A DNA stretch of 64,000 nucleotides, taken from assembly GCA_016285645.1 (NCBI GenBank), contig JAEERC010000045.1:1-64000 (forward strand), written 5' to 3'. Under the pieces are notes generated by a model. That model worked only from the letters and a program-made list of their open reading frames with translations, made no database searches and was not told where the DNA came from. Shown piece by piece: positions 1 through 64,000 of this stretch. The position numbers were made by a program, and so were the translations under genes. The first letter of the stretch is position 1. Every line of letters starts with the position of its first letter. This DNA is from Clostridiaceae bacterium (GTDB lineage: Bacteria > Bacillota > Clostridia > Oscillospirales > Acutalibacteraceae).

Positions 1-31
1 ACAGAAAAATCTGCGGAAAGGAGCGGAGCAA

Positions 32-1045
32 ATGCAAAAGAACAGGTCTGCGGGCACTCTTTCTCTGCCCGTAAAAGCTCTGCTTCTCATTATCCCGTTC
101 CTCGCCGTTTTCATATCGCTGTTTTTCGGCAGATATCATATTCCACTGAGCGAAGTCGCGTTCTCACTCATAAAACCCGAAAGCGTTCCGCTCGCATCGC
201 GTGTAGCGGTGCTTCATCTCCGCCTTCCCAGGGCGATTGCCTCCGCTTTTGTCGGCGCGTCTCTCGCGGTTTCGGGCGCGGCGTTTCAGAGCGTTTTCCG
301 CAACCCGCTTGTAAATTCCGGCATTCTCGGCGTTTCAAACGGAGCGGGCTTCGGCGCCTGTGTTGCGATAGTTTTCTTCGGCGGCGGGGTATATACATAT
401 ATTCTCTCTTTCATATTCGCCGTTGCCGCGGTTCTTCTCAGCTATTTCGCGGGCAGAATCTCGCGGGTTACAACATCAATCACAATGATTCTCGGCGGCG
501 TTATTGTAGGCGCGTTTTTCAGCGCCCTTGTGTCAATAATGAAATATGTCGCCGACCCGTACAGCCAGCTTCCCTCAATAACATTCTGGTTTATGGGCAG
601 CTTCGCTTCAATAAATTATTCCCACCTTTACGCCCTGATTCCGATGGGGCTCGGTATGCTTCTCATTTTTCTGTCACGGTGGAAACTCAATGTTCTGTCG
701 ATGGGCGAGAGAGAAGCCGCCTCACTCGGGCTTGATGTAAGAAAAGCGCAGATTCTCATTATAGGCGGCGCCACCCTCTGCACGGCAGCCGCCGTGTGCA
801 TAAGCGGCACCATCGGCTGGGTGGGGCTTGTGATTCCCCACATCGGCAGAATGCTCACGGGCAACAGCAACCAGAAGCTTATTCCCGTCAGCATATCTCT
901 CGGAGCGGCGTTTATGGTAATTATGGACTTGCTCTCGCGTACGCTGACGGGTTCTGAAATACCCATAGGCATACTCTGCGCCCTCATCGGCACACCCTTC
1001 TTCGTTTATCTTCTCAAAAAGACGAAGGGAGGTTTCAGAGCGTGA
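32..1045 (+). CDS. FecCD-family ABC transporter permease
   Basis: Membrane permease subunit of an importer of the iron-siderophore/haem/cobalamin class. The 337-residue product has about nine or ten hydrophobic segments and the family-typical stretches LRLPRAIASAFVGASLAVSG near residue 65 and TIGWVGLVIPHIGRML near residue 260. Length is normal for FecCD permeases. The ATG is preceded by a strong Shine-Dalgarno sequence (aaaggag). The stop overlaps the GTG start of the ATPase gene by 4 bases, so the two are translationally coupled. The bases before it hold no gene start, so the operon promoter or earlier genes may lie outside the window. The transported ligand cannot be told from the sequence. 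Confidence 0.93.
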   Translation: MQKNRSAGTLSLPVKALLLIIPFLAVFISLFFGRYHIPLSEVAFSLIKPESVPLASRVAVLHLRLPRAIASAFVGASLAVSGAAFQSVFRNPLVNSGILGVSNGAGFGACVAIVFFGGGVYTYILSFIFAVAAVLLSYFAGRISRVTTSITMILGGVIVGAFFSALVSIMKYVADPYSQLPSITFWFMGSFASINYSHLYALIPMGLGMLLIFLSRWKLNVLSMGEREAASLGLDVRKAQILIIGGATLCTAAAVCISGTIGWVGLVIPHIGRMLTGNSNQKLIPVSISLGAAFMVIMDLLSRTLTGSEIPIGILCALIGTPFFVYLLKKTKGGFRA

Positions 1046-1848
1046 TTTTAAACATTGACAATCTCTCGTTTTCGTACGATAAAACACCGCTTCTTGAAAA
1101 CCTTTCGCTTTCGGCGGATAAAGGCGAAATAATCTGCCTTCTCGGACCCAACGGAAGCGGAAAAACCACTCTGCTTGACTGTGTTCTCGGCTTCCACCGC
1201 ACATTTTCGGGCAGCGTCGCCGTATGCGGCAAAGATGTTCTAACTCTTTCCCGTCCGGAACTCGCGAAACTTGTCTCCTATGTTCCGCAGGTTCACGCGC
1301 CGACTTTTCCCTACACCGTGCGCGAAGTTGTGCTTATGGGCAGAACGGCGCAGTCCGGGCTTTTCGGAGCGCCCGGAAAAGAAGATTACGAAATCTGTGA
1401 TTACGCCATAGCCCGCACGGGGATTGAGGACTTTTCCGAAAGACCATACACCGAACTTTCGGGAGGCGAGCGAAAACTCGTTCTGTTGGCTCGCGCACTC
1501 GCGCAGAAAGCGCCTCTCATTGTTCTCGACGAGCCCACAAGTTCGCTCGATTTCAAAAACGAACTCCTCTTTCTCGAAATGCTCTCGGGTCTTGTGCGAA
1601 ACGACGGGATATCCGTGCTTACGGCAACACACGCTTTACAGCATCCTCTGTATTTTGAATCGGAGGGCATACCCGCAAAAGCGGTTATGCTCAGCAAGGG
1701 CAAACCCTTCCGCACGGGCACACCCGACGAACTCATTACTCCGGAAACGCTCAGGGAGATTTACGGCGTTCAAGCCGAGGTTACGGAGATAAACGCCGGA
1801 GGCAAAACGGTAAAAACAGTTGCCGTTATCGGCAGTGACATACAATAA
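1042..1848 (+). CDS. FecE/BtuD-type ABC transporter ATP-binding protein
   Basis: Cytoplasmic ATPase that powers the FecCD permease encoded just upstream. All ABC motifs are visible: Walker A GPNGSGKTTL near residue 34, Q-loop YVPQ near residue 80, signature LSGGERKL near residue 140, Walker B LIVLDEPTS near residue 158 and the switch histidine in TATHAL near residue 195. Length (268 residues) fits the family. It starts with GTG inside the preceding stop (GTGA overlap) and ends 12 bases before the lipoprotein gene. Substrate class (ferric chelate, haem or corrinoid) is inferred from the family only. Confidence 0.94.
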   Translation: MILNIDNLSFSYDKTPLLENLSLSADKGEIICLLGPNGSGKTTLLDCVLGFHRTFSGSVAVCGKDVLTLSRPELAKLVSYVPQVHAPTFPYTVREVVLMGRTAQSGLFGAPGKEDYEICDYAIARTGIEDFSERPYTELSGGERKLVLLARALAQKAPLIVLDEPTSSLDFKNELLFLEMLSGLVRNDGISVLTATHALQHPLYFESEGIPAKAVMLSKGKPFRTGTPDELITPETLREIYGVQAEVTEINAGGKTVKTVAVIGSDIQ

Positions 1849-1860
1849 GGAGAACCCCTT

Positions 1861-2937
1861 ATGAAAAGACGCGCGGCTCTTGTTCTCACTCTCATTTTAA
1901 TAATTGTTTCACTCTGCGGCTGCACGCCGAAGGCGACCCCCGAAAAGGGCGATTTCGTTGTGACGGATTCCGTCGGCAGAGAGGTTTCCATACCTGAAAA
2001 TCCGCAGTCCGTCTGCACGCTCTGCCCGTTCTCGGGCCCGATAATCGTTATGCTCGGCAGCGGAGACAAAATCACATCTTTTACGAACAACGCCGCGAGA
2101 AGCCGCCTGCTTATGCATATTTGCCCCTCGCTTGAAAACGCCGTTGTTGTCAAAAACAGCGGCTCGGTCAACGCCGAGGAAATAATGGCGAGAAACACGG
2201 ATTTGATAATACTCAATTCGGGCGTCTATGAGGATTCAACCGAGCGCGCCAAAATCGACGCCATGGGAATTCCTTATATCGTAATTGACTACAACACCGT
2301 CGAAGACCAGCTTGAAGCCGTTGAGATTCTCGGCAAAACCTTCGGCAACACCGAAAAAGCGGAGGAATATATTTCATATTTCCGCTCTGTTATCGACCGC
2401 GCGCAGAAGGGCGCGCAGGGCACGCCGAAACGCCTTTATCACTCTGTCAACGAAGCGGTGCGTACCGATTATGAGGGCAGCTACTGCGCCGAATGGATAG
2501 CGCTGACGGGAGTCGAAAATGTTTCCGTCGAAAGCGGCAAGTTGAGCATTGAGGGCGAAAAGGCATACACAACCCTCGAGCAGATTTACGCCTGGAACCC
2601 CGACATAATCATCTGCAACGAGGCGCAGGTGGATGATTACATTCTGAGCGACTCCAAATGGCAGGGGCTTTCCTGCGTGCAGAACGGCGAGGTTTACCAG
2701 ATTCCCATCGGCATAACAAGATGGGGGCATCCCTCAAGTTTTGAAACTCCTCTCGCGATTCTCTGGCTTATGAATCTGCTTTATCCCGACACATTCGAAG
2801 TCGATATGAACACCGAAATAAAAACCTTTTACAAAAACTTTTTCGGTTTTGAGATTAACGACGAATGGCTCGGCGCGATAATCGAAGGTACCGAAATGCG
2901 CGAGCCGAAAACCGAGCATAAGGAGGATGCCGCTTGA
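1861..2937 (+). CDS. Periplasmic-binding-protein-2-type ABC substrate-binding lipoprotein
   Basis: Cell-surface binding protein that delivers ligand to the neighbouring FecCD permease. It has a lipoprotein signal peptide ending in the lipobox SLCGC, with Cys21 the probable lipidated residue. The rest fits the BtuF/FepB-like two-lobe fold, with VVTDSVGREVSIPENPQSV near the start and a long inter-lobe helix. The 358-residue length is typical. RBS aaggag lies 7 bases before the ATG. It overlaps the next gene by 4 bases (TTGA). Ligand unknown. Confidence 0.92.
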   Translation: MKRRAALVLTLILIIVSLCGCTPKATPEKGDFVVTDSVGREVSIPENPQSVCTLCPFSGPIIVMLGSGDKITSFTNNAARSRLLMHICPSLENAVVVKNSGSVNAEEIMARNTDLIILNSGVYEDSTERAKIDAMGIPYIVIDYNTVEDQLEAVEILGKTFGNTEKAEEYISYFRSVIDRAQKGAQGTPKRLYHSVNEAVRTDYEGSYCAEWIALTGVENVSVESGKLSIEGEKAYTTLEQIYAWNPDIIICNEAQVDDYILSDSKWQGLSCVQNGEVYQIPIGITRWGHPSSFETPLAILWLMNLLYPDTFEVDMNTEIKTFYKNFFGFEINDEWLGAIIEGTEMREPKTEHKEDAA

Positions 2938-3671
2938 AACTGTTTGTCTGCATAGATGACACCGACAATTACGACAGCATCGGCACCGGTGAACTCCTTG
3001 AAAATATGATGGGCGAGGCGGCAATCAAAGGTCTCGCGAAAAGCGGGTTCACGGTCCGTTACCAGCTTTACATTCACGAAGATATTCCCTATACCTCCCA
3101 CAACAGTTCAATGTGCTGCACAGCCGAAGCAACCGACCTTGAGGCGTTTACCGAATTCTGTGAGAATTATCTTGAGGAGAACTCCGCCGAGGGCTCCGAC
3201 CCCGGTCTCTGCGTTCTGCCCGATGACGAAAATCTCGATTATTCCTCACTCATCGCTTTCGGAAAACGCGCGCAAAACGAGGTTCTCACAAAAAAGGATG
3301 CTTACGATGCGGCTGAAAGTTTCCCGGGCGAGATTCATCTGAGCGAGCACGGCGGCACGGGCGGCGGAATAATCGGTGCGCTCGCGGGCGCGGCTCTTCA
3401 CGCGGGCAAAGAAGAAGGCAGAATCAAAGGCAAACTTCAGCCGCTTTTGAACAAGCCCGGATGGTCTCTCTCCGAATTCGCCTCGGTTTACGGTGTTGCC
3501 CGTTTTATCGATGAAGACGGCAATGAGATAACCGAAAATCTTTCAATCAGATTTGTTCACCCCACAAAACTGTTTTTCAGCAAAGGGCAGGTTACCGCTG
3601 TCATAGTTAACGAGAACGGCAGTTATATGCCCAAGCCCAAAATCAAGAAGAACAAAGAGAAAAGCCAATGA
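2934..3671 (+). CDS. TiaS-like stand-alone ATP-binding (TCKD-type) protein
   Basis: The N-terminus MKLFVCIDDTDNYDSIGTG closely resembles the opening Asp-Asp-Thr-Asp motif of archaeal TiaS, which makes agmatidine in tRNA-Ile2. A glycine-rich segment, HGGTGGGIIGALAGAALHAG, lies near residue 140. At 245 residues it lacks room for the OB-fold and zinc ribbon that TiaS uses to hold tRNA, so it is a short homologue of unknown function. It starts with TTG overlapping the lipoprotein stop, with a good Shine-Dalgarno (aaggagga), and overlaps the next gene by 4 bases. Operon position suggests that it handles the imported ligand or a product of it. That is inference; a tRNA role is not supported by anything seen here. 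Confidence 0.7.
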   Translation: MKLFVCIDDTDNYDSIGTGELLENMMGEAAIKGLAKSGFTVRYQLYIHEDIPYTSHNSSMCCTAEATDLEAFTEFCENYLEENSAEGSDPGLCVLPDDENLDYSSLIAFGKRAQNEVLTKKDAYDAAESFPGEIHLSEHGGTGGGIIGALAGAALHAGKEEGRIKGKLQPLLNKPGWSLSEFASVYGVARFIDEDGNEITENLSIRFVHPTKLFFSKGQVTAVIVNENGSYMPKPKIKKNKEKSQ

Positions 3672-3880
3672 CAGCATGGATGGAAATAAACGGAAAAACC
3701 GTATTTACAGGCGGCAAAATTGCGTTTGAAGATGCCGCGCGGGAAGCGGAAAACTGCCCGTTCTTCTCGGAGGACTGCGAAGATGAGCTTTTCTGCGATG
3801 ATGAAACGAGTTGCTACAACTGCCGTTACCGCCGCTGGACAGCGGAGAGTTTTGAATGTATGAAGAGGTGTCCGAAATGA
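3668..3880 (+). CDS. Small seven-cysteine protein of unknown function
   Basis: A 70-residue acidic protein with Cys at positions 30, 37, 43, 49, 52, 64 and 68, including a C49-x2-C52 pair followed by the basic patch RYRRW. There is no signal peptide, so it is probably cytoplasmic. The cysteine pattern suggests a metal or Fe-S site, but I do not recognise a named family. It is coupled at both ends: 4-base overlap with the TiaS-like gene before it and ATGA overlap with the next gene. That tight packing argues that it is a real gene acting with the importer. Confidence 0.7.
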   Translation: MTAWMEINGKTVFTGGKIAFEDAAREAENCPFFSEDCEDELFCDDETSCYNCRYRRWTAESFECMKRCPK

Positions 3881-4938
3881 ATAAAAATATAAGCGGGCGC
3901 GTGACGGTGTTGATCGCCGCCGTTCTGATTATGCTGACTTTTGCCTCCTCTGCTTTTGCAGAGGGCGGCAACGGCGACGGCACGGGCGGCGGAAAGGACA
4001 AGCCGCTCGCTCTCGAATCGTCAAGCATAGCGAACGGCGCGAAAAACGTGTCCCTTACGCCCGAAATAGTGCTGAACTTCAATAAAAATGTTGTTCATTT
4101 TACCGTGAAGGAAAACAATATGAAATGCTTCTCCATGACGGAATCGGGTGGCAAGGCAGTGCCCGTTGATGTCATAATGGGTGACGACCAGGTTGACCCC
4201 TCAATCAAGAGAACAGTCACAATAAAGCCGAAATCATCGCTCGAACCCGAAACGACCTATATTCTGAAAATAGGCAAGGATATCACATCAAAAAGCGGAG
4301 TAAGTCTCGGCAAAGATTACTATATCAGTTTCACAACGGGCGGGCAGGGCACACCGCCTGCGACCACGACCACCACAACGAAGGCAACAACAGCGAAGCC
4401 GTCAACAACCAAAAGCAGAGTGTCCGGCGGTTCGGCAAAAACTACAGTCCCACCCGCAGCAACCACCACCGTCAGCGAGCCGCAAACCGAAGTCACAACC
4501 CCGGCTGAAAGCACGGCGAACACCACACGCGCTCAGAGCACAACGGCTCGGGCAAAAACAACAAAAGCGCCGTCCACAACAAAGCAGCCCTCAACATCGG
4601 GAACGACCGCGTCAACCGTAACAAAATCAAACTCCTCCGTGACCGTTACGGTAAGCGCAACGGCTGAAACAACTGTTCCCGGCAAAGCGGGTGAATCGGT
4701 CACTTTTGCCTCAACCGAACCGGCTGTATATACGGTAACGGAATCGTCCGCGGAAGAAAGTGTTTCAATCGCCGAAAGGCATACATTAGCAAATGACGGT
4801 TCCGAAGAAAAAGAAGAAACCGACAAGCATTCAAAGAATACAGTAATTTATATCATCGCGGGCGCAATCGCGGCTGCCGCCGTTCCGGCAGTTGCGTTGA
4901 CCATAAAAAAGTTCAATAAAAAAGAAAGGAAATATTGA
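3877..4938 (+). CDS. Exported SbsA-Ig protein with Thr-rich stalk and C-terminal membrane anchor
   Basis: The start is placed at ATG 3877 rather than an in-frame ATG 21 bases upstream, because 3877 overlaps the previous stop (ATGA) and begins a clean signal peptide ending in SSAFA. The 353-residue protein then has one SbsA-type Ig-like domain (about residues 40-155, opening DKPLALESSSI), a Thr/Ser/Pro-rich linker of about 140 residues, one membrane helix near residues 320-342 and a short basic end (KKFNKKERKY). It therefore looks like a stalked membrane-anchored surface protein. The Ig domain is related to both domains of the next protein. A ligand-capture role for the importer is inferred from the operon. 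Confidence 0.8.
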   Translation: MNKNISGRVTVLIAAVLIMLTFASSAFAEGGNGDGTGGGKDKPLALESSSIANGAKNVSLTPEIVLNFNKNVVHFTVKENNMKCFSMTESGGKAVPVDVIMGDDQVDPSIKRTVTIKPKSSLEPETTYILKIGKDITSKSGVSLGKDYYISFTTGGQGTPPATTTTTTKATTAKPSTTKSRVSGGSAKTTVPPAATTTVSEPQTEVTTPAESTANTTRAQSTTARAKTTKAPSTTKQPSTSGTTASTVTKSNSSVTVTVSATAETTVPGKAGESVTFASTEPAVYTVTESSAEESVSIAERHTLANDGSEEKEETDKHSKNTVIYIIAGAIAAAAVPAVALTIKKFNKKERKY

Positions 4939-4939
4939 A

Positions 4940-5854
4940 ATGAAACGAACAACCTCAGTTCTCGCAGTACTGCTCGCGCTTCTTACGGCGCTCAACGTCA
5001 CCGCATTCGCGGCGGGCGGCTCAGGCGGCGGCAACAATCCGCTCACAATCGATTCCGTAAAAGTCGGCGAAGACGATCTCACGGCGGAGTCCAAAATCTC
5101 CGGCAATTCCGAAATAGTGCTTACTTTCTCGAACAATGTCACGGAAGACACCGTCTGGGACGGCAACCTCGTTCTGATAAGAGTTGAGGATTCCGAAAAT
5201 AACGCTGTGAGCGCAACCGTCTCCAAAGGCACCGAAAAAAACCAGATTTCCGTAACTCTCGGCGGTCTCGCAAAGGGCAGCTACACCCTTTACGCGGGCG
5301 CGGATATCAAAGCAAAGAACGGCAACACTCTCGGTGAGGAAAAGCCATATCCGTTCTCAGTCAAGGGCGAAGGCTCGGGCACCGGCGGCGGCAACAATCC
5401 TCTGAGTCTTGTTTCGGTCAAAGCGAATGACGCCGACCTTGAGGGCGCGGAGCTTGAAGCAAGCGGCAAGATAGTTATCACTTTTGACCGCGGTATGACC
5501 GAAAACCAGGCGGCAAACTTCGAGCAGATAGGCATCTATGACAAAGACGGCAAAAAAGTTGAAGGCGTTACTTTCTCCGATTTCACAAAGGACGATGACG
5601 GCAACAGCTACACCGAACTTTCCTATGAGAACCTTACCGGCGGCGAATATACCCTCAAGCTCGGCAAGGGCCTCAAAGCAAACAACGGAAAAACGCTCGG
5701 CGAAGACAAGGCAATTAACTTCACCGTAAAAGCTGAAGAAGAGCCCGAGGAGAAAACCATTCTTGATAAAATAGTTGATTTCTTCAAAATGATTATCGAT
5801 TTCCTCAAGAACGCATTAAACAAAGTCCTCTCCCTCATAGGTGTTACCCTCTGA
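4940..5854 (+). CDS. Exported protein with two SbsA-Ig domains and an amphipathic C-terminal tail
   Basis: This 304-residue protein has a signal peptide cleaved near TAFA-AGG and two similar Ig-like domains (about residues 32-135 and 150-255). Each opens with a Gly-Gly-Asn-Asn-Pro-Leu stretch followed by a VSVKANDADL-like strand. The C-terminus, IVDFFKMIIDFLKNALNKVL, is a hydrophobic amphipathic helix rather than a charged-end anchor. Similar tails end five other exported proteins in this window. The start lies one base after the previous stop with RBS aaaggaaa, so it is the last gene of the transporter operon. A terminator follows. Function unknown. Confidence 0.82.
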   Translation: MKRTTSVLAVLLALLTALNVTAFAAGGSGGGNNPLTIDSVKVGEDDLTAESKISGNSEIVLTFSNNVTEDTVWDGNLVLIRVEDSENNAVSATVSKGTEKNQISVTLGGLAKGSYTLYAGADIKAKNGNTLGEEKPYPFSVKGEGSGTGGGNNPLSLVSVKANDADLEGAELEASGKIVITFDRGMTENQAANFEQIGIYDKDGKKVEGVTFSDFTKDDDGNSYTELSYENLTGGEYTLKLGKGLKANNGKTLGEDKAINFTVKAEEEPEEKTILDKIVDFFKMIIDFLKNALNKVLSLIGVTL

Positions 5855-5907
5855 TCACTCCGTGTTATTGCTAACGGCAAATCGGTAAAATAACTAAAAA
5901 ACAGAAA

Positions 5908-5944
5908 ACGCTCTGAGTGTATATTGCACTCAGAGCATTTTTTA
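5908..5944 (+). terminator. Rho-independent terminator of the transporter operon
   Basis: A perfect 10-bp stem (GCTCTGAGTG with CACTCAGAGC) and a 7-base loop are followed by a run of six T. It lies 55 bases after the last stop. Confidence 0.9.
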
Positions 5945-6128
5945 TGAAGAATAAAAAGTGGGTTTTTCCTCCGGGTGCTCCGGGCAAGCAAGGCGATCTG
6001 TGTTTGCGAGGTGGATAAACAGGCAGAAGCATCGACCGAGCCGGGAGGCGAGACAGGTGGATTGACCGCTTGCGGTCAAGACGGAAGGAGTCTGCTTTAT
6101 TTTTTGTCCTCACGGACGTCCTTGTTGC

Positions 6129-6296
6129 GGGCGGATGATATCCGCCCCTACGTTATATAATCGGCGCTCGCGCCCCTTAATTGCTCATTTCTCCTTGCTC
6201 ACTGCTTATTAATAAAAACGGCACGGAAGAATCCGTGCCCTACATTGACAATCAGGTTTGCGGTGGCTTGGCGGGCGGATGATATCCGCCCCTACG
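6129..6296. repeat. Cluster of short palindromic extragenic repeats
   Basis: Two copies of an identical palindrome (GGGCGGAT-gat-ATCCGCCC) followed by CTACG lie at 6129-6152 and 6273-6296. Between them, 6220-6244 holds a different palindrome (GGCACGG-aagaat-CCGTGCC) with the same trailing CCTAC. The shared 3' flank suggests a REP-like family whose stem sequence varies. The rest of 5945-6323 contains no convincing gene. Confidence 0.75.
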
Positions 6297-6323
6297 GTGT
6301 ATAACTCTGTTATACCAAGCATT

Positions 6324-6357
6324 AAAACAGGGAACGCCGGGGCGTTCCCTGTTTTGT
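6324..6357. terminator. Bidirectional terminator between the transporter operon region and the giant surface gene
   Basis: AAAACAGGGAACGCC and GGCGTTCCCTGTTTT form a 15-bp stem with a 2-base loop. The A and T tracts at its ends let it act on both strands. It lies 10 bases beyond the stop of the minus-strand gene. Confidence 0.88.
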
Positions 6358-6366
6358 TTAACATTG

Positions 6367-9300
6367 TCAGCAGATTGATGTGAGGAGGTCGGCTATTGCC
6401 TTGCCGAGGATTTTTTCGATGAGTTCGGCGAAGAAGGCTTTGAGGCGGTCAAAGAAGCCGTTCTTTACCTTGACGCTCTGGATTTTGGTTGTGTCGAGGG
6501 TGTTGCCGTCTTTGTCAATAACCTCGGCATAAATGTTGTAATCCTCTGTCGGGTCTTCGACTGTGTAGCTTTCGCCCGTGCCGACATCCTCGCCGTTTAC
6601 GAACCAGTGAATCTCCGCGCCCTCGGGCAGGCTGGAGGCGTCCGCGGTGTAGGTCACATCTTCCCTGTAGCCGATTTCGCTGTTCTCTTCATAATTCTCA
6701 ATCTGAATTGAGGCTATGTTCTCATAAATCGGCTTGATTGTAATGTCGCTTGTGCCGAGGGTGTATTCCTCCCACTCGCCTGTGTATCCCGCTTTTTCGG
6801 GAACGGCAGGTTCGGTTATGCTTTCATCTTCAACAGTGAATGTTACCTTTTCAACCGTTTCGCCGTTTTCGTCAACGAAGGTCGCTGTATATTCAATCAC
6901 CGTAAATTTGCCGTTGATTGTTACATCTTGGGCGGGCATTGTAGCGGGGATTTCGTCAACCCAGGCGAAAGTGTAGCCTGCTCTTTCATCAACCTCGGGC
7001 TCTGTTATATTGCCGCCGAAGGGGATTGTTTCGTTTTTATATGATTCTCCGTCAACCTTCCATGTGAGTTTATAATCAATGGGGGTTTCGGTATAAGTCG
7101 CCGTGTAAGTCGCGTCACCCGTTACCGGAACGATTGAGGGTGTCCACGCGAGGAACGAATATGTATATTCCGCAGTTGCTTCTTTTGTCGGCGTTTCGCC
7201 TGTATATGCAGGAGTTTCACCGTATGGAACCTGAACGCTCTGAAGCCCGGCGCCGTCATCATTGACGAACTCTACGGTGTGTTTGTCTTTAGCAAAATTC
7301 GCAACCAGATTGCGGTCACCCGTTACGGGGAATGAATATTTTGCGTTTGTGCTGACTTCAGCGCCGTTTTCCGTCCAATTGACGAAACTGTAATGATCGT
7401 TTGACAATGCGGTAACTGTTGCGTTTTCCCCGTAGTTATATGTTCCGGCTCCCGAAACCGTGCCGCCGTCCGGAAGATTCGCCGAAACCGAAACGCTCTT
7501 GACCTGAAGTTTGAAATTTGCGACAAGATTGCGGCTTTGTTCAACCGTGAATGAATACTTCGCGTTTGTGCTTACTACAGAGGTGCCTTCTGTCCAGCTG
7601 ACAAAATCATAACCTGTTTCCGGCGCAGCGGTTAAAGCAACATCCGCACCTTTGTAGGTCTTGCCGCCGCCCGTTATTGTGCCGCCGCCGGTCGGGTTTG
7701 CCGTTACGGTTATTGTCAGAGGATTTGTTATGATTACATTTACTGCGGGGATTTTTTCATCCGCGGTAACATCATACACCAGGTAAACATCGCTGCCTGT
7801 TTCAAGCGGATCTATAATATAGTTTGCCGGTTCAACTATTTCATTGCCGTTCTCTGTAATTAAGCTGCCTTTAATCCACAGCGCGCCGTATCTTGTGCCG
7901 CCTTCGAGCGTCACAAAGCTGTCGCCGGAAACGGTAAAGTTTTCTTCATCTGAAAAATACAGACCTCTGCCATATGTGCCTGTGCATCCGGATTCAACCG
8001 AACTGTCTGATATTGTCAGCGCAGACGCGCAGAAAATGCCGTATTGATCTCCCGTGCCTTCGGCATAAACAGAGCTGTTTCTGATATCGATATCATCGGC
8101 GATGATGCCGGTGCCGCCGGAGTCACCACCAGTGGCTGTGACGTTGATATCCGCGCCGTCAATCAGCAAATCACAGTTTATTAAAATACCGTTTTTTTCT
8201 GCCGTTATTGAAAGTTTTCCGTCGCCGGTTAAGGCAAGGCCGGAAGATGCCGAATTGTTCACCATCCAGATACCGCGCTCCGCGGGACCGAGGGTATTTT
8301 CACCCTCAAGGTTGATTGTGATGTTAAACTCCTTGTTTTCAACAAGAATGTTTGAATCGTGTGTGCCGCCGGACTTATAAGACTGCGTGCCGGTGATTGT
8401 CGCGTTATTGAGATAAAGCGTGCCGCCCTTGCCGTCAGTGTCGGGCACGAATTTAACCGAGCCGCCGTCGGTGACTGCAATGCCGTCAAGCGCATCGAGT
8501 GAATCCGCATTGTCGCTCGTTACCTGATTGCCGCCGACCCAGAGGGGAAATTCAGCATTTTTCGGCGGCCAGTTTGCAAATAATATTTCATCCGCGGAAA
8601 TCTGCCGTCCCTCTTCATCAAGGTTGAAGCCTTTGAGGTGCGGATAATATACACAATAGGTTTCATTTTCTTTTACAAGCCAGTTTTCATCTGTAAAGCC
8701 CGTCATATTATCAAGAGCGCTTTCACCGGTCATCTGCCCGGTAGTGAGGCCTGTGACATCTGTGACGGTGCCGTCATTATTTACTCCGACAGCATTCCAG
8801 TTGTTACTTTCACCTGCTTCGGTAATCACTGCCACATCCCTGTCATAATAACAGTTTGTGATTACACCGCTTCCTTCCGGATATCCTTCCCATTTGCCAT
8901 TATAACCTGCCACGCCGCCGGAATAAGAAGTTAATCGGTCAACATCACCCGTTGCAGTTACCGTCACGTTGCCCGCGTTATAGCAGTCGATAACTTTATA
9001 CTCATTGTTTCCGACAACGCCGCCGGTGCGAACATATGCGTCGGTATAGTATTCATAATTGTTTTTAATTGCCGTTACGCTTACATCACCCGAGTTATAG
9101 CAGTTCTGAATCGTGCCGACATTTTCGCCGATAAGACCGCCGGTATAGGTTAAGGAATGGACAAATTCACCTTTTACCGTAACATTGCCCGTGTTAAAGC
9201 AGTTGTCAACATAGTTGACGGTTGAGCCCGCCAGACCGCCGGCGTATGATTCGGAAACGACGCCGGTTGATTCCGCGGTCACATCACCCGTATTACAGCA

Positions 9301-11298
9301 GCCCGTAAGATTGTCAACAGGATTATCCCCGATTATTCCGCCGACATAGATTTCACCGGTTGCCCATCCTGCGAATTCTGTTTTTACCGTTGCATAAACA
9401 TCGCCTGCGTTGAAACAGTTTTTAATCCCGCTGTACATAATTTGACTGTTTCCGGTTGAAACTATGCCGCCGGCATAAGCATGGGCAGCAGTATAATTAT
9501 TGCCGGATGTTGCTATCGCTGCTGCCGTTGCCGTTATCTTTCCCGTGTTATAACAATCTGTGATAACGTCAACCGATATATAGGGTTGACTGATAATAAT
9601 TAAATCAAAATGTCCAACAATACCGCCGGCATATGCATAGTAATAATATCCCGTTGACGTTATGTCGCCCGTATTATAACAGTTGTCAACTGTTCCGTTT
9701 GTGACAGTTCCGGCCACACCGCCGGCGCAGCCTCTGGCTGAAACCGGACCTGTGTTCCGGCAGTTAATGACCTGACCGGGCAAATAATACGACATCATTG
9801 ACACGCCGGCATTTTCACCGACTAAGCCGCCGACAGCGTCTTCGCCGGAAACACTGCCTGTGTTATAGCAATTCTCGATTATTCCGCCATAGTTATATCC
9901 GGCCACGCCGCCGACATGTTTTTGTCCTGTTATGCTTCCGCCTTCAAGACCGACATTCCGGACTTTACCGCCTTCGTCGACATAACCGAAAAGGCCGGCG
10001 TAATCCTGTTGCGGGTTGTTGAAAGTCAGCCCGGTTATTTTATGACCGAGACCGTCAAATGTGCCGGTGTATCGATGGCCATAATCATTACCGATAGGAG
10101 TCCAGTCGTTCGCCTCGGCCGAAGCGGAGGCGTCGATATCCGCCGTAAGCACACCGATAAGACCCGTTTCGCCGCCGTTTACGCGGGAGGCGAATTCCTT
10201 CAGCTCCGCGTAATCTGATATCTCAAACGCATCCACAGTGTGAGTGCTCTCATAGGTTTCACCGTCTATAGTGACAGACGCTTTGGCTTCCGTGTAGCCG
10301 GGAACAGCTCCGTCCGGATTGGTATGAGTAAACGTGACTCTGTCCGCCCCGCCTGTTTTTTCGGCTCCGCAGCCGGCGCAGTATGCGGTGTATGTCGGGT
10401 GACTTACATCATCCCAGTTCCAGACCGGTTCGCCGTAATTGTGAGTATAGGAGAAGGTGCCCGAGGCCGATGTTCCCTGAACGGTAAAGGTGTCTCCGAC
10501 ATCATTTACATTGATATAAGAAGAACCAGAAGTAAACTTAGCTTTGTCAAAATTACAGGGTATTGTAATCGAAGTGAGTTCTGAACAACCGTAGAAAGTA
10601 TAACCGCTGAAATCTGTAACGGAGTTGCTGCTGAATGTGACCGACTCAAGGTTACCGCAGCTGGCAAATGTGCCGTTCAGTGACGGAACATTCGCGCCGA
10701 TTACCGCGGACTGAAGATTGGTACAGTTGCGGAAAGCATAAGTTCCCAAAGTAGTTACATTGTCCGGAATAACCACTGATTCAAGGTTTTGACAGTCTTG
10801 AAACGCATAATTGCCTATAGTTGTAACACCTTGCGGAATATCTATTGAAGACAAATTTTTGCATCCGTAAAAAGCATTTACTCCTATGGTTGTCAGTGCG
10901 CTGCCTTCACCGAATGATACAGATGTAAGATTAGTCATGTTTTGGAATGCCCGAACGCCGATTTTTTTGACGGTATCGGGAATTGTAATGCCTGTAACAC
11001 CCGAAAACATAACGTCATTGAACGCACCGTCTCCGATTTCTATAACGATGTAATCACGATCATCAAGATGAAGAACGGACGGTATGGCTATGTTGCCGGA
11101 AATACTCACGGCTGCGTCAGCCGGCTCAGAGCCGGGGATAATCCTTACGCCGGTGCTGCCTTCGAGAATTTCATAACTCCACTTTATACCATCAACCTCA
11201 TCGAACTCCGCGCCCGCCGTAACGGGAGCCGCTGCGCACACGCCCAGCGCCATAATAACGCTGAGCAGAATTGATAAAATCCTCTTGCCTGTTTTCAT
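6367..11298 (-). CDS. Giant exported LRR/GLUG/InlB-repeat surface protein
   Basis: The 1643-residue protein starts with a signal peptide (about residues 1-30, ending TAGA). About residues 85-255 carry BspA-type leucine-rich repeats (pattern LTSVSF...IGVNAFYGCKNL). Residues about 425-820 are GLUG-type repeats (GGLVGENAG...NCYNTGSV). About 910-1155 looks like a beta-helix or strand-repeat region. About 1190-1520 are Listeria/Bacteroides InlB-type repeats (YTFAWVD, GYTGEWEEYTLG). Residues about 1535-1605 form an Ig-like module, followed by the amphipathic tail FFDRLKAFFAELIEKILG and a final Cys. No LPXTG motif is present. Such architectures occur in adhesin-like surface proteins of gut bacteria; a role in binding host or matrix is inference. 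RBS aaggagga precedes the ATG. It is a single-gene unit with its own promoter. Confidence 0.88.
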   Translation of the reverse strand: MKTGKRILSILLSVIMALGVCAAAPVTAGAEFDEVDGIKWSYEILEGSTGVRIIPGSEPADAAVSISGNIAIPSVLHLDDRDYIVIEIGDGAFNDVMFSGVTGITIPDTVKKIGVRAFQNMTNLTSVSFGEGSALTTIGVNAFYGCKNLSSIDIPQGVTTIGNYAFQDCQNLESVVIPDNVTTLGTYAFRNCTNLQSAVIGANVPSLNGTFASCGNLESVTFSSNSVTDFSGYTFYGCSELTSITIPCNFDKAKFTSGSSYINVNDVGDTFTVQGTSASGTFSYTHNYGEPVWNWDDVSHPTYTAYCAGCGAEKTGGADRVTFTHTNPDGAVPGYTEAKASVTIDGETYESTHTVDAFEISDYAELKEFASRVNGGETGLIGVLTADIDASASAEANDWTPIGNDYGHRYTGTFDGLGHKITGLTFNNPQQDYAGLFGYVDEGGKVRNVGLEGGSITGQKHVGGVAGYNYGGIIENCYNTGSVSGEDAVGGLVGENAGVSMMSYYLPGQVINCRNTGPVSARGCAGGVAGTVTNGTVDNCYNTGDITSTGYYYYAYAGGIVGHFDLIIISQPYISVDVITDCYNTGKITATAAAIATSGNNYTAAHAYAGGIVSTGNSQIMYSGIKNCFNAGDVYATVKTEFAGWATGEIYVGGIIGDNPVDNLTGCCNTGDVTAESTGVVSESYAGGLAGSTVNYVDNCFNTGNVTVKGEFVHSLTYTGGLIGENVGTIQNCYNSGDVSVTAIKNNYEYYTDAYVRTGGVVGNNEYKVIDCYNAGNVTVTATGDVDRLTSYSGGVAGYNGKWEGYPEGSGVITNCYYDRDVAVITEAGESNNWNAVGVNNDGTVTDVTGLTTGQMTGESALDNMTGFTDENWLVKENETYCVYYPHLKGFNLDEEGRQISADEILFANWPPKNAEFPLWVGGNQVTSDNADSLDALDGIAVTDGGSVKFVPDTDGKGGTLYLNNATITGTQSYKSGGTHDSNILVENKEFNITINLEGENTLGPAERGIWMVNNSASSGLALTGDGKLSITAEKNGILINCDLLIDGADINVTATGGDSGGTGIIADDIDIRNSSVYAEGTGDQYGIFCASALTISDSSVESGCTGTYGRGLYFSDEENFTVSGDSFVTLEGGTRYGALWIKGSLITENGNEIVEPANYIIDPLETGSDVYLVYDVTADEKIPAVNVIITNPLTITVTANPTGGGTITGGGKTYKGADVALTAAPETGYDFVSWTEGTSVVSTNAKYSFTVEQSRNLVANFKLQVKSVSVSANLPDGGTVSGAGTYNYGENATVTALSNDHYSFVNWTENGAEVSTNAKYSFPVTGDRNLVANFAKDKHTVEFVNDDGAGLQSVQVPYGETPAYTGETPTKEATAEYTYSFLAWTPSIVPVTGDATYTATYTETPIDYKLTWKVDGESYKNETIPFGGNITEPEVDERAGYTFAWVDEIPATMPAQDVTINGKFTVIEYTATFVDENGETVEKVTFTVEDESITEPAVPEKAGYTGEWEEYTLGTSDITIKPIYENIASIQIENYEENSEIGYREDVTYTADASSLPEGAEIHWFVNGEDVGTGESYTVEDPTEDYNIYAEVIDKDGNTLDTTKIQSVKVKNGFFDRLKAFFAELIEKILGKAIADLLTSIC

Positions 11299-11341
11299 AA
11301 ATCTTCCTCCTTAATTGAGAAATAAGAAACATAACATTATT

Positions 11342-11370
11342 ATTTTAACATTATATATGTTAAATATCAA
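11342..11370 (-). promoter_or_regulatory. Promoter of the giant surface gene with an operator-like palindrome
   Basis: On the minus strand TTGATA (11370-11365) and TAAAAT (11347-11342) are 17 bases apart. The spacer and part of the -10 box are occupied by the palindrome TTTAACAT-N5-ATGTTAAA (11344-11364). A repressor bound there would block polymerase. The regulator is unknown. The stretch 11371-11613 further upstream shows no gene. Confidence 0.6.
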
Positions 11371-11613
11371 GAGTCAGATTACCGCTTTACCGTATAAAAA
11401 AACAAAAATCAAATTCTGCCCGAATTTGAATTCTGAAAAATGAAAGCGGCGCGACGGATGGTATGAATTTTATAATACATTTACGGCGGTATATTACCGG
11501 GGAAAGCAGCTGAAAAACGAATTTTTTTCCGTCCGGGTTTACAGCGGTGTATTTTGCCCGGAAAATTCCGGGGCACTGTTTTTCCGCGCTTTGAAAACGC
11601 GAAAAACCTCAGC

Positions 11614-11644
11614 AAATAATAAAACCTCGTCGTGAGACGAGGTT
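11614..11644 (-). terminator. Terminator of the small minus-strand gene
   Basis: On the minus strand AACCTCGTC-tcac-GACGAGGTT (9-bp stem, 4-base loop) is followed by a T-rich tail (ttattattt). It supports the gene ending at 11678 being expressed. Confidence 0.8.
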
Positions 11645-11677
11645 GATGTGTTCTATAAACTTGGAATAAAACAGATT

Positions 11678-11890
11678 TTAGTAATCTATTATTTTCAGAA
11701 TATTATCTCCTGCAAGTTCAACTTTATACCTTTTCAAACCGTCACTAATTCCGTCTTTACCAAACAATTCTTTAAGTATTGCTTTGTTTCTGATTGTTAT
11801 TCTCTTAATAAAAATATCGCCCATTGCGATATATATACCGTCTGCGACAGTGTGAAAACCTTTCTTTTTCCCCGGCTTGAACAGAGCCAT
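11678..11890 (-). CDS. Small basic protein of unknown function
   Basis: A 70-residue protein starting MALFKPGKKKGFHTVADG, rich in Lys and Ile, with no signal peptide or membrane segment. A purine-rich site (aaaaggg) lies about 9 bases before the ATG and a clean terminator follows the stop, so this is probably a real gene and not an accidental frame. I do not recognise the family. It lies at the left edge of an AT-rich accessory stretch. The 230 bases before it contain only AT-rich sequence and a divergent promoter. Confidence 0.55.
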   Translation of the reverse strand: MALFKPGKKKGFHTVADGIYIAMGDIFIKRITIRNKAILKELFGKDGISDGLKRYKVELAGDNILKIIDY

Positions 11891-12069
11891 TGCAATCCGC
11901 CCTTTTCGTTTGAATCATCTCCTCAAACATAACATATTTCATATATAACATCAAATATACGTAAGAGATAGGCCACTTTGTCTCAAGCCAAAAAACGGCG
12001 TATACGTAAGAGCCGGGCTTATATTTTTAAAAAAACTACACTTGGATAATAAACCGAAAAATGTTCTTC

Positions 12070-12098
12070 TTGAAAAAATATTGTGCATATTCTATAAT
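12070..12098 (+). promoter_or_regulatory. Sigma-70/A-type promoter for the duplicated-domain gene
   Basis: TTGAAA and TATAAT with an exact 17-base spacer, 24 bases before the ATG at 12122. Confidence 0.75.
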
Positions 12099-12121
12099 TT
12101 GTGGTATAGGGGGTAATTATT

Positions 12122-12601
12122 ATGACTTTCGAAACAAGAGAATCTGTTTTTTGGGAGGATAATATAGGTAACACTGTAAAAACTGGAGACTTACTGTTTA
12201 CATTAAATAATAAATATAATATTGAAGTCGTAAATAAACTGAGTTCAAAATGCGAAACTTTTGGCTATGAACCAACGGTTGTTTTTCCGGATGGAAGATA
12301 TATGTATTCGATTTATGTGATTTCTCTCTCTGCACTTGGTATTGATGGCATAAATGAGAAAAACGCTTCAAAGACGGGATTTGATGCAATAGGAAACTCT
12401 GTCAAAGCAGGCGATTATGTTTTGTCTGTTCAGCGCCTTAAAATGTATGCCAGGGTAGGAAGAATACTGAAAATAGCCAACGCAACCTGCCTTATTGAAG
12501 ATGATAATGGCGAAACTCATCGCAGAAGATACAGAGAAATCATTTCTCTTACAGCAATCGGTAAAGAAAACATTAAAATTGAACATGAATATTATCTTTG
12601 A
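12122..12601 (+). CDS. Unknown protein with an internal duplication
   Basis: The 159-residue protein consists of two halves of about 75 residues that look homologous. The first opens DNIGNTVKTGDLLF and ends near YVISLSALGIDG. The second opens DAIGNSVKAGDYVL and ends near EIISLTAIGKEN. The second half contains RVGRILKIANATCLIEDDNG, which would suit an SH3-like beta barrel of the KOW type. No catalytic motif, signal peptide or membrane segment is visible. The codon and base composition is more AT-rich than the flanking housekeeping genes, suggesting an acquired gene. The start is supported by a G-rich site (taggggg) and a strong promoter. Confidence 0.65.
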   Translation: MTFETRESVFWEDNIGNTVKTGDLLFTLNNKYNIEVVNKLSSKCETFGYEPTVVFPDGRYMYSIYVISLSALGIDGINEKNASKTGFDAIGNSVKAGDYVLSVQRLKMYARVGRILKIANATCLIEDDNGETHRRRYREIISLTAIGKENIKIEHEYYL

Positions 12602-12641
12602 GGATATAGAGTCATTGTTTTACTTGTTTCTTCTTTTTTAG

Positions 12642-12670
12642 TTGACACATAGTTATATATCGAGTAGAAT
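12642..12670 (+). promoter_or_regulatory. Strong promoter for a putative small RNA
   Basis: Consensus TTGACA and TAGAAT with a 17-base spacer. Transcription would begin near 12677. No plausible protein gene starts before the terminator hairpin about 80 bases downstream. Confidence 0.75.
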
Positions 12671-12676
12671 GGTTTT

Positions 12677-12773
12677 GCATCCGATGTTCGTGGTTGTCAT
12701 CGGTTGTTAGGTTTTAACTCCTATCAAATGAGCTACTGGTTTGTGGTTGACCCGTAGCTCAATCTTTTTATTG
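12677..12773 (+). ncRNA. Putative small RNA with two look-alike hairpin loops
   Basis: This roughly 95-base transcript is predicted from the promoter at 12642 and a terminator. Hairpin 1 is CCGATG-loop-CATCGG (12681-12703). Hairpin 2 is GAGCTAC...GTAGCTC (12730-12760), followed by TCTTTTTATT as a Rho-independent terminator. Both loops are 11 bases and nearly identical (ttcgtggttgt and tttgtggttga). Repeated exposed GUGGUUG loops suggest a site for pairing with target RNAs or binding a protein. No known RNA family is recognised. A leader/attenuator of the methyltransferase gene is possible, but that gene has its own promoter downstream. Confidence 0.55.
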
Positions 12774-12852
12774 CAGACCTGTTTATGGGACACCATATCG
12801 GGTAAAATGTTATTAATTACATTTGAATATATGTTCTCACAGAGCAAATTTA

Positions 12853-12881
12853 TTGAAATACGCGCGTGTGCGTGCTATAAT
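12853..12881 (+). promoter_or_regulatory. Promoter of the methyltransferase gene
   Basis: TTGAAA and TATAAT lie 17 bases apart, and the -10 box is extended (TGCTATAAT). The start point would be near 12888, giving a 5' leader of about 65 bases. Confidence 0.75.
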
Positions 12882-12951
12882 AAAAAACATTATAGAGCTT
12901 ATTTATATTTTGCAACGGCATCATTTTAAAATAATTATATAAGGAGAAACA

Positions 12952-14103
12952 ATGAAAAAGACAGCAGATCCAGGCTTTGACTACTTAAAAGAAATCGGCT
13001 TTGAGCGCATAATACGCAAAAACGGAATAAGAGACCGCCTTGCTGAAAAATACGGTAAAGCAAAAGCCGAACAACTTATAAGTCAAAGAGAAAAGATTCC
13101 TGATGGTTCAACGGAGTTCTATGAATTCAAAAACTCTGATCCGGTAATCAGTAAGTGTTACTCTGAGGCATATGATTACGACATTATAAGAAAGATTTGT
13201 AATTTCATTGACTCTCAAAAGGAATACTTCGGAGAAAAAATCCTTGAAGTTGGCTGTGAATCAGGCTATGTTACCGGATTCCTTGCAAAAACATTCCCAA
13301 ATGCAACAATAGTTTCTATTGACAGAAGCAAATCGGCGGTCAGCATTGCTTCGCAAAGGATTGAGTCAATGGGAATAAAAAATGTCGAATTCCGGGTTGC
13401 TGCCTTGGACGAAATAACTGAGAAATTCGACACGGTCGTCTGTTCGAGAACAATTCAAGAAAACTTTGACAGTGATAGCATTCCTTTTGTTGGTGAACCG
13501 CTTTTGAGTCAGTTTGAAGAGTATGCCGCTCTGACAGAGGATTACTCAAAAAAACTTTTGCGTTGCATTAAGGAAAAAGGAACGATGTGCGTTTTTGAGC
13601 GCATCGGTCACGATCCGCTTATGTGTGGCTGGATGATAGGGTTGTGCAGGTTAAACTGCGCACCGCTGCTTAAGACTTACAAAGAGATAAAATGTGAGGA
13701 AATGGATGCAATAAACACATTCCAAGCGTTTGTCTGCCAAAATGGATATACAACAAACATTGATTCAATAATAGATTTATGGTCAAAAGCAATGAAACTT
13801 GATGCTACAGGTAAAGCTGTTTTGACCGGGTGGAACGCTCTGTTATATCTTGCTGAAAATGCAGGAGATTTAATCCGCGGCGTTCGGATATATGATGAAG
13901 AAAACCATCAAGTCGGGAGATTCTCTGTTTATTATGATAAAGACGATGCACCTTCCGTGTATTATTTATCCGCAACAGGTGGTTTGGAAAATATACAGTT
14001 GATTGCATTTAGCATAAACATTAAAGATGATGTCCTCATAGAATTGCAAAACGCAATTGATTCAAATGAAAGAATTGGCTTTCACTATGAAGAAATGAAC
14101 TGA
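12952..14103 (+). CDS. Class I SAM-dependent methyltransferase, unknown substrate
   Basis: The 383-residue cytoplasmic protein has a Rossmann methyltransferase core at about residues 95-190. It shows motif I ILEVGCESGYVTGFL, the acidic end of strand 2 in IVSIDRSKSAV, and the strand-4 region FDTVVCSRTIQEN. The first 90 residues (KAEQLISQREKIPDG) and the last 170 have no family I recognise. Sequence is AT-rich relative to the neighbours. RBS aaggag is 6 bases before the ATG. A small acidic protein gene follows 20 bases later, so the two are probably co-transcribed. Substrate (protein, small molecule or RNA) cannot be inferred. Confidence 0.75.
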   Translation: MKKTADPGFDYLKEIGFERIIRKNGIRDRLAEKYGKAKAEQLISQREKIPDGSTEFYEFKNSDPVISKCYSEAYDYDIIRKICNFIDSQKEYFGEKILEVGCESGYVTGFLAKTFPNATIVSIDRSKSAVSIASQRIESMGIKNVEFRVAALDEITEKFDTVVCSRTIQENFDSDSIPFVGEPLLSQFEEYAALTEDYSKKLLRCIKEKGTMCVFERIGHDPLMCGWMIGLCRLNCAPLLKTYKEIKCEEMDAINTFQAFVCQNGYTTNIDSIIDLWSKAMKLDATGKAVLTGWNALLYLAENAGDLIRGVRIYDEENHQVGRFSVYYDKDDAPSVYYLSATGGLENIQLIAFSINIKDDVLIELQNAIDSNERIGFHYEEMN

Positions 14104-14123
14104 TTAATAAAAAGAGGTGCGAT

Positions 14124-14519
14124 ATGAAGTATTTAGACACAAACGGAATAAGGAACGCTTTCGCAAAACATTTAATTGAACATCGCGGATATACAAAAGA
14201 CGAAGCAGCTATGGCGACTTTTGATTTTCCGGATCCATATAATCTGCCTTATTTATGTGAAGAATATGTCGGTGAAGAAATGATTGATGGTATTAACTAC
14301 GAGAAAGACGCATGTTATACCGAACTGTGGAGATGCGGCATTTCCGATGTTCCCATGTTCAGGTTCTACACCTACTACGCAATTGATGATATTCCCAACC
14401 ATCAGGTTGGTGAATATATGGAAGCGAGAAAAATCTATCAGGTTGACGACCTGGATGAAGAAGACTTTCCTTCTGAAGATGATGAGGAAGAAGATTCATC
14501 AATGAGTTTCTTCTTTTAA
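14124..14519 (+). CDS. Small acidic protein downstream of the methyltransferase
   Basis: The 131-residue protein has an N-terminal helix-rich part (GIRNAFAKHLIEHRGYTKDE) and an acidic end with a run of Asp/Glu (DLDEEDFPSEDDEEED) finishing in SMSFFF. There is no signal peptide. RBS aaagaggtg precedes the ATG. I do not recognise the family. Its position suggests a partner or substrate of the methyltransferase, or simply co-acquisition; the sequence does not decide. Confidence 0.6.
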   Translation: MKYLDTNGIRNAFAKHLIEHRGYTKDEAAMATFDFPDPYNLPYLCEEYVGEEMIDGINYEKDACYTELWRCGISDVPMFRFYTYYAIDDIPNHQVGEYMEARKIYQVDDLDEEDFPSEDDEEEDSSMSFFF

Positions 14520-14576
14520 TAAACCGGCGCTTCAGCTTTTACATTAAAAATCAATGCTTAAAAAGGAGCGACATTA

Positions 14577-14903
14577 ATGTCACCACAAGTCAAATCAAAA
14601 CAGCGTGTTGCCGACCACGGTGAAGTTTTCACCGCCGAGCGTGAGGTCAAGGCAATGTGCGACCTTGTGGCGCAGGAGTGTGAGCGGATTGATTCCCGCT
14701 TTCTTGAGCCCGCCTGCGGCGACGGAAACTTTTTGGCCAAAATACTGAGCCGCAAACTTGCGGTTGTTTCATAAAAATATAAAAAGAGCGCCTATGACTG
14801 GGAAAGATATTCCCTGCTTGCCTTGGGCAGCCTTTACGGCGTGGATATACTCGCCGACAACTGCGAGATATGCCGTGAACGCCTTTTCAAAATATGGGAT
14901 TGA
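14577..14903 (+). pseudogene. Broken N6-adenine DNA methylase remnant
   Basis: The first 65 codons encode a typical start of an N-6 DNA methylase, with VADHGEVFTAEREVKAMCDL and the SAM-binding motif FLEPACGDGNFLA. An in-frame TAA at 14772-14774 interrupts it. Reading on in the same frame gives a family-like continuation (SAYDWERYSLLALGSLYGVD, then ILADNCEICRERLFKIWD) and a second stop at 14901-14903. The catalytic NPPY-type motif and the rest of the protein are missing. It is therefore a decayed, truncated restriction-modification gene. Confidence 0.75.
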
Positions 14904-15005
14904 AAAGTAATGTTTGTTATGTTTTTTTGGAAAAGTGTGATTTCTCCCCCGGGCTCTCCAAGCATACCCGCCAAAAAGTGTGATTTTCACACTAAAACAG
15001 AAATA

Positions 15006-15035
15006 AACCGCCCGCTTGACGCGGACGGTTTTTGT
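15006..15035. terminator. Terminator between the methylase remnant and reverse rubrerythrin
   Basis: AACCGcCCGC-loop-GCGGaCGGTT followed by TTTTT, with one mismatch in the stem. It lies 45 bases after the minus-strand stop and may serve both directions. Confidence 0.7.
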
Positions 15036-15078
15036 TAACTTAAATTCTGTTATCCCTTGATATAACAGGGCTTTCGGC

Positions 15079-15612
15079 TTAACCGAAGTATCTCTCTAAT
15101 AATCCCTTAAATGCCTTACCGTGTCTGGCTTCATCCCTCGCCATTTCGTGAACGGTGTCGTGAATGGCGTCGAGGCCGAGTTCCTTCGCCTTCTTAGCGA
15201 GGTCGGTCTTGCCCTGAGTGGCGCCGTTCTCGGCGGCAACTCTCATTTCAAGATTCTTCTTGGTGGAGTCGGTTACAACCTCGCCGAGGAGCTCGGCGAA
15301 TTTCGCGGCGTGCTCGGCTTCCTCATAAGCCGCTTTTTCCCAGTAGAGACCGATTTCGGGATAGCCCTCTCTGAAGGCGACTCTCGCCATTGCGAGGTAC
15401 ATACCCACTTCGGAGCATTCGCCGTTGAAATTGTCGCGCAGACCCTGAAGAATTTCCGCGTCAACGCCGTTGGCAATGCCTACAACGTGCTCGGCAGCCC
15501 AGCTCATAGCCGCGCCTTCTTCTCTCTGAGCCATCTTGGCGCCGCAGATGGGGCACACTTCGATGGGCTCGTCGCTTTCGTAACCGCATACGGGGCAGTA
15601 ATACTTTTTCAT
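15079..15612 (-). CDS. Reverse rubrerythrin (N-terminal rubredoxin, ferritin-like domain)
   Basis: Non-haem iron peroxidase that removes hydrogen peroxide and oxygen in anaerobes. The 177-residue protein carries its rubredoxin-like iron site first (CPVCGYES...CPICG, residues 6-25) and the four-helix diiron domain after it. Glu/His ligands are visible in [30 protein letters not shown] and [10 protein letters not shown]. Domain order is reversed compared with classical rubrerythrin, as in the reverse rubrerythrins of clostridia. RBS aaaggag precedes the ATG. It appears to be monocistronic. Confidence 0.93.
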
Positions 15613-15682
15613 TTGTCTTTCTCCTTTATTTTAAGATAATTGAGTCCGTAAAATTAATTATAGTATATCGGCACAAACAATG

Positions 15683-16351
15683 TCAATAGTTTTCAATCAA
15701 TCGGAAGTCGCCGCTTTTAAGGATGTTCACAAGGTCGGAGTTGGTTTTTATGGGTGTTTCCGTTATTATTCCGCCCTTGCCGATATGCTCCTCGCGGTGA
15801 AAATCGCTGCCGCTTGACACGAGTTTGCCGTATTTTTGCGCCCACACGCGCGCCTTTTCGTTTGCCTCCCTGCTGTTTTTGCCGTTGAAAACCTCAACGC
15901 CGTCAATAACCAGATGGTTTCTGCCGAGGATGTAGCCGCGAAAGGGATGCGCCTGAAAAACAAGACCTCCCGCTTCGTGCACCTTGTGCAGAAGTTTGAT
16001 TCCGTTCCAGAGCATCATATTGCCGCAGTTATGAAGAAAATCCTCGTCAATGCCGTAGATAAGGAAGTCGGCGGCGTGGGCGTAAAACCGCAGTTCAACG
16101 CCGAGCAGAACCGTAAAATCCGTGCCTTCGCAGTATTCAAGCAGGCGGCGGTAGGGCGCGAGGAAAAACTCCGTCTCCTTCTGCGGAGCGAAGAGATGGC
16201 GCTTGTAAAATGTGAGTTCGCTGTAGTGGTCGGTCAGCACAATGCCGTTGTAGCCGTGCTCCCTGTGCAGGTCGACTATTCTTTCCGGCTCGACCTTGCC
16301 GCACATTGAAACAGACGCCGTGTGGCAGTGCAGTTCGTATTTATAGCTCAT
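15683..16351 (-). CDS. PHP-domain phosphoesterase
   Basis: Predicted metal-dependent phosphatase or phosphodiesterase of the PHP superfamily (histidinol-phosphatase/YciV-like). The 222 residues show the metal-binding motifs ELHCHTASVS near the N-terminus, LTDHYSELTF near residue 40, VFQAHPFRG near residue 134 and SGSDFHREEHIG near residue 180. It lies 10 bases after the SGNH hydrolase gene on the same strand and is probably co-transcribed with it. The true substrate is unknown; a biosynthetic histidinol phosphatase role is not supported by neighbours. Confidence 0.85.
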   Translation of the reverse strand: MSYKYELHCHTASVSMCGKVEPERIVDLHREHGYNGIVLTDHYSELTFYKRHLFAPQKETEFFLAPYRRLLEYCEGTDFTVLLGVELRFYAHAADFLIYGIDEDFLHNCGNMMLWNGIKLLHKVHEAGGLVFQAHPFRGYILGRNHLVIDGVEVFNGKNSREANEKARVWAQKYGKLVSSGSDFHREEHIGKGGIITETPIKTNSDLVNILKSGDFRLIENY

Positions 16352-16361
16352 AATCCGCCTT

Positions 16362-17117
16362 TCATCCGCCGAGATAATCTATAAGATATTCCGCCATAAC
16401 GGGAGTCCACCAGTCGCGGTAGCCCGCCCTTGAGGGGTGTATCGGGTCGGTCATATAAAGTTTATAATCCTCTTCACTCACGGCGTTCATTACCGGGCTG
16501 TTCCACAGATCGATTACGCCGACACCGTGTTTAACGGCGATTTCGTGAAGCAGAGAAACCATTTTCTCATAGTTTTCGCTGTCATATTTCGTGCCCGTGT
16601 AGAAAATGATGGGGCAGTTGAAAGCGCTTTTGACATAATCGATTATATATTCAATCGCGCCCGCGACGGTTGAGGTGTCGTAACTGCCGCACGCACCTGT
16701 TTCGCCGAGGGGAATGTTTTTGGCAGCGTCGTTTGTGGAAAGCTGGCACACGAAGGCGTCCGCCTTTATTGATGTGTCGATTTTTTTAAGACGCGAAACA
16801 TAACTTTTCTCCGAAATATCGGCGAGAGTCGTGCCCGAGACCGCCTCCTTCACGGCATTCACACCGTATTGCTTTTCGAAATATTCAACAAAGCTCTCGC
16901 CCTTCGAGCCGAAGCCGTAGGTGACCGACGAACCGAGGAAGATTACGGTTTTTCCCCTGAGCGCCGTGTCGAAAACGGGGGCGTTCTGAGCCGAGTATTC
17001 ACTTTTGTTGCCCTCATTCAGCAGACCGAACATATTGACCGCATAACCTCCCGCCGAAATAATCGAGACCGCGAGCAGAACGCAAACCGCGGCAGTTATA
17101 ACTTTTTTGTGTTTCAT
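16362..17117 (-). CDS. Exported SGNH/GDSL-family hydrolase
   Basis: The start is placed at 17117 because a good RBS (ggagag) lies before it and it opens a signal peptide or N-terminal anchor (MKHKKVITAAVCVLLAVSII). A longer frame starting at 17204 has no RBS. The 251-residue product has the block I motif VIFLGSSVTYGFGS with the nucleophile Ser, an Asn in block III (QLSTNDA) and the Asp-x-x-His of block V (DPIHPSRAGY). Such enzymes are esterases or acetyl esterases acting on cell-surface or dietary polysaccharides. The particular substrate is unknown. Confidence 0.82.
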   Translation of the reverse strand: MKHKKVITAAVCVLLAVSIISAGGYAVNMFGLLNEGNKSEYSAQNAPVFDTALRGKTVIFLGSSVTYGFGSKGESFVEYFEKQYGVNAVKEAVSGTTLADISEKSYVSRLKKIDTSIKADAFVCQLSTNDAAKNIPLGETGACGSYDTSTVAGAIEYIIDYVKSAFNCPIIFYTGTKYDSENYEKMVSLLHEIAVKHGVGVIDLWNSPVMNAVSEEDYKLYMTDPIHPSRAGYRDWWTPVMAEYLIDYLGG

Positions 17118-17202
17118 ATTCTCTCCGTGAATCTTGCGTGATTGGTATTGATAAACCTGAATTAATATTTTATCAAATCCGCGGGAATAAATCAAGAAGA
17201 GC

Positions 17203-17230
17203 AAAAAAGCGCGCCGAAGCGCGCTTTTTT
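17203..17230 (-). terminator. Terminator of tmRNA
   Basis: On the minus strand AAAAAAGCGCGC-ttcg-GCGCGCTTTTTT forms a near-perfect hairpin with a UUCG tetraloop and U-tract, directly after the tmRNA 3' end. Confidence 0.93.
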
Positions 17231-17231
17231 C

Positions 17232-17580
17232 TGGTGGAGATGGCGGTAATCGAAACCGCGTCCGAAAAGCCCTCCTCGGGACTTTCTACGGGCGTATCTC
17301 ATCGTTTGTCATTCCCTCCGGAAGGCGCCGGTGAGCAGGCTCATTCCTTCGGTAGCCGCGTTATGCGTGACGGGTTACGCGGCGCTGCCCCGTTCACGTT
17401 CACTGCTGTGTGACGCCTCGTACCGGGCCGCAGTACTCCCGGCGGAGACGGCTGCTCAGTTAAGCAGCGAGTGCAACTGTTTCGTTGTCGTTTATTTTAG
17501 GTGTTGCGGCTTTTATAGCGGTTCCGCGCCGCTGCCCGCTTATCCGGATTCAGACTCCCCGTCGAAATCCTTTCATCCCC
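17232..17580 (-). ncRNA. ssrA: Transfer-messenger RNA (tmRNA)
   Basis: Rescues stalled ribosomes together with SmpB. The 5' end GGGGATGAAAGGATTTCGAC and the 3' end (a T-arm GGTTTCGATTACC, then CATCTCCACCA) pair as an acceptor stem of seven base pairs including one G-U. The encoded tag reads ...NDNETVALAA followed by TAA (around 17470-17500); the exact resume codon before Asn is uncertain. Length 349 bases is usual. smpB lies directly upstream on the same strand. Confidence 0.96.
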
Positions 17581-17610
17581 GTATATATCAACGCCTTAAG
17601 GCGATGACTG

Positions 17611-18066
17611 CTATTTGATTTCTCTCTCGATTTTGCGCTGCGCCTCTTTTTTCGCGGCGTCCTCGCGCTTGTCGTAAAGTTTTTTACCTTTACAGAGCCC
17701 GATTTCCAGTTTTGCCCTGCCCTTTGTGAAATAGACGCTCAGCGGAACAAGAGCCAGACCCTGCTGTTTTACCGTGCCGTAAAGGCGCAAAATCTCCCTT
17801 TTGTGCATCAGCAGACGGCGCACGCGAACGGGATCGCGGTTGAAGATGTTGCCCTGTTCATAGGGGCTTATGTGCATACCGTTTACGAAAATTTCGCCGT
17901 TTTTTATTGAGCACCAGGAATCCTTGAGATTGACCTTTCCCTGCCTTATGGATTTTACCTCCGTGCCGAAAAGTTCAATCCCCGCCTCATATTTTTCGAG
18001 CACAAAATAATCGTGATATGCCTTTTTATTCTGCGCCGCGATTTTTCTGTCGGGATTCTTATCCAT
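17611..18066 (-). CDS. smpB: SsrA-binding protein SmpB
   Basis: Binds the tRNA-like domain of tmRNA and carries it to stalled ribosomes. The 151-residue protein has the family pattern [39 protein letters not shown] and a basic C-terminal tail [20 protein letters not shown]. Its position immediately before ssrA fits. It follows the yhbY gene by 11 bases, at the end of the dnaA-ftsY-rdgB-yhbY-smpB run. Confidence 0.96.
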
Positions 18067-18077
18067 TTAAAATAACC

Positions 18078-18509
18078 TTATTTCGATTTGTTCTGACGGC
18101 GGTTGAAATCGCGCCTGTTTTTGCCCGCCGCCTGTTCAATGCGTTTTCTTCTGTCCTCAGCCGCCTTTTTCGCCTTGACCTTTGAAAGCGGCTTGGACTG
18201 CGCCTTTTTCGCGGGGGCTTTCTTTTCCTTTTCCTTGTCCTTGTCGGGATTCTCCCTGTAAAGAACGACCGTGCCGCCGATTAACTGCACGACTTCGCTT
18301 TTTGTTGCTTCGGCGAGTTTGTCCGCGGTTTCTCTCGGGGTTCCGGGAGCGCTTTCCAGAAGGATTTTCACTTTTATAAGTTCTCTTGCCTCAAGCGCCT
18401 CGTCGGTCTGTTTTATGACCGCTTCGGTCAGACCGCCCTTGCCTATCTGAAACAGCGCATCGAGCGGGTTTGCCTGCGCCCTGAGCGCCGCTCTCTCCTT
18501 ACTTGTCAA
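18078..18509 (-). CDS. yhbY: YhbY/CRM-domain RNA-binding protein
   Basis: A ribosome-assembly factor of the CRS1-YhbY family. The 143 residues begin with the CRM domain (about 1-95), including ANPLDALFQIGKGGLTEAV with the GxxG-like loop and LIGGTVVLYRENP at its end. A long Lys/Arg-rich tail (about residues 95-143) goes beyond the usual bacterial length of about 100 and may bind rRNA. It overlaps the rdgB gene by 11 bases, so the two are coupled. Confidence 0.9.
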   Translation of the reverse strand: MTSKERAALRAQANPLDALFQIGKGGLTEAVIKQTDEALEARELIKVKILLESAPGTPRETADKLAEATKSEVVQLIGGTVVLYRENPDKDKEKEKKAPAKKAQSKPLSKVKAKKAAEDRRKRIEQAAGKNRRDFNRRQNKSK

Positions 18510-19107
18510 TGCCGTTTTCCTCCAAAACTTTCGCGAGCGCCCTGCCCGCCTTTCCTCTGTGGCTTATAGCGTCCTTCTGCTCCGGCGTAAGTTCAGCCAT
18601 GGTTGTTTCATAACCGTATTCATCGGGCAGAAAATAGGGGTCGTAGCCGAAGCCTCCGTTGCCCTTCGGGGTATAGCCGATTCTTCCGCGGCACTCCCCG
18701 CGCACGGTGATGCTTCTGCCGTCGGGATAGACGCAGCAGATTACGCTGACATAAGCCGCTGTGCGCTTTTCGTCGGGAACTCCCTCAAGTTCTTTCAGGA
18801 GTTTTTCGTTGTTTAAATCGTCGTTGCCGTGCTCACCCGCGTATCTCGCGGAAAAAACTCCGGGTGCGCCGTCAAGATAATCGACGGCCAGACCCGAATC
18901 GTCGGCAACACAGGGCATACCGCTCTCCTTACAGCCGAGTTCGGCTTTGATGAAGGCGTTTTCCTCAAAGGTTGTGCCCGTTTCCTCGGCGTCGGTCAGT
19001 TCAATGCCGACCTCCTCGGCGAGCAGTACCCTTATGCCCAGAGGGTTTAAAATGCGCGAGATTTCGTCGCGTTTTTTGAGATTGTGCGATGCAATTATAT
19101 AATCCAT
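18499..19107 (-). CDS. rdgB: XTP/dITP diphosphatase (RdgB/HAM1)
   Basis: House-cleaning enzyme that hydrolyses non-canonical purine triphosphates to monophosphates. The 202-residue protein has IIASHNLKKRDEI at the start, ADDSGLAVDYLDGAPGVFSA near residue 68 and the C-terminal NGGFGYDPYFLPDEYG and AISHRGKAGRALAK motifs. Length is normal. It lies 3 bases after ftsY. Confidence 0.95.
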   Translation of the reverse strand: MDYIIASHNLKKRDEISRILNPLGIRVLLAEEVGIELTDAEETGTTFEENAFIKAELGCKESGMPCVADDSGLAVDYLDGAPGVFSARYAGEHGNDDLNNEKLLKELEGVPDEKRTAAYVSVICCVYPDGRSITVRGECRGRIGYTPKGNGGFGYDPYFLPDEYGYETTMAELTPEQKDAISHRGKAGRALAKVLEENGIDK

Positions 19108-19110
19108 AAA

Positions 19111-20052
19111 TCAGTCTTCACCGTCAGATTCGGACGGCTTTTCCTCGTTTTCGCTGAACATTGCGGCGGCAAACGCCTGCGGGTCAAAGGGCTTCAAGTC
19201 GTCTATGCCCTCGCCCACGCCGATAAACTTGACGGGGAGTTTAAGCTCGTTGCGGATGGCGAGCACAACGCCGCCTTTTGCCGTGCCGTCGAGTTTTGTG
19301 AGGATAATGCCCGTGAGTTCGCAGATATTGCCGAATTCCTTTGCCTGACTTATGGCGTTCTGACCCGTGGTGGCGTCGAGAACAAGGAGAATTTCGGTGT
19401 CCGCGTAGGGCAGTTCCCTGTCAATCACTTTATATATCTTGGAGAGTTCCTCCATAAGATTTTTCTTGTTGTGGAGTCTGCCCGCCGTGTCGCAGATGAT
19501 GATGTCGTCATCCCTTGCCTTGGCGGCGCAGATAGTGTCATATACAACAGCCGCGGGGTCGGCGCCCTCCTTGTGTTTTACCATATCGACACCGGCTCTG
19601 TCCGCCCATATCTGAAGCTGGTCGATTGCCGCGGCTCGGAAGGTATCCGCCGCGCCTAGGATGACCTTTTTGCCGTCCTGCTTGAAATATGCCGCCATTT
19701 TGCCGATTGACGTGGTTTTGCCCACGCCGTTTACGCCGATTACGAGCAGTACGGCGGGTATGGTGACAAGGTCCATATCGCCGCCCGAGAGTTTTTCGGC
19801 TATGATATCCTGAATCTCCTGCTTGACCTCATAAGTCCAGCGGAGTTTTTTCTTTCTTACGGAATCGCGCAGTTCTTCGACTATTTCCGCCGATGTTTTC
19901 ATGCCCGTGTCCGCCATTATAAGTATCTCTTCGAGGTCATCAAAGAACTCGTCGTCAATCTCCTTTTTCTCCTGAATGACGGCGTCTATAGCCCCGCCCA
20001 TACTGTCGCGGGTTTTTTTGAGGCCTCTGCTGAAGTGTTTGAAAAATCCCAT
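19111..20052 (-). CDS. ftsY: Signal recognition particle receptor FtsY
   Basis: GTPase that receives the SRP-ribosome complex at the membrane for co-translational insertion. It has a short basic N-terminus (MGFFKHFSRGLKKTRDSM), the NG domain with P-loop GVNGVGKTTSIGKMA, DTFRAAAIDQL, DTAGRLHNKKNLM and the TKLDGTAKGG motif. The acidic A domain of enterobacteria is absent, as is usual in Firmicutes. ATG 20052 is preferred over a TTG 9 bases upstream; neither has a strong Shine-Dalgarno. It lies 36 bases after dnaA, an unusual neighbour. Confidence 0.95.
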   Translation of the reverse strand: MGFFKHFSRGLKKTRDSMGGAIDAVIQEKKEIDDEFFDDLEEILIMADTGMKTSAEIVEELRDSVRKKKLRWTYEVKQEIQDIIAEKLSGGDMDLVTIPAVLLVIGVNGVGKTTSIGKMAAYFKQDGKKVILGAADTFRAAAIDQLQIWADRAGVDMVKHKEGADPAAVVYDTICAAKARDDDIIICDTAGRLHNKKNLMEELSKIYKVIDRELPYADTEILLVLDATTGQNAISQAKEFGNICELTGIILTKLDGTAKGGVVLAIRNELKLPVKFIGVGEGIDDLKPFDPQAFAAAMFSENEEKPSESDGED

Positions 20053-20088
20053 TCCGGTCAAAGCGGCGTGAAGCCGCGCCTTTCGTAA

Positions 20089-21396
20089 TTATTCGCCGAC
20101 GTTCTTTTTGATATCGGCAATCTCGTTTTCGAGGTTGGAGTCCGTGGCGATCGCCCTGTTGATGACATCGATGGCGTGCATGACGGTTGTGTGATCCCTG
20201 TCGCTGAACTCCCTGCCGATATTCTCAAGCGAGAGATTGGTCATATCGCGGATGATATACATCGAAATCTGACGCATCTTCGCTGTTTTGGCGTCCTTCT
20301 TTTTGGAACGTATCTCGTCGGGGTCCGCACCGTAGGCGCGGGCGACTTCGTTGATTATTTTCTCAACAGTCACGGGTGTGGGAGTGCCGCCGGTGAGAAT
20401 GTCCTTTACGGCGCCCTGCGCGGTGGCGAGATTTATGCTCACGCCGTGGATGGTGGAGTACGCCTTGAGATTCTTGACCGCGCCCTCGAGCTGACGGACA
20501 TTGTTCTTTATATTCTCGGCGAGGTATTCCACAACATCGTTGGGCAGTTCGAGTTCAATCGCCTTTGCCTTGCGGTTGATAATCGCCATTCTCGTTTCAA
20601 GATCGGGCGCCTCAATGTCGGCGAGAAGCCCCCACTCAAAGCGGGTTTTGAGGCGTTCGTCAATCTCCTTGAGTTCCTTCGGGGGACGGTCGGAGCTGAG
20701 AACTATCTGCTTGCGGTCGTTGATGAGCGCGTCGAATGTGTGGAAGAACTCGACCTGAGTCTGCTCCTTTTTGGCGAAGAACTGAACATCGTCAACAAGA
20801 AGAACATCGACATTCCTGAATTTTTCGTGGATGGAGCTCATCGTTTTGTTGCGCATGTTCTCAACAATTATATTGATGAACTCCTCACCGCTTATATAGA
20901 TAACGGTAAGGTCGGGATTGAGTTCCTGCGCCTTGTGGCCGATAGCGTGCAGAAGGTGGGTTTTGCCGAGGCCGGAGTTGCCGTAAATGAAAAGCGGGTT
21001 GTAGTTTTTGGACACGCCCGGCTTTTCGGCTACCGCCATAGCCGCAACATAGGCGAAGCGGTTTGAGGGGCCTACAACAAAGGTCTCAAAGGTTGCCTCC
21101 TCGTCGTCGGAGGCGTCGTCGTAAGGTGTGCTGTTCTGCGCCGCGGGCTCAGCTTCGGCGTTTACAAATTCGACATCCACATCAAAGCCCGTAACTGTTT
21201 CGAAGGCGGCTTTTATGTTGTCCATAAACTTCTGCATAATGATTTTGATGCGGAACTCGTCCGTCGCAATCACCGCTTTTTCGCCGTCGAAACTGACAAG
21301 ACTCATGTTGCTCAGCCAGACATTGTAAACCGTTTCGGAGAAGTTGTTCTTAATCTCCTGCTGAACGTTTTCCCACAGCTCGTTTGCTGTTTTCAT
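20089..21396 (-). CDS. dnaA: Chromosomal replication initiator DnaA
   Basis: Binds DnaA boxes and opens oriC. The 435-residue protein has domain I (NELWENVQQEIKNNFSETVY), a short acidic linker, the AAA+ domain with Walker A GNSGLGKTHLLHAIG and Walker B LLVDDVQFF, the arginine-finger region, and domain IV with the DNA-binding signature SDRDHTTVMHAIDV. The protein is slightly shorter than B. subtilis DnaA because of a short domain II. RBS aaaggaagag precedes the ATG. dnaN does not follow; ftsY does. Confidence 0.97.
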   Translation of the reverse strand: MKTANELWENVQQEIKNNFSETVYNVWLSNMSLVSFDGEKAVIATDEFRIKIIMQKFMDNIKAAFETVTGFDVDVEFVNAEAEPAAQNSTPYDDASDDEEATFETFVVGPSNRFAYVAAMAVAEKPGVSKNYNPLFIYGNSGLGKTHLLHAIGHKAQELNPDLTVIYISGEEFINIIVENMRNKTMSSIHEKFRNVDVLLVDDVQFFAKKEQTQVEFFHTFDALINDRKQIVLSSDRPPKELKEIDERLKTRFEWGLLADIEAPDLETRMAIINRKAKAIELELPNDVVEYLAENIKNNVRQLEGAVKNLKAYSTIHGVSINLATAQGAVKDILTGGTPTPVTVEKIINEVARAYGADPDEIRSKKKDAKTAKMRQISMYIIRDMTNLSLENIGREFSDRDHTTVMHAIDVINRAIATDSNLENEIADIKKNVGE

Positions 21397-21808
21397 AGCT
21401 GTTCTCTTCCTTTTCGATTGTCTCTTTTATCCTTATTAATCCTTACAAAATCAAGGAGTGAGGTCGTTTTTACGCATAGATACTGAGTATAATGTATTGA
21501 AATTTTATCACAGGAGAATTATAAAATCAACCGAAAAAGATTTGTCAATTCGCCCAATTTACGCGCGGGATGTGCAAAAAATTTTACAGCCCCCAACAGG
21601 TTGTGTAAAATTTGCTTTTCCGCCCGATTGCCCCACAATTTCTGCCCGGAAAAAATTTTTTCGCGGTAATATATATATAAAATAAAAATATTGACATACA
21701 CCGGGGGTTTGTTATATAATACTTTCCTGCCGGGTTTGTCTCGGCGCAAAATGTAAACTACAACTTTATCCGGTTGTTGTATTTAACTATGAAACGGAGG
21801 TTAACACG
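21397..21808. other. Probable replication origin region between dnaA and rpmH
   Basis: This 412-base divergent spacer separates dnaA from rpmH, a classic oriC position. It holds two matches to the relaxed DnaA-box consensus TTWTNCACA on the minus strand: TTTTGCACA (21579-21571) and TTTTACACA (21610-21602). An imperfect copy, TTTATCACA, lies at 21504-21512. An AT-only tract (21667-21690) could be the unwinding element. The inverted repeat AATTTTACA...TGTGTAAAATT (about 21580-21612) contains one of the boxes. No perfect TTATCCACA box is present, so the assignment rests mainly on position. Confidence 0.5.
21691..21720 (+). promoter_or_regulatory. Promoter of the rpmH-rnpA-yidD-yidC-jag operon
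   Basis: TTGACA and TATAAT with an 18-base spacer, about 90 bases before rpmH. No terminator is seen until 24377. Confidence 0.75.
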
Positions 21809-21943
21809 ATGAAAAGAACTTATCAGCCCAAGAAGCGTCATCGCAAGATGGAACACGGCTTCCGCAAGAGAATGTCCGACAGAAACGGCCGCAAGGTTCT
21901 CGCCCGCCGCAGAGCAAAGGGCAGAAAGCAGCTTTCCTACTGA
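21809..21943 (+). CDS. rpmH: 50S ribosomal protein L34
   Basis: The 44-residue basic protein reads [20 protein letters not shown] and ends [12 protein letters not shown], the highly conserved L34 sequence. RBS ggagg lies 7 bases before the ATG. It is followed by rnpA 25 bases later, the standard arrangement. Confidence 0.97.
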
Positions 21944-21968
21944 TTGCTGAGCACAGAGGCAGATTGAA

Positions 21969-22313
21969 TTGTCGCGCATTGTTACGTTAAATCAGAATAC
22001 CGAATTCCGCCGCGCCTACAACCGCGGTAAAAACAAAAGCCATCCTGCGCTGGTAACTTATGCAGTAAAGAACCGCGCAGGTATTTGCCGTATAGGGATA
22101 ACCACGGGCAAAAAGACGGGCGGAGCAGTGGAACGGAACCGATGCCGCCGCATCATAAGAGCGGCTTACGCCTCCCTTGCGGACGAGTGCGCCGGAGCGT
22201 GGGACATCGTTTTTGTTTCAAGGTTCAGAACAAAGGAACTCAAAAGCACCGACCTCGCGGTCATCATGCGCGAGCAGCTGACGGCGCTCGGGGTTATCGG
22301 TGAACCGCGATGA
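21969..22313 (+). CDS. rnpA: Ribonuclease P protein component
   Basis: Protein subunit that helps the RNase P RNA cut 5' leaders from tRNA precursors. The 114-residue basic protein has [11 protein letters not shown] at its N-terminus and the RNR signature region [15 protein letters not shown]. The start is TTG with the purine-rich site gaggcaga upstream. It overlaps yidD by 4 bases (ATGA). Confidence 0.94.
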
Positions 22314-22573
22314 AGAAGTTTCTGATAAGCGTCATCAAATTTTACAGAAGAAAGATTTCGCCCGCCCTGCCGCCGATGTGCAGGTATTACCCCACCTGTT
22401 CACAGTACGCGCTGCAGGCGATTGAAATCCACGGAGCGTGCAAGGGCTCGCTCCTCGCGACAAAGCGCCTGCTCAGGTGCAACATTCTCTTCCCCGGCGG
22501 ATACGATCCGGTTCCGCCGAAAAAGGATAAGCGGAGCAAAAAAGAAAAATCCGAATCGGAGGATATTAAATGA
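22310..22573 (+). CDS. yidD: Membrane protein insertion efficiency factor YidD
   Basis: A small membrane-associated protein that assists YidC. The family signature [20 protein letters not shown] with its conserved cysteines is complete, followed by [17 protein letters not shown]. The end is lysine-rich. At 87 residues it is of usual size. It overlaps rnpA and yidC by 4 bases at each end. Confidence 0.95.
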
Positions 22574-23523
22574 ACTCATTTTTTGACAGTATGTATGCCG
22601 TGCTGGGTTACCCGTTTGGCTTTGTACTCAGATTCATCTACAACTACATAACGGCAGGCAACTACGGTTTATCCCTGATTCTGTTCACTCTTTTTGCGCG
22701 TCTGCTTATGATTCCCACTACGATATCACAGCAGAAAAACACGGTAAAAACCCAGAGAATCCAGCCCAAAATACGCAGAATAAACGAGAAATACAAGGGC
22801 GACCAGAAAAAGATTCAGGAGGAGACTCAGGCACTCTACCAGCGCGAGGGTTTCAACCCCATGAGCGGCGGCTGCCTTCCCCTTCTTCTTCAGTTACCCA
22901 TTATCTACGGTCTTATCGGCGTTATCTATCATCCTCTCAAATACGCCCTTCTCATCGGCAAGGAGCCCATAGCGAAACTCACCGAGGCAATCGGCAAGGT
23001 TATGGAACTCGGCAAGAACACGAGAATGGTTGAGCTTACAATCATTGAGAACATTGAGAAGATTCCCGATGTTCCCGGTGTAAGCGCCCAGGTTTATGAG
23101 GCAATACGCAACTTCAACTTCACTTTCTGCGGTCTTCCCCTCGGCTCGGTGCCGGATCTTCACAACTTCAACAAACTCTGGATTATCCCGGTTCTTTCCT
23201 TTGTGACATCACTCGCATCTGCAATCTATTCACTGATAAAGCAGAAAAGGCAGAACCCCGCCGCAGGCAACGCGGCAACAACGGGCTGCATGATGCTCTT
23301 CATGCCTCTATTCTCACTCTACCTCACATTCCAGTTCCCCATAGGCATAGGTCTTTACTGGATTGCTTCGAATGTGTTCTCATTTATCACAATGATTGTC
23401 ACAGGCATCATTTACAGCCCCGAAAAACTCATAGCAAGAGATATGGTGGACGAAACAGTAACACGCCGCTCAAAAGAAAACTACATCAGGCGGCTCAGTA
23501 ACATTAATAACAAGGACGCGTAA
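22570..23523 (+). CDS. yidC: YidC/Oxa1-type membrane protein insertase
   Basis: Inserts membrane proteins with or without SecYEG. The 317-residue product has no large extracytoplasmic domain, as in Gram-positive homologues. The conserved hydrophilic-groove Arg lies in [11 protein letters not shown], a basic cytoplasmic loop follows ([19 protein letters not shown]), and further membrane helices carry [17 protein letters not shown] and [16 protein letters not shown]. No lipobox is visible, unlike SpoIIIJ. It overlaps yidD and is followed by jag. Confidence 0.95.
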
Positions 23524-23553
23524 TCCGGCGTCCCGGACTATGGTGGTGATATT

Positions 23554-24369
23554 TTGATTAAGGAAGTTACAGCAAGCGCAGCCACTCCCGAAGAGGCAGT
23601 GGAAGCCGCAAAGGCGGCACTCGGCGCCCCCGAAGGCGCGGATGTCAACACAGACATAATAAGCGTTGAAGAAGAAAAGAAAAAGGTCTTCGGACTTTTC
23701 GGCGGAGCACCCGCAAAATATACCGCGAAAGCCTGGTTTGAAGAATCCGATTTCGCGGATGTTGAAAACTATATCAAAGTTATTCTCGAAAGTCTCGGCA
23801 TTGAAAACCCCGTTATCACCTTTGACGACAGCGACGAGGACCTCAGGGTCACTCTCGACTGCGGCGAAGACTACGGCTCGGTTATCGGCCGCAGAGGCGA
23901 AACACTCGACGCCATTCAGTACCTCACCCGCCTTGTTGTCAACAAGAACAACGAGGGCTACAGAAGAGTTGCGGTGAATGTGGGCAACTACCGCGAGAAG
24001 AGGGAGAACACCCTTCGCGCGCTCGCAAGAAAGAACGCCTCAAAGGCGAAGAAGTACGGCAGAAACATCGCCCTCGAACCGATGAACCCCTATGAGCGCA
24101 GAATCATTCACACAACCATTCAGGAGATTGAAGGCGTAACTTCATATTCCGTGGGCAGTGACGACAACCGTAAGGTTATAATCGCTCTCGAGCAGGGCTA
24201 CAAGCCCCAGGGCGGCTACAACAAGAACCGCCGTCAGGGCGGCGGCAGGAACGACAGAGGTCCCCGCCGTGAAAGAGCCCCCAAGTATGAGCCCGACGTG
24301 GTCGCGAGACCTCCCCGCTCGGATTCATCCTCCGCTTCGCTCTACGGCAAAATCGAAGTAAACAAATAA
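23554..24369 (+). CDS. jag: Jag/KhpB-type RNA-binding protein
   Basis: SpoIIIJ-associated protein that binds RNA and influences cell division and sporulation in relatives. The 271-residue protein contains a Jag N-terminal domain (about 1-52), a KH domain with VIGRRGETLDAIQYL near residue 110, and an R3H domain (MNPYERRIIHTTIQEI). The last 55 residues are rich in Gly, Arg and Asn (GGGRNDRGPRRERAP), an RGG-like extension. The start is TTG with a weak site (ggtggtg). It closes the rpmH operon before a strong terminator. Confidence 0.93.
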   Translation: MIKEVTASAATPEEAVEAAKAALGAPEGADVNTDIISVEEEKKKVFGLFGGAPAKYTAKAWFEESDFADVENYIKVILESLGIENPVITFDDSDEDLRVTLDCGEDYGSVIGRRGETLDAIQYLTRLVVNKNNEGYRRVAVNVGNYREKRENTLRALARKNASKAKKYGRNIALEPMNPYERRIIHTTIQEIEGVTSYSVGSDDNRKVIIALEQGYKPQGGYNKNRRQGGGRNDRGPRRERAPKYEPDVVARPPRSDSSSASLYGKIEVNK

Positions 24370-24376
24370 GAAATCG

Positions 24377-24407
24377 GAGAACCGCGCTCAGCGGTTCTCT
24401 TTTTTTG
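24377..24407 (+). terminator. Terminator of the rpmH-jag operon
   Basis: GAGAACCGC-gctca-GCGGTTCTC (9-bp stem) is followed by eight T. Confidence 0.93.
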
Positions 24408-24460
24408 TAAAAATATGAAATTATTTTAAAATTTATATATAAATGGTTTATTTTTTTAAA

Positions 24461-24480
24461 ATTGTATAGTATAATACAAT
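24461..24480 (+). promoter_or_regulatory. Palindrome over the -10 box of the LCP-gene promoter
   Basis: ATTGTAT-agtata-ATACAAT encloses a TATAAT box (24470-24475). A recognisable -35 box is lacking, but the upstream DNA is almost pure A/T. The palindrome could be a repressor or activator site for the LCP/surface-protein operon. Confidence 0.45.
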
Positions 24481-24526
24481 ATATTGCGATAATGTACCTA
24501 TTATTACATATATATAAGGTGACATA

Positions 24527-25999
24527 ATGAGTGAGAACAATTTTGAACAAAACGGGATTGAGAATAATCCCAGGCCCGTAAAAAAGCGCGGCAGAAACCG
24601 CGCCCTTAAGCCGAAAAGCAAATTCGTGAGATTCTTCACGAGAAATCACAACCGGAACCTGAAAGCGGCAATCGCGATTGTCGCTTGCTTTGTTGTGCTG
24701 TTTTTCATAAGCGCCATGCTCTACGGCAACCGCATTCTTGACAGCATAAACACCGGCAATTTTTACAAGGGCAATGTTGACGCCACCCTTGTTGATGTGG
24801 TTGACGAGGATATAAGCTACCGTTCGATGTATGACATCACGGACGCCTCGAGTTTGAACGAACTGCTCAAAAACTGGGCTACGAACGACGGCGAAAAGAT
24901 GTACAGCAAGAATGTAATAAACATTCTTCTCATCGGTGAGGACACCAACGAGGAGACCCACCGTTCGGACTCTATGATGTTAGTCTCGCTCAATAAAAAA
25001 ACAAGGAAGATAATGCTCACATCCTTCCTGCGCGACTCCTATACATATATGGACATTTCGGGCGTTGAGAGATATGACAAAATCAACCACTCCTACGCCT
25101 GGGGCGGCGCGGAAACCCTGATTGAGACAATCGAGAACGACTATAAAATCAAGATAGACAATTTCGTCACAATCGATTTCAAGGCGTTCACTAAGGCGAT
25201 AAACATTGTGGGCGGCGTGGATGTTGCCATAACCGAAAAAGAAGCGGAATATATGAACAAAACCACCCACTTCAACGATTACACAAGCGGCAGTTCCGTT
25301 CACCTTGACGGCGCCCACGCCCTGATTTTCTCGAGAATACGCTACCTTGACGGCGAGTCGGAGAGAACGGACCGCCAGAAGCTGGTTGTAAGGTCGCTTA
25401 TTTCAAAGGCGAAAACGCTCAGCCTCGCGGAGATAAACGAACTGTGCGACAAGGTGCTTCCCCTCGTTTCAACCAACCTTTCGAAAACGGATATCATAAA
25501 CCTCGCCACTCAGGCGATAACCTTCGGCTGGCTCGGCTATCCCGTATCCTCGCAGACAAAGCCCGATGAGGATCTGCGCGAGGGCGTGACGATGACAACC
25601 TCCTCCTACAGAGGACTTTTCGTGTGGGTTATCGACTATCCCGTCGCAGCCAGAAGACTGCAGGAATCCATCTACGGCTCCTCCAACATTGAAATTGACG
25701 AGGCGACTCACAAATCGGCTATTGATATGATTCACGAAAACGCCTCGCGCGACAGTTACGAATACAACGAGTACGGCGACGAGGAGGACTATTACGACTC
25801 CCGTTACTATAATTACAATTATAATTACAGATACGGCAACGAGGAGGACACCACCGAGAGATGGACCTTCAGGTGGAACCTCACAACAACAAAGGACTAT
25901 GACGACGATGATTCGGGCGGTATCATTTCGTCCATCACCGACAATCTGCCCTCAATCACCCTGCCCTCATCGGGAAACGACGAAGATGAGGAATATTGA
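24527..25999 (+). CDS. LytR-CpsA-Psr (LCP) family glycopolymer transferase
   Basis: LCP enzymes attach teichoic acids or capsule polymers to peptidoglycan outside the membrane. The 490-residue protein has a basic cytoplasmic N-terminus, one membrane helix (about residues 46-66, AIAIVACFVVLFFISAMLYG) and the LCP domain (about 125-300). Conserved motifs are LLIGEDTNEETHRSDSMMLV, SFLRDSYTY and IRYLDGESERTDRQ with the phosphate-binding Arg and Asp residues. The C-terminus is unusual: a Tyr/Asn/Asp/Glu-rich stretch near residues 410-445. The next gene begins 15 bases later, so it is co-transcribed with a surface protein. Confidence 0.92.
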   Translation: MSENNFEQNGIENNPRPVKKRGRNRALKPKSKFVRFFTRNHNRNLKAAIAIVACFVVLFFISAMLYGNRILDSINTGNFYKGNVDATLVDVVDEDISYRSMYDITDASSLNELLKNWATNDGEKMYSKNVINILLIGEDTNEETHRSDSMMLVSLNKKTRKIMLTSFLRDSYTYMDISGVERYDKINHSYAWGGAETLIETIENDYKIKIDNFVTIDFKAFTKAINIVGGVDVAITEKEAEYMNKTTHFNDYTSGSSVHLDGAHALIFSRIRYLDGESERTDRQKLVVRSLISKAKTLSLAEINELCDKVLPLVSTNLSKTDIINLATQAITFGWLGYPVSSQTKPDEDLREGVTMTTSSYRGLFVWVIDYPVAARRLQESIYGSSNIEIDEATHKSAIDMIHENASRDSYEYNEYGDEEDYYDSRYYNYNYNYRYGNEEDTTERWTFRWNLTTTKDYDDDDSGGIISSITDNLPSITLPSSGNDEDEEY

Positions 26000-26014
26000 A
26001 AAGGAGTGTAAAGT

Positions 26015-27976
26015 ATGACTGAGTTCAGACGCTTCACCGCTGCGTTCCTCGCGGCTGTTATGCTGCTGTTCTGCCTGCCCTTCGCGGCTTCGGCGGACGA
26101 GGTGAAGCCCGACTACAATGTGGTTATAAAAACGGGCAAATACGAAGGCGCCGAGTGGACGGAGTGCACCGCTTTCGCGCCGGGCGACACTGCCGACGTG
26201 CGCGTATATCTCGGCACGGATTTTGACTTCGGTTCATTCGAATCCATCTTTTTCTTTGACAAGGCGTTCTTCACCTCGCCCTACGGCACATATCATAAGG
26301 ACAATTCCGTTCTGAACCCGTACTATAACGGCAGTTCCGATGCTTACAACACCGTTCAGAGCGAGAACGCGAACATATCGAACCTTCTTGTATCCTCCGG
26401 TCAGATTACCGAGGAGGAAAGTGAGAGATACGGCTGGATTTACTCCTCATACGAGCGCTCGTTTTCCGACAACTCCATACCGCTGAACATTGAAGAGTAT
26501 TTCTATGAATTTGAACTTACCGTAAATGAGAACGCGCAGGGCGGCGGATGGGTAAAAGCCCTGCCCTCAACCTTCTATAAAACGGGCGATTCCGTGAAAT
26601 ATCTTTTCAACCCGACCAAGGCGGAAGGTTATGACGATATGTCAATCGTGTGCAACCCCGTTATCACAAACACCCACGCGGTAATCGGCGACGCGGCTTC
26701 CCCCGAAACGGTCACAATCACCTTTGACGCAAACGGCGGAACAATAACGGGCGAAGCGAGCACCGAATACAACTACGGCGCGCTTGTGACTGTGCCCGAG
26801 GTCACCGCTCCCGAAGGAGTGACCTTCCTCGGCTGGTATGACACGGATGATGTTCTTCTCGAAAACACTGATGAACTGCTTGCGCTTGAGGATGAAACAT
26901 ACAAAGCGAAATACTCCTGCACGGCGACTTTTGCAGCCGACGGCGAGGTTGTTGAAACAATCCCCTTCACCTCGGGCGACACTCAGCTTGAAAATGTTCC
27001 CGATGTTCCGCCTAAAACGGGCTATGAAGGCAAGTGGGAAGATTACACTCTCGGCAGTGAGAATATAACAGTAAACGCGCAGTACAGCGTGATTGAGTAT
27101 AAAGCGAAATTCGTAGCCGACGGCACGACCGTAGCGGAAATTCCCTTCACCGTGAACACGCAGAGCATCACGCCTCCCGCCGTTCCCGCAAAAGCGGGCT
27201 ATGAAGGCAAGTGGGAAGATTACACTCTCGGCAGTGAGAATATAACAGTAAACGCGCAATACAGCGTGATTGAGTATAAAGCGAAGTTCGTCGCGGACGG
27301 CATAGTCGTAGCGGAAATTCCCTTCACCGTGAACACGCAGAGCATCACGCCTCCCGCCGTTCCCGCAAAAGCGGGCTATAACGGCAAATGGGAAAGTTAC
27401 ACCCTCGGCACTGAGAATATAACCGTAAACGCGCAGTACACAGCGATTGAGTATAAAGCGAAATTCGTTTCCGACGGCGTGACCGTAGCGGAGATTCCTT
27501 ACACCGTGAACACGCAGAGCATCACGCCTCCCGCCGTTCCCGCAAAAGCGGGTTATGAAGGTAAGTGGGAGGATTACGCCCTCGCAATCGGCGGAATTAC
27601 CGTAAACGCAAAATACACGGTTATTTCCGCGCTCTCCGTTCCCGCGAGCGGGCAGACGGTTAATTACAGGAACAAGGTTAAAATGACCGCCGCCGCAAAC
27701 GACATTCCCGACGGATATCATGTTGCCTGGTATGACGAAAACGGAAAGGTATCCGACAGCGAAACGCTCCTGACGGGCGAACTCAGGGCGGACGCGACAT
27801 ACACCGCCAAGATTGTTGACGAGGACGGCAATGTGCTCAAAGACGCCGAAGGCAATGATGTGAGCAAATCGGTTACAATAAAGGTAAACGCCGGCTTCTT
27901 CAAACGCCTTATAGCGTTCTTCAGATGGCTGTTCTCGTTCATCACGGGCGGTCAGCCGACAGTGGTACTGAAATAA
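26015..27976 (+). CDS. Exported repeat protein with Ig module and amphipathic tail
   Basis: The 653-residue protein has a signal peptide ending AASA near residue 28 and an N-terminal domain (about 30-225) of unknown family. An InlB-type repeat opens VTITFDANGGTITGEAS near residue 231, followed by about four 59-residue repeats, each with a GYEGKWEDYTLGSENITVNA-like stretch. An Ig-like module (about 536-625) precedes the tail FFKRLIAFFRWLFSFITG. No LPXTG motif is present. Co-transcription with the LCP gene suggests a cell-wall-related role, which is inference. RBS aaaaggagtg is strong. Confidence 0.88.
   Translation: MTEFRRFTAAFLAAVMLLFCLPFAASADEVKPDYNVVIKTGKYEGAEWTECTAFAPGDTADVRVYLGTDFDFGSFESIFFFDKAFFTSPYGTYHKDNSVLNPYYNGSSDAYNTVQSENANISNLLVSSGQITEEESERYGWIYSSYERSFSDNSIPLNIEEYFYEFELTVNENAQGGGWVKALPSTFYKTGDSVKYLFNPTKAEGYDDMSIVCNPVITNTHAVIGDAASPETVTITFDANGGTITGEASTEYNYGALVTVPEVTAPEGVTFLGWYDTDDVLLENTDELLALEDETYKAKYSCTATFAADGEVVETIPFTSGDTQLENVPDVPPKTGYEGKWEDYTLGSENITVNAQYSVIEYKAKFVADGTTVAEIPFTVNTQSITPPAVPAKAGYEGKWEDYTLGSENITVNAQYSVIEYKAKFVADGIVVAEIPFTVNTQSITPPAVPAKAGYNGKWESYTLGTENITVNAQYTAIEYKAKFVSDGVTVAEIPYTVNTQSITPPAVPAKAGYEGKWEDYALAIGGITVNAKYTVISALSVPASGQTVNYRNKVKMTAAANDIPDGYHVAWYDENGKVSDSETLLTGELRADATYTAKIVDEDGNVLKDAEGNDVSKSVTIKVNAGFFKRLIAFFRWLFSFITGGQPTVVLK
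27088..27620 (+). repeat. 177-bp tandem coding repeats
   Basis: Near-identical 177-bp units (59 codons) start at about 27091, 27268 and 27445. The first two differ at only a few positions. Their in-frame length means that recombination would change copy number without breaking the gene. Confidence 0.9.
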
Positions 27977-27992
27977 GAAATTGACAGCAATC

Positions 27993-28028
27993 AAGCCCCG
28001 CACGGTTTAAAACTGTGCGGGGCTTCTT
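27993..28028. terminator. Bidirectional terminator between two convergent surface-protein genes
   Basis: AAGCCCCGCAC-loop-GTGCGGGGCTT is an 11-bp stem with a 11-base loop. It is followed by a T-rich tail on the plus strand and lies 23 bases from the minus-strand stop. Confidence 0.85.
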
Positions 28029-28050
28029 CATTATATTTATAATGTTTTAT

Positions 28051-31000
28051 TTAAAAGGCAAACGAGAAAACTTTTCTGATAACCGCGATTAAGCGCCAGA
28101 GCCAGGAGATGTTGAGGCGGTTCGCTATGAAGCTTACGAGTCTGCCGAGAAGCGAGGCGGCGTCGTTTGCCGCTTCGGAGTTCTTTTCAATGGCGAAGTT
28201 GTCAACTCTTTCTGCTTTGCCGTCCTTTACTGTGTAGGCGTCAAAATAGAGCATATCGCCGTCTGTGCGCACCGAAACAAACATCGGGGCGTCGGGGGTG
28301 AATTTAACCTCGGCGTCGGGGAAGGAGGAATCCTCTTTCTCCGCGTGGGATCTCTTTACGCCGCCCGAGCCGGGAACCACATAGACGGTGCCCTGAGGAT
28401 TGATCTTTGCCGTGTAGTCAAGCCCGTTGTAGGAAACGGTCTTTTCCTTTGCGCTTATTTCAACGCCGCCGCTTATTGCGCCGCTTCGCCAGTAAACGCA
28501 TTCCCTGCCCTGAAGAACAAGGTCAACGCCGAGGCGTGAAAGCAGGGGCGAGAGCTGGGCTCTTACGCCCTTTACATCCTTGTCGCCGCTGTGGGCGCCG
28601 TTTGAGTAAATCGCGTTGGGAATAACGGCTATCTTCCATTTCGCATCGGAGGAGGAGATATCCTCCTCAATCCATTCAAGCTGCTCCGCGCTGAGTTTTT
28701 TGTTCTCAACATCGTTTGTGTTTATGACCGTGAAATGGATGTTGCCGTAATCGTATGAGTAGTAAACGCCTGTTTCGGAATCAGATGCGGTTGCGGGCAA
28801 GCTGAAGTTTTCGGCAACATAGCCGCCCGCCTTTTCCCTGCTGCCCGAAGAGGGCATAAAGAATTTGTTTGAGAAAAATTCCGAATTGACATTCAAAAGG
28901 TCTCTCCAGTGGTGGCTGTTTTTGGCGAGAGTTACCTGATTGCCGGCGGATACGATGAAGTTTGCTTCGGGCACGGTGTCAAACGCCGCTTTGAATGTGT
29001 CGTTCACAACGCCGTAGTGGGTCGGGTTCTGACCCTGAATGTCGGCTACCGCTATGAATGCGGCTTTGTCGCTGTCGTAATCGACCTCAATAACTCCCGG
29101 CTCGCTCCACCATCCGCGCGAGGCATCGCCCACGCGGTAGGAGTATTTGCCGCTCTCTGTGAAATTGACCGTCACGCAATGTCTTGTATATTCCTTTTCA
29201 AAATCGAGGAAGGCGATTATGCCGAGATCGGCGCCGGGATAACTGATAAACGTGCTGTCGGTATGCGATGAAACCGAGTCTATTCCGTATTCGGTGCCGT
29301 TTTCAAAATCGGGGTTTTCGCTGTAGTTTACAATCTGGATATCGGTGCCCGTCACGCTGTATTTTGTAAGCCAGGTGATATCCGCGCCGACCGGGCTTCC
29401 GCTCATTGTTATCGCTATATTTGAGGGCAGGCGGTAATTTTCAACCGTCGCCTCGACATCCTCGGGACCCGAGTATGTTATGGCGTAGGAACCGTCCGCC
29501 TGACGCATCGGGTTGTGGTCGATAACAAGGGTGCTGACCATCCAGCTTATTGTGTGACCCCACGCCTGGAACTGGCTGTCAACAAAGAACTCGTCGCCTA
29601 TGAGCGTGTCGAGTATATTGTCAAGTGACGAATATTTATCGGGCACAAGCGCTATGCCGAGCACGGAATTCACAAGGTTGAGAAGACTGTTGTCGCCGCC
29701 GAGAAGAGCGGTTGAAACCGCCTGTAAAATATCGCCCGTGAGAGCGAGCAGTGTGCCGTCCGGGAAGAGTTCGCCGGGGTTGAAATCGATGTTCGCGAGA
29801 ATCTCGTTTTTGACGAGATCTTCAACCACCGTTTCGCGCAGGAGGGCGAAGAATTCCTTCGCAAGCTCGCCGCTCTCAAATTTCGCGAGCACATCCTGAA
29901 CCATCGGGTCATCCTCGCCTATCTCGTCGCCGCCGTAATAGGCGAGAAGCATCATCTGGCCGAAATCGTCGAGAGTGGTCGGCCCCGTCGCGTTGCCGTG
30001 ACCCGACTGCTCGTAGAAGAGGGTGCAGGGCTTGTCGCTGAGTTCAAACGAAAGAAGCTTGTGAAGAATGGTTCTGACAAACTCCAGGCAGTAGTCGGGA
30101 TCGTTTATGTATCTCTCGTCAATCTGTTTTCCGATATCCTTTATCAAGCCCATAAGGTTCTGGCTGACGGTGAGTATTTCCACATCGCCGAGCGCCAGAC
30201 CGTTTGTGCCGAGGGCGTCAACAATAATCTTTTCGAGGTCTATGTTCTTTTCTTTGAGGAAGCCGAGAAGTCCGCCCGCCGCCTGAATCTGCGGGAAGTA
30301 GCTTTCAACAAGGCCGTCAACCGCGGAATAAGCGAAATCCTCAATGGTCTCGCCGAAGGTCATATCGTAGGAATTTGTGTATTTGAACGGCTGCTCATAA
30401 GTTATGGTCTCGCCGTTTCTCTCATAGGACAGCGGAGTGAGTTCATCGATGTCGTGGCTTACCATATTCATTGAGAAGTCACCGTCTGAATATGTGAACT
30501 CCGCGATTCTCATCATATTGGGATAACCCGTGATGGTGGATGAGAGCAGGTCGGTTATCCTCTCGCCGTTGTCGTTTACATAGGAAGCCGTGTCGTGCGA
30601 GTGAAGGTGACCCGTGAAGGCGTAGTGAATACCCGCGTCGGCGTAGGTGTCGCAGACATATTCCCAGTTGTCTATGACGAAGGCGAAGAAGGTCGCCTCC
30701 TCAATATCCATATGCTGAACGAGGTTGTGGTGCTGCATAAGGATTATCTGCAAGCCGTTGTCGTTGGCGTACTGCGCCTGCTCCTTTATCCAGTCCATAA
30801 GGTCGTCGCCTATCATACCGTCGGTAAGGTGCTCGTTTTTCTCCGAGCCGTTGTCGGCGGAATACTTGTTTGAGTCAACGGCGATGAGCATATAGTCATC
30901 GTTTAACTTCCACGAATAGGAGAGATATCCGCCGTAGTTGCCCGCCGCGGGCTTGAAGCGCGAAACGCAGCCGGGGTCGCTCTCGTCATAGCCGAAGTCC

Positions 31001-31506
31001 TTATACAGGATTTCAAAATCGGTCGGCTCGGTTATTCTGGCGGGAACGGCTTTTTCGCCCGTGTAGTCTGTGGCGTTGCTGTTTCTTATATCGTGGTTGC
31101 CGGGCACAACAAACACGGGAATATCGGTCTCCGCCTCAAAAGCGGCGAATTTTTCCGCCATCTGTTTATGGGATTCATACTCGCCGTCCTTCGTGATATC
31201 ACCCGGGATGAGCACGAAGGCGCTGTTGTTGCGCTTTGCCTCCTCAAGATAATGCTCCGAGAGGTCGAAGGCATTGTCCAGAATGGAGTTCGCAAGCTCC
31301 ATCTGGCGGTGGGTGGTTCGCAGATAAACCTGCCAGGCGGGGCTGTTGTAATCGTAGAGATTATCCGCGAGGTAGTGCATGTCCGAGAACACGGAGAAGG
31401 TTATTGTTGAACTCGCGGCGCTCGCGAACAGCGGGACACAGGAGAGTACCAGCGTAAGCGCTGTGAATACGCAGAGCCCTTTTATGAATTTCGAGTAGCG
31501 TTTCAT
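28051..31506 (-). CDS. Exported double metallophosphoesterase with degenerate second domain
   Basis: The 1151-residue protein has a signal peptide (ends FASA near residue 30). The first calcineurin-like domain is intact: D42-x-H44 (SDMHY), G102-D103 (PGDITKDGE), G136-N-H-D (PGNHDIRN), H259/H260 and G299-H-L-H (TGHLHSHD). A long helical and beta middle region follows. The second phosphoesterase-like domain (about 810-1075) has DIQGQNP, SAGNQVTLA, PSSGSREKAGGY and LQGRECVYWRSG where active enzymes have D-x-H, GD, GNHD and GHxH, so it has probably lost its metals. The end SWLWRLIAVIRKVFSFAF is an amphipathic tail. Substrate is unknown. It follows the GH3 gene by 12 bases. Confidence 0.87.
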   Translation of the reverse strand: MKRYSKFIKGLCVFTALTLVLSCVPLFASAASSTITFSVFSDMHYLADNLYDYNSPAWQVYLRTTHRQMELANSILDNAFDLSEHYLEEAKRNNSAFVLIPGDITKDGEYESHKQMAEKFAAFEAETDIPVFVVPGNHDIRNSNATDYTGEKAVPARITEPTDFEILYKDFGYDESDPGCVSRFKPAAGNYGGYLSYSWKLNDDYMLIAVDSNKYSADNGSEKNEHLTDGMIGDDLMDWIKEQAQYANDNGLQIILMQHHNLVQHMDIEEATFFAFVIDNWEYVCDTYADAGIHYAFTGHLHSHDTASYVNDNGERITDLLSSTITGYPNMMRIAEFTYSDGDFSMNMVSHDIDELTPLSYERNGETITYEQPFKYTNSYDMTFGETIEDFAYSAVDGLVESYFPQIQAAGGLLGFLKEKNIDLEKIIVDALGTNGLALGDVEILTVSQNLMGLIKDIGKQIDERYINDPDYCLEFVRTILHKLLSFELSDKPCTLFYEQSGHGNATGPTTLDDFGQMMLLAYYGGDEIGEDDPMVQDVLAKFESGELAKEFFALLRETVVEDLVKNEILANIDFNPGELFPDGTLLALTGDILQAVSTALLGGDNSLLNLVNSVLGIALVPDKYSSLDNILDTLIGDEFFVDSQFQAWGHTISWMVSTLVIDHNPMRQADGSYAITYSGPEDVEATVENYRLPSNIAITMSGSPVGADITWLTKYSVTGTDIQIVNYSENPDFENGTEYGIDSVSSHTDSTFISYPGADLGIIAFLDFEKEYTRHCVTVNFTESGKYSYRVGDASRGWWSEPGVIEVDYDSDKAAFIAVADIQGQNPTHYGVVNDTFKAAFDTVPEANFIVSAGNQVTLAKNSHHWRDLLNVNSEFFSNKFFMPSSGSREKAGGYVAENFSLPATASDSETGVYYSYDYGNIHFTVINTNDVENKKLSAEQLEWIEEDISSSDAKWKIAVIPNAIYSNGAHSGDKDVKGVRAQLSPLLSRLGVDLVLQGRECVYWRSGAISGGVEISAKEKTVSYNGLDYTAKINPQGTVYVVPGSGGVKRSHAEKEDSSFPDAEVKFTPDAPMFVSVRTDGDMLYFDAYTVKDGKAERVDNFAIEKNSEAANDAASLLGRLVSFIANRLNISWLWRLIAVIRKVFSFAF

Positions 31507-31518
31507 TCTTTCTGCTCC

Positions 31519-33978
31519 TTAAATCTGTTTCATAAGGGGTCCGATGCCCTTTAACGCCCTGGGAATGTCGGAGAGAATCATCCTGAGACCCTTGCCGGGC
31601 TTGTCGCCGTTTAAGATTCTCAGAAGACCGTCAGCCATCTTTTCGCTGAATACGCCGCCGGACATTGACATAAAGTTGCGTATGGGAGTCTGGGTGGCTA
31701 TGCCCACCGCGAAATCGGCGCCCGGACCTTTGACAAAGAGCGGAATCATTTTATGCATTGTGTTGTTGAGTCTGCCGCCCCATTTTGTGTAGGAAGCGGT
31801 CTCAAAACTGTCAACCACTGTAAGAGGAGTGCTTCTGTCTCTCTCAACAGGGGGAATCTCCCTGCCGAGCACGGCTGTGAACTGATCGTCGGGAACGGAC
31901 TGAACCTTGCCCGTGTAGTAAAGAGGAGCGCTCTCGCGGTAATCGGGAATCTCGCAGGCAGCGGCGCTCACATTCACGCAGGCGTCAAGGCGGATATCCG
32001 CGCTCGAGGCGCCCACACAGATTTCAAATTCGCCGCTTTCAACGCACCAGTCGTTTGTGATTGTGTTGAAGAACGCGAAAGCCCTGCGGTCCAGTTTAAG
32101 CGAAACTTCCTTCTCCTCGCCGGGGTTCAGGGTGACTTTCGCGAAGCCCTTGAGTTCCTTCACGGGGCGAAAAACAGTGCTCTCCTTATCGCCCACATAG
32201 AGCTGGGCTATTTCGCTGCCCGCGACAGAGCCGGTGTTTTTAATTTTGAACGAAACGGTCAGGGTGTCGTTTTCATCCATTTCGTTTTTGTCAAGTTTAA
32301 GGTCGGAATATTCGAATGTTGTGTATGAGAGGCCGTAGCCGAAGGGATAGCGCACCTTCGCCTGCGCCTTTTCGTAATATCTGTAGCCGATGTAAATCGA
32401 TTCCCTGTATTCAACGGTCGCGATGTTGCCGGGGAAGTTGTTGAACGAGGGGTTGTCCTCAAGTTTTTCGGGATAGGTTTCGGCGAGTTTGCCGCAGGGA
32501 TTCACATTGCCGAGAAGGATGTCGACAACGGCGCCCGCGCCCGCCTGACCGCCCAGGTAGGAGTTGAGAATGGCGCAGATTGAATCGTTATCCCAGTCAA
32601 ACTCAACGGGAGCGCCGCCCGCGAGAACAACAACAATATTCTTATTGACGGCGGACACCGCTTCAACAAGCTGGGTGTGCGCCTCGGGAATCTTCATATG
32701 TCTGCGGTCGAAGCCCTCGGATTCATAGTCCTCCGTAAGACCGATGAACAGCAGAACAGTGTCGGCGTTTTTCGCCGCCTCAACCGCTTCGGCTATGTGG
32801 GCGGGGTTCTTCTTTGCCTTTGCGAGTGTGCGCTCATATCCCTGCGCGTAGGTGACGGACACGCCCGCGGAAGCGAGCAGATCGTAGGCGTTATCGAGGT
32901 GGGTGGGGTTAATCTGTGATGAGCCCGCGCCCTGATATCTCGGCGCTTTCGCCATTTCGCCGATAACCGCGATTTTCTTTGATTTGTCAAGGGGAAGGAT
33001 GCCGTTGTTTTTGAGAAGAACCATCGACTGCTCGGCGACTCTCTTCGCGAGCTCGTGATCCTTTTCCTCGTCGAACTCGAAGCCCTCTTTTTCGGCTTTT
33101 TCGGCGCCGTCGGACGCTTTTTTGATGAGTTCAAGAATTTTGAGAACCCTCTCGTTGAGGAGATCCTCGCTGATTTCGCCCGCTTCTATAGCGGCGAGTA
33201 TTTTCTTAGTGCCCATACCGCTTGACGAGGGCATTTCAATATCGTTGCCCGCGGCGAGACCCATTACTCTGTTGTTCGCCGCGCCCCAGTCGGTGACGAT
33301 GGCGCCCTCAAAGCCCCAGGTATCGCGAAGAATTTCCGTCTGGGTGTGGGCGTTTTCGGAGCCGAACGTGCCGTTTATTTTGTTGTATGAATTCATAACC
33401 GTCCAGGGCTGCGCCTTTTTGACGGCTGTTTCAAACGCGGGAAGATATATTTCGCGCAGGGCTCTCTCGTCAACAACGCTGTCGCCGTTCATACGGCGGG
33501 ATTCCTGGTCGTTGGCGCAGAAGTGCTTGAGGGATGTGCCGACTCCCCTCGACTGCACGCCGTTTATAAACGCAGCGGCAAGTTCGCCCGCGAGCAGAGG
33601 ATCCTCGGAGAAATACTCAAAGTTGCGCCCGCAGAGAGGTGAGCGCTTCATATTGACGCCGGGTCCCAGAAGCACGCCGACTTTTTCTTTAAGGCATTTG
33701 CCGCCGAGCGCCTTGCCCATTTCGCCCAGCAGTCCGGTATCCCACGAGCAGGCGGTGGTTGCCGCCGTGGGGAAGCAGATTGCCGGTATGCTGGCAACAA
33801 GACTTGAGCCTTTTTTGTCGTAATCCTTTTTGCGAAGTCCGTGAGGGCCGTCGCACACCATTATTTCGGGAATGCCGAGACGCTCCAGCCCTTTGAGGTG
33901 CCAGAAATCTCTGCCGTCGCACATTGCCGCCTTCTCCTCGAGAGTCATCTGAGCAAGTAATTCCTTGGGGTCTTTCAT
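31519..33978 (-). CDS. Glycoside hydrolase family 3 beta-glucosidase-type enzyme
   Basis: Hydrolyses terminal beta-linked sugars from oligosaccharides. The 819-residue protein has no signal peptide, so it should act inside the cell on imported sugars. The GH3 N-terminal barrel contains GPGVNMKRSPLCGRNFEYFS and the catalytic-nucleophile motif AIVTDWGAANNRVMGLAAGN. The second alpha/beta domain (SMVLLKNNGILPLDKSKKIA) and a fibronectin-III-like domain (GSEIAQLYVGDKES) follow. It probably shares a transcript with rmuC upstream and the metallophosphoesterase downstream. Exact specificity is not decidable. Confidence 0.93.
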   Translation of the reverse strand: MKDPKELLAQMTLEEKAAMCDGRDFWHLKGLERLGIPEIMVCDGPHGLRKKDYDKKGSSLVASIPAICFPTAATTACSWDTGLLGEMGKALGGKCLKEKVGVLLGPGVNMKRSPLCGRNFEYFSEDPLLAGELAAAFINGVQSRGVGTSLKHFCANDQESRRMNGDSVVDERALREIYLPAFETAVKKAQPWTVMNSYNKINGTFGSENAHTQTEILRDTWGFEGAIVTDWGAANNRVMGLAAGNDIEMPSSSGMGTKKILAAIEAGEISEDLLNERVLKILELIKKASDGAEKAEKEGFEFDEEKDHELAKRVAEQSMVLLKNNGILPLDKSKKIAVIGEMAKAPRYQGAGSSQINPTHLDNAYDLLASAGVSVTYAQGYERTLAKAKKNPAHIAEAVEAAKNADTVLLFIGLTEDYESEGFDRRHMKIPEAHTQLVEAVSAVNKNIVVVLAGGAPVEFDWDNDSICAILNSYLGGQAGAGAVVDILLGNVNPCGKLAETYPEKLEDNPSFNNFPGNIATVEYRESIYIGYRYYEKAQAKVRYPFGYGLSYTTFEYSDLKLDKNEMDENDTLTVSFKIKNTGSVAGSEIAQLYVGDKESTVFRPVKELKGFAKVTLNPGEEKEVSLKLDRRAFAFFNTITNDWCVESGEFEICVGASSADIRLDACVNVSAAACEIPDYRESAPLYYTGKVQSVPDDQFTAVLGREIPPVERDRSTPLTVVDSFETASYTKWGGRLNNTMHKMIPLFVKGPGADFAVGIATQTPIRNFMSMSGGVFSEKMADGLLRILNGDKPGKGLRMILSDIPRALKGIGPLMKQI

Positions 33979-34009
33979 CGTTTATCCTCCTGATTATATT
34001 TTCTCATTA

Positions 34010-35248
34010 TTATTCATTCAATAAATCCGGCGCGGGTTCCTGCGAAGACTCCACATTTTTAAGTTTCTTCGCGATTATGTTGTTGCGCTTCTGCGCCTCG
34101 TCAATCGACTGACCTGCTTCGTCAATCTTCTTTTTCGCTCTTTCAAGCGCCAGGCCGAATCTGTCGTGCTGATCCTTCGCCACAGCGAGAAGCGCGCGCA
34201 CCTCGTTGGCTTTTTCGTTTATAGCCACAGCCCTGAAGCCCATTGAAAGCGAGTTTAAAAGAGCCGTGATTGTTGTGGGGCCCGCTATCATTATTCCGTA
34301 TTTGGACTGCACCTTTTCCACAAGCCCGTTTTTGGAGGAGACTATCTCGGCAAACAGGGCGTCCGTTGCGAGGTAGAGAATGGCGTAGGGAGTGGTGCGC
34401 GGAACATTGATATATTTTGAAACGGTTTTCGCCTCGTTTTCAACTCTTGTCTCAAGTGCCTTGCGCGCTGTTTCGAGCGCCTTTGAGTCGGCGTTGTCCG
34501 CCGCTTCGCAGACTTTTATATAGTCCTCCATCGGGAATTTCGAGTCAACGGGCAGGTAGGTTATTCTGCCGTCGGATGACGGAATCTTTATGGCGAACTC
34601 AACCCGCTCATCGGTGCCCTCGTTGCAGACGAAATTCGTTTCATACATTCCGGGAACGGTCTGGTCCAGCAGGGAGCCGAGCTGAACCTCAGCCCAGGTG
34701 CCCCTCGCCTTGACATTTGTGAGCACTCTGTTGAGAGCCGTGACATTCGCCGTGACGGAGCCGGAGAGCTCCTTCATTTCGCCTATGGATTTGTTGACAT
34801 TCTCAAGCTGGTCGGAGACCGCCTTGAACGAGGAGTTGAGCCGCGCGGAAAGCGTTGAGGTGAGTTTTTCGTCAACGGTCAGACGCATCTGCTCCAGCTT
34901 CTGCTCGTTGCTTTGGCGCATTTTTTCCGCCGATTCGGCGTTGCTTTTGTTTATCTCGCTCAGGTCCTCGCGTATGGCGATTATCAGTTTATTCTGGTAG
35001 TCGGCGTTGCGAAGATTCATCTGCTCGAGTTTTTCGTTCATACCGCGCAGACTTTCGCCCGTTTCGGAGCGCAGAGTCTGCTGCATCTGCAGGTTTTCCC
35101 TGCGGCTTCTCTCAAATTCCGCGTCCACATTTTCGGTAAGCGATTTGAGTTTTTCATCCGTTACGGCGAGAGCCGCCGAAATCTCCGGAGAGGCGGACGG
35201 CTTTTTGAGAAGCAGTACTATGAGCAGGATTATTATCACCGCCGACAA
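34010..35248 (-). CDS. rmuC: RmuC-family protein
   Basis: DNA recombination-limiting protein with a nuclease-like core. The 412-residue product begins with a membrane helix (SAVIIILLIVLLL), a long coiled coil of about 160 residues, then the RmuC domain (ARGTWAEVQLGSLLDQTVPG, LPVDSKFPMEDY, GPTTITALLNSLSMGF). The start is unclear: 35248 is a TTG with no RBS inside the hydrophobic segment. The open frame continues upstream to an in-frame TAA without ATG or GTG, but with a CTG about 18 bases earlier. The protein may therefore be slightly longer. It lies 31 bases before the GH3 gene. Confidence 0.88.
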   Translation of the reverse strand: MSAVIIILLIVLLLKKPSASPEISAALAVTDEKLKSLTENVDAEFERSRRENLQMQQTLRSETGESLRGMNEKLEQMNLRNADYQNKLIIAIREDLSEINKSNAESAEKMRQSNEQKLEQMRLTVDEKLTSTLSARLNSSFKAVSDQLENVNKSIGEMKELSGSVTANVTALNRVLTNVKARGTWAEVQLGSLLDQTVPGMYETNFVCNEGTDERVEFAIKIPSSDGRITYLPVDSKFPMEDYIKVCEAADNADSKALETARKALETRVENEAKTVSKYINVPRTTPYAILYLATDALFAEIVSSKNGLVEKVQSKYGIMIAGPTTITALLNSLSMGFRAVAINEKANEVRALLAVAKDQHDRFGLALERAKKKIDEAGQSIDEAQKRNNIIAKKLKNVESSQEPAPDLLNE

Positions 35249-35506
35249 AGCAATTGAGATATACAGTTCCGTAACTTACACCGCCCTTTTTGACAATATT
35301 TCACCATATTATGAAAATAATATCATAATGTCAATATATTTACAATAGAGTACAGGGCGGAGTAATTCCTTTTTGTAAATTTAAACAAAAAACGGCGGCT
35401 GTTTTTGACATACACACTTATTTAAAAATTATTTTTCTTTTAAAGAATATTATTATTAATTAAGTTTGTTATTATGTACTGTAAGATATTTTTACAGAGG
35501 AAACAT

Positions 35507-37675
35507 ATGAGCAAGATTCTTGTTTTGACCGAAAAGCCCTCGGTGGCGAAGGATATAGCCCGCGTGCTCGGGTGCAGAAAAAGCGGCAACGGCTGCCTCA
35601 TAGGCGATAAATATGTAATCACCTGGGCGCTGGGTCATCTTGTGACTCTCGCCGACCCCGAGGCGTATGACGACAAATACAAAACCTGGCGCATGGAGGA
35701 TTTGCCCATGCTGCCGGAGAGAATGAAACTGGTTGTTATTCCGCAGACGGGCAAGCAGTTCAGGGCGGTGAGCGCGCTTCTCAACTCCCCCGAGTTTTCC
35801 GAGCTTGTTATAGCCACGGACGCGGGGCGCGAGGGCGAACTTGTCGCGCGCTGGATTATTCAGAAAGCGCATTTCAGAAAGCCGATGAAGCGCCTGTGGA
35901 TTTCATCGCAGACGGACAAAGCGATAAAAGAGGGCTTCGCGAATTTAAAACCCTCGTCGCAGTATGACTCCCTCTACCGCTCGGCTCAGTCGAGGGCGGA
36001 GGCGGACTGGCTTGTGGGTCTCAACATAAGCCGCGCCCTCACCTGCAAGCACAACGCACAGCTTTCCGCAGGCAGAGTGCAGACCCCCACGCTCGCCATG
36101 ATTGTAAAGCGCGAGGACGACATAATGAAGTTCCGCCCGAAAAACTACTACACCGTACGCGCATATTTTGACGGTTTCAGCGCCCTTTACAAGGATTCTT
36201 CGGGCAACGCGAATTTCAGCGACACCGCCGCGGCGGAGAAAATCGCCGGTGAGATAAAGGGCAAAACCGCCTCATTCACAAGCGTCAAAAAAGTATATAA
36301 ACACTCCGCTCCCCCTGCCGCCTATGACCTGACGGAACTTCAGAGGGACGCGAACAAGAAATATTCCTACTCCGCCAAGCAGACTCTCTCGATTATGCAG
36401 AGTCTTTACGAAACCCACAAACTGCTTACATATCCGCGCACGGATTCGAGATATATTACGGACGATGTTGTTCCCACCCTGCCCGAACGCCTGAAGGCGA
36501 TTGCCATAGGTCCCTACAAGGAGGCGGCGAACGCTCTGCTCAGGGCGAGACCGCTGCAGACTAAATACATTGTAAACAACGCCCGTGTGTCCGACCATCA
36601 CGCCATCATCCCTACCGAACAGTATGTGGATCTGAACCGCCTCTCACGCGAGGAGCGGAATATTTACGATCTTGTTGTGCGCAGATTTCTCGCCGTGTTA
36701 AGCCCTGCCTTTGAATATGACGAGGTGCAGGTCACGGCGACGGTCGGCAGATATAATTTTTACGCCAAAGGCAAGGCGGTGCGCTCCGCCGGCTGGAAGG
36801 CGCTCTACGGCGCGTCGGATTTTGACGAGGACGACGAGGAGAGCAGAGGCACCCTCCCCGATTTAAGGCAGGGAGCGTCCGCCCGTGTTGTTGACGCGAA
36901 GGTCATCACGGGTCAGACAAAGCCGCCCGCGAGATATACGGAGGCGACTCTTCTTACCGCTATGGAAAACCCGACGGGTCAGGTGGAGAGCGGCGAACTC
37001 AGGGATGTTCTCAAAGAGAGCGGAGGTCTCGGCACTCCCGCCACAAGAGCCGATATAATCGAAAAACTGTTTGACTCCTTCTGCGTTGAAAGAAGGGGCA
37101 AAGAGATTGTGCCCACATCAAAGGGCAGGCAGCTCATAAACATAGTGCCCGCCGACCTCAAATCGGCGGAGCTTACCGCCAAATGGGAGCAGCAGCTCTC
37201 ACTTATAGCCAAGGGAAAGGCGGACGACAAAAAGTTCATTGCCGATATGCGCAAATACGCAAGTTCGCTCGTTTCAAGCGTAATAGCGGACTCTTCCGTT
37301 TACCGTCACGACAATTTAACGCGCGAAAAGTGTCCGCAGTGCGGCAAATATATGCTCGATGTGAACGGCAAAAAAGGCAGAATGCTCATCTGCCAGGACA
37401 GGGAATGCGGCTACCGCAAGAGTCTGAGCATTATAACAAACGCCCGCTGCCCCGAATGCCATAAAAAACTTGAAATGCGCGGCGAGGGCGAAAAAAGAGC
37501 GTTTTACTGCGTGTGCGGCTTCCGTGAGAAACTCAGCGATTTTGAAAAGAGAAAGCAGGAAAGCGGAGCCAACAAACGCGATGTGGCAAAATATATGAGC
37601 ACGCAGAACAACAAAAAGCCCGCGAGCAATCCGCTCGCTGACCAGCTTGCCAAATGGATGGAAGAGAATTCTTGA
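35507..37675 (+). CDS. topB: DNA topoisomerase III
   Basis: Type IA topoisomerase that relaxes and decatenates DNA. ATG 35507 is chosen because RBS aggaaa precedes it and the protein then begins MSKILVLTEKPSVAKDIARV, as in TopB; an ATG 33 bases upstream lacks support. The 722 residues include the TOPRIM motif (LVIATDAGREGELVARWI), the catalytic Tyr in LLTYPRTDSRYI, and C-terminal zinc-ribbon cysteines (CPQCGKYM...CQDRECGYRK, CPECHKKL...CVCGF). The small gene for a peptide-type lipoprotein starts 1 base later. Confidence 0.95.
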   Translation: MSKILVLTEKPSVAKDIARVLGCRKSGNGCLIGDKYVITWALGHLVTLADPEAYDDKYKTWRMEDLPMLPERMKLVVIPQTGKQFRAVSALLNSPEFSELVIATDAGREGELVARWIIQKAHFRKPMKRLWISSQTDKAIKEGFANLKPSSQYDSLYRSAQSRAEADWLVGLNISRALTCKHNAQLSAGRVQTPTLAMIVKREDDIMKFRPKNYYTVRAYFDGFSALYKDSSGNANFSDTAAAEKIAGEIKGKTASFTSVKKVYKHSAPPAAYDLTELQRDANKKYSYSAKQTLSIMQSLYETHKLLTYPRTDSRYITDDVVPTLPERLKAIAIGPYKEAANALLRARPLQTKYIVNNARVSDHHAIIPTEQYVDLNRLSREERNIYDLVVRRFLAVLSPAFEYDEVQVTATVGRYNFYAKGKAVRSAGWKALYGASDFDEDDEESRGTLPDLRQGASARVVDAKVITGQTKPPARYTEATLLTAMENPTGQVESGELRDVLKESGGLGTPATRADIIEKLFDSFCVERRGKEIVPTSKGRQLINIVPADLKSAELTAKWEQQLSLIAKGKADDKKFIADMRKYASSLVSSVIADSSVYRHDNLTREKCPQCGKYMLDVNGKKGRMLICQDRECGYRKSLSIITNARCPECHKKLEMRGEGEKRAFYCVCGFREKLSDFEKRKQESGANKRDVAKYMSTQNNKKPASNPLADQLAKWMEENS

Positions 37676-37676
37676 T

Positions 37677-39296
37677 ATGAGAAAAATTACAGCCGTAATT
37701 TTAATAATGATACTTACGCTGTCGCTTGCCGCCTGCGGCAAAGAGGGCGGCGACAGTCTCGCCTACGCGCTTTACTCCTCCCCCTCAACACTGGACCCGC
37801 AGTATTCCCAAGGCAACAGCGCGCAGATAATCATAGGCAACTGCTTCGAGGGGCTGACGAGGATTGACGAAAACGGCAATATCGCGCCGGGCGTCGCGAC
37901 CGACTGGGAAATATCCCCCGACGGGCTGACCTACACCTTCAACCTTCGCGAGGACAGCGGCTGGTATATCATACGGCGCGTAAACGCCTCCACTCTCGAT
38001 GAAAAGGAGAGCCGTTACGAGCCCGTGACCGCCTACGATTTTTCTTTCGCGTTTTTCCGCGCCGTAAAGCAGGAGACCGACTGCCCCGATTACTCGCAGT
38101 TCGCGATTATCAAAAACGCCGAGAAGGTGCATAACGAAAACCTTTCGGCTATCAATCTCGGAGTTAACGCGCTCGACTCAAAAACACTTGAAATAAATCT
38201 CGAGCGCCCCTGCCCCGAATTCCTCTACCGCCTTTCCACCCCGGCGTTTATGCCCTGCAACGAGGAGTTTTTTAACGCCTGCGACGGAAGATACGGGCTC
38301 AACGCCTCCTATCTGCTGTGCAACGGACCCTTCGCCGTAACCGCCTGGGATTCATCCTCCTCGCTCATAATGAGAAAGAACGCGGGCTACAGCGGCGAAA
38401 ACGAGGCAAAGCCCTCCTCGGTTTCCTTCTATTTCAACAACGATATAAATGACATTTCAGAAAAGGTGTCGCTCGGCACATACTGCGCGGGTGTTTTTAC
38501 GGATGAGGAGAATATGCCTTCGCAGGGCGTAAACTCAACCGCGCTGGACAACTCCGTTTACGGCTTCTGTTTCAACTGCTCGGACAGTTATTTTTCAAAC
38601 GAGAACCTGCGGCTCGCACTTATGTGCTGTGTTGACCGCGGCATTTTCACGCCCCCCGAAGGGAGCACACAGACGAACTCCTGCGTGCCGCTTTGCTGCA
38701 GAGCGGGAGAGGCGAATTACATTGAGGCAATCGGAAGCCAGACCGTTCTTCCCGCAAGCGATACGACCTTCGCTATGATAAGCTTCCAAAAGGCGCTCAG
38801 CGAGTTGAACGCGAAATCGCTCAAACTGAATATCCTCTGTGAGGAGAAATACTCGGGATATATCCGCTCACAGATTCAGATATGGCAGAAGGTTTTTGAT
38901 GTGAACCTCTCCGTTTCGGTTGAGACTCTCAGTGAAAGCGCCATTGAAACGCGTATGCGCAAACACGATTATCAGTTCGCTTTCGCTCCGGTTCATTCAT
39001 ACAGCGGGCTTGCCGCGAACTATCTCTCGGGCTTTATGTCCGGCGACGGCGACAACATTTTCGCCTTTGAGGATGAATACTACGACAACGCCGTGCGCAC
39101 CACCTTCAACATTGAGGACCCGCGCGAGCTTCTCAACGGCTGTTTCACAATGGACAGTTACCTCACAAAGCACGCCGTGTTTTACCCACTGTTCACGGGC
39201 AGAACTTATCTTGTTGAACACCGCTCGGTAAGCGGAGTAAAATGCTCCCCCTCGGGCGACTGTATATATTTCTCAGGCGCAATTTCATCAGACTGA
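37677..39296 (+). CDS. Peptide-type ABC solute-binding lipoprotein (SBP family 5)
   Basis: ATG 37677, right after the topB stop, opens a lipoprotein signal peptide (MRKITAVILIMILTLSLAAC) with Cys20 as the lipid site. The 539-residue body fits DppA/OppA-like binding proteins (SSPSTLDPQYSQGNSAQI, IAPGVATDWEISPDGLTYTF, TAYDFSFAFFRAVK). No permease or ATPase gene of this class is nearby, so it is an orphan binding protein or has another role. It is apparently co-transcribed with topB before it and two unknown envelope proteins after it. Confidence 0.87.
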   Translation: MRKITAVILIMILTLSLAACGKEGGDSLAYALYSSPSTLDPQYSQGNSAQIIIGNCFEGLTRIDENGNIAPGVATDWEISPDGLTYTFNLREDSGWYIIRRVNASTLDEKESRYEPVTAYDFSFAFFRAVKQETDCPDYSQFAIIKNAEKVHNENLSAINLGVNALDSKTLEINLERPCPEFLYRLSTPAFMPCNEEFFNACDGRYGLNASYLLCNGPFAVTAWDSSSSLIMRKNAGYSGENEAKPSSVSFYFNNDINDISEKVSLGTYCAGVFTDEENMPSQGVNSTALDNSVYGFCFNCSDSYFSNENLRLALMCCVDRGIFTPPEGSTQTNSCVPLCCRAGEANYIEAIGSQTVLPASDTTFAMISFQKALSELNAKSLKLNILCEEKYSGYIRSQIQIWQKVFDVNLSVSVETLSESAIETRMRKHDYQFAFAPVHSYSGLAANYLSGFMSGDGDNIFAFEDEYYDNAVRTTFNIEDPRELLNGCFTMDSYLTKHAVFYPLFTGRTYLVEHRSVSGVKCSPSGDCIYFSGAISSD

Positions 39297-39309
39297 AAGG
39301 GTGAACAAT

Positions 39310-40365
39310 ATGACAAAACCCGAAAAAATATCAATGGGCATCGGCATAGCCGCGGGCGTAGCGGCGGGTGTTCTGCCGTCCGTGATAAGGGCGGTTTCGG
39401 CGGACAAGGAGAAGGAGCCGTGCGAAAGGCCCGGTAAACTCACCTTTGAAAACGGCGTTTTCAGGGACGCTCAGGGCAACGAGACGGCGCTGAAAATTCT
39501 GTTTATGCGCAATTATTCGCTAAAAAAGGAACAGCGCGAGGCGCTCGGCAACAGATTCGGCGGTTACGGCGCGTCTCAGGTTGACGCCGCCTATTCAAAA
39601 AGCGCGCTCACCGCGCAGGATATCGCTTTTATCCGCTCGCTGGGCTTTAACTGCGTGGGCATAAGTTTTTCACATTCGTTCATCTATCCCAACGGCAAAA
39701 TCGGTAAAAAGATTGATTTTTCCGCCGTTGACAGCATAGTTGAGGAGTGCTGCAAAAACGGGCTCTATGTTGCCCTGAATCTTACAGACTCATCGCTCTA
39801 TTCAAAAAAACCGAGCGAGAAAAAACTCGGCACTGTCTGGGCTCAGTTAGCCGCGCACTTTAAGGATGACGCGGCCGTTGTGCTGTATGACACATCATCG
39901 CCATATCTCAGCGAAAAGGATGAAAAGGCGGCATACAAGGCAATCCGCAAGGCGGACAAATTCACAGCCGTCATTTCAAAAACCGCGCGCGCAAAAGAAC
40001 CGTATTACTCAAACGCCGTTGATTCAGCGCCCGTGTTCGATGAAATACGCCCCGTAACCCGCGACCTCAAAGCGGCATATGAGAGCGGAAAGTCCGTTAT
40101 TTTTGAGACATTCAAATCGGAATATGTGGCGCTCTTCACCCTCGCGCCCAACGACATAGACCACAGTGTTGACGATTACAAAACCCTTCTCGCGAAATAC
40201 GCCCAGATCAATAACGGCATTATGAAAGACGAGGCACTCGCCGATGAAATAAAGGCAATTTTCAACCCCGCCGACGAGCCGGAGGAGAAAAAAGAGAAGG
40301 AAAAGAAATTCAGGATTGAAGCCGGATTCCGAAGCGGCAAAAATCTGACGAAAATTACGATTTAA
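39310..40365 (+). CDS. GH5-like TIM-barrel protein with altered catalytic motif
   Basis: ATG 39310 with RBS aaaggg is preferred over a GTG 9 bases upstream. The 351-residue protein has a hydrophobic N-terminus (ISMGIGIAAGVAAGVLP) that could anchor it. It resembles cellulase-type GH5 barrels: IAFIRSLGFNCVGISFSHSF and a following VDSIVEECCKNGLYVALNLT. The strand that should end in Asn-Glu-Pro instead reads VVLYDTSSPYLS, so the acid/base Glu appears absent. A Glu remains in SVIFETFKSEYV. It is likely a non-enzymatic or altered relative. The C-terminus is lysine-rich. Family assignment is moderate. Confidence 0.65.
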   Translation: MTKPEKISMGIGIAAGVAAGVLPSVIRAVSADKEKEPCERPGKLTFENGVFRDAQGNETALKILFMRNYSLKKEQREALGNRFGGYGASQVDAAYSKSALTAQDIAFIRSLGFNCVGISFSHSFIYPNGKIGKKIDFSAVDSIVEECCKNGLYVALNLTDSSLYSKKPSEKKLGTVWAQLAAHFKDDAAVVLYDTSSPYLSEKDEKAAYKAIRKADKFTAVISKTARAKEPYYSNAVDSAPVFDEIRPVTRDLKAAYESGKSVIFETFKSEYVALFTLAPNDIDHSVDDYKTLLAKYAQINNGIMKDEALADEIKAIFNPADEPEEKKEKEKKFRIEAGFRSGKNLTKITI

Positions 40366-40374
40366 GGAGCCGCC

Positions 40375-41127
40375 ATGAAAAAATCAACCAGAATAATAAG
40401 TCTGTTTCTGTGCGCGGCAGTTCTTTTTACAGTGTGCTTTGCGCTGACCTCGTGCAAGAAAAAGGAAGAAAAAATTAAATATACCTCGGAATACATAACC
40501 GACAGGCGCGTTGACGAAACCTTCAAGGATTCCGACGGCAATACGGCATATAAACTCACCATGGTTCTGCCGCAGCTCGACGAAAAAAAGATTGCCACGG
40601 TTGACAATTTCAACGCCGTGATTTCGGCAATCGAGCAGGATTCGCGTTCGACGGTGCAGGCGGTAATCGGCAACAAGCTTTATAAAAAGGGCGTGCCGTG
40701 GACGGAGACTGCCGACTATGAACTGACCTACGCCTCGAACCAGTATATAAGCACCGTAATTGAGAGAAGGCGCGAGACCTCGGACGGCAGAATAAGTTAT
40801 ATGAAAAAACCCGTGGTCTTCTCGTTCCGCACAAATTCACAGGCGTCGCTGGAGGATTTCGCCAAAATAAACGGTGACAACCTGCACACAAAACTCGCGA
40901 ATATGATAATCGGCAAAATCAACGACGATGGCGGCAATCCGCCGAAAATCGCCGACCTGCGCGCGGGATTTACTCTTGAGGATTTCGCGCTGACCGCCTC
41001 GGGAATCGACATCTATCTTCAGAACGACTCGCTCCTCAGTTATAAGGGCGTAAAGGACTGCTACTCCTTCTCCTTCGCGGAACTGACGCAATACCTGAAA
41101 CTGCCGAACCTGCCGTCAACAGAATAA
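40375..41127 (+). CDS. Lipoprotein of unknown function
   Basis: The 250-residue protein has a lipoprotein signal with the lipobox FALTSC (Cys27) followed by KKKEEK. The body has features of the DUF3298/RsiV-like group (TVIERRRETSDGRISYMKKP followed by VVFSFRTN and a repeated beta pattern), but the match is weak. It begins 9 bases after the GH5-like gene with RBS aaggag and ends the topB operon ahead of a terminator. Function unknown. Confidence 0.7.
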   Translation: MKKSTRIISLFLCAAVLFTVCFALTSCKKKEEKIKYTSEYITDRRVDETFKDSDGNTAYKLTMVLPQLDEKKIATVDNFNAVISAIEQDSRSTVQAVIGNKLYKKGVPWTETADYELTYASNQYISTVIERRRETSDGRISYMKKPVVFSFRTNSQASLEDFAKINGDNLHTKLANMIIGKINDDGGNPPKIADLRAGFTLEDFALTASGIDIYLQNDSLLSYKGVKDCYSFSFAELTQYLKLPNLPSTE

Positions 41128-41145
41128 ACTAAACGAGATAAAAAA

Positions 41146-41178
41146 CGCCCCGTACCGAGTGGTACGGGGTGTATTTGT
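41146..41178. terminator. Shared terminator of the topB operon and the ribosomal-protein operon
   Basis: CCCCGTACC-gagt-GGTACGGGG is a 9-bp stem between convergent transcription units. It has an A tract on the left and a T-rich tail (gtatttgttg) on the right. Confidence 0.85.
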
Positions 41179-41197
41179 TGTAACTTTAATCTCCGGG

Positions 41198-41539
41198 TCA
41201 GACGAGCTCGATGATGCACATCTCCGCTGCGTCGCCTCTGCGGGGACCGGTTTTGATTATACGGCAGTAACCGCCGTTGACATCCTTATATTTGGGGGCG
41301 ATTTCGTCAAAGAGCTTTTTGACAACGTCCTCTTTTGTGACGTATGCCATAACCTGACGCTTTGCCTGAAGTGAGTCGTTCTTGGCGATGGTAATCATCT
41401 TTTCCGTCATGGAACGAACTTCCTTGGCCCTCGTAACGGTTGTCTCGATCTTACCGTTCTCAAGGAGATAAGTAACAAGACCTCTGAGCATTGATATACG
41501 ATGATCAGTTGCACGGCCGAGTTTTCTACTACCGGGCAT
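41198..41539 (-). CDS. rplQ: 50S ribosomal protein L17
   Basis: Structural protein near the exit tunnel of the large subunit. The 113 residues begin [20 protein letters not shown] and end [18 protein letters not shown], a complete bacterial L17. It is the last gene of the ribosomal cluster, 32 bases after rpoA. Confidence 0.97.
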
Positions 41540-41571
41540 TTAATTCACTCTCCTTTACCGTTTTATGGGTC

Positions 41572-42528
41572 TTATTCGTCCTCTTTGCGAAGCGCGAATC
41601 CAAGTGACTGGAGTTTCGCGACAACTTCGTCAAGAGACTTTCTGCCGAGGTTACGGACTTTCATCATGTCCTCCTCGGATTTGCTTATTAAATCTTCCAC
41701 AGTGTTTATCTGCGCTCTCTTCAAGCAGTTGAAAGAGCGAACAGAAAGGTCAAGCTCCTCAATAGTCATCTCCAGGGCTTTTTCTTTGCCGCTGTCTTCT
41801 TTAACTACCATAACATCGGAACCGTAGGACTCGCCTGAAAGGTCACCGAAGAGGTTGAGGTGCTCGTTGAGGATCTTGGCAGCGAGCGAAACGGCGTTGA
41901 TTGCTGAAATCGTGCCGTTTGTCCACACCTCGAGGGTCAGTTTCTCGAAATCGATGTTCTGACCTACACGGATGTTCTCGACTGTGTAGTTTACCTTTAA
42001 AGTAGGTGAGTAGATAGAGTCTATTGCAATAACGCCGATTGCGGGCTGTAAAATCTGCTTGTTCTTTTCGGCAGAAACATAGCCCCTGCCTTTGTCGCAG
42101 GTGATTTCCATATTGACGCGGGCATCGGAATTAAGTGATGCAATATGGAGGTCAGGGTTCAGAATCTCCACTTCCGAATCGGTCTGGATACTGCCGGCTG
42201 TTATCTCACATTCACCGGCGGCGCTTATATAAAGTGTCTTGGGCATATCCGAATGGATTTTGAGGATGACGTTCTTGAGGTTAAGAACTATCTCCGTGAC
42301 ATCTTCCTTGACGCCGGGGATTGTTGTGAACTCATGCTGCACGCCGTCAATCTTTACAGATGTGATCGCGTAGCCGGGAAGGGATGAAAGAAGAACTCTG
42401 CGAAGGCTGTTGCCTAATGTTCCTCCGTAACCTCTTTCGAGAGGTTCCACCACAAACTTTCCGTATGAGTTGTCCTCTGAGAGTTCGGCAGTTTCTATTC
42501 CGGGCTTTTCTATTCTTGTCTCAACCAT
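41572..42528 (-). CDS. rpoA: RNA polymerase alpha subunit
   Basis: Assembly platform of RNA polymerase. The 318-residue protein has the N-terminal dimer domain ([20 protein letters not shown]) and a C-terminal DNA/activator-binding domain ([20 protein letters not shown], followed by [12 protein letters not shown]). Normal length. It lies 78 bases after rpsD, the widest gap in this part of the operon. Confidence 0.98.
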
Positions 42529-42606
42529 GTGAAAAACCTCCTTTTAAAATGCAGGCGGAATGCCTGTTGATAAATGAGCGATTCAAAAAGAGCGTGAAAA
42601 ACGCTA

Positions 42607-43206
42607 TTATTTTGAATACAACTCGACGATAAGATGCTCTTCAACAGGATAATCGATGTCTTCGCGTGTGGGCATGGCAACGATTTTTCCTGTGTAGTCG
42701 TCAGTCTTCTCAATCCAACCGGGAACAAGAGCGATGGGAGCATTTTCGCCTGTCAGTTCTGCAAAGACGGGCTTCTTTCTGCTGTTCTCGCTGATTGCTA
42801 CCACCTCACCGGGCTTAACCTGATAAGAAGGAATGTCAACGCGCTTGCCGTTGATGACGAAGTGACCGTGTGTTACGAGCTGACGAGCCTGACGGCGGGT
42901 AGCCGCGAAACCGAGACGGAAAACAACATTGTCAAGACGACGCTCGCAGAGAACAAGAAGGTTTTCACCTGCTTTGCCCTGCATCTTTGTAGCTCTCTCA
43001 TAATATGAATAGAACTGTTTTTCAAGCATGCCGTATATGAACTTTACCTTCTGCTTTTCATCGAGCTGCTTGGCGTACTCTGATTTCTTTCTTCTCATCT
43101 GACCCTTGGGGTTACGGGTTGTTTCCTTGTTTTTGTAACCCATAACAGCAGGAGAGATGCCGAGCGCCTTGCAACGCTTTGCAATAGGCTGCATATTTCT
43201 TGCCAT
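42607..43206 (-). CDS. rpsD: 30S ribosomal protein S4
   Basis: Primary 16S rRNA-binding protein. The 199 residues contain the S4 RNA-binding domain (RRLDNVVFRLGFAATRRQAR, then QLVTHGHFVINGKRVDIPS). The N-terminus lacks the four-cysteine zinc site and has a single Cys (AKRCKALG), so it is the zinc-independent form. It follows rpsK by 23 bases. Confidence 0.97.
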   Translation of the reverse strand: MARNMQPIAKRCKALGISPAVMGYKNKETTRNPKGQMRRKKSEYAKQLDEKQKVKFIYGMLEKQFYSYYERATKMQGKAGENLLVLCERRLDNVVFRLGFAATRRQARQLVTHGHFVINGKRVDIPSYQVKPGEVVAISENSRKKPVFAELTGENAPIALVPGWIEKTDDYTGKIVAMPTREDIDYPVEEHLIVELYSK

Positions 43207-43229
43207 ATTCTGTATCCTCCTTCTTGCGG

Positions 43230-43631
43230 TTATACGCGTCTTCTCTTGGGCGGGCGGCAGCCGTTATGAGGAATGGGAGTAACATCTTTGATAAGAGTTA
43301 CATCGAGTCCTGCGGTCTGGAGCGCTCTGATAGCCGCTTCACGACCCTGGCCGGGGCCTTTTACGAAAACTTCTACGGTCTTCATACCGTGCTCGATAGC
43401 CGCTTTCGCTGCTACTTCAGCCGCGGTCTGCGCTGCGAAGGGAGTGGACTTTTTGGAGCCCCTGAAGCCCATTTCACCGGCGCTTGCCCATGAAACCGCG
43501 TTGCCCTGAGTATCGGTGATGGTTACGATGGTGTTGTTAAAGGTGGACTGAATATGAGCTGCGCCGCGTTCAATCATCTTACGCTCACGGCGTTTGCGTG
43601 AACCGGCTGTTTTTTTCTGAACTTTAGCCAT
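43230..43631 (-). CDS. rpsK: 30S ribosomal protein S11
   Basis: Platform protein of the small subunit. The 133 residues include [20 protein letters not shown] and end [18 protein letters not shown], the standard S11 signature. It lies 15 bases after rpsM. Confidence 0.97.
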
Positions 43632-43646
43632 AATATCCTCCTTGTG

Positions 43647-44015
43647 TTACTTCTTCTTATTCGCGATGGTCTTCTTGGGACCCTTGCGTGTTCTTGCGTT
43701 TGTTTTGGAACGCTGGCCTCTTACGGGGAGACCCTTGCGGTGACGCACACCGCGGTAGCATCCGATTTCAATGAGTCTCTTGATGTCGAACGCAGTTTCT
43801 CTGCGAAGGTCACCTTCAACCTTTACGTTGTGGTCGATATATTCACGAAGCTTGGAAATATCGTCCTCGGTAAGGTCCTTGACTCTTGTATCGGGATTAA
43901 CGCCTGTTGCTGCTATAATGTCAGTTGCGGTTTTGCGACCTATGCCGAAGATATAAGTGAGAGCGATCTCTATTCTTTTATCTCTGGGAAGGTCAACGCC
44001 TGATATACGCGCCAT
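43647..44015 (-). CDS. rpsM: 30S ribosomal protein S13
   Basis: Head protein of the small subunit that contacts tRNA and forms bridges to the 50S. The 122 residues start [20 protein letters not shown] and carry [20 protein letters not shown] near the basic C-terminus. A 37-base gap separates it from rpmJ upstream. Confidence 0.97.
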
Positions 44016-44052
44016 TTGTCAGTTGCACCTCCAATAAATGGTTTGCGTCGGA

Positions 44053-44166
44053 TTAACCCTGACGCTGCTTGTGCTTGGGATTTTCACAGATAACCATTAC
44101 TCTTCCCTTGCGTTTGATAATCTTGCATTTTTCGCACATTTTTTTGACAGAAGGTCTGACTTTCAT
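44053..44166 (-). CDS. rpmJ: 50S ribosomal protein L36
   Basis: The 37-residue protein reads [20 protein letters not shown] and ends [13 protein letters not shown]. The zinc ligands C11, C14, C27 and H32 are present, so this is the zinc-binding type. RBS aaggagg is well placed. It lies between infA and rpsM, as usual. Confidence 0.97.
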
Positions 44167-44183
44167 AATAGAATACCTCCTTA

Positions 44184-44402
44184 TTACTTTGAACGCCATG
44201 TGATGCGGCCCTTGGTAAGGTCGTATGGCGACATTTCGACCGTTACTTTATCACCGGGGAGAATCTTTATATAATTCATTCTCAGCTTGCCGGAAATATG
44301 AGCCAGTATTCTGTGACCGTTTTCCAATTCAACCTGGAAGGTTGCGTTGGGAAGTGATTCAACTACCGTACCCTCGATTTCGATCATATCCTGTTTGGAC
44401 AT
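44184..44402 (-). CDS. infA: Translation initiation factor IF-1
   Basis: Binds the ribosomal A site during initiation. The 72-residue OB-fold protein reads [20 protein letters not shown] and includes [20 protein letters not shown]. Its ATG overlaps the preceding stop by one base (TAATG). Confidence 0.98.
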
Positions 44403-44662
44403 TACATTACCTCCGTTTCACGTGCGCTCACCTGCGCGAGCGCCTTTCTCAGCGCCCGGTTTGTTGCGAGCTTTTCTTCCCCGAGCCGTATATCAAGGGC
44501 TCTGAGGTGCTTTACGTTCTTCAATTTAGGCCTTTCGACAGGCCGTTCCTTGCCGTCACACACGAGAACGCCTTTTTCGCTGACTCCGGTTACAGCCAGG
44601 AGTCTGCCTTTGTCGCGCCCCGCGAGTGAAACCACAACTCTGCCACATTCAAGCAGTTCCAT
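44402..44662 (-). CDS. KOW-domain RNA-binding protein (L14e/L6e-like)
   Basis: The 86-residue protein has a KOW motif at the start ([21 protein letters not shown]) of the kind found in eukaryotic L14e, L6e and L27e. Many clostridial genomes carry such a gene between map and infA. Role on the ribosome is inferred from domain and position only. It starts 3 bases after map and is coupled to infA by a one-base overlap. Confidence 0.85.
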
Positions 44663-44665
44663 AAC

Positions 44666-45415
44666 TTACACCTTTGTAAGAATGACGGGACCGTCTTTCG
44701 TTATGGCGATTGTGTTCTCAAAATGAGCGGAAAGTTTGCCGTCTTTTGTTTTTATGGTCCATCCGTCGGACAACTGCACAACCTCGTGGGTTCCCATATT
44801 TATCATGGGTTCAATCGCAATTGTCATTCCGGGAATCAACCTCTGACCTCGACCGGGGGTGCCGAAATTCGGTACGCTGGGGTCTTCATGCATTTGAGTG
44901 CCTACTCCGTGACCCGTAAAGGTGCGCACAACGGAGTAGCCTCTTTCCTCGCAATAGGACTGAACAGCGTAAGCGATATCTCCGACCCTGTTGCCTGCGA
45001 CAGCCGCTTCGATGCCTTTATAAAGCGCTTCTCTGGTGGTGTCGCTCAGCCGCTTTGCCTCGGGCGATATTTTACCCGCCGCAAAAGTGGCAGCATTGTC
45101 GCCGACATAACCCTTGTAGGTGGCGCCTATGTCAATACTGACAATGTCGCCCTCCTTCACTGTTCTGCTCTTGCTCGGAATGCCGTGGATAACCACGTCG
45201 TTTATGGAAATGCATGTTGCAGCAGGGTACCCGTTGTAACCGAGAAATGTGGGATACGCTCCCGCGTCCTCGATGAATTTACGCGCTATGCGGTCAATTT
45301 CGAAAGTTGTTATTCCGGGCCTGACCGCCTCGCCTGCTGCTTTTAATGCTCCGGCTGCTACGGCTCCCGCTTCTTTCATAAGCTGGAGCTCCTTGCTTGT
45401 TTTGAGCACTATCAT
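44666..45415 (-). CDS. map: Methionine aminopeptidase, type I
   Basis: Removes the initiator methionine from new proteins. The 249 residues carry the five metal ligands in DIGATYKGYVGDNAATF (two Asp), GHGVG (His), IEPMIN (Glu) and SAHFENTIA (Glu). No N-terminal zinc-finger extension is present. It lies 18 bases after secY; the usual adk gene between them is missing. Confidence 0.97.
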   Translation of the reverse strand: MIVLKTSKELQLMKEAGAVAAGALKAAGEAVRPGITTFEIDRIARKFIEDAGAYPTFLGYNGYPAATCISINDVVIHGIPSKSRTVKEGDIVSIDIGATYKGYVGDNAATFAAGKISPEAKRLSDTTREALYKGIEAAVAGNRVGDIAYAVQSYCEERGYSVVRTFTGHGVGTQMHEDPSVPNFGTPGRGQRLIPGMTIAIEPMINMGTHEVVQLSDGWTIKTKDGKLSAHFENTIAITKDGPVILTKV

Positions 45416-45433
45416 GCCTTATCCTCCGGTGGC

Positions 45434-46789
45434 TTAATCAAGGAAGCCTTTGTAGTGGCGCATCATCATCTGGCTCTCCAACTGTTTGAAGGTTTCAAGA
45501 GCAACGCCGACTACGATTATGATTGATGTACCGCCGAGTGAAATGTTCATTGTGGCACCCTCCTGCCAGAATCTGTTGAGGGCCCAGTTTGTGATAATCG
45601 AGAAGAGTATCGGGAACAGTGCGACAACGCTTAAAAGAAGAGCGCCGAGCAGAGTGATTCTCGAAAGAATCTTCGCGATGTAGTTGGCTGTGGGATCGCC
45701 GGGACGAATGCCGGGGATTGAGCCGCCGTTTTCACGGATGTTCTTGGACATTTCAATGGGGTTGTACTGGATTGTTGCGTAGAAATACGCAAAAGCGATG
45801 ATAAGAATGAAGTAGATAATCGCATAGAACCAGTTGTCATTGCTGAACAGGTCGAAGAATTTCTCCCAGCCGGTGCCGTTTGTTTTGGATGAGATGAACA
45901 TTTCGACTGTCGGGGGCAGTGAAAGGATTGACGATGCGAAGATTATGGGCATAACACCGGACATATTGACCTTGATCGGAATATGGGTGTTCTGACCGCC
46001 GTACATTTTACGGCCTACAACGCGCTTTGCGTACTGAACGGGAATTCTTCTCTCCGCGTTGTCCATCCATACGATGTAAGCAATCATAAGGATAAGAACA
46101 ATCGCCACGAAGGGGGAGAGGAAGAGGTACGGACCGCCGCGGGAGATATAGCCCTGCTCAGGCCCGAAAAGCTGTGTGATAAGGGTGGGAAGACGGCTGA
46201 CGATACCTGCGAAGAGGATTATCGAAATACCGTTTCCTATGCCGTTCTCATTGATGCGTTCACCGAGCCACATGATAATTGCGGTACCTGCGGTGAAGCA
46301 AGCGATGATAACGATTGCCTGGAAGAATGCCCAGAAACCGGTGTAATCGGTGCCGGAGGCGTTCTTTGTGAGATATCCGCCGCTTCTGAGATAGAAGAAA
46401 TAGGCGGTACTCTGGAGAAGGCCTAAGCCGATAGTCACATAACGGGTTATGGACGCTATCTTTTTACGGCCTTCGGCGCCTTCGTTCTGGAGTCTTTCCA
46501 GCGCGGGAATAGCAACTGCGAGGAGCTGCATAATAATTGAACTGTTGATGTACGGTGTGATTGACATTGCGAAAATCGTACCGTAGTTGAAAGCAGAACC
46601 GGTCATCATGTTGAGATAGTTCATAAAGGTTCCGGCGTTCTGGTCGGAAATGATACCGGCTTCCGCGATGTTAGTGAATGGTACGGGAATTGCTGAACCG
46701 AGACGGAAAATAAAGACTATAAGAGCTGTGAAGATAATCTTTTTACGCAGGTCGGCAATTTTCCACGCATTAACCAAAGTTTTAAGCAT
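45434..46789 (-). CDS. secY: Preprotein translocase subunit SecY
   Basis: Pore of the Sec channel through which the exported proteins of this window pass. The 451-residue protein has ten hydrophobic segments, with KIIFTALIVFIFRLGSAIPV in the first, YARRVVGRKMYGGQ-like basic cytoplasmic loop 4 (QYAKRVVGRKMYGGQNTH) and GGTSIIIVVGVALETFKQLE at the end. It lies 2 bases after rplO. Confidence 0.98.
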   Translation of the reverse strand: MLKTLVNAWKIADLRKKIIFTALIVFIFRLGSAIPVPFTNIAEAGIISDQNAGTFMNYLNMMTGSAFNYGTIFAMSITPYINSSIIMQLLAVAIPALERLQNEGAEGRKKIASITRYVTIGLGLLQSTAYFFYLRSGGYLTKNASGTDYTGFWAFFQAIVIIACFTAGTAIIMWLGERINENGIGNGISIILFAGIVSRLPTLITQLFGPEQGYISRGGPYLFLSPFVAIVLILMIAYIVWMDNAERRIPVQYAKRVVGRKMYGGQNTHIPIKVNMSGVMPIIFASSILSLPPTVEMFISSKTNGTGWEKFFDLFSNDNWFYAIIYFILIIAFAYFYATIQYNPIEMSKNIRENGGSIPGIRPGDPTANYIAKILSRITLLGALLLSVVALFPILFSIITNWALNRFWQEGATMNISLGGTSIIIVVGVALETFKQLESQMMMRHYKGFLD

Positions 46790-46791
46790 GC

Positions 46792-47232
46792 TCAGATTAC
46801 CTCTGCCTTTCCTCCGGCAGCTTCAATCTTGGATTTCGCGGAATCTGAAAAAGCATTTGCCTGAACGGTGAGCTTCTTCGTGATTTCGCCATTACCCAAA
46901 ATTTTAACGCCGTCCAATGTCTTTTTAACTATTCCCTTTTCTACAAGAGTTTCAACAGTAACGGTTTCGCCGTCGTTGAAAGCGTCGAGCGCAGAAATGT
47001 TTACTATGGCATATTCTGTGCCGAAAATGTTGTTAAATCCTCTCTTGGGGACACGTCTCTGAAGGGGCATCTGACCGCCTTCAAAACCGGCTCTCATACC
47101 TCTGCCTGCACGCGCGAGCTGACCCTTGTGGCCTTTACCGGCTGTTTTGCCCTGGCCTGAAGCGGGGCCGCGGCCGATGCGCTTGCGTTCCTTGGTTGAA
47201 CCGGGAGCGGGTGAAAGATCGTGCAACTTCAT
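46792..47232 (-). CDS. rplO: 50S ribosomal protein L15
   Basis: The 146 residues open [20 protein letters not shown], with the Gly/Arg-rich N-terminal half ([20 protein letters not shown]) that threads into 23S rRNA. It overlaps rpmD by one base (TAATG). Confidence 0.97.
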
Positions 47233-47423
47233 TAGTCTGCACCTCCTTGCTTGGCTTCGCTGACTTCGATGAGATGTGAAACCTTTCTCACCTTGCCCTG
47301 CGTTGCGGGGATGTCGGGCTGAACCGAAACATCGCCGATTCTGTAAAGACCAAGTGAATGGACGGTGTCAATCTGAGGTTTGGTGCTTCCAATAAGGCTT
47401 TTTACAAGCTTTACCTGAATCAT
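47232..47423 (-). CDS. rpmD: 50S ribosomal protein L30
   Basis: The 63-residue protein reads [20 protein letters not shown] and LGLYRIGDV, matching L30, with a slightly acidic C-terminal extension. It sits 15 bases after rpsE. Confidence 0.95.
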
Positions 47424-47438
47424 AACTGTACACCCTCC

Positions 47439-47939
47439 TTAACCTAATATTTCTTTTGCGGTTTTGCCGCGGATGGCGGCAACTTCTTCAACAGTACGAA
47501 GGGACTGAAGACCCTGTATTGTTGCCCTGACTACGTTGCAGGGATTATTTGAACGAAGCGCCTTGGAACGGATGTCTTTAATGCCAACCGTTTCAACAAC
47601 CGCACGGACGGGACCGCCGGCGATAACGCCGGTACCGGGGGCGGCGGGTTTGAGAAGAACTACGCCTGCGCCGTATTTGCCCGTAACTTCGTGGGGGATT
47701 GTTGTACCCTTGAGAGAAACCTGGATAAGGTTTTTCTTGGCGTCTTCAATACCCTTGCGGATAGCATCGGGAACTTCGCCCGATTTGCCGAGTCCGAAGC
47801 CGATAATGCCGTTTCCGTCGCCTACGACTACGAGAGCCGAGAACTTGGAGATACGGCCGCCCTTTACGGTTTTGGAAACACGGTTAATGGCTACCACGCG
47901 TTCGGTAAGTTCATATGCTGAAGCATCTAATTTAGCCAA
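47439..47939 (-). CDS. rpsE: 30S ribosomal protein S5
   Basis: Fidelity protein of the small subunit. The 166 residues contain the double-stranded RNA-binding-type domain ([40 protein letters not shown]) and [20 protein letters not shown]. Normal length and position. Confidence 0.97.
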
Positions 47940-47957
47940 CTTTATTTCCTCCCCTTC

Positions 47958-48317
47958 TTAGAACTTGAGGCCGCCCTCACGGGCGCCTTCGGCCAGTTCC
48001 TGAACACGGCCGTGATAAATGTAACCGCCACGGTCAAAAACAACTTCCGTTATGCCTTTGTCTGCGGCGCGCTTTGCCAATGTTTCGCCCACTTTGTGAG
48101 CTGCAGTTTTGTTTCCGCCGTAATCCTCGAAATCTTTTTCAACAGTTGATGCCGAAACAAGTGTAACACCGTTTACGTCATCTATTAACTGAGCGTAGAT
48201 ATGCTGGAGGGAGCGGAACACATTAAGGCGAGGACATTCGGCAGTGCCGGATATCTTTGCGCGGACTCTTTTATGGCGAGTCGCTCTGGCCTTGTTGCTG
48301 TCCGGTCTGTTAACCAT
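47958..48317 (-). CDS. rplR: 50S ribosomal protein L18
   Basis: Binds 5S rRNA. The 119 residues include [20 protein letters not shown] and [18 protein letters not shown], and end [17 protein letters not shown]. It follows rplF by 20 bases. Confidence 0.97.
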
Positions 48318-48337
48318 ATTTTTTCACTCCTTATATC

Positions 48338-48883
48338 TTATTTACCGCCCTTGCCGGCTTTGCCTTCCTTGCGGCGGATGTGTTCCTCGGCATACTTGAT
48401 GCCTTTGCCCTTGTAGGGCTCGGGAGGACGTACTTCACGCACGTTGGCGGCGAACTGGCCGACTTTCTGCTTGTCGTAACCGCTGATAACGATTTTGTTG
48501 GGAGCGGGAACTTCTATCGTAATACCCTCGGGAGGGGTCATGGTGACGTCGTGTGAGTAACCGACTTTGAGCACGAGGTTTTTGCCCGCGAGCTCGGCAC
48601 GGTAACCGATACCGTTGATTTCAAGTTCCTTCTTGAAACTGTCGTTTACACCGACAACCATGTTATTGATAAGAGACCTTGTAAGGCCGTGAAGGGCCTT
48701 GCTCTCGTTTGTGTCGTCGGGACGGGAAACGATTATCTCGTTGTCCTTCTTCTCGGCTGTGATTTTCTGGTGGATTGTTCTTGTAAGGGTGCCTTTTGAG
48801 CCCTTTACGGTGATTGTGCTGCCGTCAATCGTAACATCCACGCCTGCGGGGATAACAATAGGCTTTTTACCTATACGTGACAT
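48338..48883 (-). CDS. rplF: 50S ribosomal protein L6
   Basis: Sits near the factor-binding site. The 181 residues start MSRIGKKPIVIPAGVDVTID and end with the L6 signature PEPYKGKGIKYAEEHIRRKE. Two similar L6 domains are visible. It follows rpsH by 14 bases. Confidence 0.97.
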   Translation of the reverse strand: MSRIGKKPIVIPAGVDVTIDGSTITVKGSKGTLTRTIHQKITAEKKDNEIIVSRPDDTNESKALHGLTRSLINNMVVGVNDSFKKELEINGIGYRAELAGKNLVLKVGYSHDVTMTPPEGITIEVPAPNKIVISGYDKQKVGQFAANVREVRPPEPYKGKGIKYAEEHIRRKEGKAGKGGK

Positions 48884-48897
48884 TCAACAGCACCTCC

Positions 48898-49296
48898 TTA
48901 CCAGATAAATGCAAGAACTTCGCCGCCTACATTGGCCTTGCGAGCATCCTTGTCAGTCATAACGCCTTTCGACGTTGAGAGGATTGCAATACCGATGCCC
49001 TTCATAACTCTGGGCATATCCTCACAATTTGTGTAAATTCTCAGGCCGGGCTTGGAAACTCTGCGGAGCCCCGTGATGACCTGTGACTTGTTGGGACCGT
49101 ACTTGAGGGTGATTTCGATTATACCCTGCTTGCCGTCGTCCTCTACTTTAAAACCTTTTATATAGCCCTCATCAACAAGAATCTGAGCAATCGCCTTCTT
49201 CATGTTGGATGCGGGGACTTTCACCGTGTCATGCTTTGCCGCATTGGCGTTGCGGATTCTTGTAAGCATATCAGCGATGGAATCAGTAATTTGCAT
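48898..49296 (-). CDS. rpsH: 30S ribosomal protein S8
   Basis: 16S rRNA-binding assembly protein. The 132 residues begin [20 protein letters not shown] and end [22 protein letters not shown], normal for S8. It lies 27 bases after rpsN. Confidence 0.97.
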
Positions 49297-49323
49297 ACTG
49301 TTAACCTCCTTTGCAACTGCTCA

Positions 49324-49509
49324 TTACCAGCTTGCTTTCTTAACGCCGGGAATCTGACCTGCGTGTGCCAACTCTCTGAAGCAGATACGGCACACTCCGT
49401 ATTTACGGAGATAAGCGTGGGGTCTGCCGCAGATTTTGCATCTGTTGTAAGCTCTTGTCGAATACTTAGCGGGCCTTGCCTGCTTGACTTTCATTGATGT
49501 TTTAGCCAC
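49324..49509 (-). CDS. rpsN: 30S ribosomal protein S14, zinc type
   Basis: The 61-residue protein reads [20 protein letters not shown] and carries the zinc ligands [20 protein letters not shown] (C-x2-C...C-x2-C). This is the short, zinc-binding S14 of Gram-positive bacteria. It lies 12 bases after rplE. Confidence 0.97.
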
Positions 49510-49521
49510 GGTTTTCCCTCC

Positions 49522-50064
49522 TTATCTCGCGAACGGAGCGCCCATAAGTGCGAGGAGCTCGCGGGCCTCTTCGTCGGTGTTTGCTGTGGTGACAAAGCAG
49601 ATATCCATGCCTCTGACCTTGTCAATCTTATCGTAATCGATTTCGGGGAATATCAGCTGTTCCTTGACGCCAACCGAATAGTTGCCCCTGCCGTCGAATG
49701 AGTTCGGGTTGATTCCTCTGAAGTCGCGCACTCTGGGGAGAGCGAGGTTGAAGAATCTGTCAACAAACTCGTACATTCTGTCGCCTCTGAGGGTGACCTT
49801 TGCGCCGATTGTCATACCTTCACGGAGCTTGAAGTTAGCAACTGATTTCTTTGCCTTGCAGAGAACGGGCTGCTGGCCTGTAATCTGCTTGAGGTCTGAA
49901 ACTACCGCGTCGAGAACCTTCGCGTTGTCTCTTGCCTCACCGCAGGCAACGTTGATAACTATTTTGTCAAGCTTGGGGATCTGCATGACGCTCTTGTACT
50001 CAAACTTCTTCATGAGTGCGGGCGCAACATCGTTAAGATACATTTCTTTTAATCTTGCTGCCAT
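49522..50064 (-). CDS. rplE: 50S ribosomal protein L5
   Basis: Binds 5S rRNA and contacts P-site tRNA. ATG 50064 is chosen, giving [20 protein letters not shown] and the usual 180 residues. A TTG 21 bases earlier overlaps the Shine-Dalgarno (agggag) and is unlikely. The signature [13 protein letters not shown]-like stretch reads [20 protein letters not shown]. Confidence 0.96.
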
Positions 50065-50085
50065 GTTGTCATGTACTCCCTTCAA

Positions 50086-50412
50086 TTAAAATTCGGCGTT
50101 GCAGTCTGCCTTCTTGCAGACGCGGACCTTGTTGCCGTTTTTGTCGATTTTGTGGCCGACTCTTGTGGGTCTGCCGCACTTGGGGCATACAAGCTGAACC
50201 TTATCGGCGTAGAGAGCGCTCTCCGCTTCGATAATTCCGCCGGGCTCGCCCATCTGTCTGGGTTTAACATGCTTCTTGACAATGTTGATACCCTCAACGA
50301 TGACCTTGCCTTCGGAAGGGCTGACCTGCATTACTTTGCCCTTTGCGCCGCGATATTTGCCGTTGATGACAACGACTGTATCGCCTGTTTTAACATGAAC
50401 CTTATTACTCAT
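50086..50412 (-). CDS. rplX: 50S ribosomal protein L24
   Basis: Early assembly protein with a KOW motif at the N-terminus ([20 protein letters not shown]). The 108 residues also contain [13 protein letters not shown] and CKKADC, a possible zinc site seen in many L24 proteins. It follows rplN by 15 bases. Confidence 0.97.
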
Positions 50413-50427
50413 CTTCGTACCTCCTGA

Positions 50428-50796
50428 TCAAAGCACTTCGGGAGCGAGGGAGAGGATTTTGAGATAATCCTTCTCACGAAGCTCTCTGGCTACGGGCCCA
50501 AAGATACGTGTGCCTCTGGGGTTCTTGTCTTCTTTTATGATAACGGCCGCATTTTCGTCGAAACGAATGTATGTGCCGTCTTCGCGGCGAAGACCTTTGG
50601 CTGTGCGAACCACAACCGCCTTGACAACTTCGCCTTTCTTTACAACGCCGCCGGGAGTTGCTTTTTTAACGGAAGCAACTATGACGTCGCCGATATTGGC
50701 ATACCTCCTGCCGGAACCGCCGAGTACTCGGATACACATAATCTCCTTAGCACCGGTGTTATCGGCAACCTTGAGGTAACTCTGTTGCTGTATCAC
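50428..50796 (-). CDS. rplN: 50S ribosomal protein L14
   Basis: Subunit-interface protein. The 122 residues open [20 protein letters not shown] and contain [20 protein letters not shown] and the end [13 protein letters not shown]. It lies 27 bases after rpsQ. Confidence 0.98.
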
Positions 50797-50823
50797 AGTG
50801 TTTTCCTCCTTCTGTGTACCAAA

Positions 50824-51081
50824 TTATTTGGCTTTCTCAATAATTTCGACTACGCGCCATCTCTTATCCTTTGAGACAGGACGAGTTTCCATAACAAGCA
50901 CGCGGTCGCCGATTCCGCATTCGTTGTTTTCATCGTGTGCCTTAAGCTTGTATGTGCGGTTAACGATCTTTTTGTAAAGAGGATGACGGACCTTGTCCTT
51001 AACGGAAACGACAACGGTCTTATCCATCTTGTCGCTGGTTACAAGACCTACTCTGGTCTTTCTGAGGTTTCTTTCACTCAT
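50824..51081 (-). CDS. rpsQ: 30S ribosomal protein S17
   Basis: Primary 16S rRNA-binding OB-fold protein. The 85 residues include [20 protein letters not shown] and [20 protein letters not shown]. It follows rpmC by 20 bases. Confidence 0.97.
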
Positions 51082-51101
51082 TTAAATAAACCTCCCTTTC
51101 C

Positions 51102-51305
51102 TTACGAGTTAGAGCCGTGGAGTTCGATATCTCTCTGGACTGTCTTGATGCGAGCGATATCCTTTTTGACGGCGCTGATTCTCATCGGGTTATCGAGCTG
51201 ATTTACGGTCTGCTGGAAGCGCAGTTTGAAAAGCTCATCCTTTAATTCGAGAAGCTTAGCATCCAGCTCTTGAGCGGAAAGGTTTCTGATTTCACTGGCT
51301 TTCAT
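51102..51305 (-). CDS. rpmC: 50S ribosomal protein L29
   Basis: Exit-tunnel rim protein that helps dock trigger factor and SRP. The 67-residue helical protein reads [20 protein letters not shown] and [18 protein letters not shown]. It overlaps rplP by one base (TAATG). Confidence 0.96.
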
Positions 51306-51730
51306 TATTGCTCACCACCCGTTTCTTCTTTTCTTACGAACTTGCACTTGATGGGAAGCTTGTTGGCTGCAAGACGCATAGCTTCCTGTGCAAGACTCTC
51401 GTCAACACCGGCGATTTCAAACATGATTCTGCCGGGCTTTACTACTGCCACCCAGTATTCCGGTGAACCTTTACCTGAACCCATTCGGGTTTCAGCCGGT
51501 TTCTCGGTAATGGGCTTGTCGGGGAAGATTTTAATCCAGACCTGACCGCCACGCTTGATGTATCTTGTCATGGCAACACGGGCTGCTTCAATCTGATTTG
51601 AAGTAATCCATGCAGGTTCGAGAGCCATAAGACCGTAATCACCGTAGGTGACTGTATTGCCCTTATGAGCCTTACCTTTGAGTCTGCCTCTCTGTACTCT
51701 GCGGCGTTTTACACGCTTGGGCATTAACAT
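51305..51730 (-). CDS. rplP: 50S ribosomal protein L16
   Basis: Contacts tRNA at the A site. The first ATG is kept because RBS gggggag is 7 bases before it, giving [20 protein letters not shown]; the later Met3 is too far away. The 141 residues contain [20 protein letters not shown]. It overlaps rpsC by one base. Confidence 0.97.
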
Positions 51731-52524
51731 TATTTGTCTCCCCCTTCCCTGCGAGGTCTGTTATTGTAACCGCCCTGACGGTTGTCGCGGCTGCCGTTTG
51801 CGCGGTTGTCGCGGTTTGCGGGACGGTTGCCGTTCTGACGGTCGCGGTTGAATCTGCGCGGACGGTCGTTTCTGCGTTCGCTGTTGCGGCTTTCGTGAAG
51901 GATTTCGCCTCTGTAAAGCCATACCTTAACGCCGATTCTGCCGTAAGTGGTTTTTGCCTCTGTGAAACCGTAGTCGATGTCGGCTCTGATTGTCTGAAGA
52001 GGAACAGTGCCTTCGTGACTGGTTTCGGTGCGGGCGATTTCAGCGCCGCCTACACGGCCGGAGAGCTGAATCTTGATGCCCTTTGCGCCTAACTGCATTG
52101 TGCGGCCGATTGCCTGCTTTACAGCGCGGCGGTAAGAAATTCTTCTTTCAAGCTGAGAAGCGATGTTCTCTGCTACGAGCTGTGCGTTTAAGTCGGGGCT
52201 CTTGATTTCAACGATGTTGATGGAAACTTCCTTGCCGCCGAGTTTGTTTGAGCAAACTTTCTTGAGCTTTTCGATTTCCTCACCGTTTCTGCCGATTACC
52301 ATACCGGGCTTCGCACAGTGGATTGTGATATAGACACGCTTCGCGTCGCGTTCGATTTCTACCTTGGGAACGCCTGCGCGGTTGAGAAGCTGGAGGAGAT
52401 ACTCGCGGAGATTGTAATCTTCAACAAGAATATCGCCGAACTTGTTGGGGTCTGCGTACCAACGAGATTCCCAGTTCTTAACAACGCCGATTCTTAAACC
52501 GGTAGGATTGATTTTCTGTCCCAT
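51730..52524 (-). CDS. rpsC: 30S ribosomal protein S3 with Arg/Asn-rich extension
   Basis: mRNA-entry protein with helicase activity on the ribosome. The KH domain ([20 protein letters not shown]) and C-terminal S3 domain ([20 protein letters not shown]) are complete. After about residue 217 there is a low-complexity tail of about 47 residues rich in Arg, Asn and Gly ([20 protein letters not shown]), longer than the core S3 of about 218. It resembles the tail of the Jag protein in this window. Confidence 0.97.
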
Positions 52525-52544
52525 TGTTTATTCTCCTCCTTCTC

Positions 52545-52910
52545 TTAGTCTTCTTTTTCCTTGAGCACAAGGGTGATGTGAGATGTTTTCTTGTTTATGC
52601 GGTTCGCTCTGCCCTGAGCTCTGGGTCTTATACGCTTGAGGGTGGGACCCTGGCCAACATAGCACTCTGCGACATAGAGCTTGTCAACGTCCATATCGTA
52701 GTTGTTCTCTGCGTTGGCGATAGCGGAATTTAATAATTTAAGTAAAGGTTCGCACGCGGCCTTGGGCGTGTACTTGAGTATTGCCAATGCCTTATCTGCG
52801 GGCTGATTGCGGATTAAATCCAGAACAATCTGAACCTTGCGGGGAGCAATTCTTAAATAAGTAGCTTTTGCGGTTGCAACCGGTACTTCATTAATTGCTG
52901 CTTCTGACAT
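52545..52910 (-). CDS. rplV: 50S ribosomal protein L22
   Basis: Lines the exit tunnel. The 121 residues contain [20 protein letters not shown] near the start and [20 protein letters not shown], the tunnel loop end. It follows rpsS by 22 bases. Confidence 0.97.
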
Positions 52911-52932
52911 TTATATACACTCCTTTCGCCGA

Positions 52933-53211
52933 TTATTTGGAATTGGATGTTTTTGAACCTGCATGACCTTTGAAAGTTCTTGTAGGTGCAAACTCGCCGA
53001 GCTTATGACCGACCATATCTTCTGTTACATATACGGGAACATGCTTGCGACCGTCATGAACAGCGAATGTGTGACCGACAAAAGCAGGGAAGATTGTGGA
53101 GGAACGGCTCCAGGTCTTGAGGACCATCTTCTCGCCGGTTTCGTTCATTTTTTCGACTCTTTCGAGCAACTTGGGTTGCACGAACGGTCCTTTTTTAACG
53201 CTTCTGCCCAT
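52933..53211 (-). CDS. rpsS: 30S ribosomal protein S19
   Basis: Head protein partnered with S13. The 92 residues start [20 protein letters not shown] and contain [20 protein letters not shown]. It lies 21 bases after rplB. Confidence 0.97.
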
Positions 53212-53232
53212 TATCTTCTGCTCCTTTCTCGA

Positions 53233-54066
53233 TTACTTGTCATTACGGCGTTTAACGATTAATTTATCGGAAGCCTTCTTATGCTTTCTGGTCTTGTAAC
53301 CGAGAGCGGGCTTGCCCCAGGGGGTAACAGGGCCGGGACGGCCGATCGGGGATTTGCCTTCGCCGCCGCCGTGGGGGTGGTCGTTCGGGTTCATGACTGA
53401 ACCGCGGACTGTAGGTCTCCAGCCCATGTTGCGTTTGCGGCCTGCTTTACCGATTTTAACGTTTTCGTGGTCAAGGTTGCCTACCACGCCGATTGTCGCC
53501 ATGCAGTTGATGGGGACGTTGCGGAGTTCGCCTGAGGGAAGACGGAGAAGAGCGTAGATGCCCTCTTTCGCCATAAGCTGCGCGCTGTTGCCCGCCGCTC
53601 TTGCAAGCTGGCCGCCTCTGCCGGGGGTAAGTTCAACATTGTGTACGACGGTACCTACCGGGATGTTTGTAAGGGGAAGCGCGTTGCCGGGTTTGATATC
53701 CGCCGCGGTGCCTGCGATAACTGTGTCGCCGACTTTTAATCCGTCGGGATAAAGGATGTAGCTCTTTTCGCCGTCTTCATACTGAATAAGCGAAATGAAA
53801 GCTGAACGGTTGGGGTCGTATTCGATGGTTTTGACTTCTGCCGGAACATCGAACTTTGAGCGCTTGAAGTCGATTATACGATACTTCCTGCGGTTTCCGC
53901 CGCCGCGGTGGCGGACGGTGATTCTTCCGTAGCTGTTGCGGCCGGAGTTCTTCTTGACTGATGTAAGAAGACTTCTTTCGGGAGCGACTTTTGAAAGCCC
54001 GGAATAATCCGTAACCGACATATTACGTCTGCCGTTACCTGTCGGGTTATAAAATCTGATTGACAT
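53233..54066 (-). CDS. rplB: 50S ribosomal protein L2
   Basis: Needed for subunit association and peptidyl transfer. The 277 residues have the RNA-binding core and the signature [20 protein letters not shown] near the C-terminus. An 88-base structured spacer separates it from rplW, larger than elsewhere in the operon. Confidence 0.98.
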
Positions 54067-54084
54067 TTTTTCACTCTCCTGTCA

Positions 54085-54146
54085 GGCGGCTTTGCGGAGC
54101 ATGTCAGTCTCCATACCTCGCCGCCGGAATTTCTGCCTTGCGGCAG
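54085..54146 (-). promoter_or_regulatory. Two hairpins in the rplW-rplB spacer
   Basis: In the transcript CTGCC-gcaa-GGCAG (54146-54133) forms a hairpin with a GNRA tetraloop. It is followed by GGCGGC...GCCGCC (54125-54085), enclosing an inner GGAG/CTCC stem. No T-run follows, so they are unlikely to be a terminator. They might be a processing site, an attenuation element or a protein-binding site. Confidence 0.45.
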
Positions 54147-54154
54147 CCGGTTAA

Positions 54155-54451
54155 TTACATAAGACCGTCGAAGAACTCGATTGTCTTGGAATCCGCTGTA
54201 AGGGTAACAATCGCCTTTTTCCAGGATGATGTGTAGCCCTGATACATACCGTATCTGCGGAGTTTGCCTTTGCAGTTGACTGTGTTGACCTTTTTGACTT
54301 TTACGCCGAAAAGTTTTTCAACGGCGTTGGCAATTTCTATCTTGTTGGCGTCCTTGGCAACTTCGAAGGAATACTTCTTGTCTGCCATGCCGTCCATGCT
54401 CGCCTCAGAAATGATGGGGCGGATGATAATATCCTGTGCTAACTTACTCAT
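54155..54451 (-). CDS. rplW: 50S ribosomal protein L23
   Basis: Docking site for trigger factor and SRP at the tunnel exit. The 98 residues contain [20 protein letters not shown] and [20 protein letters not shown]. It overlaps rplD by 4 bases (ATGA). Confidence 0.96.
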
Positions 54452-55071
54452 GCATAAACCTCCTCAATCTTGCTGATGGCATCCTTGAGGACCACGACTG
54501 TGTCGCAGTTGAGGATATCATAAACGTTAAGAGTTGAAACAAGAGTGGTCTTTACACCTGCGATATTGCGCGCGCTTCTGTAGATAACATCGTTCTTTTC
54601 GGGAAGTACGATAAGCACTTTTTTGCCGATGTTGAGCGCCTTGACCATATCCGCAACGGTCTTTGTTTTGATTTCGTCAAGCTTGAGCTCGTTGAGAACG
54701 ATCATTTCGTCGTCCGCGAGTTTAGCCGAGAAAGCGGATTTCATAGCGAGGCGTCTTACCTTCTTGTTTACGGATTTGACATAGTCGCGGGGCTTGGGGC
54801 CGTGAGCGATGCCGCCGTGATACCACTGGGGCGCTCTTGTTGAGCCCTGTCTTGCGCGGCCTGTGCCCTTCTGTCTCCAGGGCTTCTTGCCGCCGCCGCT
54901 GACTTCGGAACGCGTAAGGGTAGATTGTGTGCCCTGGCGCTGATTCGCAAGATAACTTACCACGCAGAGATGCATCGCGGGGATATTGGGTGTAACACCG
55001 AATATGTTTTCCGAAACTTCCATTGTGTCAAGTTTCTTACCTGTCATGTCATATACTGATACGTTAGGCAT
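54448..55071 (-). CDS. rplD: 50S ribosomal protein L4
   Basis: The 207 residues carry the tunnel loop [20 protein letters not shown] and [20 protein letters not shown]. In enterobacteria L4 represses its own S10 operon through a leader; whether it does so here is not known. It follows rplC by 14 bases. Confidence 0.97.
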
Positions 55072-55085
55072 TCTCTACTCCTCCT

Positions 55086-55721
55086 TTACGCTTTTTTAAC
55101 AGCATCGCGGATAAGGACTATTCCGCCCTTGGGGCCGGGAACAGCGCCCTTAACGGCGATGAGATTGTTTTCTGCGTCAACCTTGATAACATCAAGATTC
55201 TGGATGGTTACTCTTTCGCAACCGAGATGACCTGCAAGTTTCTTTCCCTTGTACACTCTTGAAGGGTCTGAGCAGGCGCCCAGTGAACCTGCGTGTCTTG
55301 CGACGGGGCCGGTACCGTGGGATTCCTTGAGTCTTGCGAAACCCCATCTTTTGATTGAGCCGGCTGTGCCTTTACCTTTGCTGGTGCCGGTAACGTCTAC
55401 CTTTTCGCCCGAGGCAAAGATGTCCGCCTTGATTGTGTCGCCGAGATTCATTGCCGACATGTCGTCGAGTCTGAACTCTTTAAGTGTTTTCTTGGGAGCG
55501 GTGTCCGCCTTCTTGAAGTGACCTGCAAGGGGCTTGGATACACGCTGAACCTTAATGTCGCCGAAGCCCAGCTGAACAGCTTCGTAGCCGTCGTTCTCAA
55601 CTGTCTTCTTCATTACGACGTTGCAAGGACCTGCTTCGATAACGGTTACGGGAACTGCGTTGCCCTTGTCATCGAAAATCTGGGTCATGCCGAGTTTTTT
55701 GCCGATGATTGCTTTCTGCAT
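55086..55721 (-). CDS. rplC: 50S ribosomal protein L3
   Basis: Large-subunit assembly initiator. The 211 residues begin MQKAIIGKKLGMTQIFDDKG and include GWGFARLKESHG-like FARLKESHGTGPVARHAGSL. It lies 62 bases after rpsJ. Confidence 0.98.
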   Translation of the reverse strand: MQKAIIGKKLGMTQIFDDKGNAVPVTVIEAGPCNVVMKKTVENDGYEAVQLGFGDIKVQRVSKPLAGHFKKADTAPKKTLKEFRLDDMSAMNLGDTIKADIFASGEKVDVTGTSKGKGTAGSIKRWGFARLKESHGTGPVARHAGSLGACSDPSRVYKGKKLAGHLGCERVTIQNLDVIKVDAENNLIAVKGAVPGPKGGIVLIRDAVKKA

Positions 55722-55783
55722 TTAATGCTTTCCTCCTTTAGGTTATTGGTTGGTCTGGCCAACTTGACCTGCTTAACGCAAAA

Positions 55784-56095
55784 TCAAAGTTTAATTTCGA
55801 TTTCTACGCCTGCGGGAAGCTCAAGACCCGTCAGCGCTTCAACTGTTTTGGATGAAGGTCTGATGATGTCGATAAGCCTTTTGTGTGTGCGCTGTTCGAA
55901 CTGCTCGCGGGAGTCCTTGTATTTGTGGACTGCGCGAAGAATGGTGACTACTTCTTTTTCTGTGGGCAGCGGAACGGGTCCCGATACCTGTGCACCTGTT
56001 CTTTTCGCGGTTTCTACGATAGTCTCCGCAGCCTTGTCAACAAGGTTGTGGTCGTAGCCCTTGAGTCTGATTCTGATTTTCCCTTTGACTGCCAT
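55784..56095 (-). CDS. rpsJ: 30S ribosomal protein S10
   Basis: First gene of the ribosomal-protein cluster. The 103 residues start [20 protein letters not shown] and contain [20 protein letters not shown] and [13 protein letters not shown]. Neither tuf nor fusA precedes it, so the cluster starts with its own long leader. Confidence 0.98.
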
Positions 56096-56409
56096 TTGAA
56101 CGCCTCCTTAAAATTTGGCGGGCTTGCTGAAAATTACTACACTGTGCCGGGTGTTTCATCCACCCCGTTTTTAAAATCCGGAAATCAGCATATTTCCGGG
56201 TGCGGTAATTTTTCTGTACGGTGCCGGCACGCAGTGCTGCCCGGGAACGGCAGACTGCTTACAAGCACAATCGCCCGGTTTAAAATCGGACATACTCCGC
56301 AGAAATTCCCCGTCTCGACGGACGGCCACCTCCTGCATCATCGCATATCATTACGCGGTGCCGGCCCGGGTTAAAAGGGCATAGTTATACCCTTGGGTCG
56401 CACGCGTGC
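56096..56409 (-). promoter_or_regulatory. Long structured leader of the S10-spc-alpha operon
   Basis: The predicted 5' leader is about 314 bases. Near its 3' end GAAAAATTAC (56214-56205) can pair with GTAATTTTC (56137-56129). This closes a three-way junction that holds two hairpins: CCGGAAAT/ATTTCCGG (56199-56178) and GGGTG/CACCC (56165-56149; the loop lies at 56154-56160). Further upstream CTGCC/GGCAG and CCGTC/GACGG stems are possible. The junction ends about 25 bases before the rpsJ Shine-Dalgarno, suitable for autoregulation by a ribosomal protein. The known enterobacterial S10 leader is different; no named family is recognised. Confidence 0.55.
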
Positions 56410-56415
56410 TTATGT

Positions 56416-56444
56416 ATAATATCACAAGGGTTTTCAAAATGCAA
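56416..56444 (-). promoter_or_regulatory. Promoter of the ribosomal-protein cluster
   Basis: On the minus strand TTGCAT (56444-56439) and TATTAT (56421-56416) are 17 bases apart, and the -10 box is extended (TGATATTAT). The next 200 bases upstream are AT-rich with no gene. Confidence 0.65.
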
Positions 56445-56642
56445 GTGTTTTTTTTATTTTTCCGCGATTTTTTTGAAAGCCCGAATTGCCCGAAATAAAA
56501 GGGTTTTCGATTCAAAACGCACCCGCGCGTTTCACGCCGCTTCAAAAGCACATATATATATGGTATAAAATATATAATATATAGTGGTCTTCTCTTCCTT
56601 GTCCGACTATATGTTGATTTTCTTTTCAGGAACATTTTTTGT

Positions 56643-56671
56643 TTGAAATCGGCGTAAATCTGTAGTATAAT
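56643..56671 (+). promoter_or_regulatory. Promoter of the exported alpha/beta hydrolase
   Basis: TTGAAA and TATAAT with a 17-base spacer. The leader downstream can fold into a very AT-rich hairpin bounded by GGCAAAAA and TTTTTGCC (about 56683-56726), just before RBS ggaaggag. Confidence 0.75.
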
Positions 56672-56747
56672 GTCCGCATAGAGGCAAAAATTTTTTTAAA
56701 AAATTTTAAAAATTTTTGTTTTTGCCGTCACGGAAGGAGTTTTTTCA

Positions 56748-58271
56748 ATGAAAAACCGAACCGCAAAAGGTATTATTGCCGTTTTTCTCGCGCTCGTTCT
56801 TCTGGCAGCGCCCGTGCTCGCCTGTATGGCGAACGCCTATGAGGCGACTGTTCCGACAATTGAAATGCGCGGCTTTATGAGTTCGACAATCTACGCCGTG
56901 GAAAACGACCCCGAGAGCGAACAGCTCTGGCCGCCGACCACGGATAAAATCCTCGGACTTGTCAAAAACATTCTGGGCCCGCTCGCGAAGCTCAGCGTAA
57001 ACCGCGACTGGGACGCCTTCGCCTATGTGCTCGCGGGTGAAGTGAACAATATGCTCGGCGACCTTTGGCTCGACAACAACGGCGATTTACCCGACAACAG
57101 CGGCGTTTATATGCCCTACCCCGCCGAGGACGAGGTTGTTAAAGACGGCGAATACGAGTTTGTTTTCGACTGGAGAATAGACCCCTACGAAGCCGCCGCC
57201 GGTCTCAACGATTTTGTTCAGTACATCCTCGAAGCGTCGGGCAGCGACAAGGTAAACATCATCTGCCACAGTTACGCGGGCATTGTCGTGACCTGCTATT
57301 TGGAGGAGTACGGCTGCGACGCGGTCAGGAGCGTGTGCTACAACTCCACCGCCGTTTACGGCGCGGGCTTTACTAAAGATATTATCAGGGGCAAGCTCTT
57401 TGTGGGCGGCGATTCCGCGCTTTCCGGCTCGGGAGCCGAATCGGTCATCGCCTACCTTCTCGGCGCTTTTTCAAACAATCAGTACGCAACAATAATCGAC
57501 ACGGTTATTGATATGGTCTCAAAAGCGGGGCTTATGGATTTCCTGTCGAATTTCCTCAACAAACTGCTTCTCAATTCAAGCGACATCCTTTACAAGGAGA
57601 GCGTCGCTCCCCTGTTCGGTCTCTGGCCCGCAATCTGGGCGATGATTCCCGACGAGGATTTCGAGGAGGGTCTCGACTACATTTTCAACGATGTTCTTGC
57701 CGACACGGGCGAGGATTACTCGGGACTTTTTGAGAAGATTGACCACTACACCGAAAGCGTGCGCGAAAAGCGCGAGGATGTTCTCAACACAATAAACGAC
57801 AACTGCAATTTCTATGTTATATCGCGCTACGGCTACTCCGCCCTGCCGCTGACCACCTCCTGGCACACGATGACGGACGGCGTGCTTGACACCAAGGCGA
57901 CCTCCTTCGGAGCCACGGTTTCCGACTATGATGTAACAGACCTTTTCGAGGTCACAAACGAGTATATCTCGCCCAACGGGCAGATTGACGCGTCAACCTG
58001 TCTCTTCCCCGAGCAAACCTGGTTTATCAGAAGCGCCTCGCACATACAGCACTTCCCCGATATCCAGAAACTGGCAAAAGAACTTGTGTGCTATGACGGT
58101 CAGGCGACGGTTGAAACCTTTGAGCAGTACCCGCGTTTTATGTATTACAGCGCCGCTACGGATTCGCTCATCGCCGACCCGGGCATTTCCGCGCCGATGA
58201 CTTTCATTCAGAAATTCGTTGAGTTCTTCAAGGAATTTTTCGCGCTTATCTTTTCAATTTTCAAGAAATAA
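56748..58271 (+). CDS. Exported alpha/beta-hydrolase (lipase-like) with amphipathic tail
   Basis: The 507-residue protein has a signal peptide (about 1-30). Its probable nucleophile elbow is C173-H-S175-Y-A-G178 within VNIICHSYAGIVVTCYLEEY, a variant of Gly-x-Ser-x-Gly in which Cys replaces the first Gly. The arrangement (DWRIDPYEAAAGLNDFVQYI before it) recalls PGAP1/LCAT-type lipases that act on membrane lipids. Candidates for the catalytic His lie in SHIQHFPDIQKL near the end. The C-terminus FIQKFVEFFKEFFALIFSIF is an amphipathic helix like those of five other proteins here. Substrate unknown. Monocistronic, with its own promoter and terminator. Confidence 0.78.
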   Translation: MKNRTAKGIIAVFLALVLLAAPVLACMANAYEATVPTIEMRGFMSSTIYAVENDPESEQLWPPTTDKILGLVKNILGPLAKLSVNRDWDAFAYVLAGEVNNMLGDLWLDNNGDLPDNSGVYMPYPAEDEVVKDGEYEFVFDWRIDPYEAAAGLNDFVQYILEASGSDKVNIICHSYAGIVVTCYLEEYGCDAVRSVCYNSTAVYGAGFTKDIIRGKLFVGGDSALSGSGAESVIAYLLGAFSNNQYATIIDTVIDMVSKAGLMDFLSNFLNKLLLNSSDILYKESVAPLFGLWPAIWAMIPDEDFEEGLDYIFNDVLADTGEDYSGLFEKIDHYTESVREKREDVLNTINDNCNFYVISRYGYSALPLTTSWHTMTDGVLDTKATSFGATVSDYDVTDLFEVTNEYISPNGQIDASTCLFPEQTWFIRSASHIQHFPDIQKLAKELVCYDGQATVETFEQYPRFMYYSAATDSLIADPGISAPMTFIQKFVEFFKEFFALIFSIFKK

Positions 58272-58287
58272 CAAAGCATAATAAACA

Positions 58288-58320
58288 GAGGAGTCCTCAC
58301 GGACTCCTTTTGTTTTTCTT
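58288..58320 (+). terminator. Terminator of the exported hydrolase gene
   Basis: A GGAGTC-ctcac-GGACTCC stem is followed by TTTTGTTTTTCTTTT. Confidence 0.88.
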
Positions 58321-58352
58321 TTATTTATTATATACAAACATATTATATTAAT

Positions 58353-58419
58353 ATTGTAAAGATTTTACAATAAAACTTCTTTATTTTTCCGGGCTTAAAT
58401 GATATAATATTTTTACAAT
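58353..58419 (+). promoter_or_regulatory. purB promoter with operator-like repeats
   Basis: A perfect palindrome ATTGTAAA-gat-TTTACAAT (58353-58371) is followed by an extended -10 box TGATATAAT (TATAAT at 58403-58408) and then a third copy of the half-site, TTTACAAT (58412-58419). A good -35 box is lacking, which suggests activator or repressor control. It does not resemble the Bacillus PurR box. Confidence 0.5.
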
Positions 58420-58438
58420 TTTTATAAGGAGCGGGAAT

Positions 58439-59872
58439 ATGGCACACGACACCTATCAGAGCCCACTTTGCTCTCGCTATTCAAGCGACGAGATGAAAAA
58501 GATTTTCTCGGACGACACCAAGTTTTCCACCTGGCGCAAGCTCTGGATTGCCCTCGCCAAAAGCGAGAAAGCCCTCGGTCTTGACATCACGGACGAACAG
58601 ATTGCCGAAATGGAGGCGAACATTTACAACATCGATTACGAAGCAGCCGCGAAATATGAGAGCGAGCTTCGCCACGATGTTATGGCGCACATTCACGCCT
58701 TCGGCGACATCTGCCCCAAGGCGATGCCTATTATCCACCTGGGCGCCACCTCCTGCTATGTCGGCGACAACACGGATATAATCCAGATGAGGGCGGCTCT
58801 TCGGTTAATCCGCAAAAAACTCGTAAACTGCATAAGCGCGGTGGCGGATTTTGCCGAAAAATACAAGGATCAGCCGACTCTCGCCTTCACGCATTTTCAG
58901 GCGGCTCAGCCCACAACCGTAGGCAAGCGCGCCACTCTCTGGCTTCAGGATCTCATGCTCGACCTTGAGAGCGTGGAGTTCCGCCTCAACAATTTAAAAC
59001 TGCTCGGCTGCAAGGGCACCACCGGCACGGGCGCGAGCTTTCTCGCCCTGTTTGACGGCGACTATGAAAAGGTAAAAAAACTTGAAATGCTCATAGCCGA
59101 ACAGATGGGGTTTGACTCGGTTTATCCCGTATCCGGTCAGACCTACACCCGCAAGAACGACTTTGATGTTGTCAGCGTGCTTTGCGGAATAGCGCAGAGC
59201 GCCACAAAGTTCTCAAACGACACCCGCCTGCTCTCACACCTCAAGGAATTTGACGAGCCGTTTGAGTCAAAGCAGGTCGGTTCCTCCGCGATGGCTTATA
59301 AACGCAACCCGATGCGCAGCGAAAGAATCGCCTCGCTCTCGCGCTATGTTATAGCCGACATTATCAATCCCGCGATCACAGCGAGCGCGCAGTGGTTTGA
59401 GAGAACCCTCGACGACTCGGCAAACAAGCGTATTTCCGTGCCCGAGGCATTCCTTGCCGTTGACGCCGTGCTGAGCCTTTATATAAATGTCATCACGGGC
59501 GGCACGATTTACCCGAAGGTGTGCGAAAAGCATCTGCTTGAGGAACTGCCCTATATGGCAACCGAAAATATACTTATGCACTGCGTTGCGAAGGGCGGCG
59601 ACCGTCAGGCGCTTCACGAGGCGATAAGAGAGCACTCCGTAGCCGTGACGAAAGAGATCAAATTAAACGGCTCGAACAACGACCTCCTTGACCGCATCCT
59701 TAACGATGAGCGCTTCGGTCTCACGAAGGAGGAACTTGACGAGATAGTTGACCCGCGCAAATTCACGGGCTGCGCTCCCCTGCAGACCGAGGACTACCTC
59801 AACAACTATGTTCGCCCCGCTCTTGAGGAGCGCAAAGAACTTCTGGGATACAACGCTGTTGTAACGGTTTAA
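58439..59872 (+). CDS. purB: Adenylosuccinate lyase
   Basis: Acts twice in purine synthesis: it cleaves SAICAR to AICAR and adenylosuccinate to AMP, releasing fumarate. The 477-residue protein has the fumarate-lyase signature SSAMAYKRNPMRSERIASLS, the catalytic HDVMAHIHAFGDICP region and LGATSCYVGDNTDI. RBS aaggagcgg precedes the ATG. purC follows 31 bases later with no terminator between, so consecutive pathway steps are co-transcribed. Confidence 0.97.
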   Translation: MAHDTYQSPLCSRYSSDEMKKIFSDDTKFSTWRKLWIALAKSEKALGLDITDEQIAEMEANIYNIDYEAAAKYESELRHDVMAHIHAFGDICPKAMPIIHLGATSCYVGDNTDIIQMRAALRLIRKKLVNCISAVADFAEKYKDQPTLAFTHFQAAQPTTVGKRATLWLQDLMLDLESVEFRLNNLKLLGCKGTTGTGASFLALFDGDYEKVKKLEMLIAEQMGFDSVYPVSGQTYTRKNDFDVVSVLCGIAQSATKFSNDTRLLSHLKEFDEPFESKQVGSSAMAYKRNPMRSERIASLSRYVIADIINPAITASAQWFERTLDDSANKRISVPEAFLAVDAVLSLYINVITGGTIYPKVCEKHLLEELPYMATENILMHCVAKGGDRQALHEAIREHSVAVTKEIKLNGSNNDLLDRILNDERFGLTKEELDEIVDPRKFTGCAPLQTEDYLNNYVRPALEERKELLGYNAVVTV

Positions 59873-59903
59873 ATAAAACATCAATATAAAAGGAGAAAAG
59901 ACA

Positions 59904-60620
59904 ATGGAACTTACAAAACAGGCGCAGATGTACGAAGGCAAAGCCAAAAAGGTCTACGCGACCGAGGACGACAACTATGTTATCGTTTCCTATAAGGACG
60001 ACGCCACAGCGCTCGACGGTCTCAAAAAGGGCACAATCTCGGGCAAGGGCGTTATCAACAACAAGATGAGCAATTACCTTATGCAGATTCTCGAAAAAGA
60101 GGGCGTAGCCACCCATTTCGTAAAGGAAATCAACGAGAGAGACACCATAGTCAAAAAGGTTTCCATAGTTCCCCTTGAGGTTATAATCCGCAACATTTCC
60201 GCGGGCCATTTCGCTCAGCGCTACGGCGTTGAGGAGGGCATTGTTTTTGCCGAGCCGACAATTGAGTTCTCCTACAAAAACGACGACCTTCACGACCCGC
60301 TCCTCAACTCCTACCACGCTCTCGCGCTCGGGCTCGCCACAAAAGAGGAAATCGAGCTTATCAAGTCAATGGCGTTCAAGGTAAACGAAGTGCTCAAGGC
60401 GTTCTTCCTCAATATCGGCGTTAAACTTGTTGACTTCAAACTTGAGTTCGGCAAAACAGCCGACGGCACAATCGTTCTCGCCGACGAAATCTCGCCCGAC
60501 ACCTGTCGCTTCTGGGACGCAGAGACAAACGAGAAACTCGACAAGGACCGTTTCCGCCGCGATATGGGCGGTGTTGAAGACGCCTACACCGAAATTTTCG
60601 GCAGAGTTATGAAGGATTGA
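59904..60620 (+). CDS. purC: Phosphoribosylaminoimidazole-succinocarboxamide synthase
   Basis: SAICAR synthetase; joins aspartate to CAIR with ATP, the step just before PurB. The 238-residue protein contains YEGKAKKVYATEDDNYVIVS, LEVIIRNISAGHFAQRYGVE and LADEISPDTCRFWDAETNEK. Length is usual for the bacterial single-domain form. RBS aaggagaaa. A terminator follows directly. Confidence 0.97.
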   Translation: MELTKQAQMYEGKAKKVYATEDDNYVIVSYKDDATALDGLKKGTISGKGVINNKMSNYLMQILEKEGVATHFVKEINERDTIVKKVSIVPLEVIIRNISAGHFAQRYGVEEGIVFAEPTIEFSYKNDDLHDPLLNSYHALALGLATKEEIELIKSMAFKVNEVLKAFFLNIGVKLVDFKLEFGKTADGTIVLADEISPDTCRFWDAETNEKLDKDRFRRDMGGVEDAYTEIFGRVMKD

Positions 60621-60647
60621 GTTCCGAAAAATCGCAAAATGAATCAT

Positions 60648-60681
60648 ACTGCCCGCGATGCCCGCGGGCAGTGTTTTTTTT
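60648..60681 (+). terminator. Terminator of purB-purC
   Basis: ACTGCCCGC-gatgccc-GCGGGCAGT (9-bp stem) is followed by gTTTTTTTT. Confidence 0.93.
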
Positions 60682-60699
60682 AACCAATGTCGGTTTTTC

Positions 60700-60727
60700 T
60701 TGCAAAATAAAAAATCCGTGATATAAT
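60700..60727 (+). promoter_or_regulatory. Promoter of the MATE transporter gene
   Basis: TTGCAA and TATAAT with a 16-base spacer and an extended -10 (TGATATAAT), 33 bases before the GTG start. Confidence 0.65.
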
Positions 60728-60759
60728 CACTTTTGATATTATTTCCCGAGGAGAATAAT

Positions 60760-62124
60760 GTGAGCAGAAAAAGCGAACTTGATATGACCCGCGGTCCGTT
60801 TCTCAGAAAGATACTGATTTTTTCGGTGCCTCTGATGTTTACGGGTCTGCTCCAGCTCGCCTACAACACCGCCGACACGGCGATTGTGGGCAGGTTTGTG
60901 GGCAAGGCGGCTCTTGCCGCGGTCGGTTCGACGGGCTCGCTTATAAACCTCTTTGTCAGCCTTTTCACGGGTATGTCAATGGGCGCGGGAGTTACCGTCG
61001 CGAGGCATATCGGCGAGCGCGACAGCAGAAAGATTCACGAGTGCGTTCACTCGGCAATGCTTCTCGGCGCGCTGTGCGGCGTTATTATCGGCACAGTCGG
61101 TTTTATTCTGTGCCCCCATATTTTAAGACTTATGAATGTGCCGGAGGATGTCATCCCGCTCTCGACACGCTACCTCAAAATCTATTTTCTTTCGGCGCCG
61201 TCAATGCTCATCTACAATTTCGGTTCGGCGATTGTCCGCTCAACGGGCGACACGAAGCGGCCGCTTATAATCCTCGCCGTAAGCGGATTTATAAATGTAA
61301 TGCTCAACATTGTGTTTGTAATCGGCTTTCGAATGGGAGTTGAGGGCGTGGCGATACCCACAGTCATTTCGCAGACGATAAGCGCCGTTGTGATTGTAAT
61401 ATATCTTTGCAGATATGACGGCGACTGCCGCCTGAGCCTTTCAAAACTGCGGTTTTACGGTGCTGAAATAAAGGAGATACTTCGCCTGGGCGTACCGGCG
61501 GGACTTCAGAGCGCGCTGTTTTCGATTTCGAATGTCATAATCCAGTCCAATGTCAATTCCTTCGGCTCGGCGGCTATGGCGGGCATTTCGGCGGGTTCCA
61601 ATTTTGACGGCTATATCTACACCTGCTGTAACGCGGTGGCACAGGCGACAATGACCTTCACCTCTCAGAATGTCGGCGCGAAGACTTATGAAAACATTGG
61701 TAAAATCTACCGTATGTGCATTCTGACCGCCGTTTGCATAGGCAGTGTGCTCAGCACGCTCGGATTCATTTTCAGTTATAAGATAACGGGTCTTTTCTCA
61801 TCCGAGCCCGAGGTAATAGACATAGCGGTCGGGCGGATGCGTTTTATAATGCCGTTCTTCATTTTCTGCCCGCTTCAGGATATAGCGGCAAGCCAGTTAA
61901 GAGGTATGGGCAGGTCGTTCGAGCCGATGATAGTCTCCCTGCTCGGCGCGTGCGGACTGCGGCTTGCCTGGGTGTTCTTTGCTCTGCCCCTCAACCGCAC
62001 ATTGATTTTCCTCTACTGGTCATACCCCCTCTCCTGGGCGGCGACCTTCGCGGTGCAGTTCACGCTCTATTTTATTTACAAAAGAAAACTGTTTGCAAAA
62101 AAAGATAAAATACAAGAAGCATAA
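60760..62124 (+). CDS. MATE-family multidrug/Na+ antiporter
   Basis: Membrane exporter of drugs or cationic compounds. The start is GTG 60760, chosen because RBS gaggag lies 6 bases before it and the product then begins MSRKSELDMTRGPFLRKILI, as is usual for the family. The frame is open further upstream but without an RBS. The 454 residues form about twelve membrane helices in two related halves (VPLMFTGLLQLAYNTADTAI; GVPAGLQSALFSISNVIIQS). Substrate unknown. Monocistronic. Confidence 0.93.
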   Translation: MSRKSELDMTRGPFLRKILIFSVPLMFTGLLQLAYNTADTAIVGRFVGKAALAAVGSTGSLINLFVSLFTGMSMGAGVTVARHIGERDSRKIHECVHSAMLLGALCGVIIGTVGFILCPHILRLMNVPEDVIPLSTRYLKIYFLSAPSMLIYNFGSAIVRSTGDTKRPLIILAVSGFINVMLNIVFVIGFRMGVEGVAIPTVISQTISAVVIVIYLCRYDGDCRLSLSKLRFYGAEIKEILRLGVPAGLQSALFSISNVIIQSNVNSFGSAAMAGISAGSNFDGYIYTCCNAVAQATMTFTSQNVGAKTYENIGKIYRMCILTAVCIGSVLSTLGFIFSYKITGLFSSEPEVIDIAVGRMRFIMPFFIFCPLQDIAASQLRGMGRSFEPMIVSLLGACGLRLAWVFFALPLNRTLIFLYWSYPLSWAATFAVQFTLYFIYKRKLFAKKDKIQEA

Positions 62125-62165
62125 AAATACCTCCCGCGGTTTAAACCGCAGGAGGTATTTTTGTT
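62125..62165. terminator. Terminator between the MATE gene and the cysteine-repeat gene
   Basis: AAATACCTCC-c-GCGGTTTAAACCGC-a-GGAGGTATTT is a long near-perfect hairpin with a T-run on the plus strand and an A/T-rich end for the minus strand. It serves both convergent genes. Confidence 0.9.
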
Positions 62166-62176
62166 ATATGCCTTTA

Positions 62177-64000
62177 TTATTTGGGTTCAATAACCACGGT
62201 GGGAACTCTCTTGAGCCACTTTCTGATAAGGGCGATAAGTCTCAGGAAGATGTTGCTTACAACGGTGATCTTTACTGTTTTTACCATATCGCTGCCGGTT
62301 GAATCCTTCGCGATGTTACCGTTGCGGTCAACAACCCTGAATATAATCGTCTGTGTCTCTTCAAGAGCGTCGAGAGGAACTATTATTTCCTTGTCGTTGG
62401 CGTTGGTTTCATACGCCTTGGAGCTGGTGATTGCCTGAATCTTGTAGCCGTTGGGCATAGCGTAGGAGTTTGCCTTGACGGTGACAATGGTACCGTATCT
62501 TACAGAGGTATCTACGGGAACATTGAGGGTGACGCCTATGAGAGCGCCGCAGTCATCGCAGATGCTGTCGCTGTTTCTGTCGGTGTGGTTGACGGGATTG
62601 ATGGCGATCTCTTTTTCATCGCTTGTGGTGATAGTCTCACCGCAGACGGTGCAGCAGACCTTTGTAACATAGGTGCCCTTTTCAGAGCAGGTCGCGTTCT
62701 TTGTAATGATATCCTGAGCCTCACCCGGAGTGTGAGCGAGCTTGGGAGTGTTGCGGGTTACGGGAGTGGTGATATTAAATGACTGAAGCTGGCGTTCCTC
62801 AAATACCGCGGTGTAATCCGCACTGCCTTCCTTTTTGCAGGTGGCGGGAACAATGTTGCTTGTTTCAACCTTCGCCTTGACTTCGTCCTTGTGGGCGGAA
62901 TCGTTCTTGCAGGTAAGAGTGGCAACATAGTCGTTGCCTGCCCACGCGCATTCGGCGTTTTCATAATCCCAGTCGTGGCCGATCGGGTCGGTCGGGTTGG
63001 TTGTGTATTTGATGTGGCACATTGAGCACTCGTATTCGGAGTAGCCGCCTTCGGTGCAGGTGGGATCGGTTACGGTTTCCTCATAGATGTGGTCGATTAC
63101 GGGCAGATATGTTGTTTTGCTTTCGCCGCAGTCGGGGCAGTACCAGTATTCCTCGCCCGATTCCGTGCAGGTTGCGGGAGTTGTGTATGTTGTGGCGTTC
63201 GCGTGTTTGATTGCGGGAAGCACCTCAACCGAATCTTCATCAATATCTCCGCAGACTTCGCAGTAGTCGTACTCTTCGCCGTCCTCTTCGCAGGTCGGGT
63301 CAATCTTTTCGTGCTTTGTGAACTTGTGGCCGTTTGCCGCAACCTCATCAAAGTGGCCGGACTCAAAGCCGCAGCCCTCAACCGTGCAGTACTGATATGA
63401 GTAGCCGACATCCGTGCAGGTGGGCGGGACAGTTTCGGTTTCGATTGTGTGGGTTTCGCTCGCCTCAACCTCAACCTCTCTGGTTTCACCGCAGTTGTTG
63501 CAGGTGAAAACAGCTGTGCCGCCGCCTTCGGTGCAGGAAGCGGGTGTGGTGAGTTCCCAATCGTGACCTGTCGCGGGAAGGATTTCCTTGAGACCGATTT
63601 CCTCGCCGCAGACCGCGCACTTATTTACTTTGTAGCCGGGTTCTGTGCAGGTCGGCTCCTTTAAATCTTCCTCTATTACATGAGCGTTGGGATCCGAGTA
63701 AACAATCTGTGTAATGGGCTCGCCGTCGGCGTCAACGATGGGAGCGCCGACCATAACCTGGTTGCCTTCATCGTCAACAACGGGCTCGCCGTCTTTATTG
63801 ATAACGGGCTTGCCGTTTTCGTCGAGAATAAGATTTCCGTCCTCGTCAAGAGCGGGAGCGTAAAGGGGCTCCTTCTCCTCACAGTCGGTGCAGAAAAGCT
63901 GATTGAAGCCGTCGTTTGAGCAGGTCATTGCAACAACGGTGACATACTCGGTGTGGTAATAAGTGGCTGTTGAGTCATCGGAAAGAACGGTGTGAACGGG
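62177..64000 (-). CDS. Exported cysteine-repeat protein with Ig module and amphipathic tail (partial)
   Basis: The frame is open to the right edge of the window, so the N-terminus (and any signal peptide) is missing; an internal Met at 63928 is not taken as the start. The visible 607 codons contain many repeats of the type TCTEPGYKVNKCAVCGEE, each with a C-x2-C pair and often followed by LPATGHDW. They resemble small zinc ribbons of clostridial surface proteins; metal binding is untested. An acidic stretch near 63790-63890 repeats Asp-Gly-Asn/Glu units. An Ig-like module (about 62270-62560) and the tail IFLRLIALIRKWLKRVP close the protein. LPATG occurs only inside the repeats, not as a terminal sortase signal. 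Confidence 0.8.
   Translation of the reverse strand, partial: PVHTVLSDDSTATYYHTEYVTVVAMTCSNDGFNQLFCTDCEEKEPLYAPALDEDGNLILDENGKPVINKDGEPVVDDEGNQVMVGAPIVDADGEPITQIVYSDPNAHVIEEDLKEPTCTEPGYKVNKCAVCGEEIGLKEILPATGHDWELTTPASCTEGGGTAVFTCNNCGETREVEVEASETHTIETETVPPTCTDVGYSYQYCTVEGCGFESGHFDEVAANGHKFTKHEKIDPTCEEDGEEYDYCEVCGDIDEDSVEVLPAIKHANATTYTTPATCTESGEEYWYCPDCGESKTTYLPVIDHIYEETVTDPTCTEGGYSEYECSMCHIKYTTNPTDPIGHDWDYENAECAWAGNDYVATLTCKNDSAHKDEVKAKVETSNIVPATCKKEGSADYTAVFEERQLQSFNITTPVTRNTPKLAHTPGEAQDIITKNATCSEKGTYVTKVCCTVCGETITTSDEKEIAINPVNHTDRNSDSICDDCGALIGVTLNVPVDTSVRYGTIVTVKANSYAMPNGYKIQAITSSKAYETNANDKEIIVPLDALEETQTIIFRVVDRNGNIAKDSTGSDMVKTVKITVVSNIFLRLIALIRKWLKRVPTVVIEPK

Follow-up and report, generated by a model that had tools for sequence, protein, structure and literature searches.

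Amphipathic C-terminal tails on exported proteins of a Clostridia genus as probable in-plane membrane anchors

Phe-rich amphipathic tails at the C-termini of exported proteins are a real, lineage-bound and genome-wide feature of the uncultured Clostridiaceae bacterium analysed here, and they probably serve as in-plane anchors to the outer leaflet, forming a general device in one Clostridia genus. How exported proteins of monoderm bacteria are anchored to the membrane is generally explained by a lipobox, a sortase signal or a membrane helix. Anchoring by a C-terminal amphipathic helix is known from single enzymes, the classic exported enzyme held in this manner being PBP5 (DacA) of E. coli.

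In the proposed mechanism, a cleavable signal peptide, which is seen in the sequence, would export the protein, and its last 15-30 residues are computed to form an amphipathic helix. This helix would be embedded in the cytoplasmic membrane at its outer leaflet, the Phe-rich face immersed in lipid and Lys and Arg at the polar side. The enzyme or binding protein would thereby be kept at the cell surface, and neither a lipid nor sortase nor a transmembrane segment would be needed. The device would be carried by about half of the sampled lipobox-free signal-peptide proteins, in the form of a duplicated Ig + tail module and of separate tails on esterases and phosphoesterases. By analogy, the tails are taken to work as the C-terminal helix of DacA does, and we infer both their binding to the outer leaflet and that it is the reason for their retention.

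Methods

The window is the whole stretch of DNA that was analysed, bases 1-64000 of contig 60 of a 2.63 Mb genome. Sample 1 consisted of 20 stretches of the same genome and the window, two of the 20 stretches having been picked for adjoining the window or for holding paralogs of the window hydrolase P0001 (see below). The tail score is defined here as the highest sum of hydrophobic moment plus mean hydrophobicity that any 18-residue segment within the last 40 residues attains; its threshold of 1.1 was fixed on sample 1, and sample 2, 20 more stretches of the same genome, was fetched afterwards. Open reading frames and signal-peptide classes were called by simple scripts of our own, not by SignalP or Prodigal. 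The 'secreted' class comprises proteins with a signal peptide and neither a lipobox nor another membrane helix. The counts leave out genes that a stretch edge may have truncated, as well as proteins whose signal-peptide call was weak.

Tailed proteins of the window

Six exported proteins of the window end in such helices. The lipase/LCAT-like alpha/beta hydrolase P0001 (507 aa, 56748..58271, + strand), identified as exported by its signal peptide, has conserved S175, D377 and H432 residues that constitute a candidate triad. Its tail FIQKFVEFFKEFFALIFSIFKK (58203..58268, + strand) was delineated by the tail score and an AF2 model, which predicts a helix at residues 486-506 with a mean pLDDT of about 47-56, downstream of a disordered linker. 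An exported Big_5 (bacterial Ig-like) protein of 304 aa (4940..5854, + strand) ends in the tail ILDKIVDFFKMIIDFLKNALNKVLSLIGVTL (5759..5851, + strand), and an exported metallophosphoesterase of 1151 aa (28051..31506, - strand) in WLWRLIAVIRKVFSFAF (28054..28104, - strand).

The C-terminal ends of the other three are formed by the Ig + tail module. These include an exported Flg_new protein (26015..27976, + strand), in which the Ig-like module (approximately 27623..27895, + strand; model residues 54-144, from an AF2 model and fold comparison) stands ahead of a tail beginning with FFKRLIAFFRWLFSFI (27896..27973, + strand); an exported LRR_5/GLUG/Flg_new protein of 1643 aa (6367..11298, - strand) with the tail FFDRLKAFFAELIEKILGKAIADLLTSIC (6370..6456, - strand); and the C-terminal portion of an exported protein of 991 aa (62177..64000, - strand), the gene of which crosses the window edge, with the tail IFLRLIALIRKWLKRVPTVVIEPK (approximately 62180..62254, - strand). 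The frame of the last gene inside the window is 62177-63928 (- strand), and its full reading beyond the edge gives 991 aa with a signal peptide. Residues 394-443 of the 26015-27976 protein show a weak match to DNA gyrase A models (E about 6e-6), perhaps a low-complexity or coiled-coil similarity.

An earlier note on this DNA, made from the sequence alone, had quoted the C-termini of the proteins at 4940, 28051 and 56748, which are present letter for letter, and had attributed similar helices to the three proteins with the Ig module, as is indeed the case for 6367-11298, 26015-27976 and 62177-63928. Signal peptides, claimed for all six, were called in 6/6 by our script, that of the 62177 protein only when read past the window edge.

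Prevalence and taxonomic distribution

A score of at least 1.1 was observed in 20 of the 39 secreted proteins of sample 1 vs 1 of the 153 'cytosolic' ones, and in the held-out sample 2 in 7/17 secreted vs 3/104 cytosolic proteins (Fisher p = 2.9e-5). Pooled, the two samples give tails in 27/56 secreted vs 4/257 cytosolic proteins, where the secreted set includes at least five tail-less apparent lipoproteins (window 1861 and 37647, L021:9602, L023:17825 and L121:19038), the 27 tails include L017:4914, which lacks amphipathic character and was probably called in error, and the tail of L024:5385 was missed owing to a proline. An enrichment of tails in the secretome, for which the earlier note had proposed a test, is borne out in the sampled stretches, the held-out part agrees, and the phenomenon is more extensive than that note had described. 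Extrapolation from 27 tails in 645 kb or from 7 in 269 kb suggests roughly 70-110 tailed proteins in the genome.

Stretches of 20 other genomes of the genus were found to hold 4 tailed proteins among 15 secreted vs 4 among 128 cytosolic ones. The corresponding values are 1/18 vs 7/178 (p = 0.54) for stretches of 20 genomes from other families of the order and 0/10 vs 3/98 for five genomes from sister genera in the family. This genome thus shows the trait strongly, and the other sampled members of the genus show it less so; in the neighbours it was not seen. On the contig of Ruminococcaceae bacterium isolate RUG13829 that holds a P0001 relative, all three signal-peptide proteins called on the fetched stretch score above 1.1, one of them having the textbook tail NFFERLIQMILNFFAKLFGR. 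A profile of diverse tails (A4) matched 12/13 genomes of the genus and 2/19 others; this is weak evidence, since the rows of the profile were partly drawn from the same genus genomes.

Physical character of the tails

Hydrophobic moments were compared with a shuffled background, as suggested in the earlier note. Over the last 40 residues, 21 of the 27 tails lie at or above the 95th percentile of their own shuffles, as do 5/120 cytosolic C-termini and 2/29 tail-less secreted proteins; the tails thus show the character, expected of in-plane anchors, of an amphipathic helix beyond composition. Phe makes up 13.1% of the tails vs 3.8% of cytosolic C-termini and 3.8% of the bodies of the same proteins, and Lys and Arg are retained. 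The additive cost of membrane insertion, as estimated here, has a median of +5.6 in the tails, compared with 13.2 in cytosolic C-termini and -2.2 in the best segments of membrane proteins. Most tails are therefore neither soluble-like nor membrane-spanning, their cost falling between those of cytosolic C-termini and membrane segments, and a role as transmembrane anchors is rejected for most of them. The earlier statement that the helices are too polar for ordinary membrane anchors holds for most (median +5.6 vs -2.2) but not for a few borderline tails with costs of 1.5-2.3, far below those of DacA and DacC (11.0). These lowest-cost tails may span the membrane, a point against in-plane anchoring.

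In a hand alignment of 11 tails of the P0001 family, the 10 positions on one face of the helix are hydrophobic in 11/11 sequences; at the 12 remaining positions the figure is 0-55%. A strict pattern built on the tails matched 9/56 C-termini of the secreted proteins of this genome (two of the nine come from sample 2 and have the Ig type of tail), 0/257 cytosolic C-termini and none of the protein bodies in any set. The net charge from the helix start to the C-terminus ranges from -2 to +4 with a mean of +1.1. The amphipathic, Phe- and Lys-rich nature of the tails would fit the earlier proposal that they are cleaved off as antimicrobial-like peptides; this proposal is poorly supported and extremely improbable, given that the mean charge is so low and that the helix follows the last Ig strand directly, leaving no linker between the two.

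A motif search on 25 tails gave a score of 207.1, compared with a mean of 188.4 (sd 4.1) in 40 class-preserving shuffles, none of which (0/40) reached 207.1; this null preserves the hydrophobic pattern but not the local composition. The tails have a shared sequence preference beyond the hydrophobic pattern, which is more than a purely physical anchor needs and counts against simple anchoring. As the shared motif exceeds all 40 shuffles, a reader of the tails is possible. It is conceivable, if rather doubtful, that the tails form a dedicated C-terminal targeting system of one genus, recognised by a reader of its own and more than adhesive helices, by which very roughly 70-110 exported proteins in each genome would reach the outer leaflet alongside the lipoprotein and sortase routes. 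An unlikely alternative is that a dedicated partner reads the tail for sorting or processing, as with PEP-CTERM, GlyGly-CTERM or LPXTG, the membrane affinity of the tail being incidental. The motif score would fit such a signal, as would the position of 25 of the 26 Ig-module tails read, within 37 aa of the stop; against it stand the high diversity of the tails, their variable distance from the C-terminus, a copy 322 aa upstream of the stop and a motif null in which local composition is not preserved.

Relation to other anchors

The GDPD family is a natural experiment on tail vs N-terminal anchoring. A tail is present in 3/3 members that clearly have a cleavable signal peptide (own L122, L305, L307) vs 0/5 members with a long N-terminal hydrophobic anchor (p = 0.018). 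Members with an F-rich N-terminal helix are tailed in 0/6 cases, L014:1146 of this genome being counted as GDPD only by its likeness to L302, and the ambiguous L316, whose N-terminus resembles a signal peptide, is tail-less. Among cytosolic forms 2/18 reach 1.1, inside or just past the domain end. GDPD L280, L299 and L300 (L299 being re-read as L321) and the alkaline phosphatases L259, L262 and L271 were left out for a wrong or unrelated frame.

Proteins with a lipobox are tailed in 1/18 cases vs 27/56 for lipobox-free secreted proteins (p = 7e-4), where the exception is probably a miscalled lipobox and the lipoprotein set includes a few cytosolic-looking proteins. By class, all the 27 tailed proteins are devoid of a lipobox Cys, and the tails are not those of lipoproteins. 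Tails and other anchors are near-exclusive.

Among the 27 tailed proteins, no LPxTG-like motif was matched within 50 residues of the C-terminus, and PF00746 has three matches in the whole genome. Sister genera have some LPXTG-like ends, but a replacement of LPXTG by the tails is unsupported because most of the genomes examined have few PF00746 matches.

Among the three roles proposed in the earlier note, tethering to the outer leaflet is the best supported, since the tails are in-plane in character, rare on lipoproteins, present on GDPDs with a cleavable signal peptide and absent from anchored ones. The prediction of the P0001 tail as a separate helix beyond a disordered linker is also in favour of the anchor. 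Points against it are GDPD L316, the tail-less paralogs L003 and L006 of P0001, the weaker 4/15 in the rest of the genus and the DacA-type enzyme of this genome, which has a membrane helix.

The Ig + tail module

The tails are of two kinds, a homologous Ig + tail module and unrelated tails attached directly to enzymes. The Ig module spans about 90 residues and has an Ig-like fold according to the AF2 model and fold comparison, with the helix directly after the last strand. When the Ig + tail model was compared with other folds, its Ig part could be superposed on Ig-like chains (Z near 8); such an arrangement is common and is hardly informative on the helix. No family of Pfam or NCBIfam matched more than 2/24 or 1/24 module members, respectively, at E <= 0.01, and the module is not described by either database.

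The module helix is predicted by AF2 with a pLDDT near 90 and is followed by a short strand. It may be partly packed on the module, which is a further point against the anchor, and this would agree with a helix that serves the structure or oligomerisation of the protein by packing against the Ig module or a partner copy. Such a role has a very low probability for the tails at large, as the P0001 tail is a low-confidence helix beyond a disordered linker and as such tails occur on many unrelated proteins.

At E <= 0.05, a profile built from nine Ig-module tails (A1) matched 40 times in this genome, at least once in 35/36 further genomes of the genus (range 1 to 21) and, weakly (E >= 0.0025), in 5/23 other genomes of the order. 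Matches at E <= 0.001 outside this genome were found in 3/290 genomes of the class and 2/397 of the phylum, all in short frames, and in 0/5 genomes of sister genera in the family. The matches outside the genus (G202, G246, G266, G367 and G651) are weak and in short frames, and no tailed protein was seen in the ORF list of G367. Of 26 matches of this genome that were read, 25 lie at most 37 residues from the stop and one is internal, 322 residues from it. A signal peptide is present wherever the 5' end is complete, except for C22:64246, the frame of which begins without one. The internal module lies at G000:C5:73898-73972 (L171, L191) and is followed by about 320 further residues. The region G000:C5:56474-80706 (L190, L191) encodes five large Ig + tail proteins in about 25 kb and is apparently a surface-protein cluster.

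Enzyme tails and cargo types

Directly attached tails were found on alkaline phosphatase, phosphodiesterase, GDSL lipase and GDPD enzymes, on several metallophosphoesterases and on alpha/beta hydrolases. The P0001 family occurs in 36/36 other genomes of the genus and 1/23 other genomes of the order. Its tail is kept in most close orthologs despite sequence drift; distant members (L053-L062) score 0.73-1.10, and the paralogs L003 and L006 are tail-less. Alkaline phosphatases of the genus have short extensions beyond the LGYT..FP domain end, only one of which is above the tail threshold, and one homolog from the order has a polar end.

LRR and Ig-repeat proteins are also among the cargo. The earlier observation that enzymes and binding proteins alike carry the tail therefore holds, although the sampled glycoside hydrolases are tail-less. 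In the two samples of this genome, 12/16 ester and phosphoester hydrolases are tailed vs 0/7 glycoside hydrolases and wall enzymes (p = 0.0013), or vs 1/8 (p = 0.008) if the tailed CHAP-lectin protein L011:1266 is taken as a wall enzyme; the cargo classes were assigned with the data already known, and of the 29 tail-less secreted proteins 16 were scanned against Pfam. This contrast would fit a helix that attaches to the substrate or some other lipid surface (plant membranes, droplets or vesicles) and helps esterases to find lipids, instead of anchoring proteins to the cell. We consider this distinctly unlikely, as LRR and Ig-repeat proteins are tailed too, phosphatases use soluble esters, and five of the tail-less glycoside hydrolases may lack export by a cleavable signal, four of them beginning with an F-rich helix.

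An F-rich amphipathic N-terminal helix with no clear cleavage site, such as MLQKIIAFFTSVFAFLTSF, was observed on tail-less glycoside hydrolases and some GDPDs (L021:10001-12367, L021:14196-15560, L014:7025-8689, L022:10892-11809, L014:1146-1916 and L312-L315). In these proteins such a helix may be used at the N-terminus instead.

Comparison with known systems

Like the low-molecular-weight PBPs PBP5 (DacA) and PBP6 (DacC) of E. coli, their closest known counterparts, the tailed enzymes combine a signal peptide, a soluble catalytic domain and a C-terminal amphipathic helix of similar score, DacA scoring 1.48, DacC 1.43 and DacD, which has a short end, 0.74. DacA fits the strict pattern, and the spacing in its FFGKIIDYIKLMF is that of the tail FFDKLIAFFKGLF. 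Unlike DacA and DacC, the cargos here are not D,D-carboxypeptidases, many unrelated cargos occur per genome, an Ig + tail module has been duplicated, and the binding is deduced by us. A scan of seven window proteins gave no match to the Peptidase_S11 domain. The only DacA-type carboxypeptidase of the genome (L009:1405-2772, PF00768) has a membrane helix and a charged tail, not a simple amphipathic helix.

The tails resemble PEP-CTERM, GlyGly-CTERM and LPXTG ends in being C-terminal, lineage-bound and common to many unrelated exported proteins; they differ in mostly lacking a membrane-spanning segment and in having no conserved processing motif. The AmphipaSeeK study describes a set of 21 characterised proteins with in-plane membrane (IPM) anchors, in which Lys is over-represented (PMC1564421). 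Like the IPM anchors described there, the tails would be monotopic amphipathic helices, but unlike that set, the tail helix recurs across one bacterial secretome.

Significance

As an anchor, the amphipathic tail would be of a known kind. In the open-access literature (PMC) searched with limited wording, no description was found of its occurrence on about half of the sampled lipobox-free exports with an Ig + tail module of its own, nor of such tails in Clostridia. If the tails do anchor, a large share of the surface proteome of the genus would be called 'secreted' by standard predictors though it is cell-bound, and the anchoring route would be easy to test and could be moved to a reporter.

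Follow-up and report, generated by a model that had tools for sequence, protein, structure and literature searches.

An Ig-like module and an amphipathic helix form a C-terminal cassette on dozens of exported proteins of a Clostridiaceae bacterium

About 41 otherwise unrelated proteins encoded in a single Clostridiaceae genome carry the same two-part C-terminal tag, an Ig-like module followed by an amphipathic helix. The cassette is probably a transferable C-terminal unit for surface retention. It appears to represent a new, unnamed C-terminal family, the mechanism of which is probably a new variation on known anchoring. By analogy, the likeliest mechanism is monotopic membrane anchoring of the kind used by E. 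coli PBP5, moved here onto large surface proteins, a reading in which we place about as much belief as doubt.

The stretch of DNA analysed (hereafter the window) comprises 64,000 nucleotides, positions 1–64,000 of contig C60, which has 105,960 bases. A preliminary description had proposed that the ends of the genes at 6367, 26015 and 62177 are related. Indeed, the three ends can be mutually aligned, with Smith-Waterman scores of 143, 121, and 59, whereas shuffled sequences average about 28 (z = 21.8, 18.8, and 6.6), and none of 2000 shuffles scored as high as any pair. The Ig-like module taken alone gives z values of 12.9, 12.0, and 4.5. The start at 63928 given for the gene ending at 62177 is wrong, as its open reading frame continues past the window to about position 65152 of the contig. 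The full form has 991 residues, with the N-terminal signal peptide MKKTMKKLVALALSLMIVCGVAAG, and its Cys-rich repeats (TCTExGxxxYxCxxCG type; 62177–64000, minus strand) have no counterpart in Pfam at E ≤ 1. Beyond the three noted ends, three other secreted proteins of the window terminate in a related amphipathic tail but lack the module. The features of the window are as follows.

62252–62545, minus strand: predicted Ig-like module, gene ending at 62177 (alignment, shuffles, own-genome profile matches)
62180–62251, minus strand: amphipathic C-terminal tail IFLRLIALIRKWLKRVPTVVIEPK, gene ending at 62177
27614–27895, plus strand: predicted Ig-like module, InlB/Flg_new-repeat protein 26015–27976 (profile match; AlphaFold pLDDT 84.8)
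27896–27973, plus strand: amphipathic C-terminal tail FFKRLIAFFRWLFSFITGGQPTVVLK, InlB/Flg_new-repeat protein 26015–27976
6457–6720, minus strand: predicted Ig-like module, LRR/GLUG protein 6367–11298 (profile match)
6370–6456, minus strand: long amphipathic tail FFDRLKAFFAELIEKILGKAIADLLTSIC with C-terminal Cys, LRR/GLUG protein 6367–11298
5759–5851, plus strand: module-free related amphipathic tail ILDKIVDFFKMIIDFLKNALNKVLSLIGVTL, secreted protein 4940–5854 (tail-profile score 19.0, above that of PBP5)
28054–28152, minus strand: module-free related tail LLGRLVSFIANRLNISWLWRLIAVIRKVFSFAF, secreted metallophosphoesterase-like protein 28051–31506 (tail-profile score 14.8)
58197–58268, plus strand: module-free related tail MTFIQKFVEFFKEFFALIFSIFKK, secreted lipase-like protein 56748–58271 (tail-profile score 15.5)

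A profile made from the three ends matches 44 places in the 2.63-Mb genome; almost all of them form the very C-terminus of a protein with a signal peptide. A second profile, built from 38 of the genome's own cassettes, gives 41 matches at E ≤ 1e-5. Forty-three of the 44 places were retrieved and their frames read; the match on C52 is a chance match, and one copy is cut by a contig end. The genome-wide counts are based on these profile searches and on about 0.74 Mb of sequence stretches. Among 41 checkable copies, the cassette ends at most 11 residues before the stop codon in 39 and at most 26 residues before it in one. The remaining copy, at C5:73640, is the sole internal cassette, with 298 residues downstream, and is the one exception to the pattern predicted in the preliminary description, namely further matches that are neither cytoplasmic nor internal. 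A signal peptide is present in 35 of the 36 cassette genes with a complete 5' end (34 by a simple rule, one by eye).

The N-terminal parts of the 38 cassette proteins are diverse. Specifically, BspA-type LRR occurs in 15 of the 38, Listeria-Bacteroides repeats in 11, GLUG in 7, and DUF6273 in 5, and further parts include collagen repeats, a papain-like peptidase, CHAP, fn3, ubiquitin, and others. The export signals, the C-terminal position and the diversity of the N-terminal parts together define the unit as a C-terminal cassette of exported proteins. Part of the set is clustered, with at least seven cassette genes in 38 kb of C5 (approximately 54–92 kb), including one for a 3160-residue protein and the one with the internal cassette. 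Recent copying of cassette DNA was considered and rejected: 85% identity over 200 bp is attained by two pairs only, and in some genes the parts upstream are just as similar, which leaves no clear sign of recent transfer.

The module is an Ig/FN3-like β-sandwich as judged from AlphaFold prediction and Foldseek comparison. The model of the 26015 cassette, computed with the 38-row alignment, shows a β-sandwich, a helix at residues 98–114, and a short strand, with a pLDDT of 84.8. The model of a C19 cassette of another subtype reaches a pLDDT of 96.9 and contains nine strands, a helix at residues 88–99, and a strand at residues 105–107. In Foldseek, the sandwich is nearest to Ig, PKD, and FN3-like modules, among them the PKD modules of ColG/ColH; the best match is the FN3-like module of C. 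thermocellum CbhA, and the TM-score of the query with 3pdg/3pe9 is up to 0.65. The predicted fold is the same, whereas the sequence matches to bacterial Ig/PKD/FN3 families in Pfam are weak, and below the cut-off where cut-offs are given. The C-terminal regions of the three full-length window proteins stay below the cut-off of every Pfam and NCBIfam model. For the 38 isolated cassettes, the best Pfam E-values of about 0.001–0.01 are consistent with sub-threshold scores and are not convincing, and NCBIfam gives weak matches only; for the one cassette whose matches are given in full, all of them, including those to the Pfam bacterial Ig-like (Big/PKD) families, lie far below the cut-off. To our knowledge, no bacterial Ig/PKD/FN3-like module has such a conserved C-terminal helix or is confined in such a way to the C-terminus.

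The tail was defined on 112 distinct cassettes, in which the helix core reads G-FF-x-[KR]-[LI]-I-A-FF-[KR]-x-L-F. Positions 5, 6, 9, 12, 13, 16, and 17 are hydrophobic in 99–100% of cassettes and fall on one 160-degree face. Phe is conserved at positions 5, 12, and 13 (89–96%), position 8 is Lys or Arg in 91%, and position 10, located at 140 degrees, is Lys in a quarter of copies. The hydrophobic moment of the tails peaks at 100 degrees. With tail starts taken from alignment columns, all 38 own tails are strongly amphipathic, a property shared by 0.15% of 18-mers drawn at random from inside these proteins; the tails' mean H is 0.83, mean moment 0.65, and mean net charge +1.6. The tail therefore has the properties of a C-terminal amphipathic helix of about 18 residues, as in PBP5/DacA-type enzymes. 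Outside the core, tail sequences are strongly variable, and the extreme C-termini are of three kinds: a longer helix with Cys, a PxVxIEP-like end, and an xxIxQ-like end. The Cys-ending subtype (..AxLLTSIC) is found in 10 own cassettes, including the one at 6370–6456 of the window, and in many relatives; its helical-looking stretch is about 29 residues long, with no returning strand motif.

The last 18 residues of E. coli PBP5 form a membrane-binding amphipathic helix that follows a β-rich module, attaches the enzyme to the cytoplasmic membrane, and is required for its correct localisation (PMC2909392). On a profile made from the cassette tails alone, this anchor helix (NFFGKIIDYIKLMF) scores 17.3, a value reached by one of 5000 shuffles and three of the 558 other C-termini compared. 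PBP5/DacA and DacF-type enzymes thus share with the cassette proteins export, a β-rich module followed by a C-terminal amphipathic helix, and the pattern FFxK(I/L)IxxIKxMF. Likewise, D,D-carboxypeptidases of relatives from the same family have a C-terminal β module and a short amphipathic helix. The cassette differs in its use on large adhesin-like proteins, dozens in each genome, and in often having extra residues or a terminal Cys. None of the families matched by the 38 cassette proteins is Peptidase_S11, and the genome's single S11 protein is the product of another gene.

On the basis of this likeness, we propose that cassette proteins are exported by Sec and that the signal peptide is removed. 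At the protein's base, the Ig-like module would provide spacing. The amphipathic helix of 13–18 residues, after which further helix or a short strand often follows, would be embedded by its Phe-rich face in the membrane's outer leaflet (that of the cytoplasmic membrane), and Lys/Arg on its polar side would contact lipid headgroups or anionic polymers. The hold would be non-covalent, as in PBP5 and its relatives, and the large LRR, GLUG, or InlB-type parts would point outward.

Homology with the β module of PBP5 or DacF was also considered and was rejected, as hhalign against DacF C-termini gives a probability of 0.5% and Foldseek matches Ig/FN3/PKD modules instead. Because the modules are not homologous, the cassette can be said to work like PBP5 but not to be a PBP5. 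Most DacF helices of relatives score poorly on the tail profile. The sole own-genome Peptidase_S11 protein (DacF-type; C41:90989–91699, locus L163) has a transmembrane tail, and the best S11 proteins of sampled relatives have a short amphipathic helix. The missing profile homology to DacF, the poor DacF tail scores, and the transmembrane tail of the own DacF all argue against the anchor reading. Two properties of the cassette itself do so as well. The helix and following strand are predicted with a pLDDT of 93–97 in one subtype, as if the helix were packed on the Ig domain, and the conservation of Phe at positions 5, 12, and 13 is more specific than generic partitioning into a membrane needs.

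Strict Phe conservation and a confidently predicted helix and final strand fit either a folded cap or recognition by a specific partner. As a cap, the helix would pack its Phe face onto the sandwich, and helix and final strand would be integral parts of an unusual Ig domain, which would form a stable end domain or stalk with no anchoring role. The high confidence of the C19 model extends over its helix and strand, the same helix-strand order is found in the 26015 cassette, and the tail is present on the own-genome module matches that reach a stop codon. The position-10 Lys at 140 degrees and the long Cys-terminated subtype without a returning strand are difficult to reconcile with such a cap, and so are related tails on secreted proteins that have no module. 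Four module-free proteins with a signal peptide have high-scoring C-termini, including the lipase-like and metallophosphoesterase-like proteins; three are the window proteins at 4940, 28051, and 56748, and the fourth is encoded on C5 near 105.8 kb (locus L170). Similar tails are found on other domains in other genera of the family (loci L102 and L100). At strict thresholds, such a tail is present in 4 of 67 module-free signal-peptide proteins versus 1 of 338 cytosolic-like proteins (p = 0.003). The broader proposition that most secreted proteins carry such tails was rejected: at looser thresholds the excess is modest (8 of 47 versus 14 of 253 cytosolic), in a sample of stretches that avoid module genes by design and with a signal-peptide heuristic that has false positives, and the strict test was used instead. 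The tail, being found on module-free secreted proteins, is not tied to the module. Mainly because the two are separable, a function of the tail's own is preferred over a purely structural cap, which we consider unlikely.

No LPXTG-like motif with a transmembrane segment and a positive C-terminus is found in the 38 own or about 80 related C-termini, there are no SLH domains in the genome at E ≤ 0.01, and even a resemblance to a lipobox Cys after the signal peptide occurs in only 2 of the 36 complete N-termini. The outcome proposed for the cassette, display of large modular surface proteins, is the same as that of LPXTG/sortase and SLH systems, but neither signal is used. The preliminary description was therefore correct in that a C-terminal cassette without LPXTG or SLH is joined to unrelated N-terminal parts, as seen in the own genome and with a C-terminal position in 27 of 27 further species. 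The genome has four sortase-family genes, and the C-terminal position of the tail would also suit a signal that a transpeptidase, sortase-like or other, removes or exchanges. We regard such processing as most improbable, given the lack of LPXTG-like motifs and of a transmembrane segment with a basic cluster, the lack of any common short motif at a constant distance ahead of the tail, and the three kinds of extreme C-terminus.

The tail could instead be a lytic or oligomerising peptide that ends the adhesins, in the manner of phenol-soluble modulins, with the terminal Cys forming disulfide dimers in one subtype. Three cassettes are weakly similar to phenol-soluble modulin ε (E = 0.035), and the 10 own cassettes with a C-terminal Cys make up most of the 12 such ends among 264 ORFs of the same stretches. 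However, the modulin similarity is at chance level, and a conserved Ig module in a single copy per protein fits attachment better; we judge this possibility to be very unlikely.

The logic of the cassette, an Ig-like C-terminal domain on unrelated exported proteins, is that of the C-terminal domain of type IX secretion (Por_Secre_tail). That domain belongs to another phylum, the cassette has an amphipathic tail instead, and no Por_Secre_tail-type match is present among the 25 of 47 Pfam families listed or the 22 NCBIfam families for the cassettes. By analogy with it, or with SLH domains, a hypothetical dedicated protein or wall component might recognise the Ig-helix unit after export and attach or display its cargo. 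One conserved module common to dozens of unrelated exported proteins per genome, with specific Phe and Gly conservation, would suit such recognition. In addition, ten cassette proteins have an unusual extended signal peptide (consensus MKxxKKxxSLLLCLILLFGSxAAGGxGFAxxLDALSVKASA, c-region GGxGFAxxLDxLSVKASA; for example C5:60343, C5:56858, C66:9639, C38:3846, and C19:4458), which calls to mind a pairing of N- and C-terminal signals. When the whole genome is searched with this peptide, exactly these ten are full-length matches, and the next matches cover the generic start only; since cassette proteins were the input of the model, its information lies in the lack of any full match to a non-cassette gene. 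Against such recognition, the extended signal peptide is confined to roughly one in four cassette proteins, some of them N-terminal paralogues, and the tails vary strongly outside the core and also occur without the module. Several of the ten are possibly related at their N-termini, and common descent may be the cause of the pairing. On balance, recognition of this type is distinctly unlikely. A broader version, in which a dedicated, unrecognised display route with its own partner machinery would use the Ig-helix signal, sometimes together with the extended signal peptide, for tens of giant adhesin-like proteins per cell, also appears unlikely.

The preliminary description had implied an undescribed route, which overstates the case, as D,D-carboxypeptidases such as E. 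coli PBP5 are already known to be anchored to the membrane by a β-module and C-terminal amphipathic helix (PMC2909392). What does seem to lack an earlier description, judging from searches of curated libraries and open papers, is the family itself and its genome-wide use; no description of such tails in Clostridia or in Gram-positive surface proteins was found in the open literature.

The cassette is concentrated in one genus, where it occurs in 40 of the 41 species sampled, with 1 to 41 copies each. Its occurrence in the same family is scattered (8 of 60 genomes, of which several give weak matches only), and the cassette is found in 2 of 295 genomes of the order and 1 of 349 of a phylum sample, each count including the own genome; in the order and phylum scans only the top candidates per genome were scored, and weak copies may be missed. 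A wide spread of the tail across the order was likewise rejected, as a sequence profile at E ≤ 0.001 finds, in 197 genomes, only G018 besides the own genome. The position is conserved among relatives, with all 54 first-set copies with the tail matched and those of all 27 further species located at the C-terminus. The named relatives with the cassette are assemblies of uncultured Clostridia or Ruminococcaceae, several of which come from projects on the rumen or on the gut of other herbivores, and include RUG13231, RUG13820, RUG14154, Reindeer_2_mag_142, Tb.RUG.68, RGIG2708, and others. With the cassette as a sequence marker, one can pick out those of the many hypothetical proteins in uncultured rumen Clostridia that are probably retained at the surface. 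The cassette also suggests that a lineage lacking SLH can employ monotopic anchoring by a C-terminal helix, known from a handful of cell-wall enzymes, as a modular anchor across a whole genome.

Two cassette proteins (C63:64897–69978, L047:1910–6976; C73:13572–17036, L048:1609–5034) contain a complete, near-eukaryotic ubiquitin right behind the signal peptide, followed by GLUG repeats. The Pfam ubiquitin match has an E-value of 4.6e-30, and the C63 copy has about 8 differences from eukaryotic polyubiquitin over 75 residues. The ubiquitin gene looks to be of eukaryotic origin and its product surface-displayed, with the end LRLRGG replaced by LRLKGE or LRLGGS in the two proteins.
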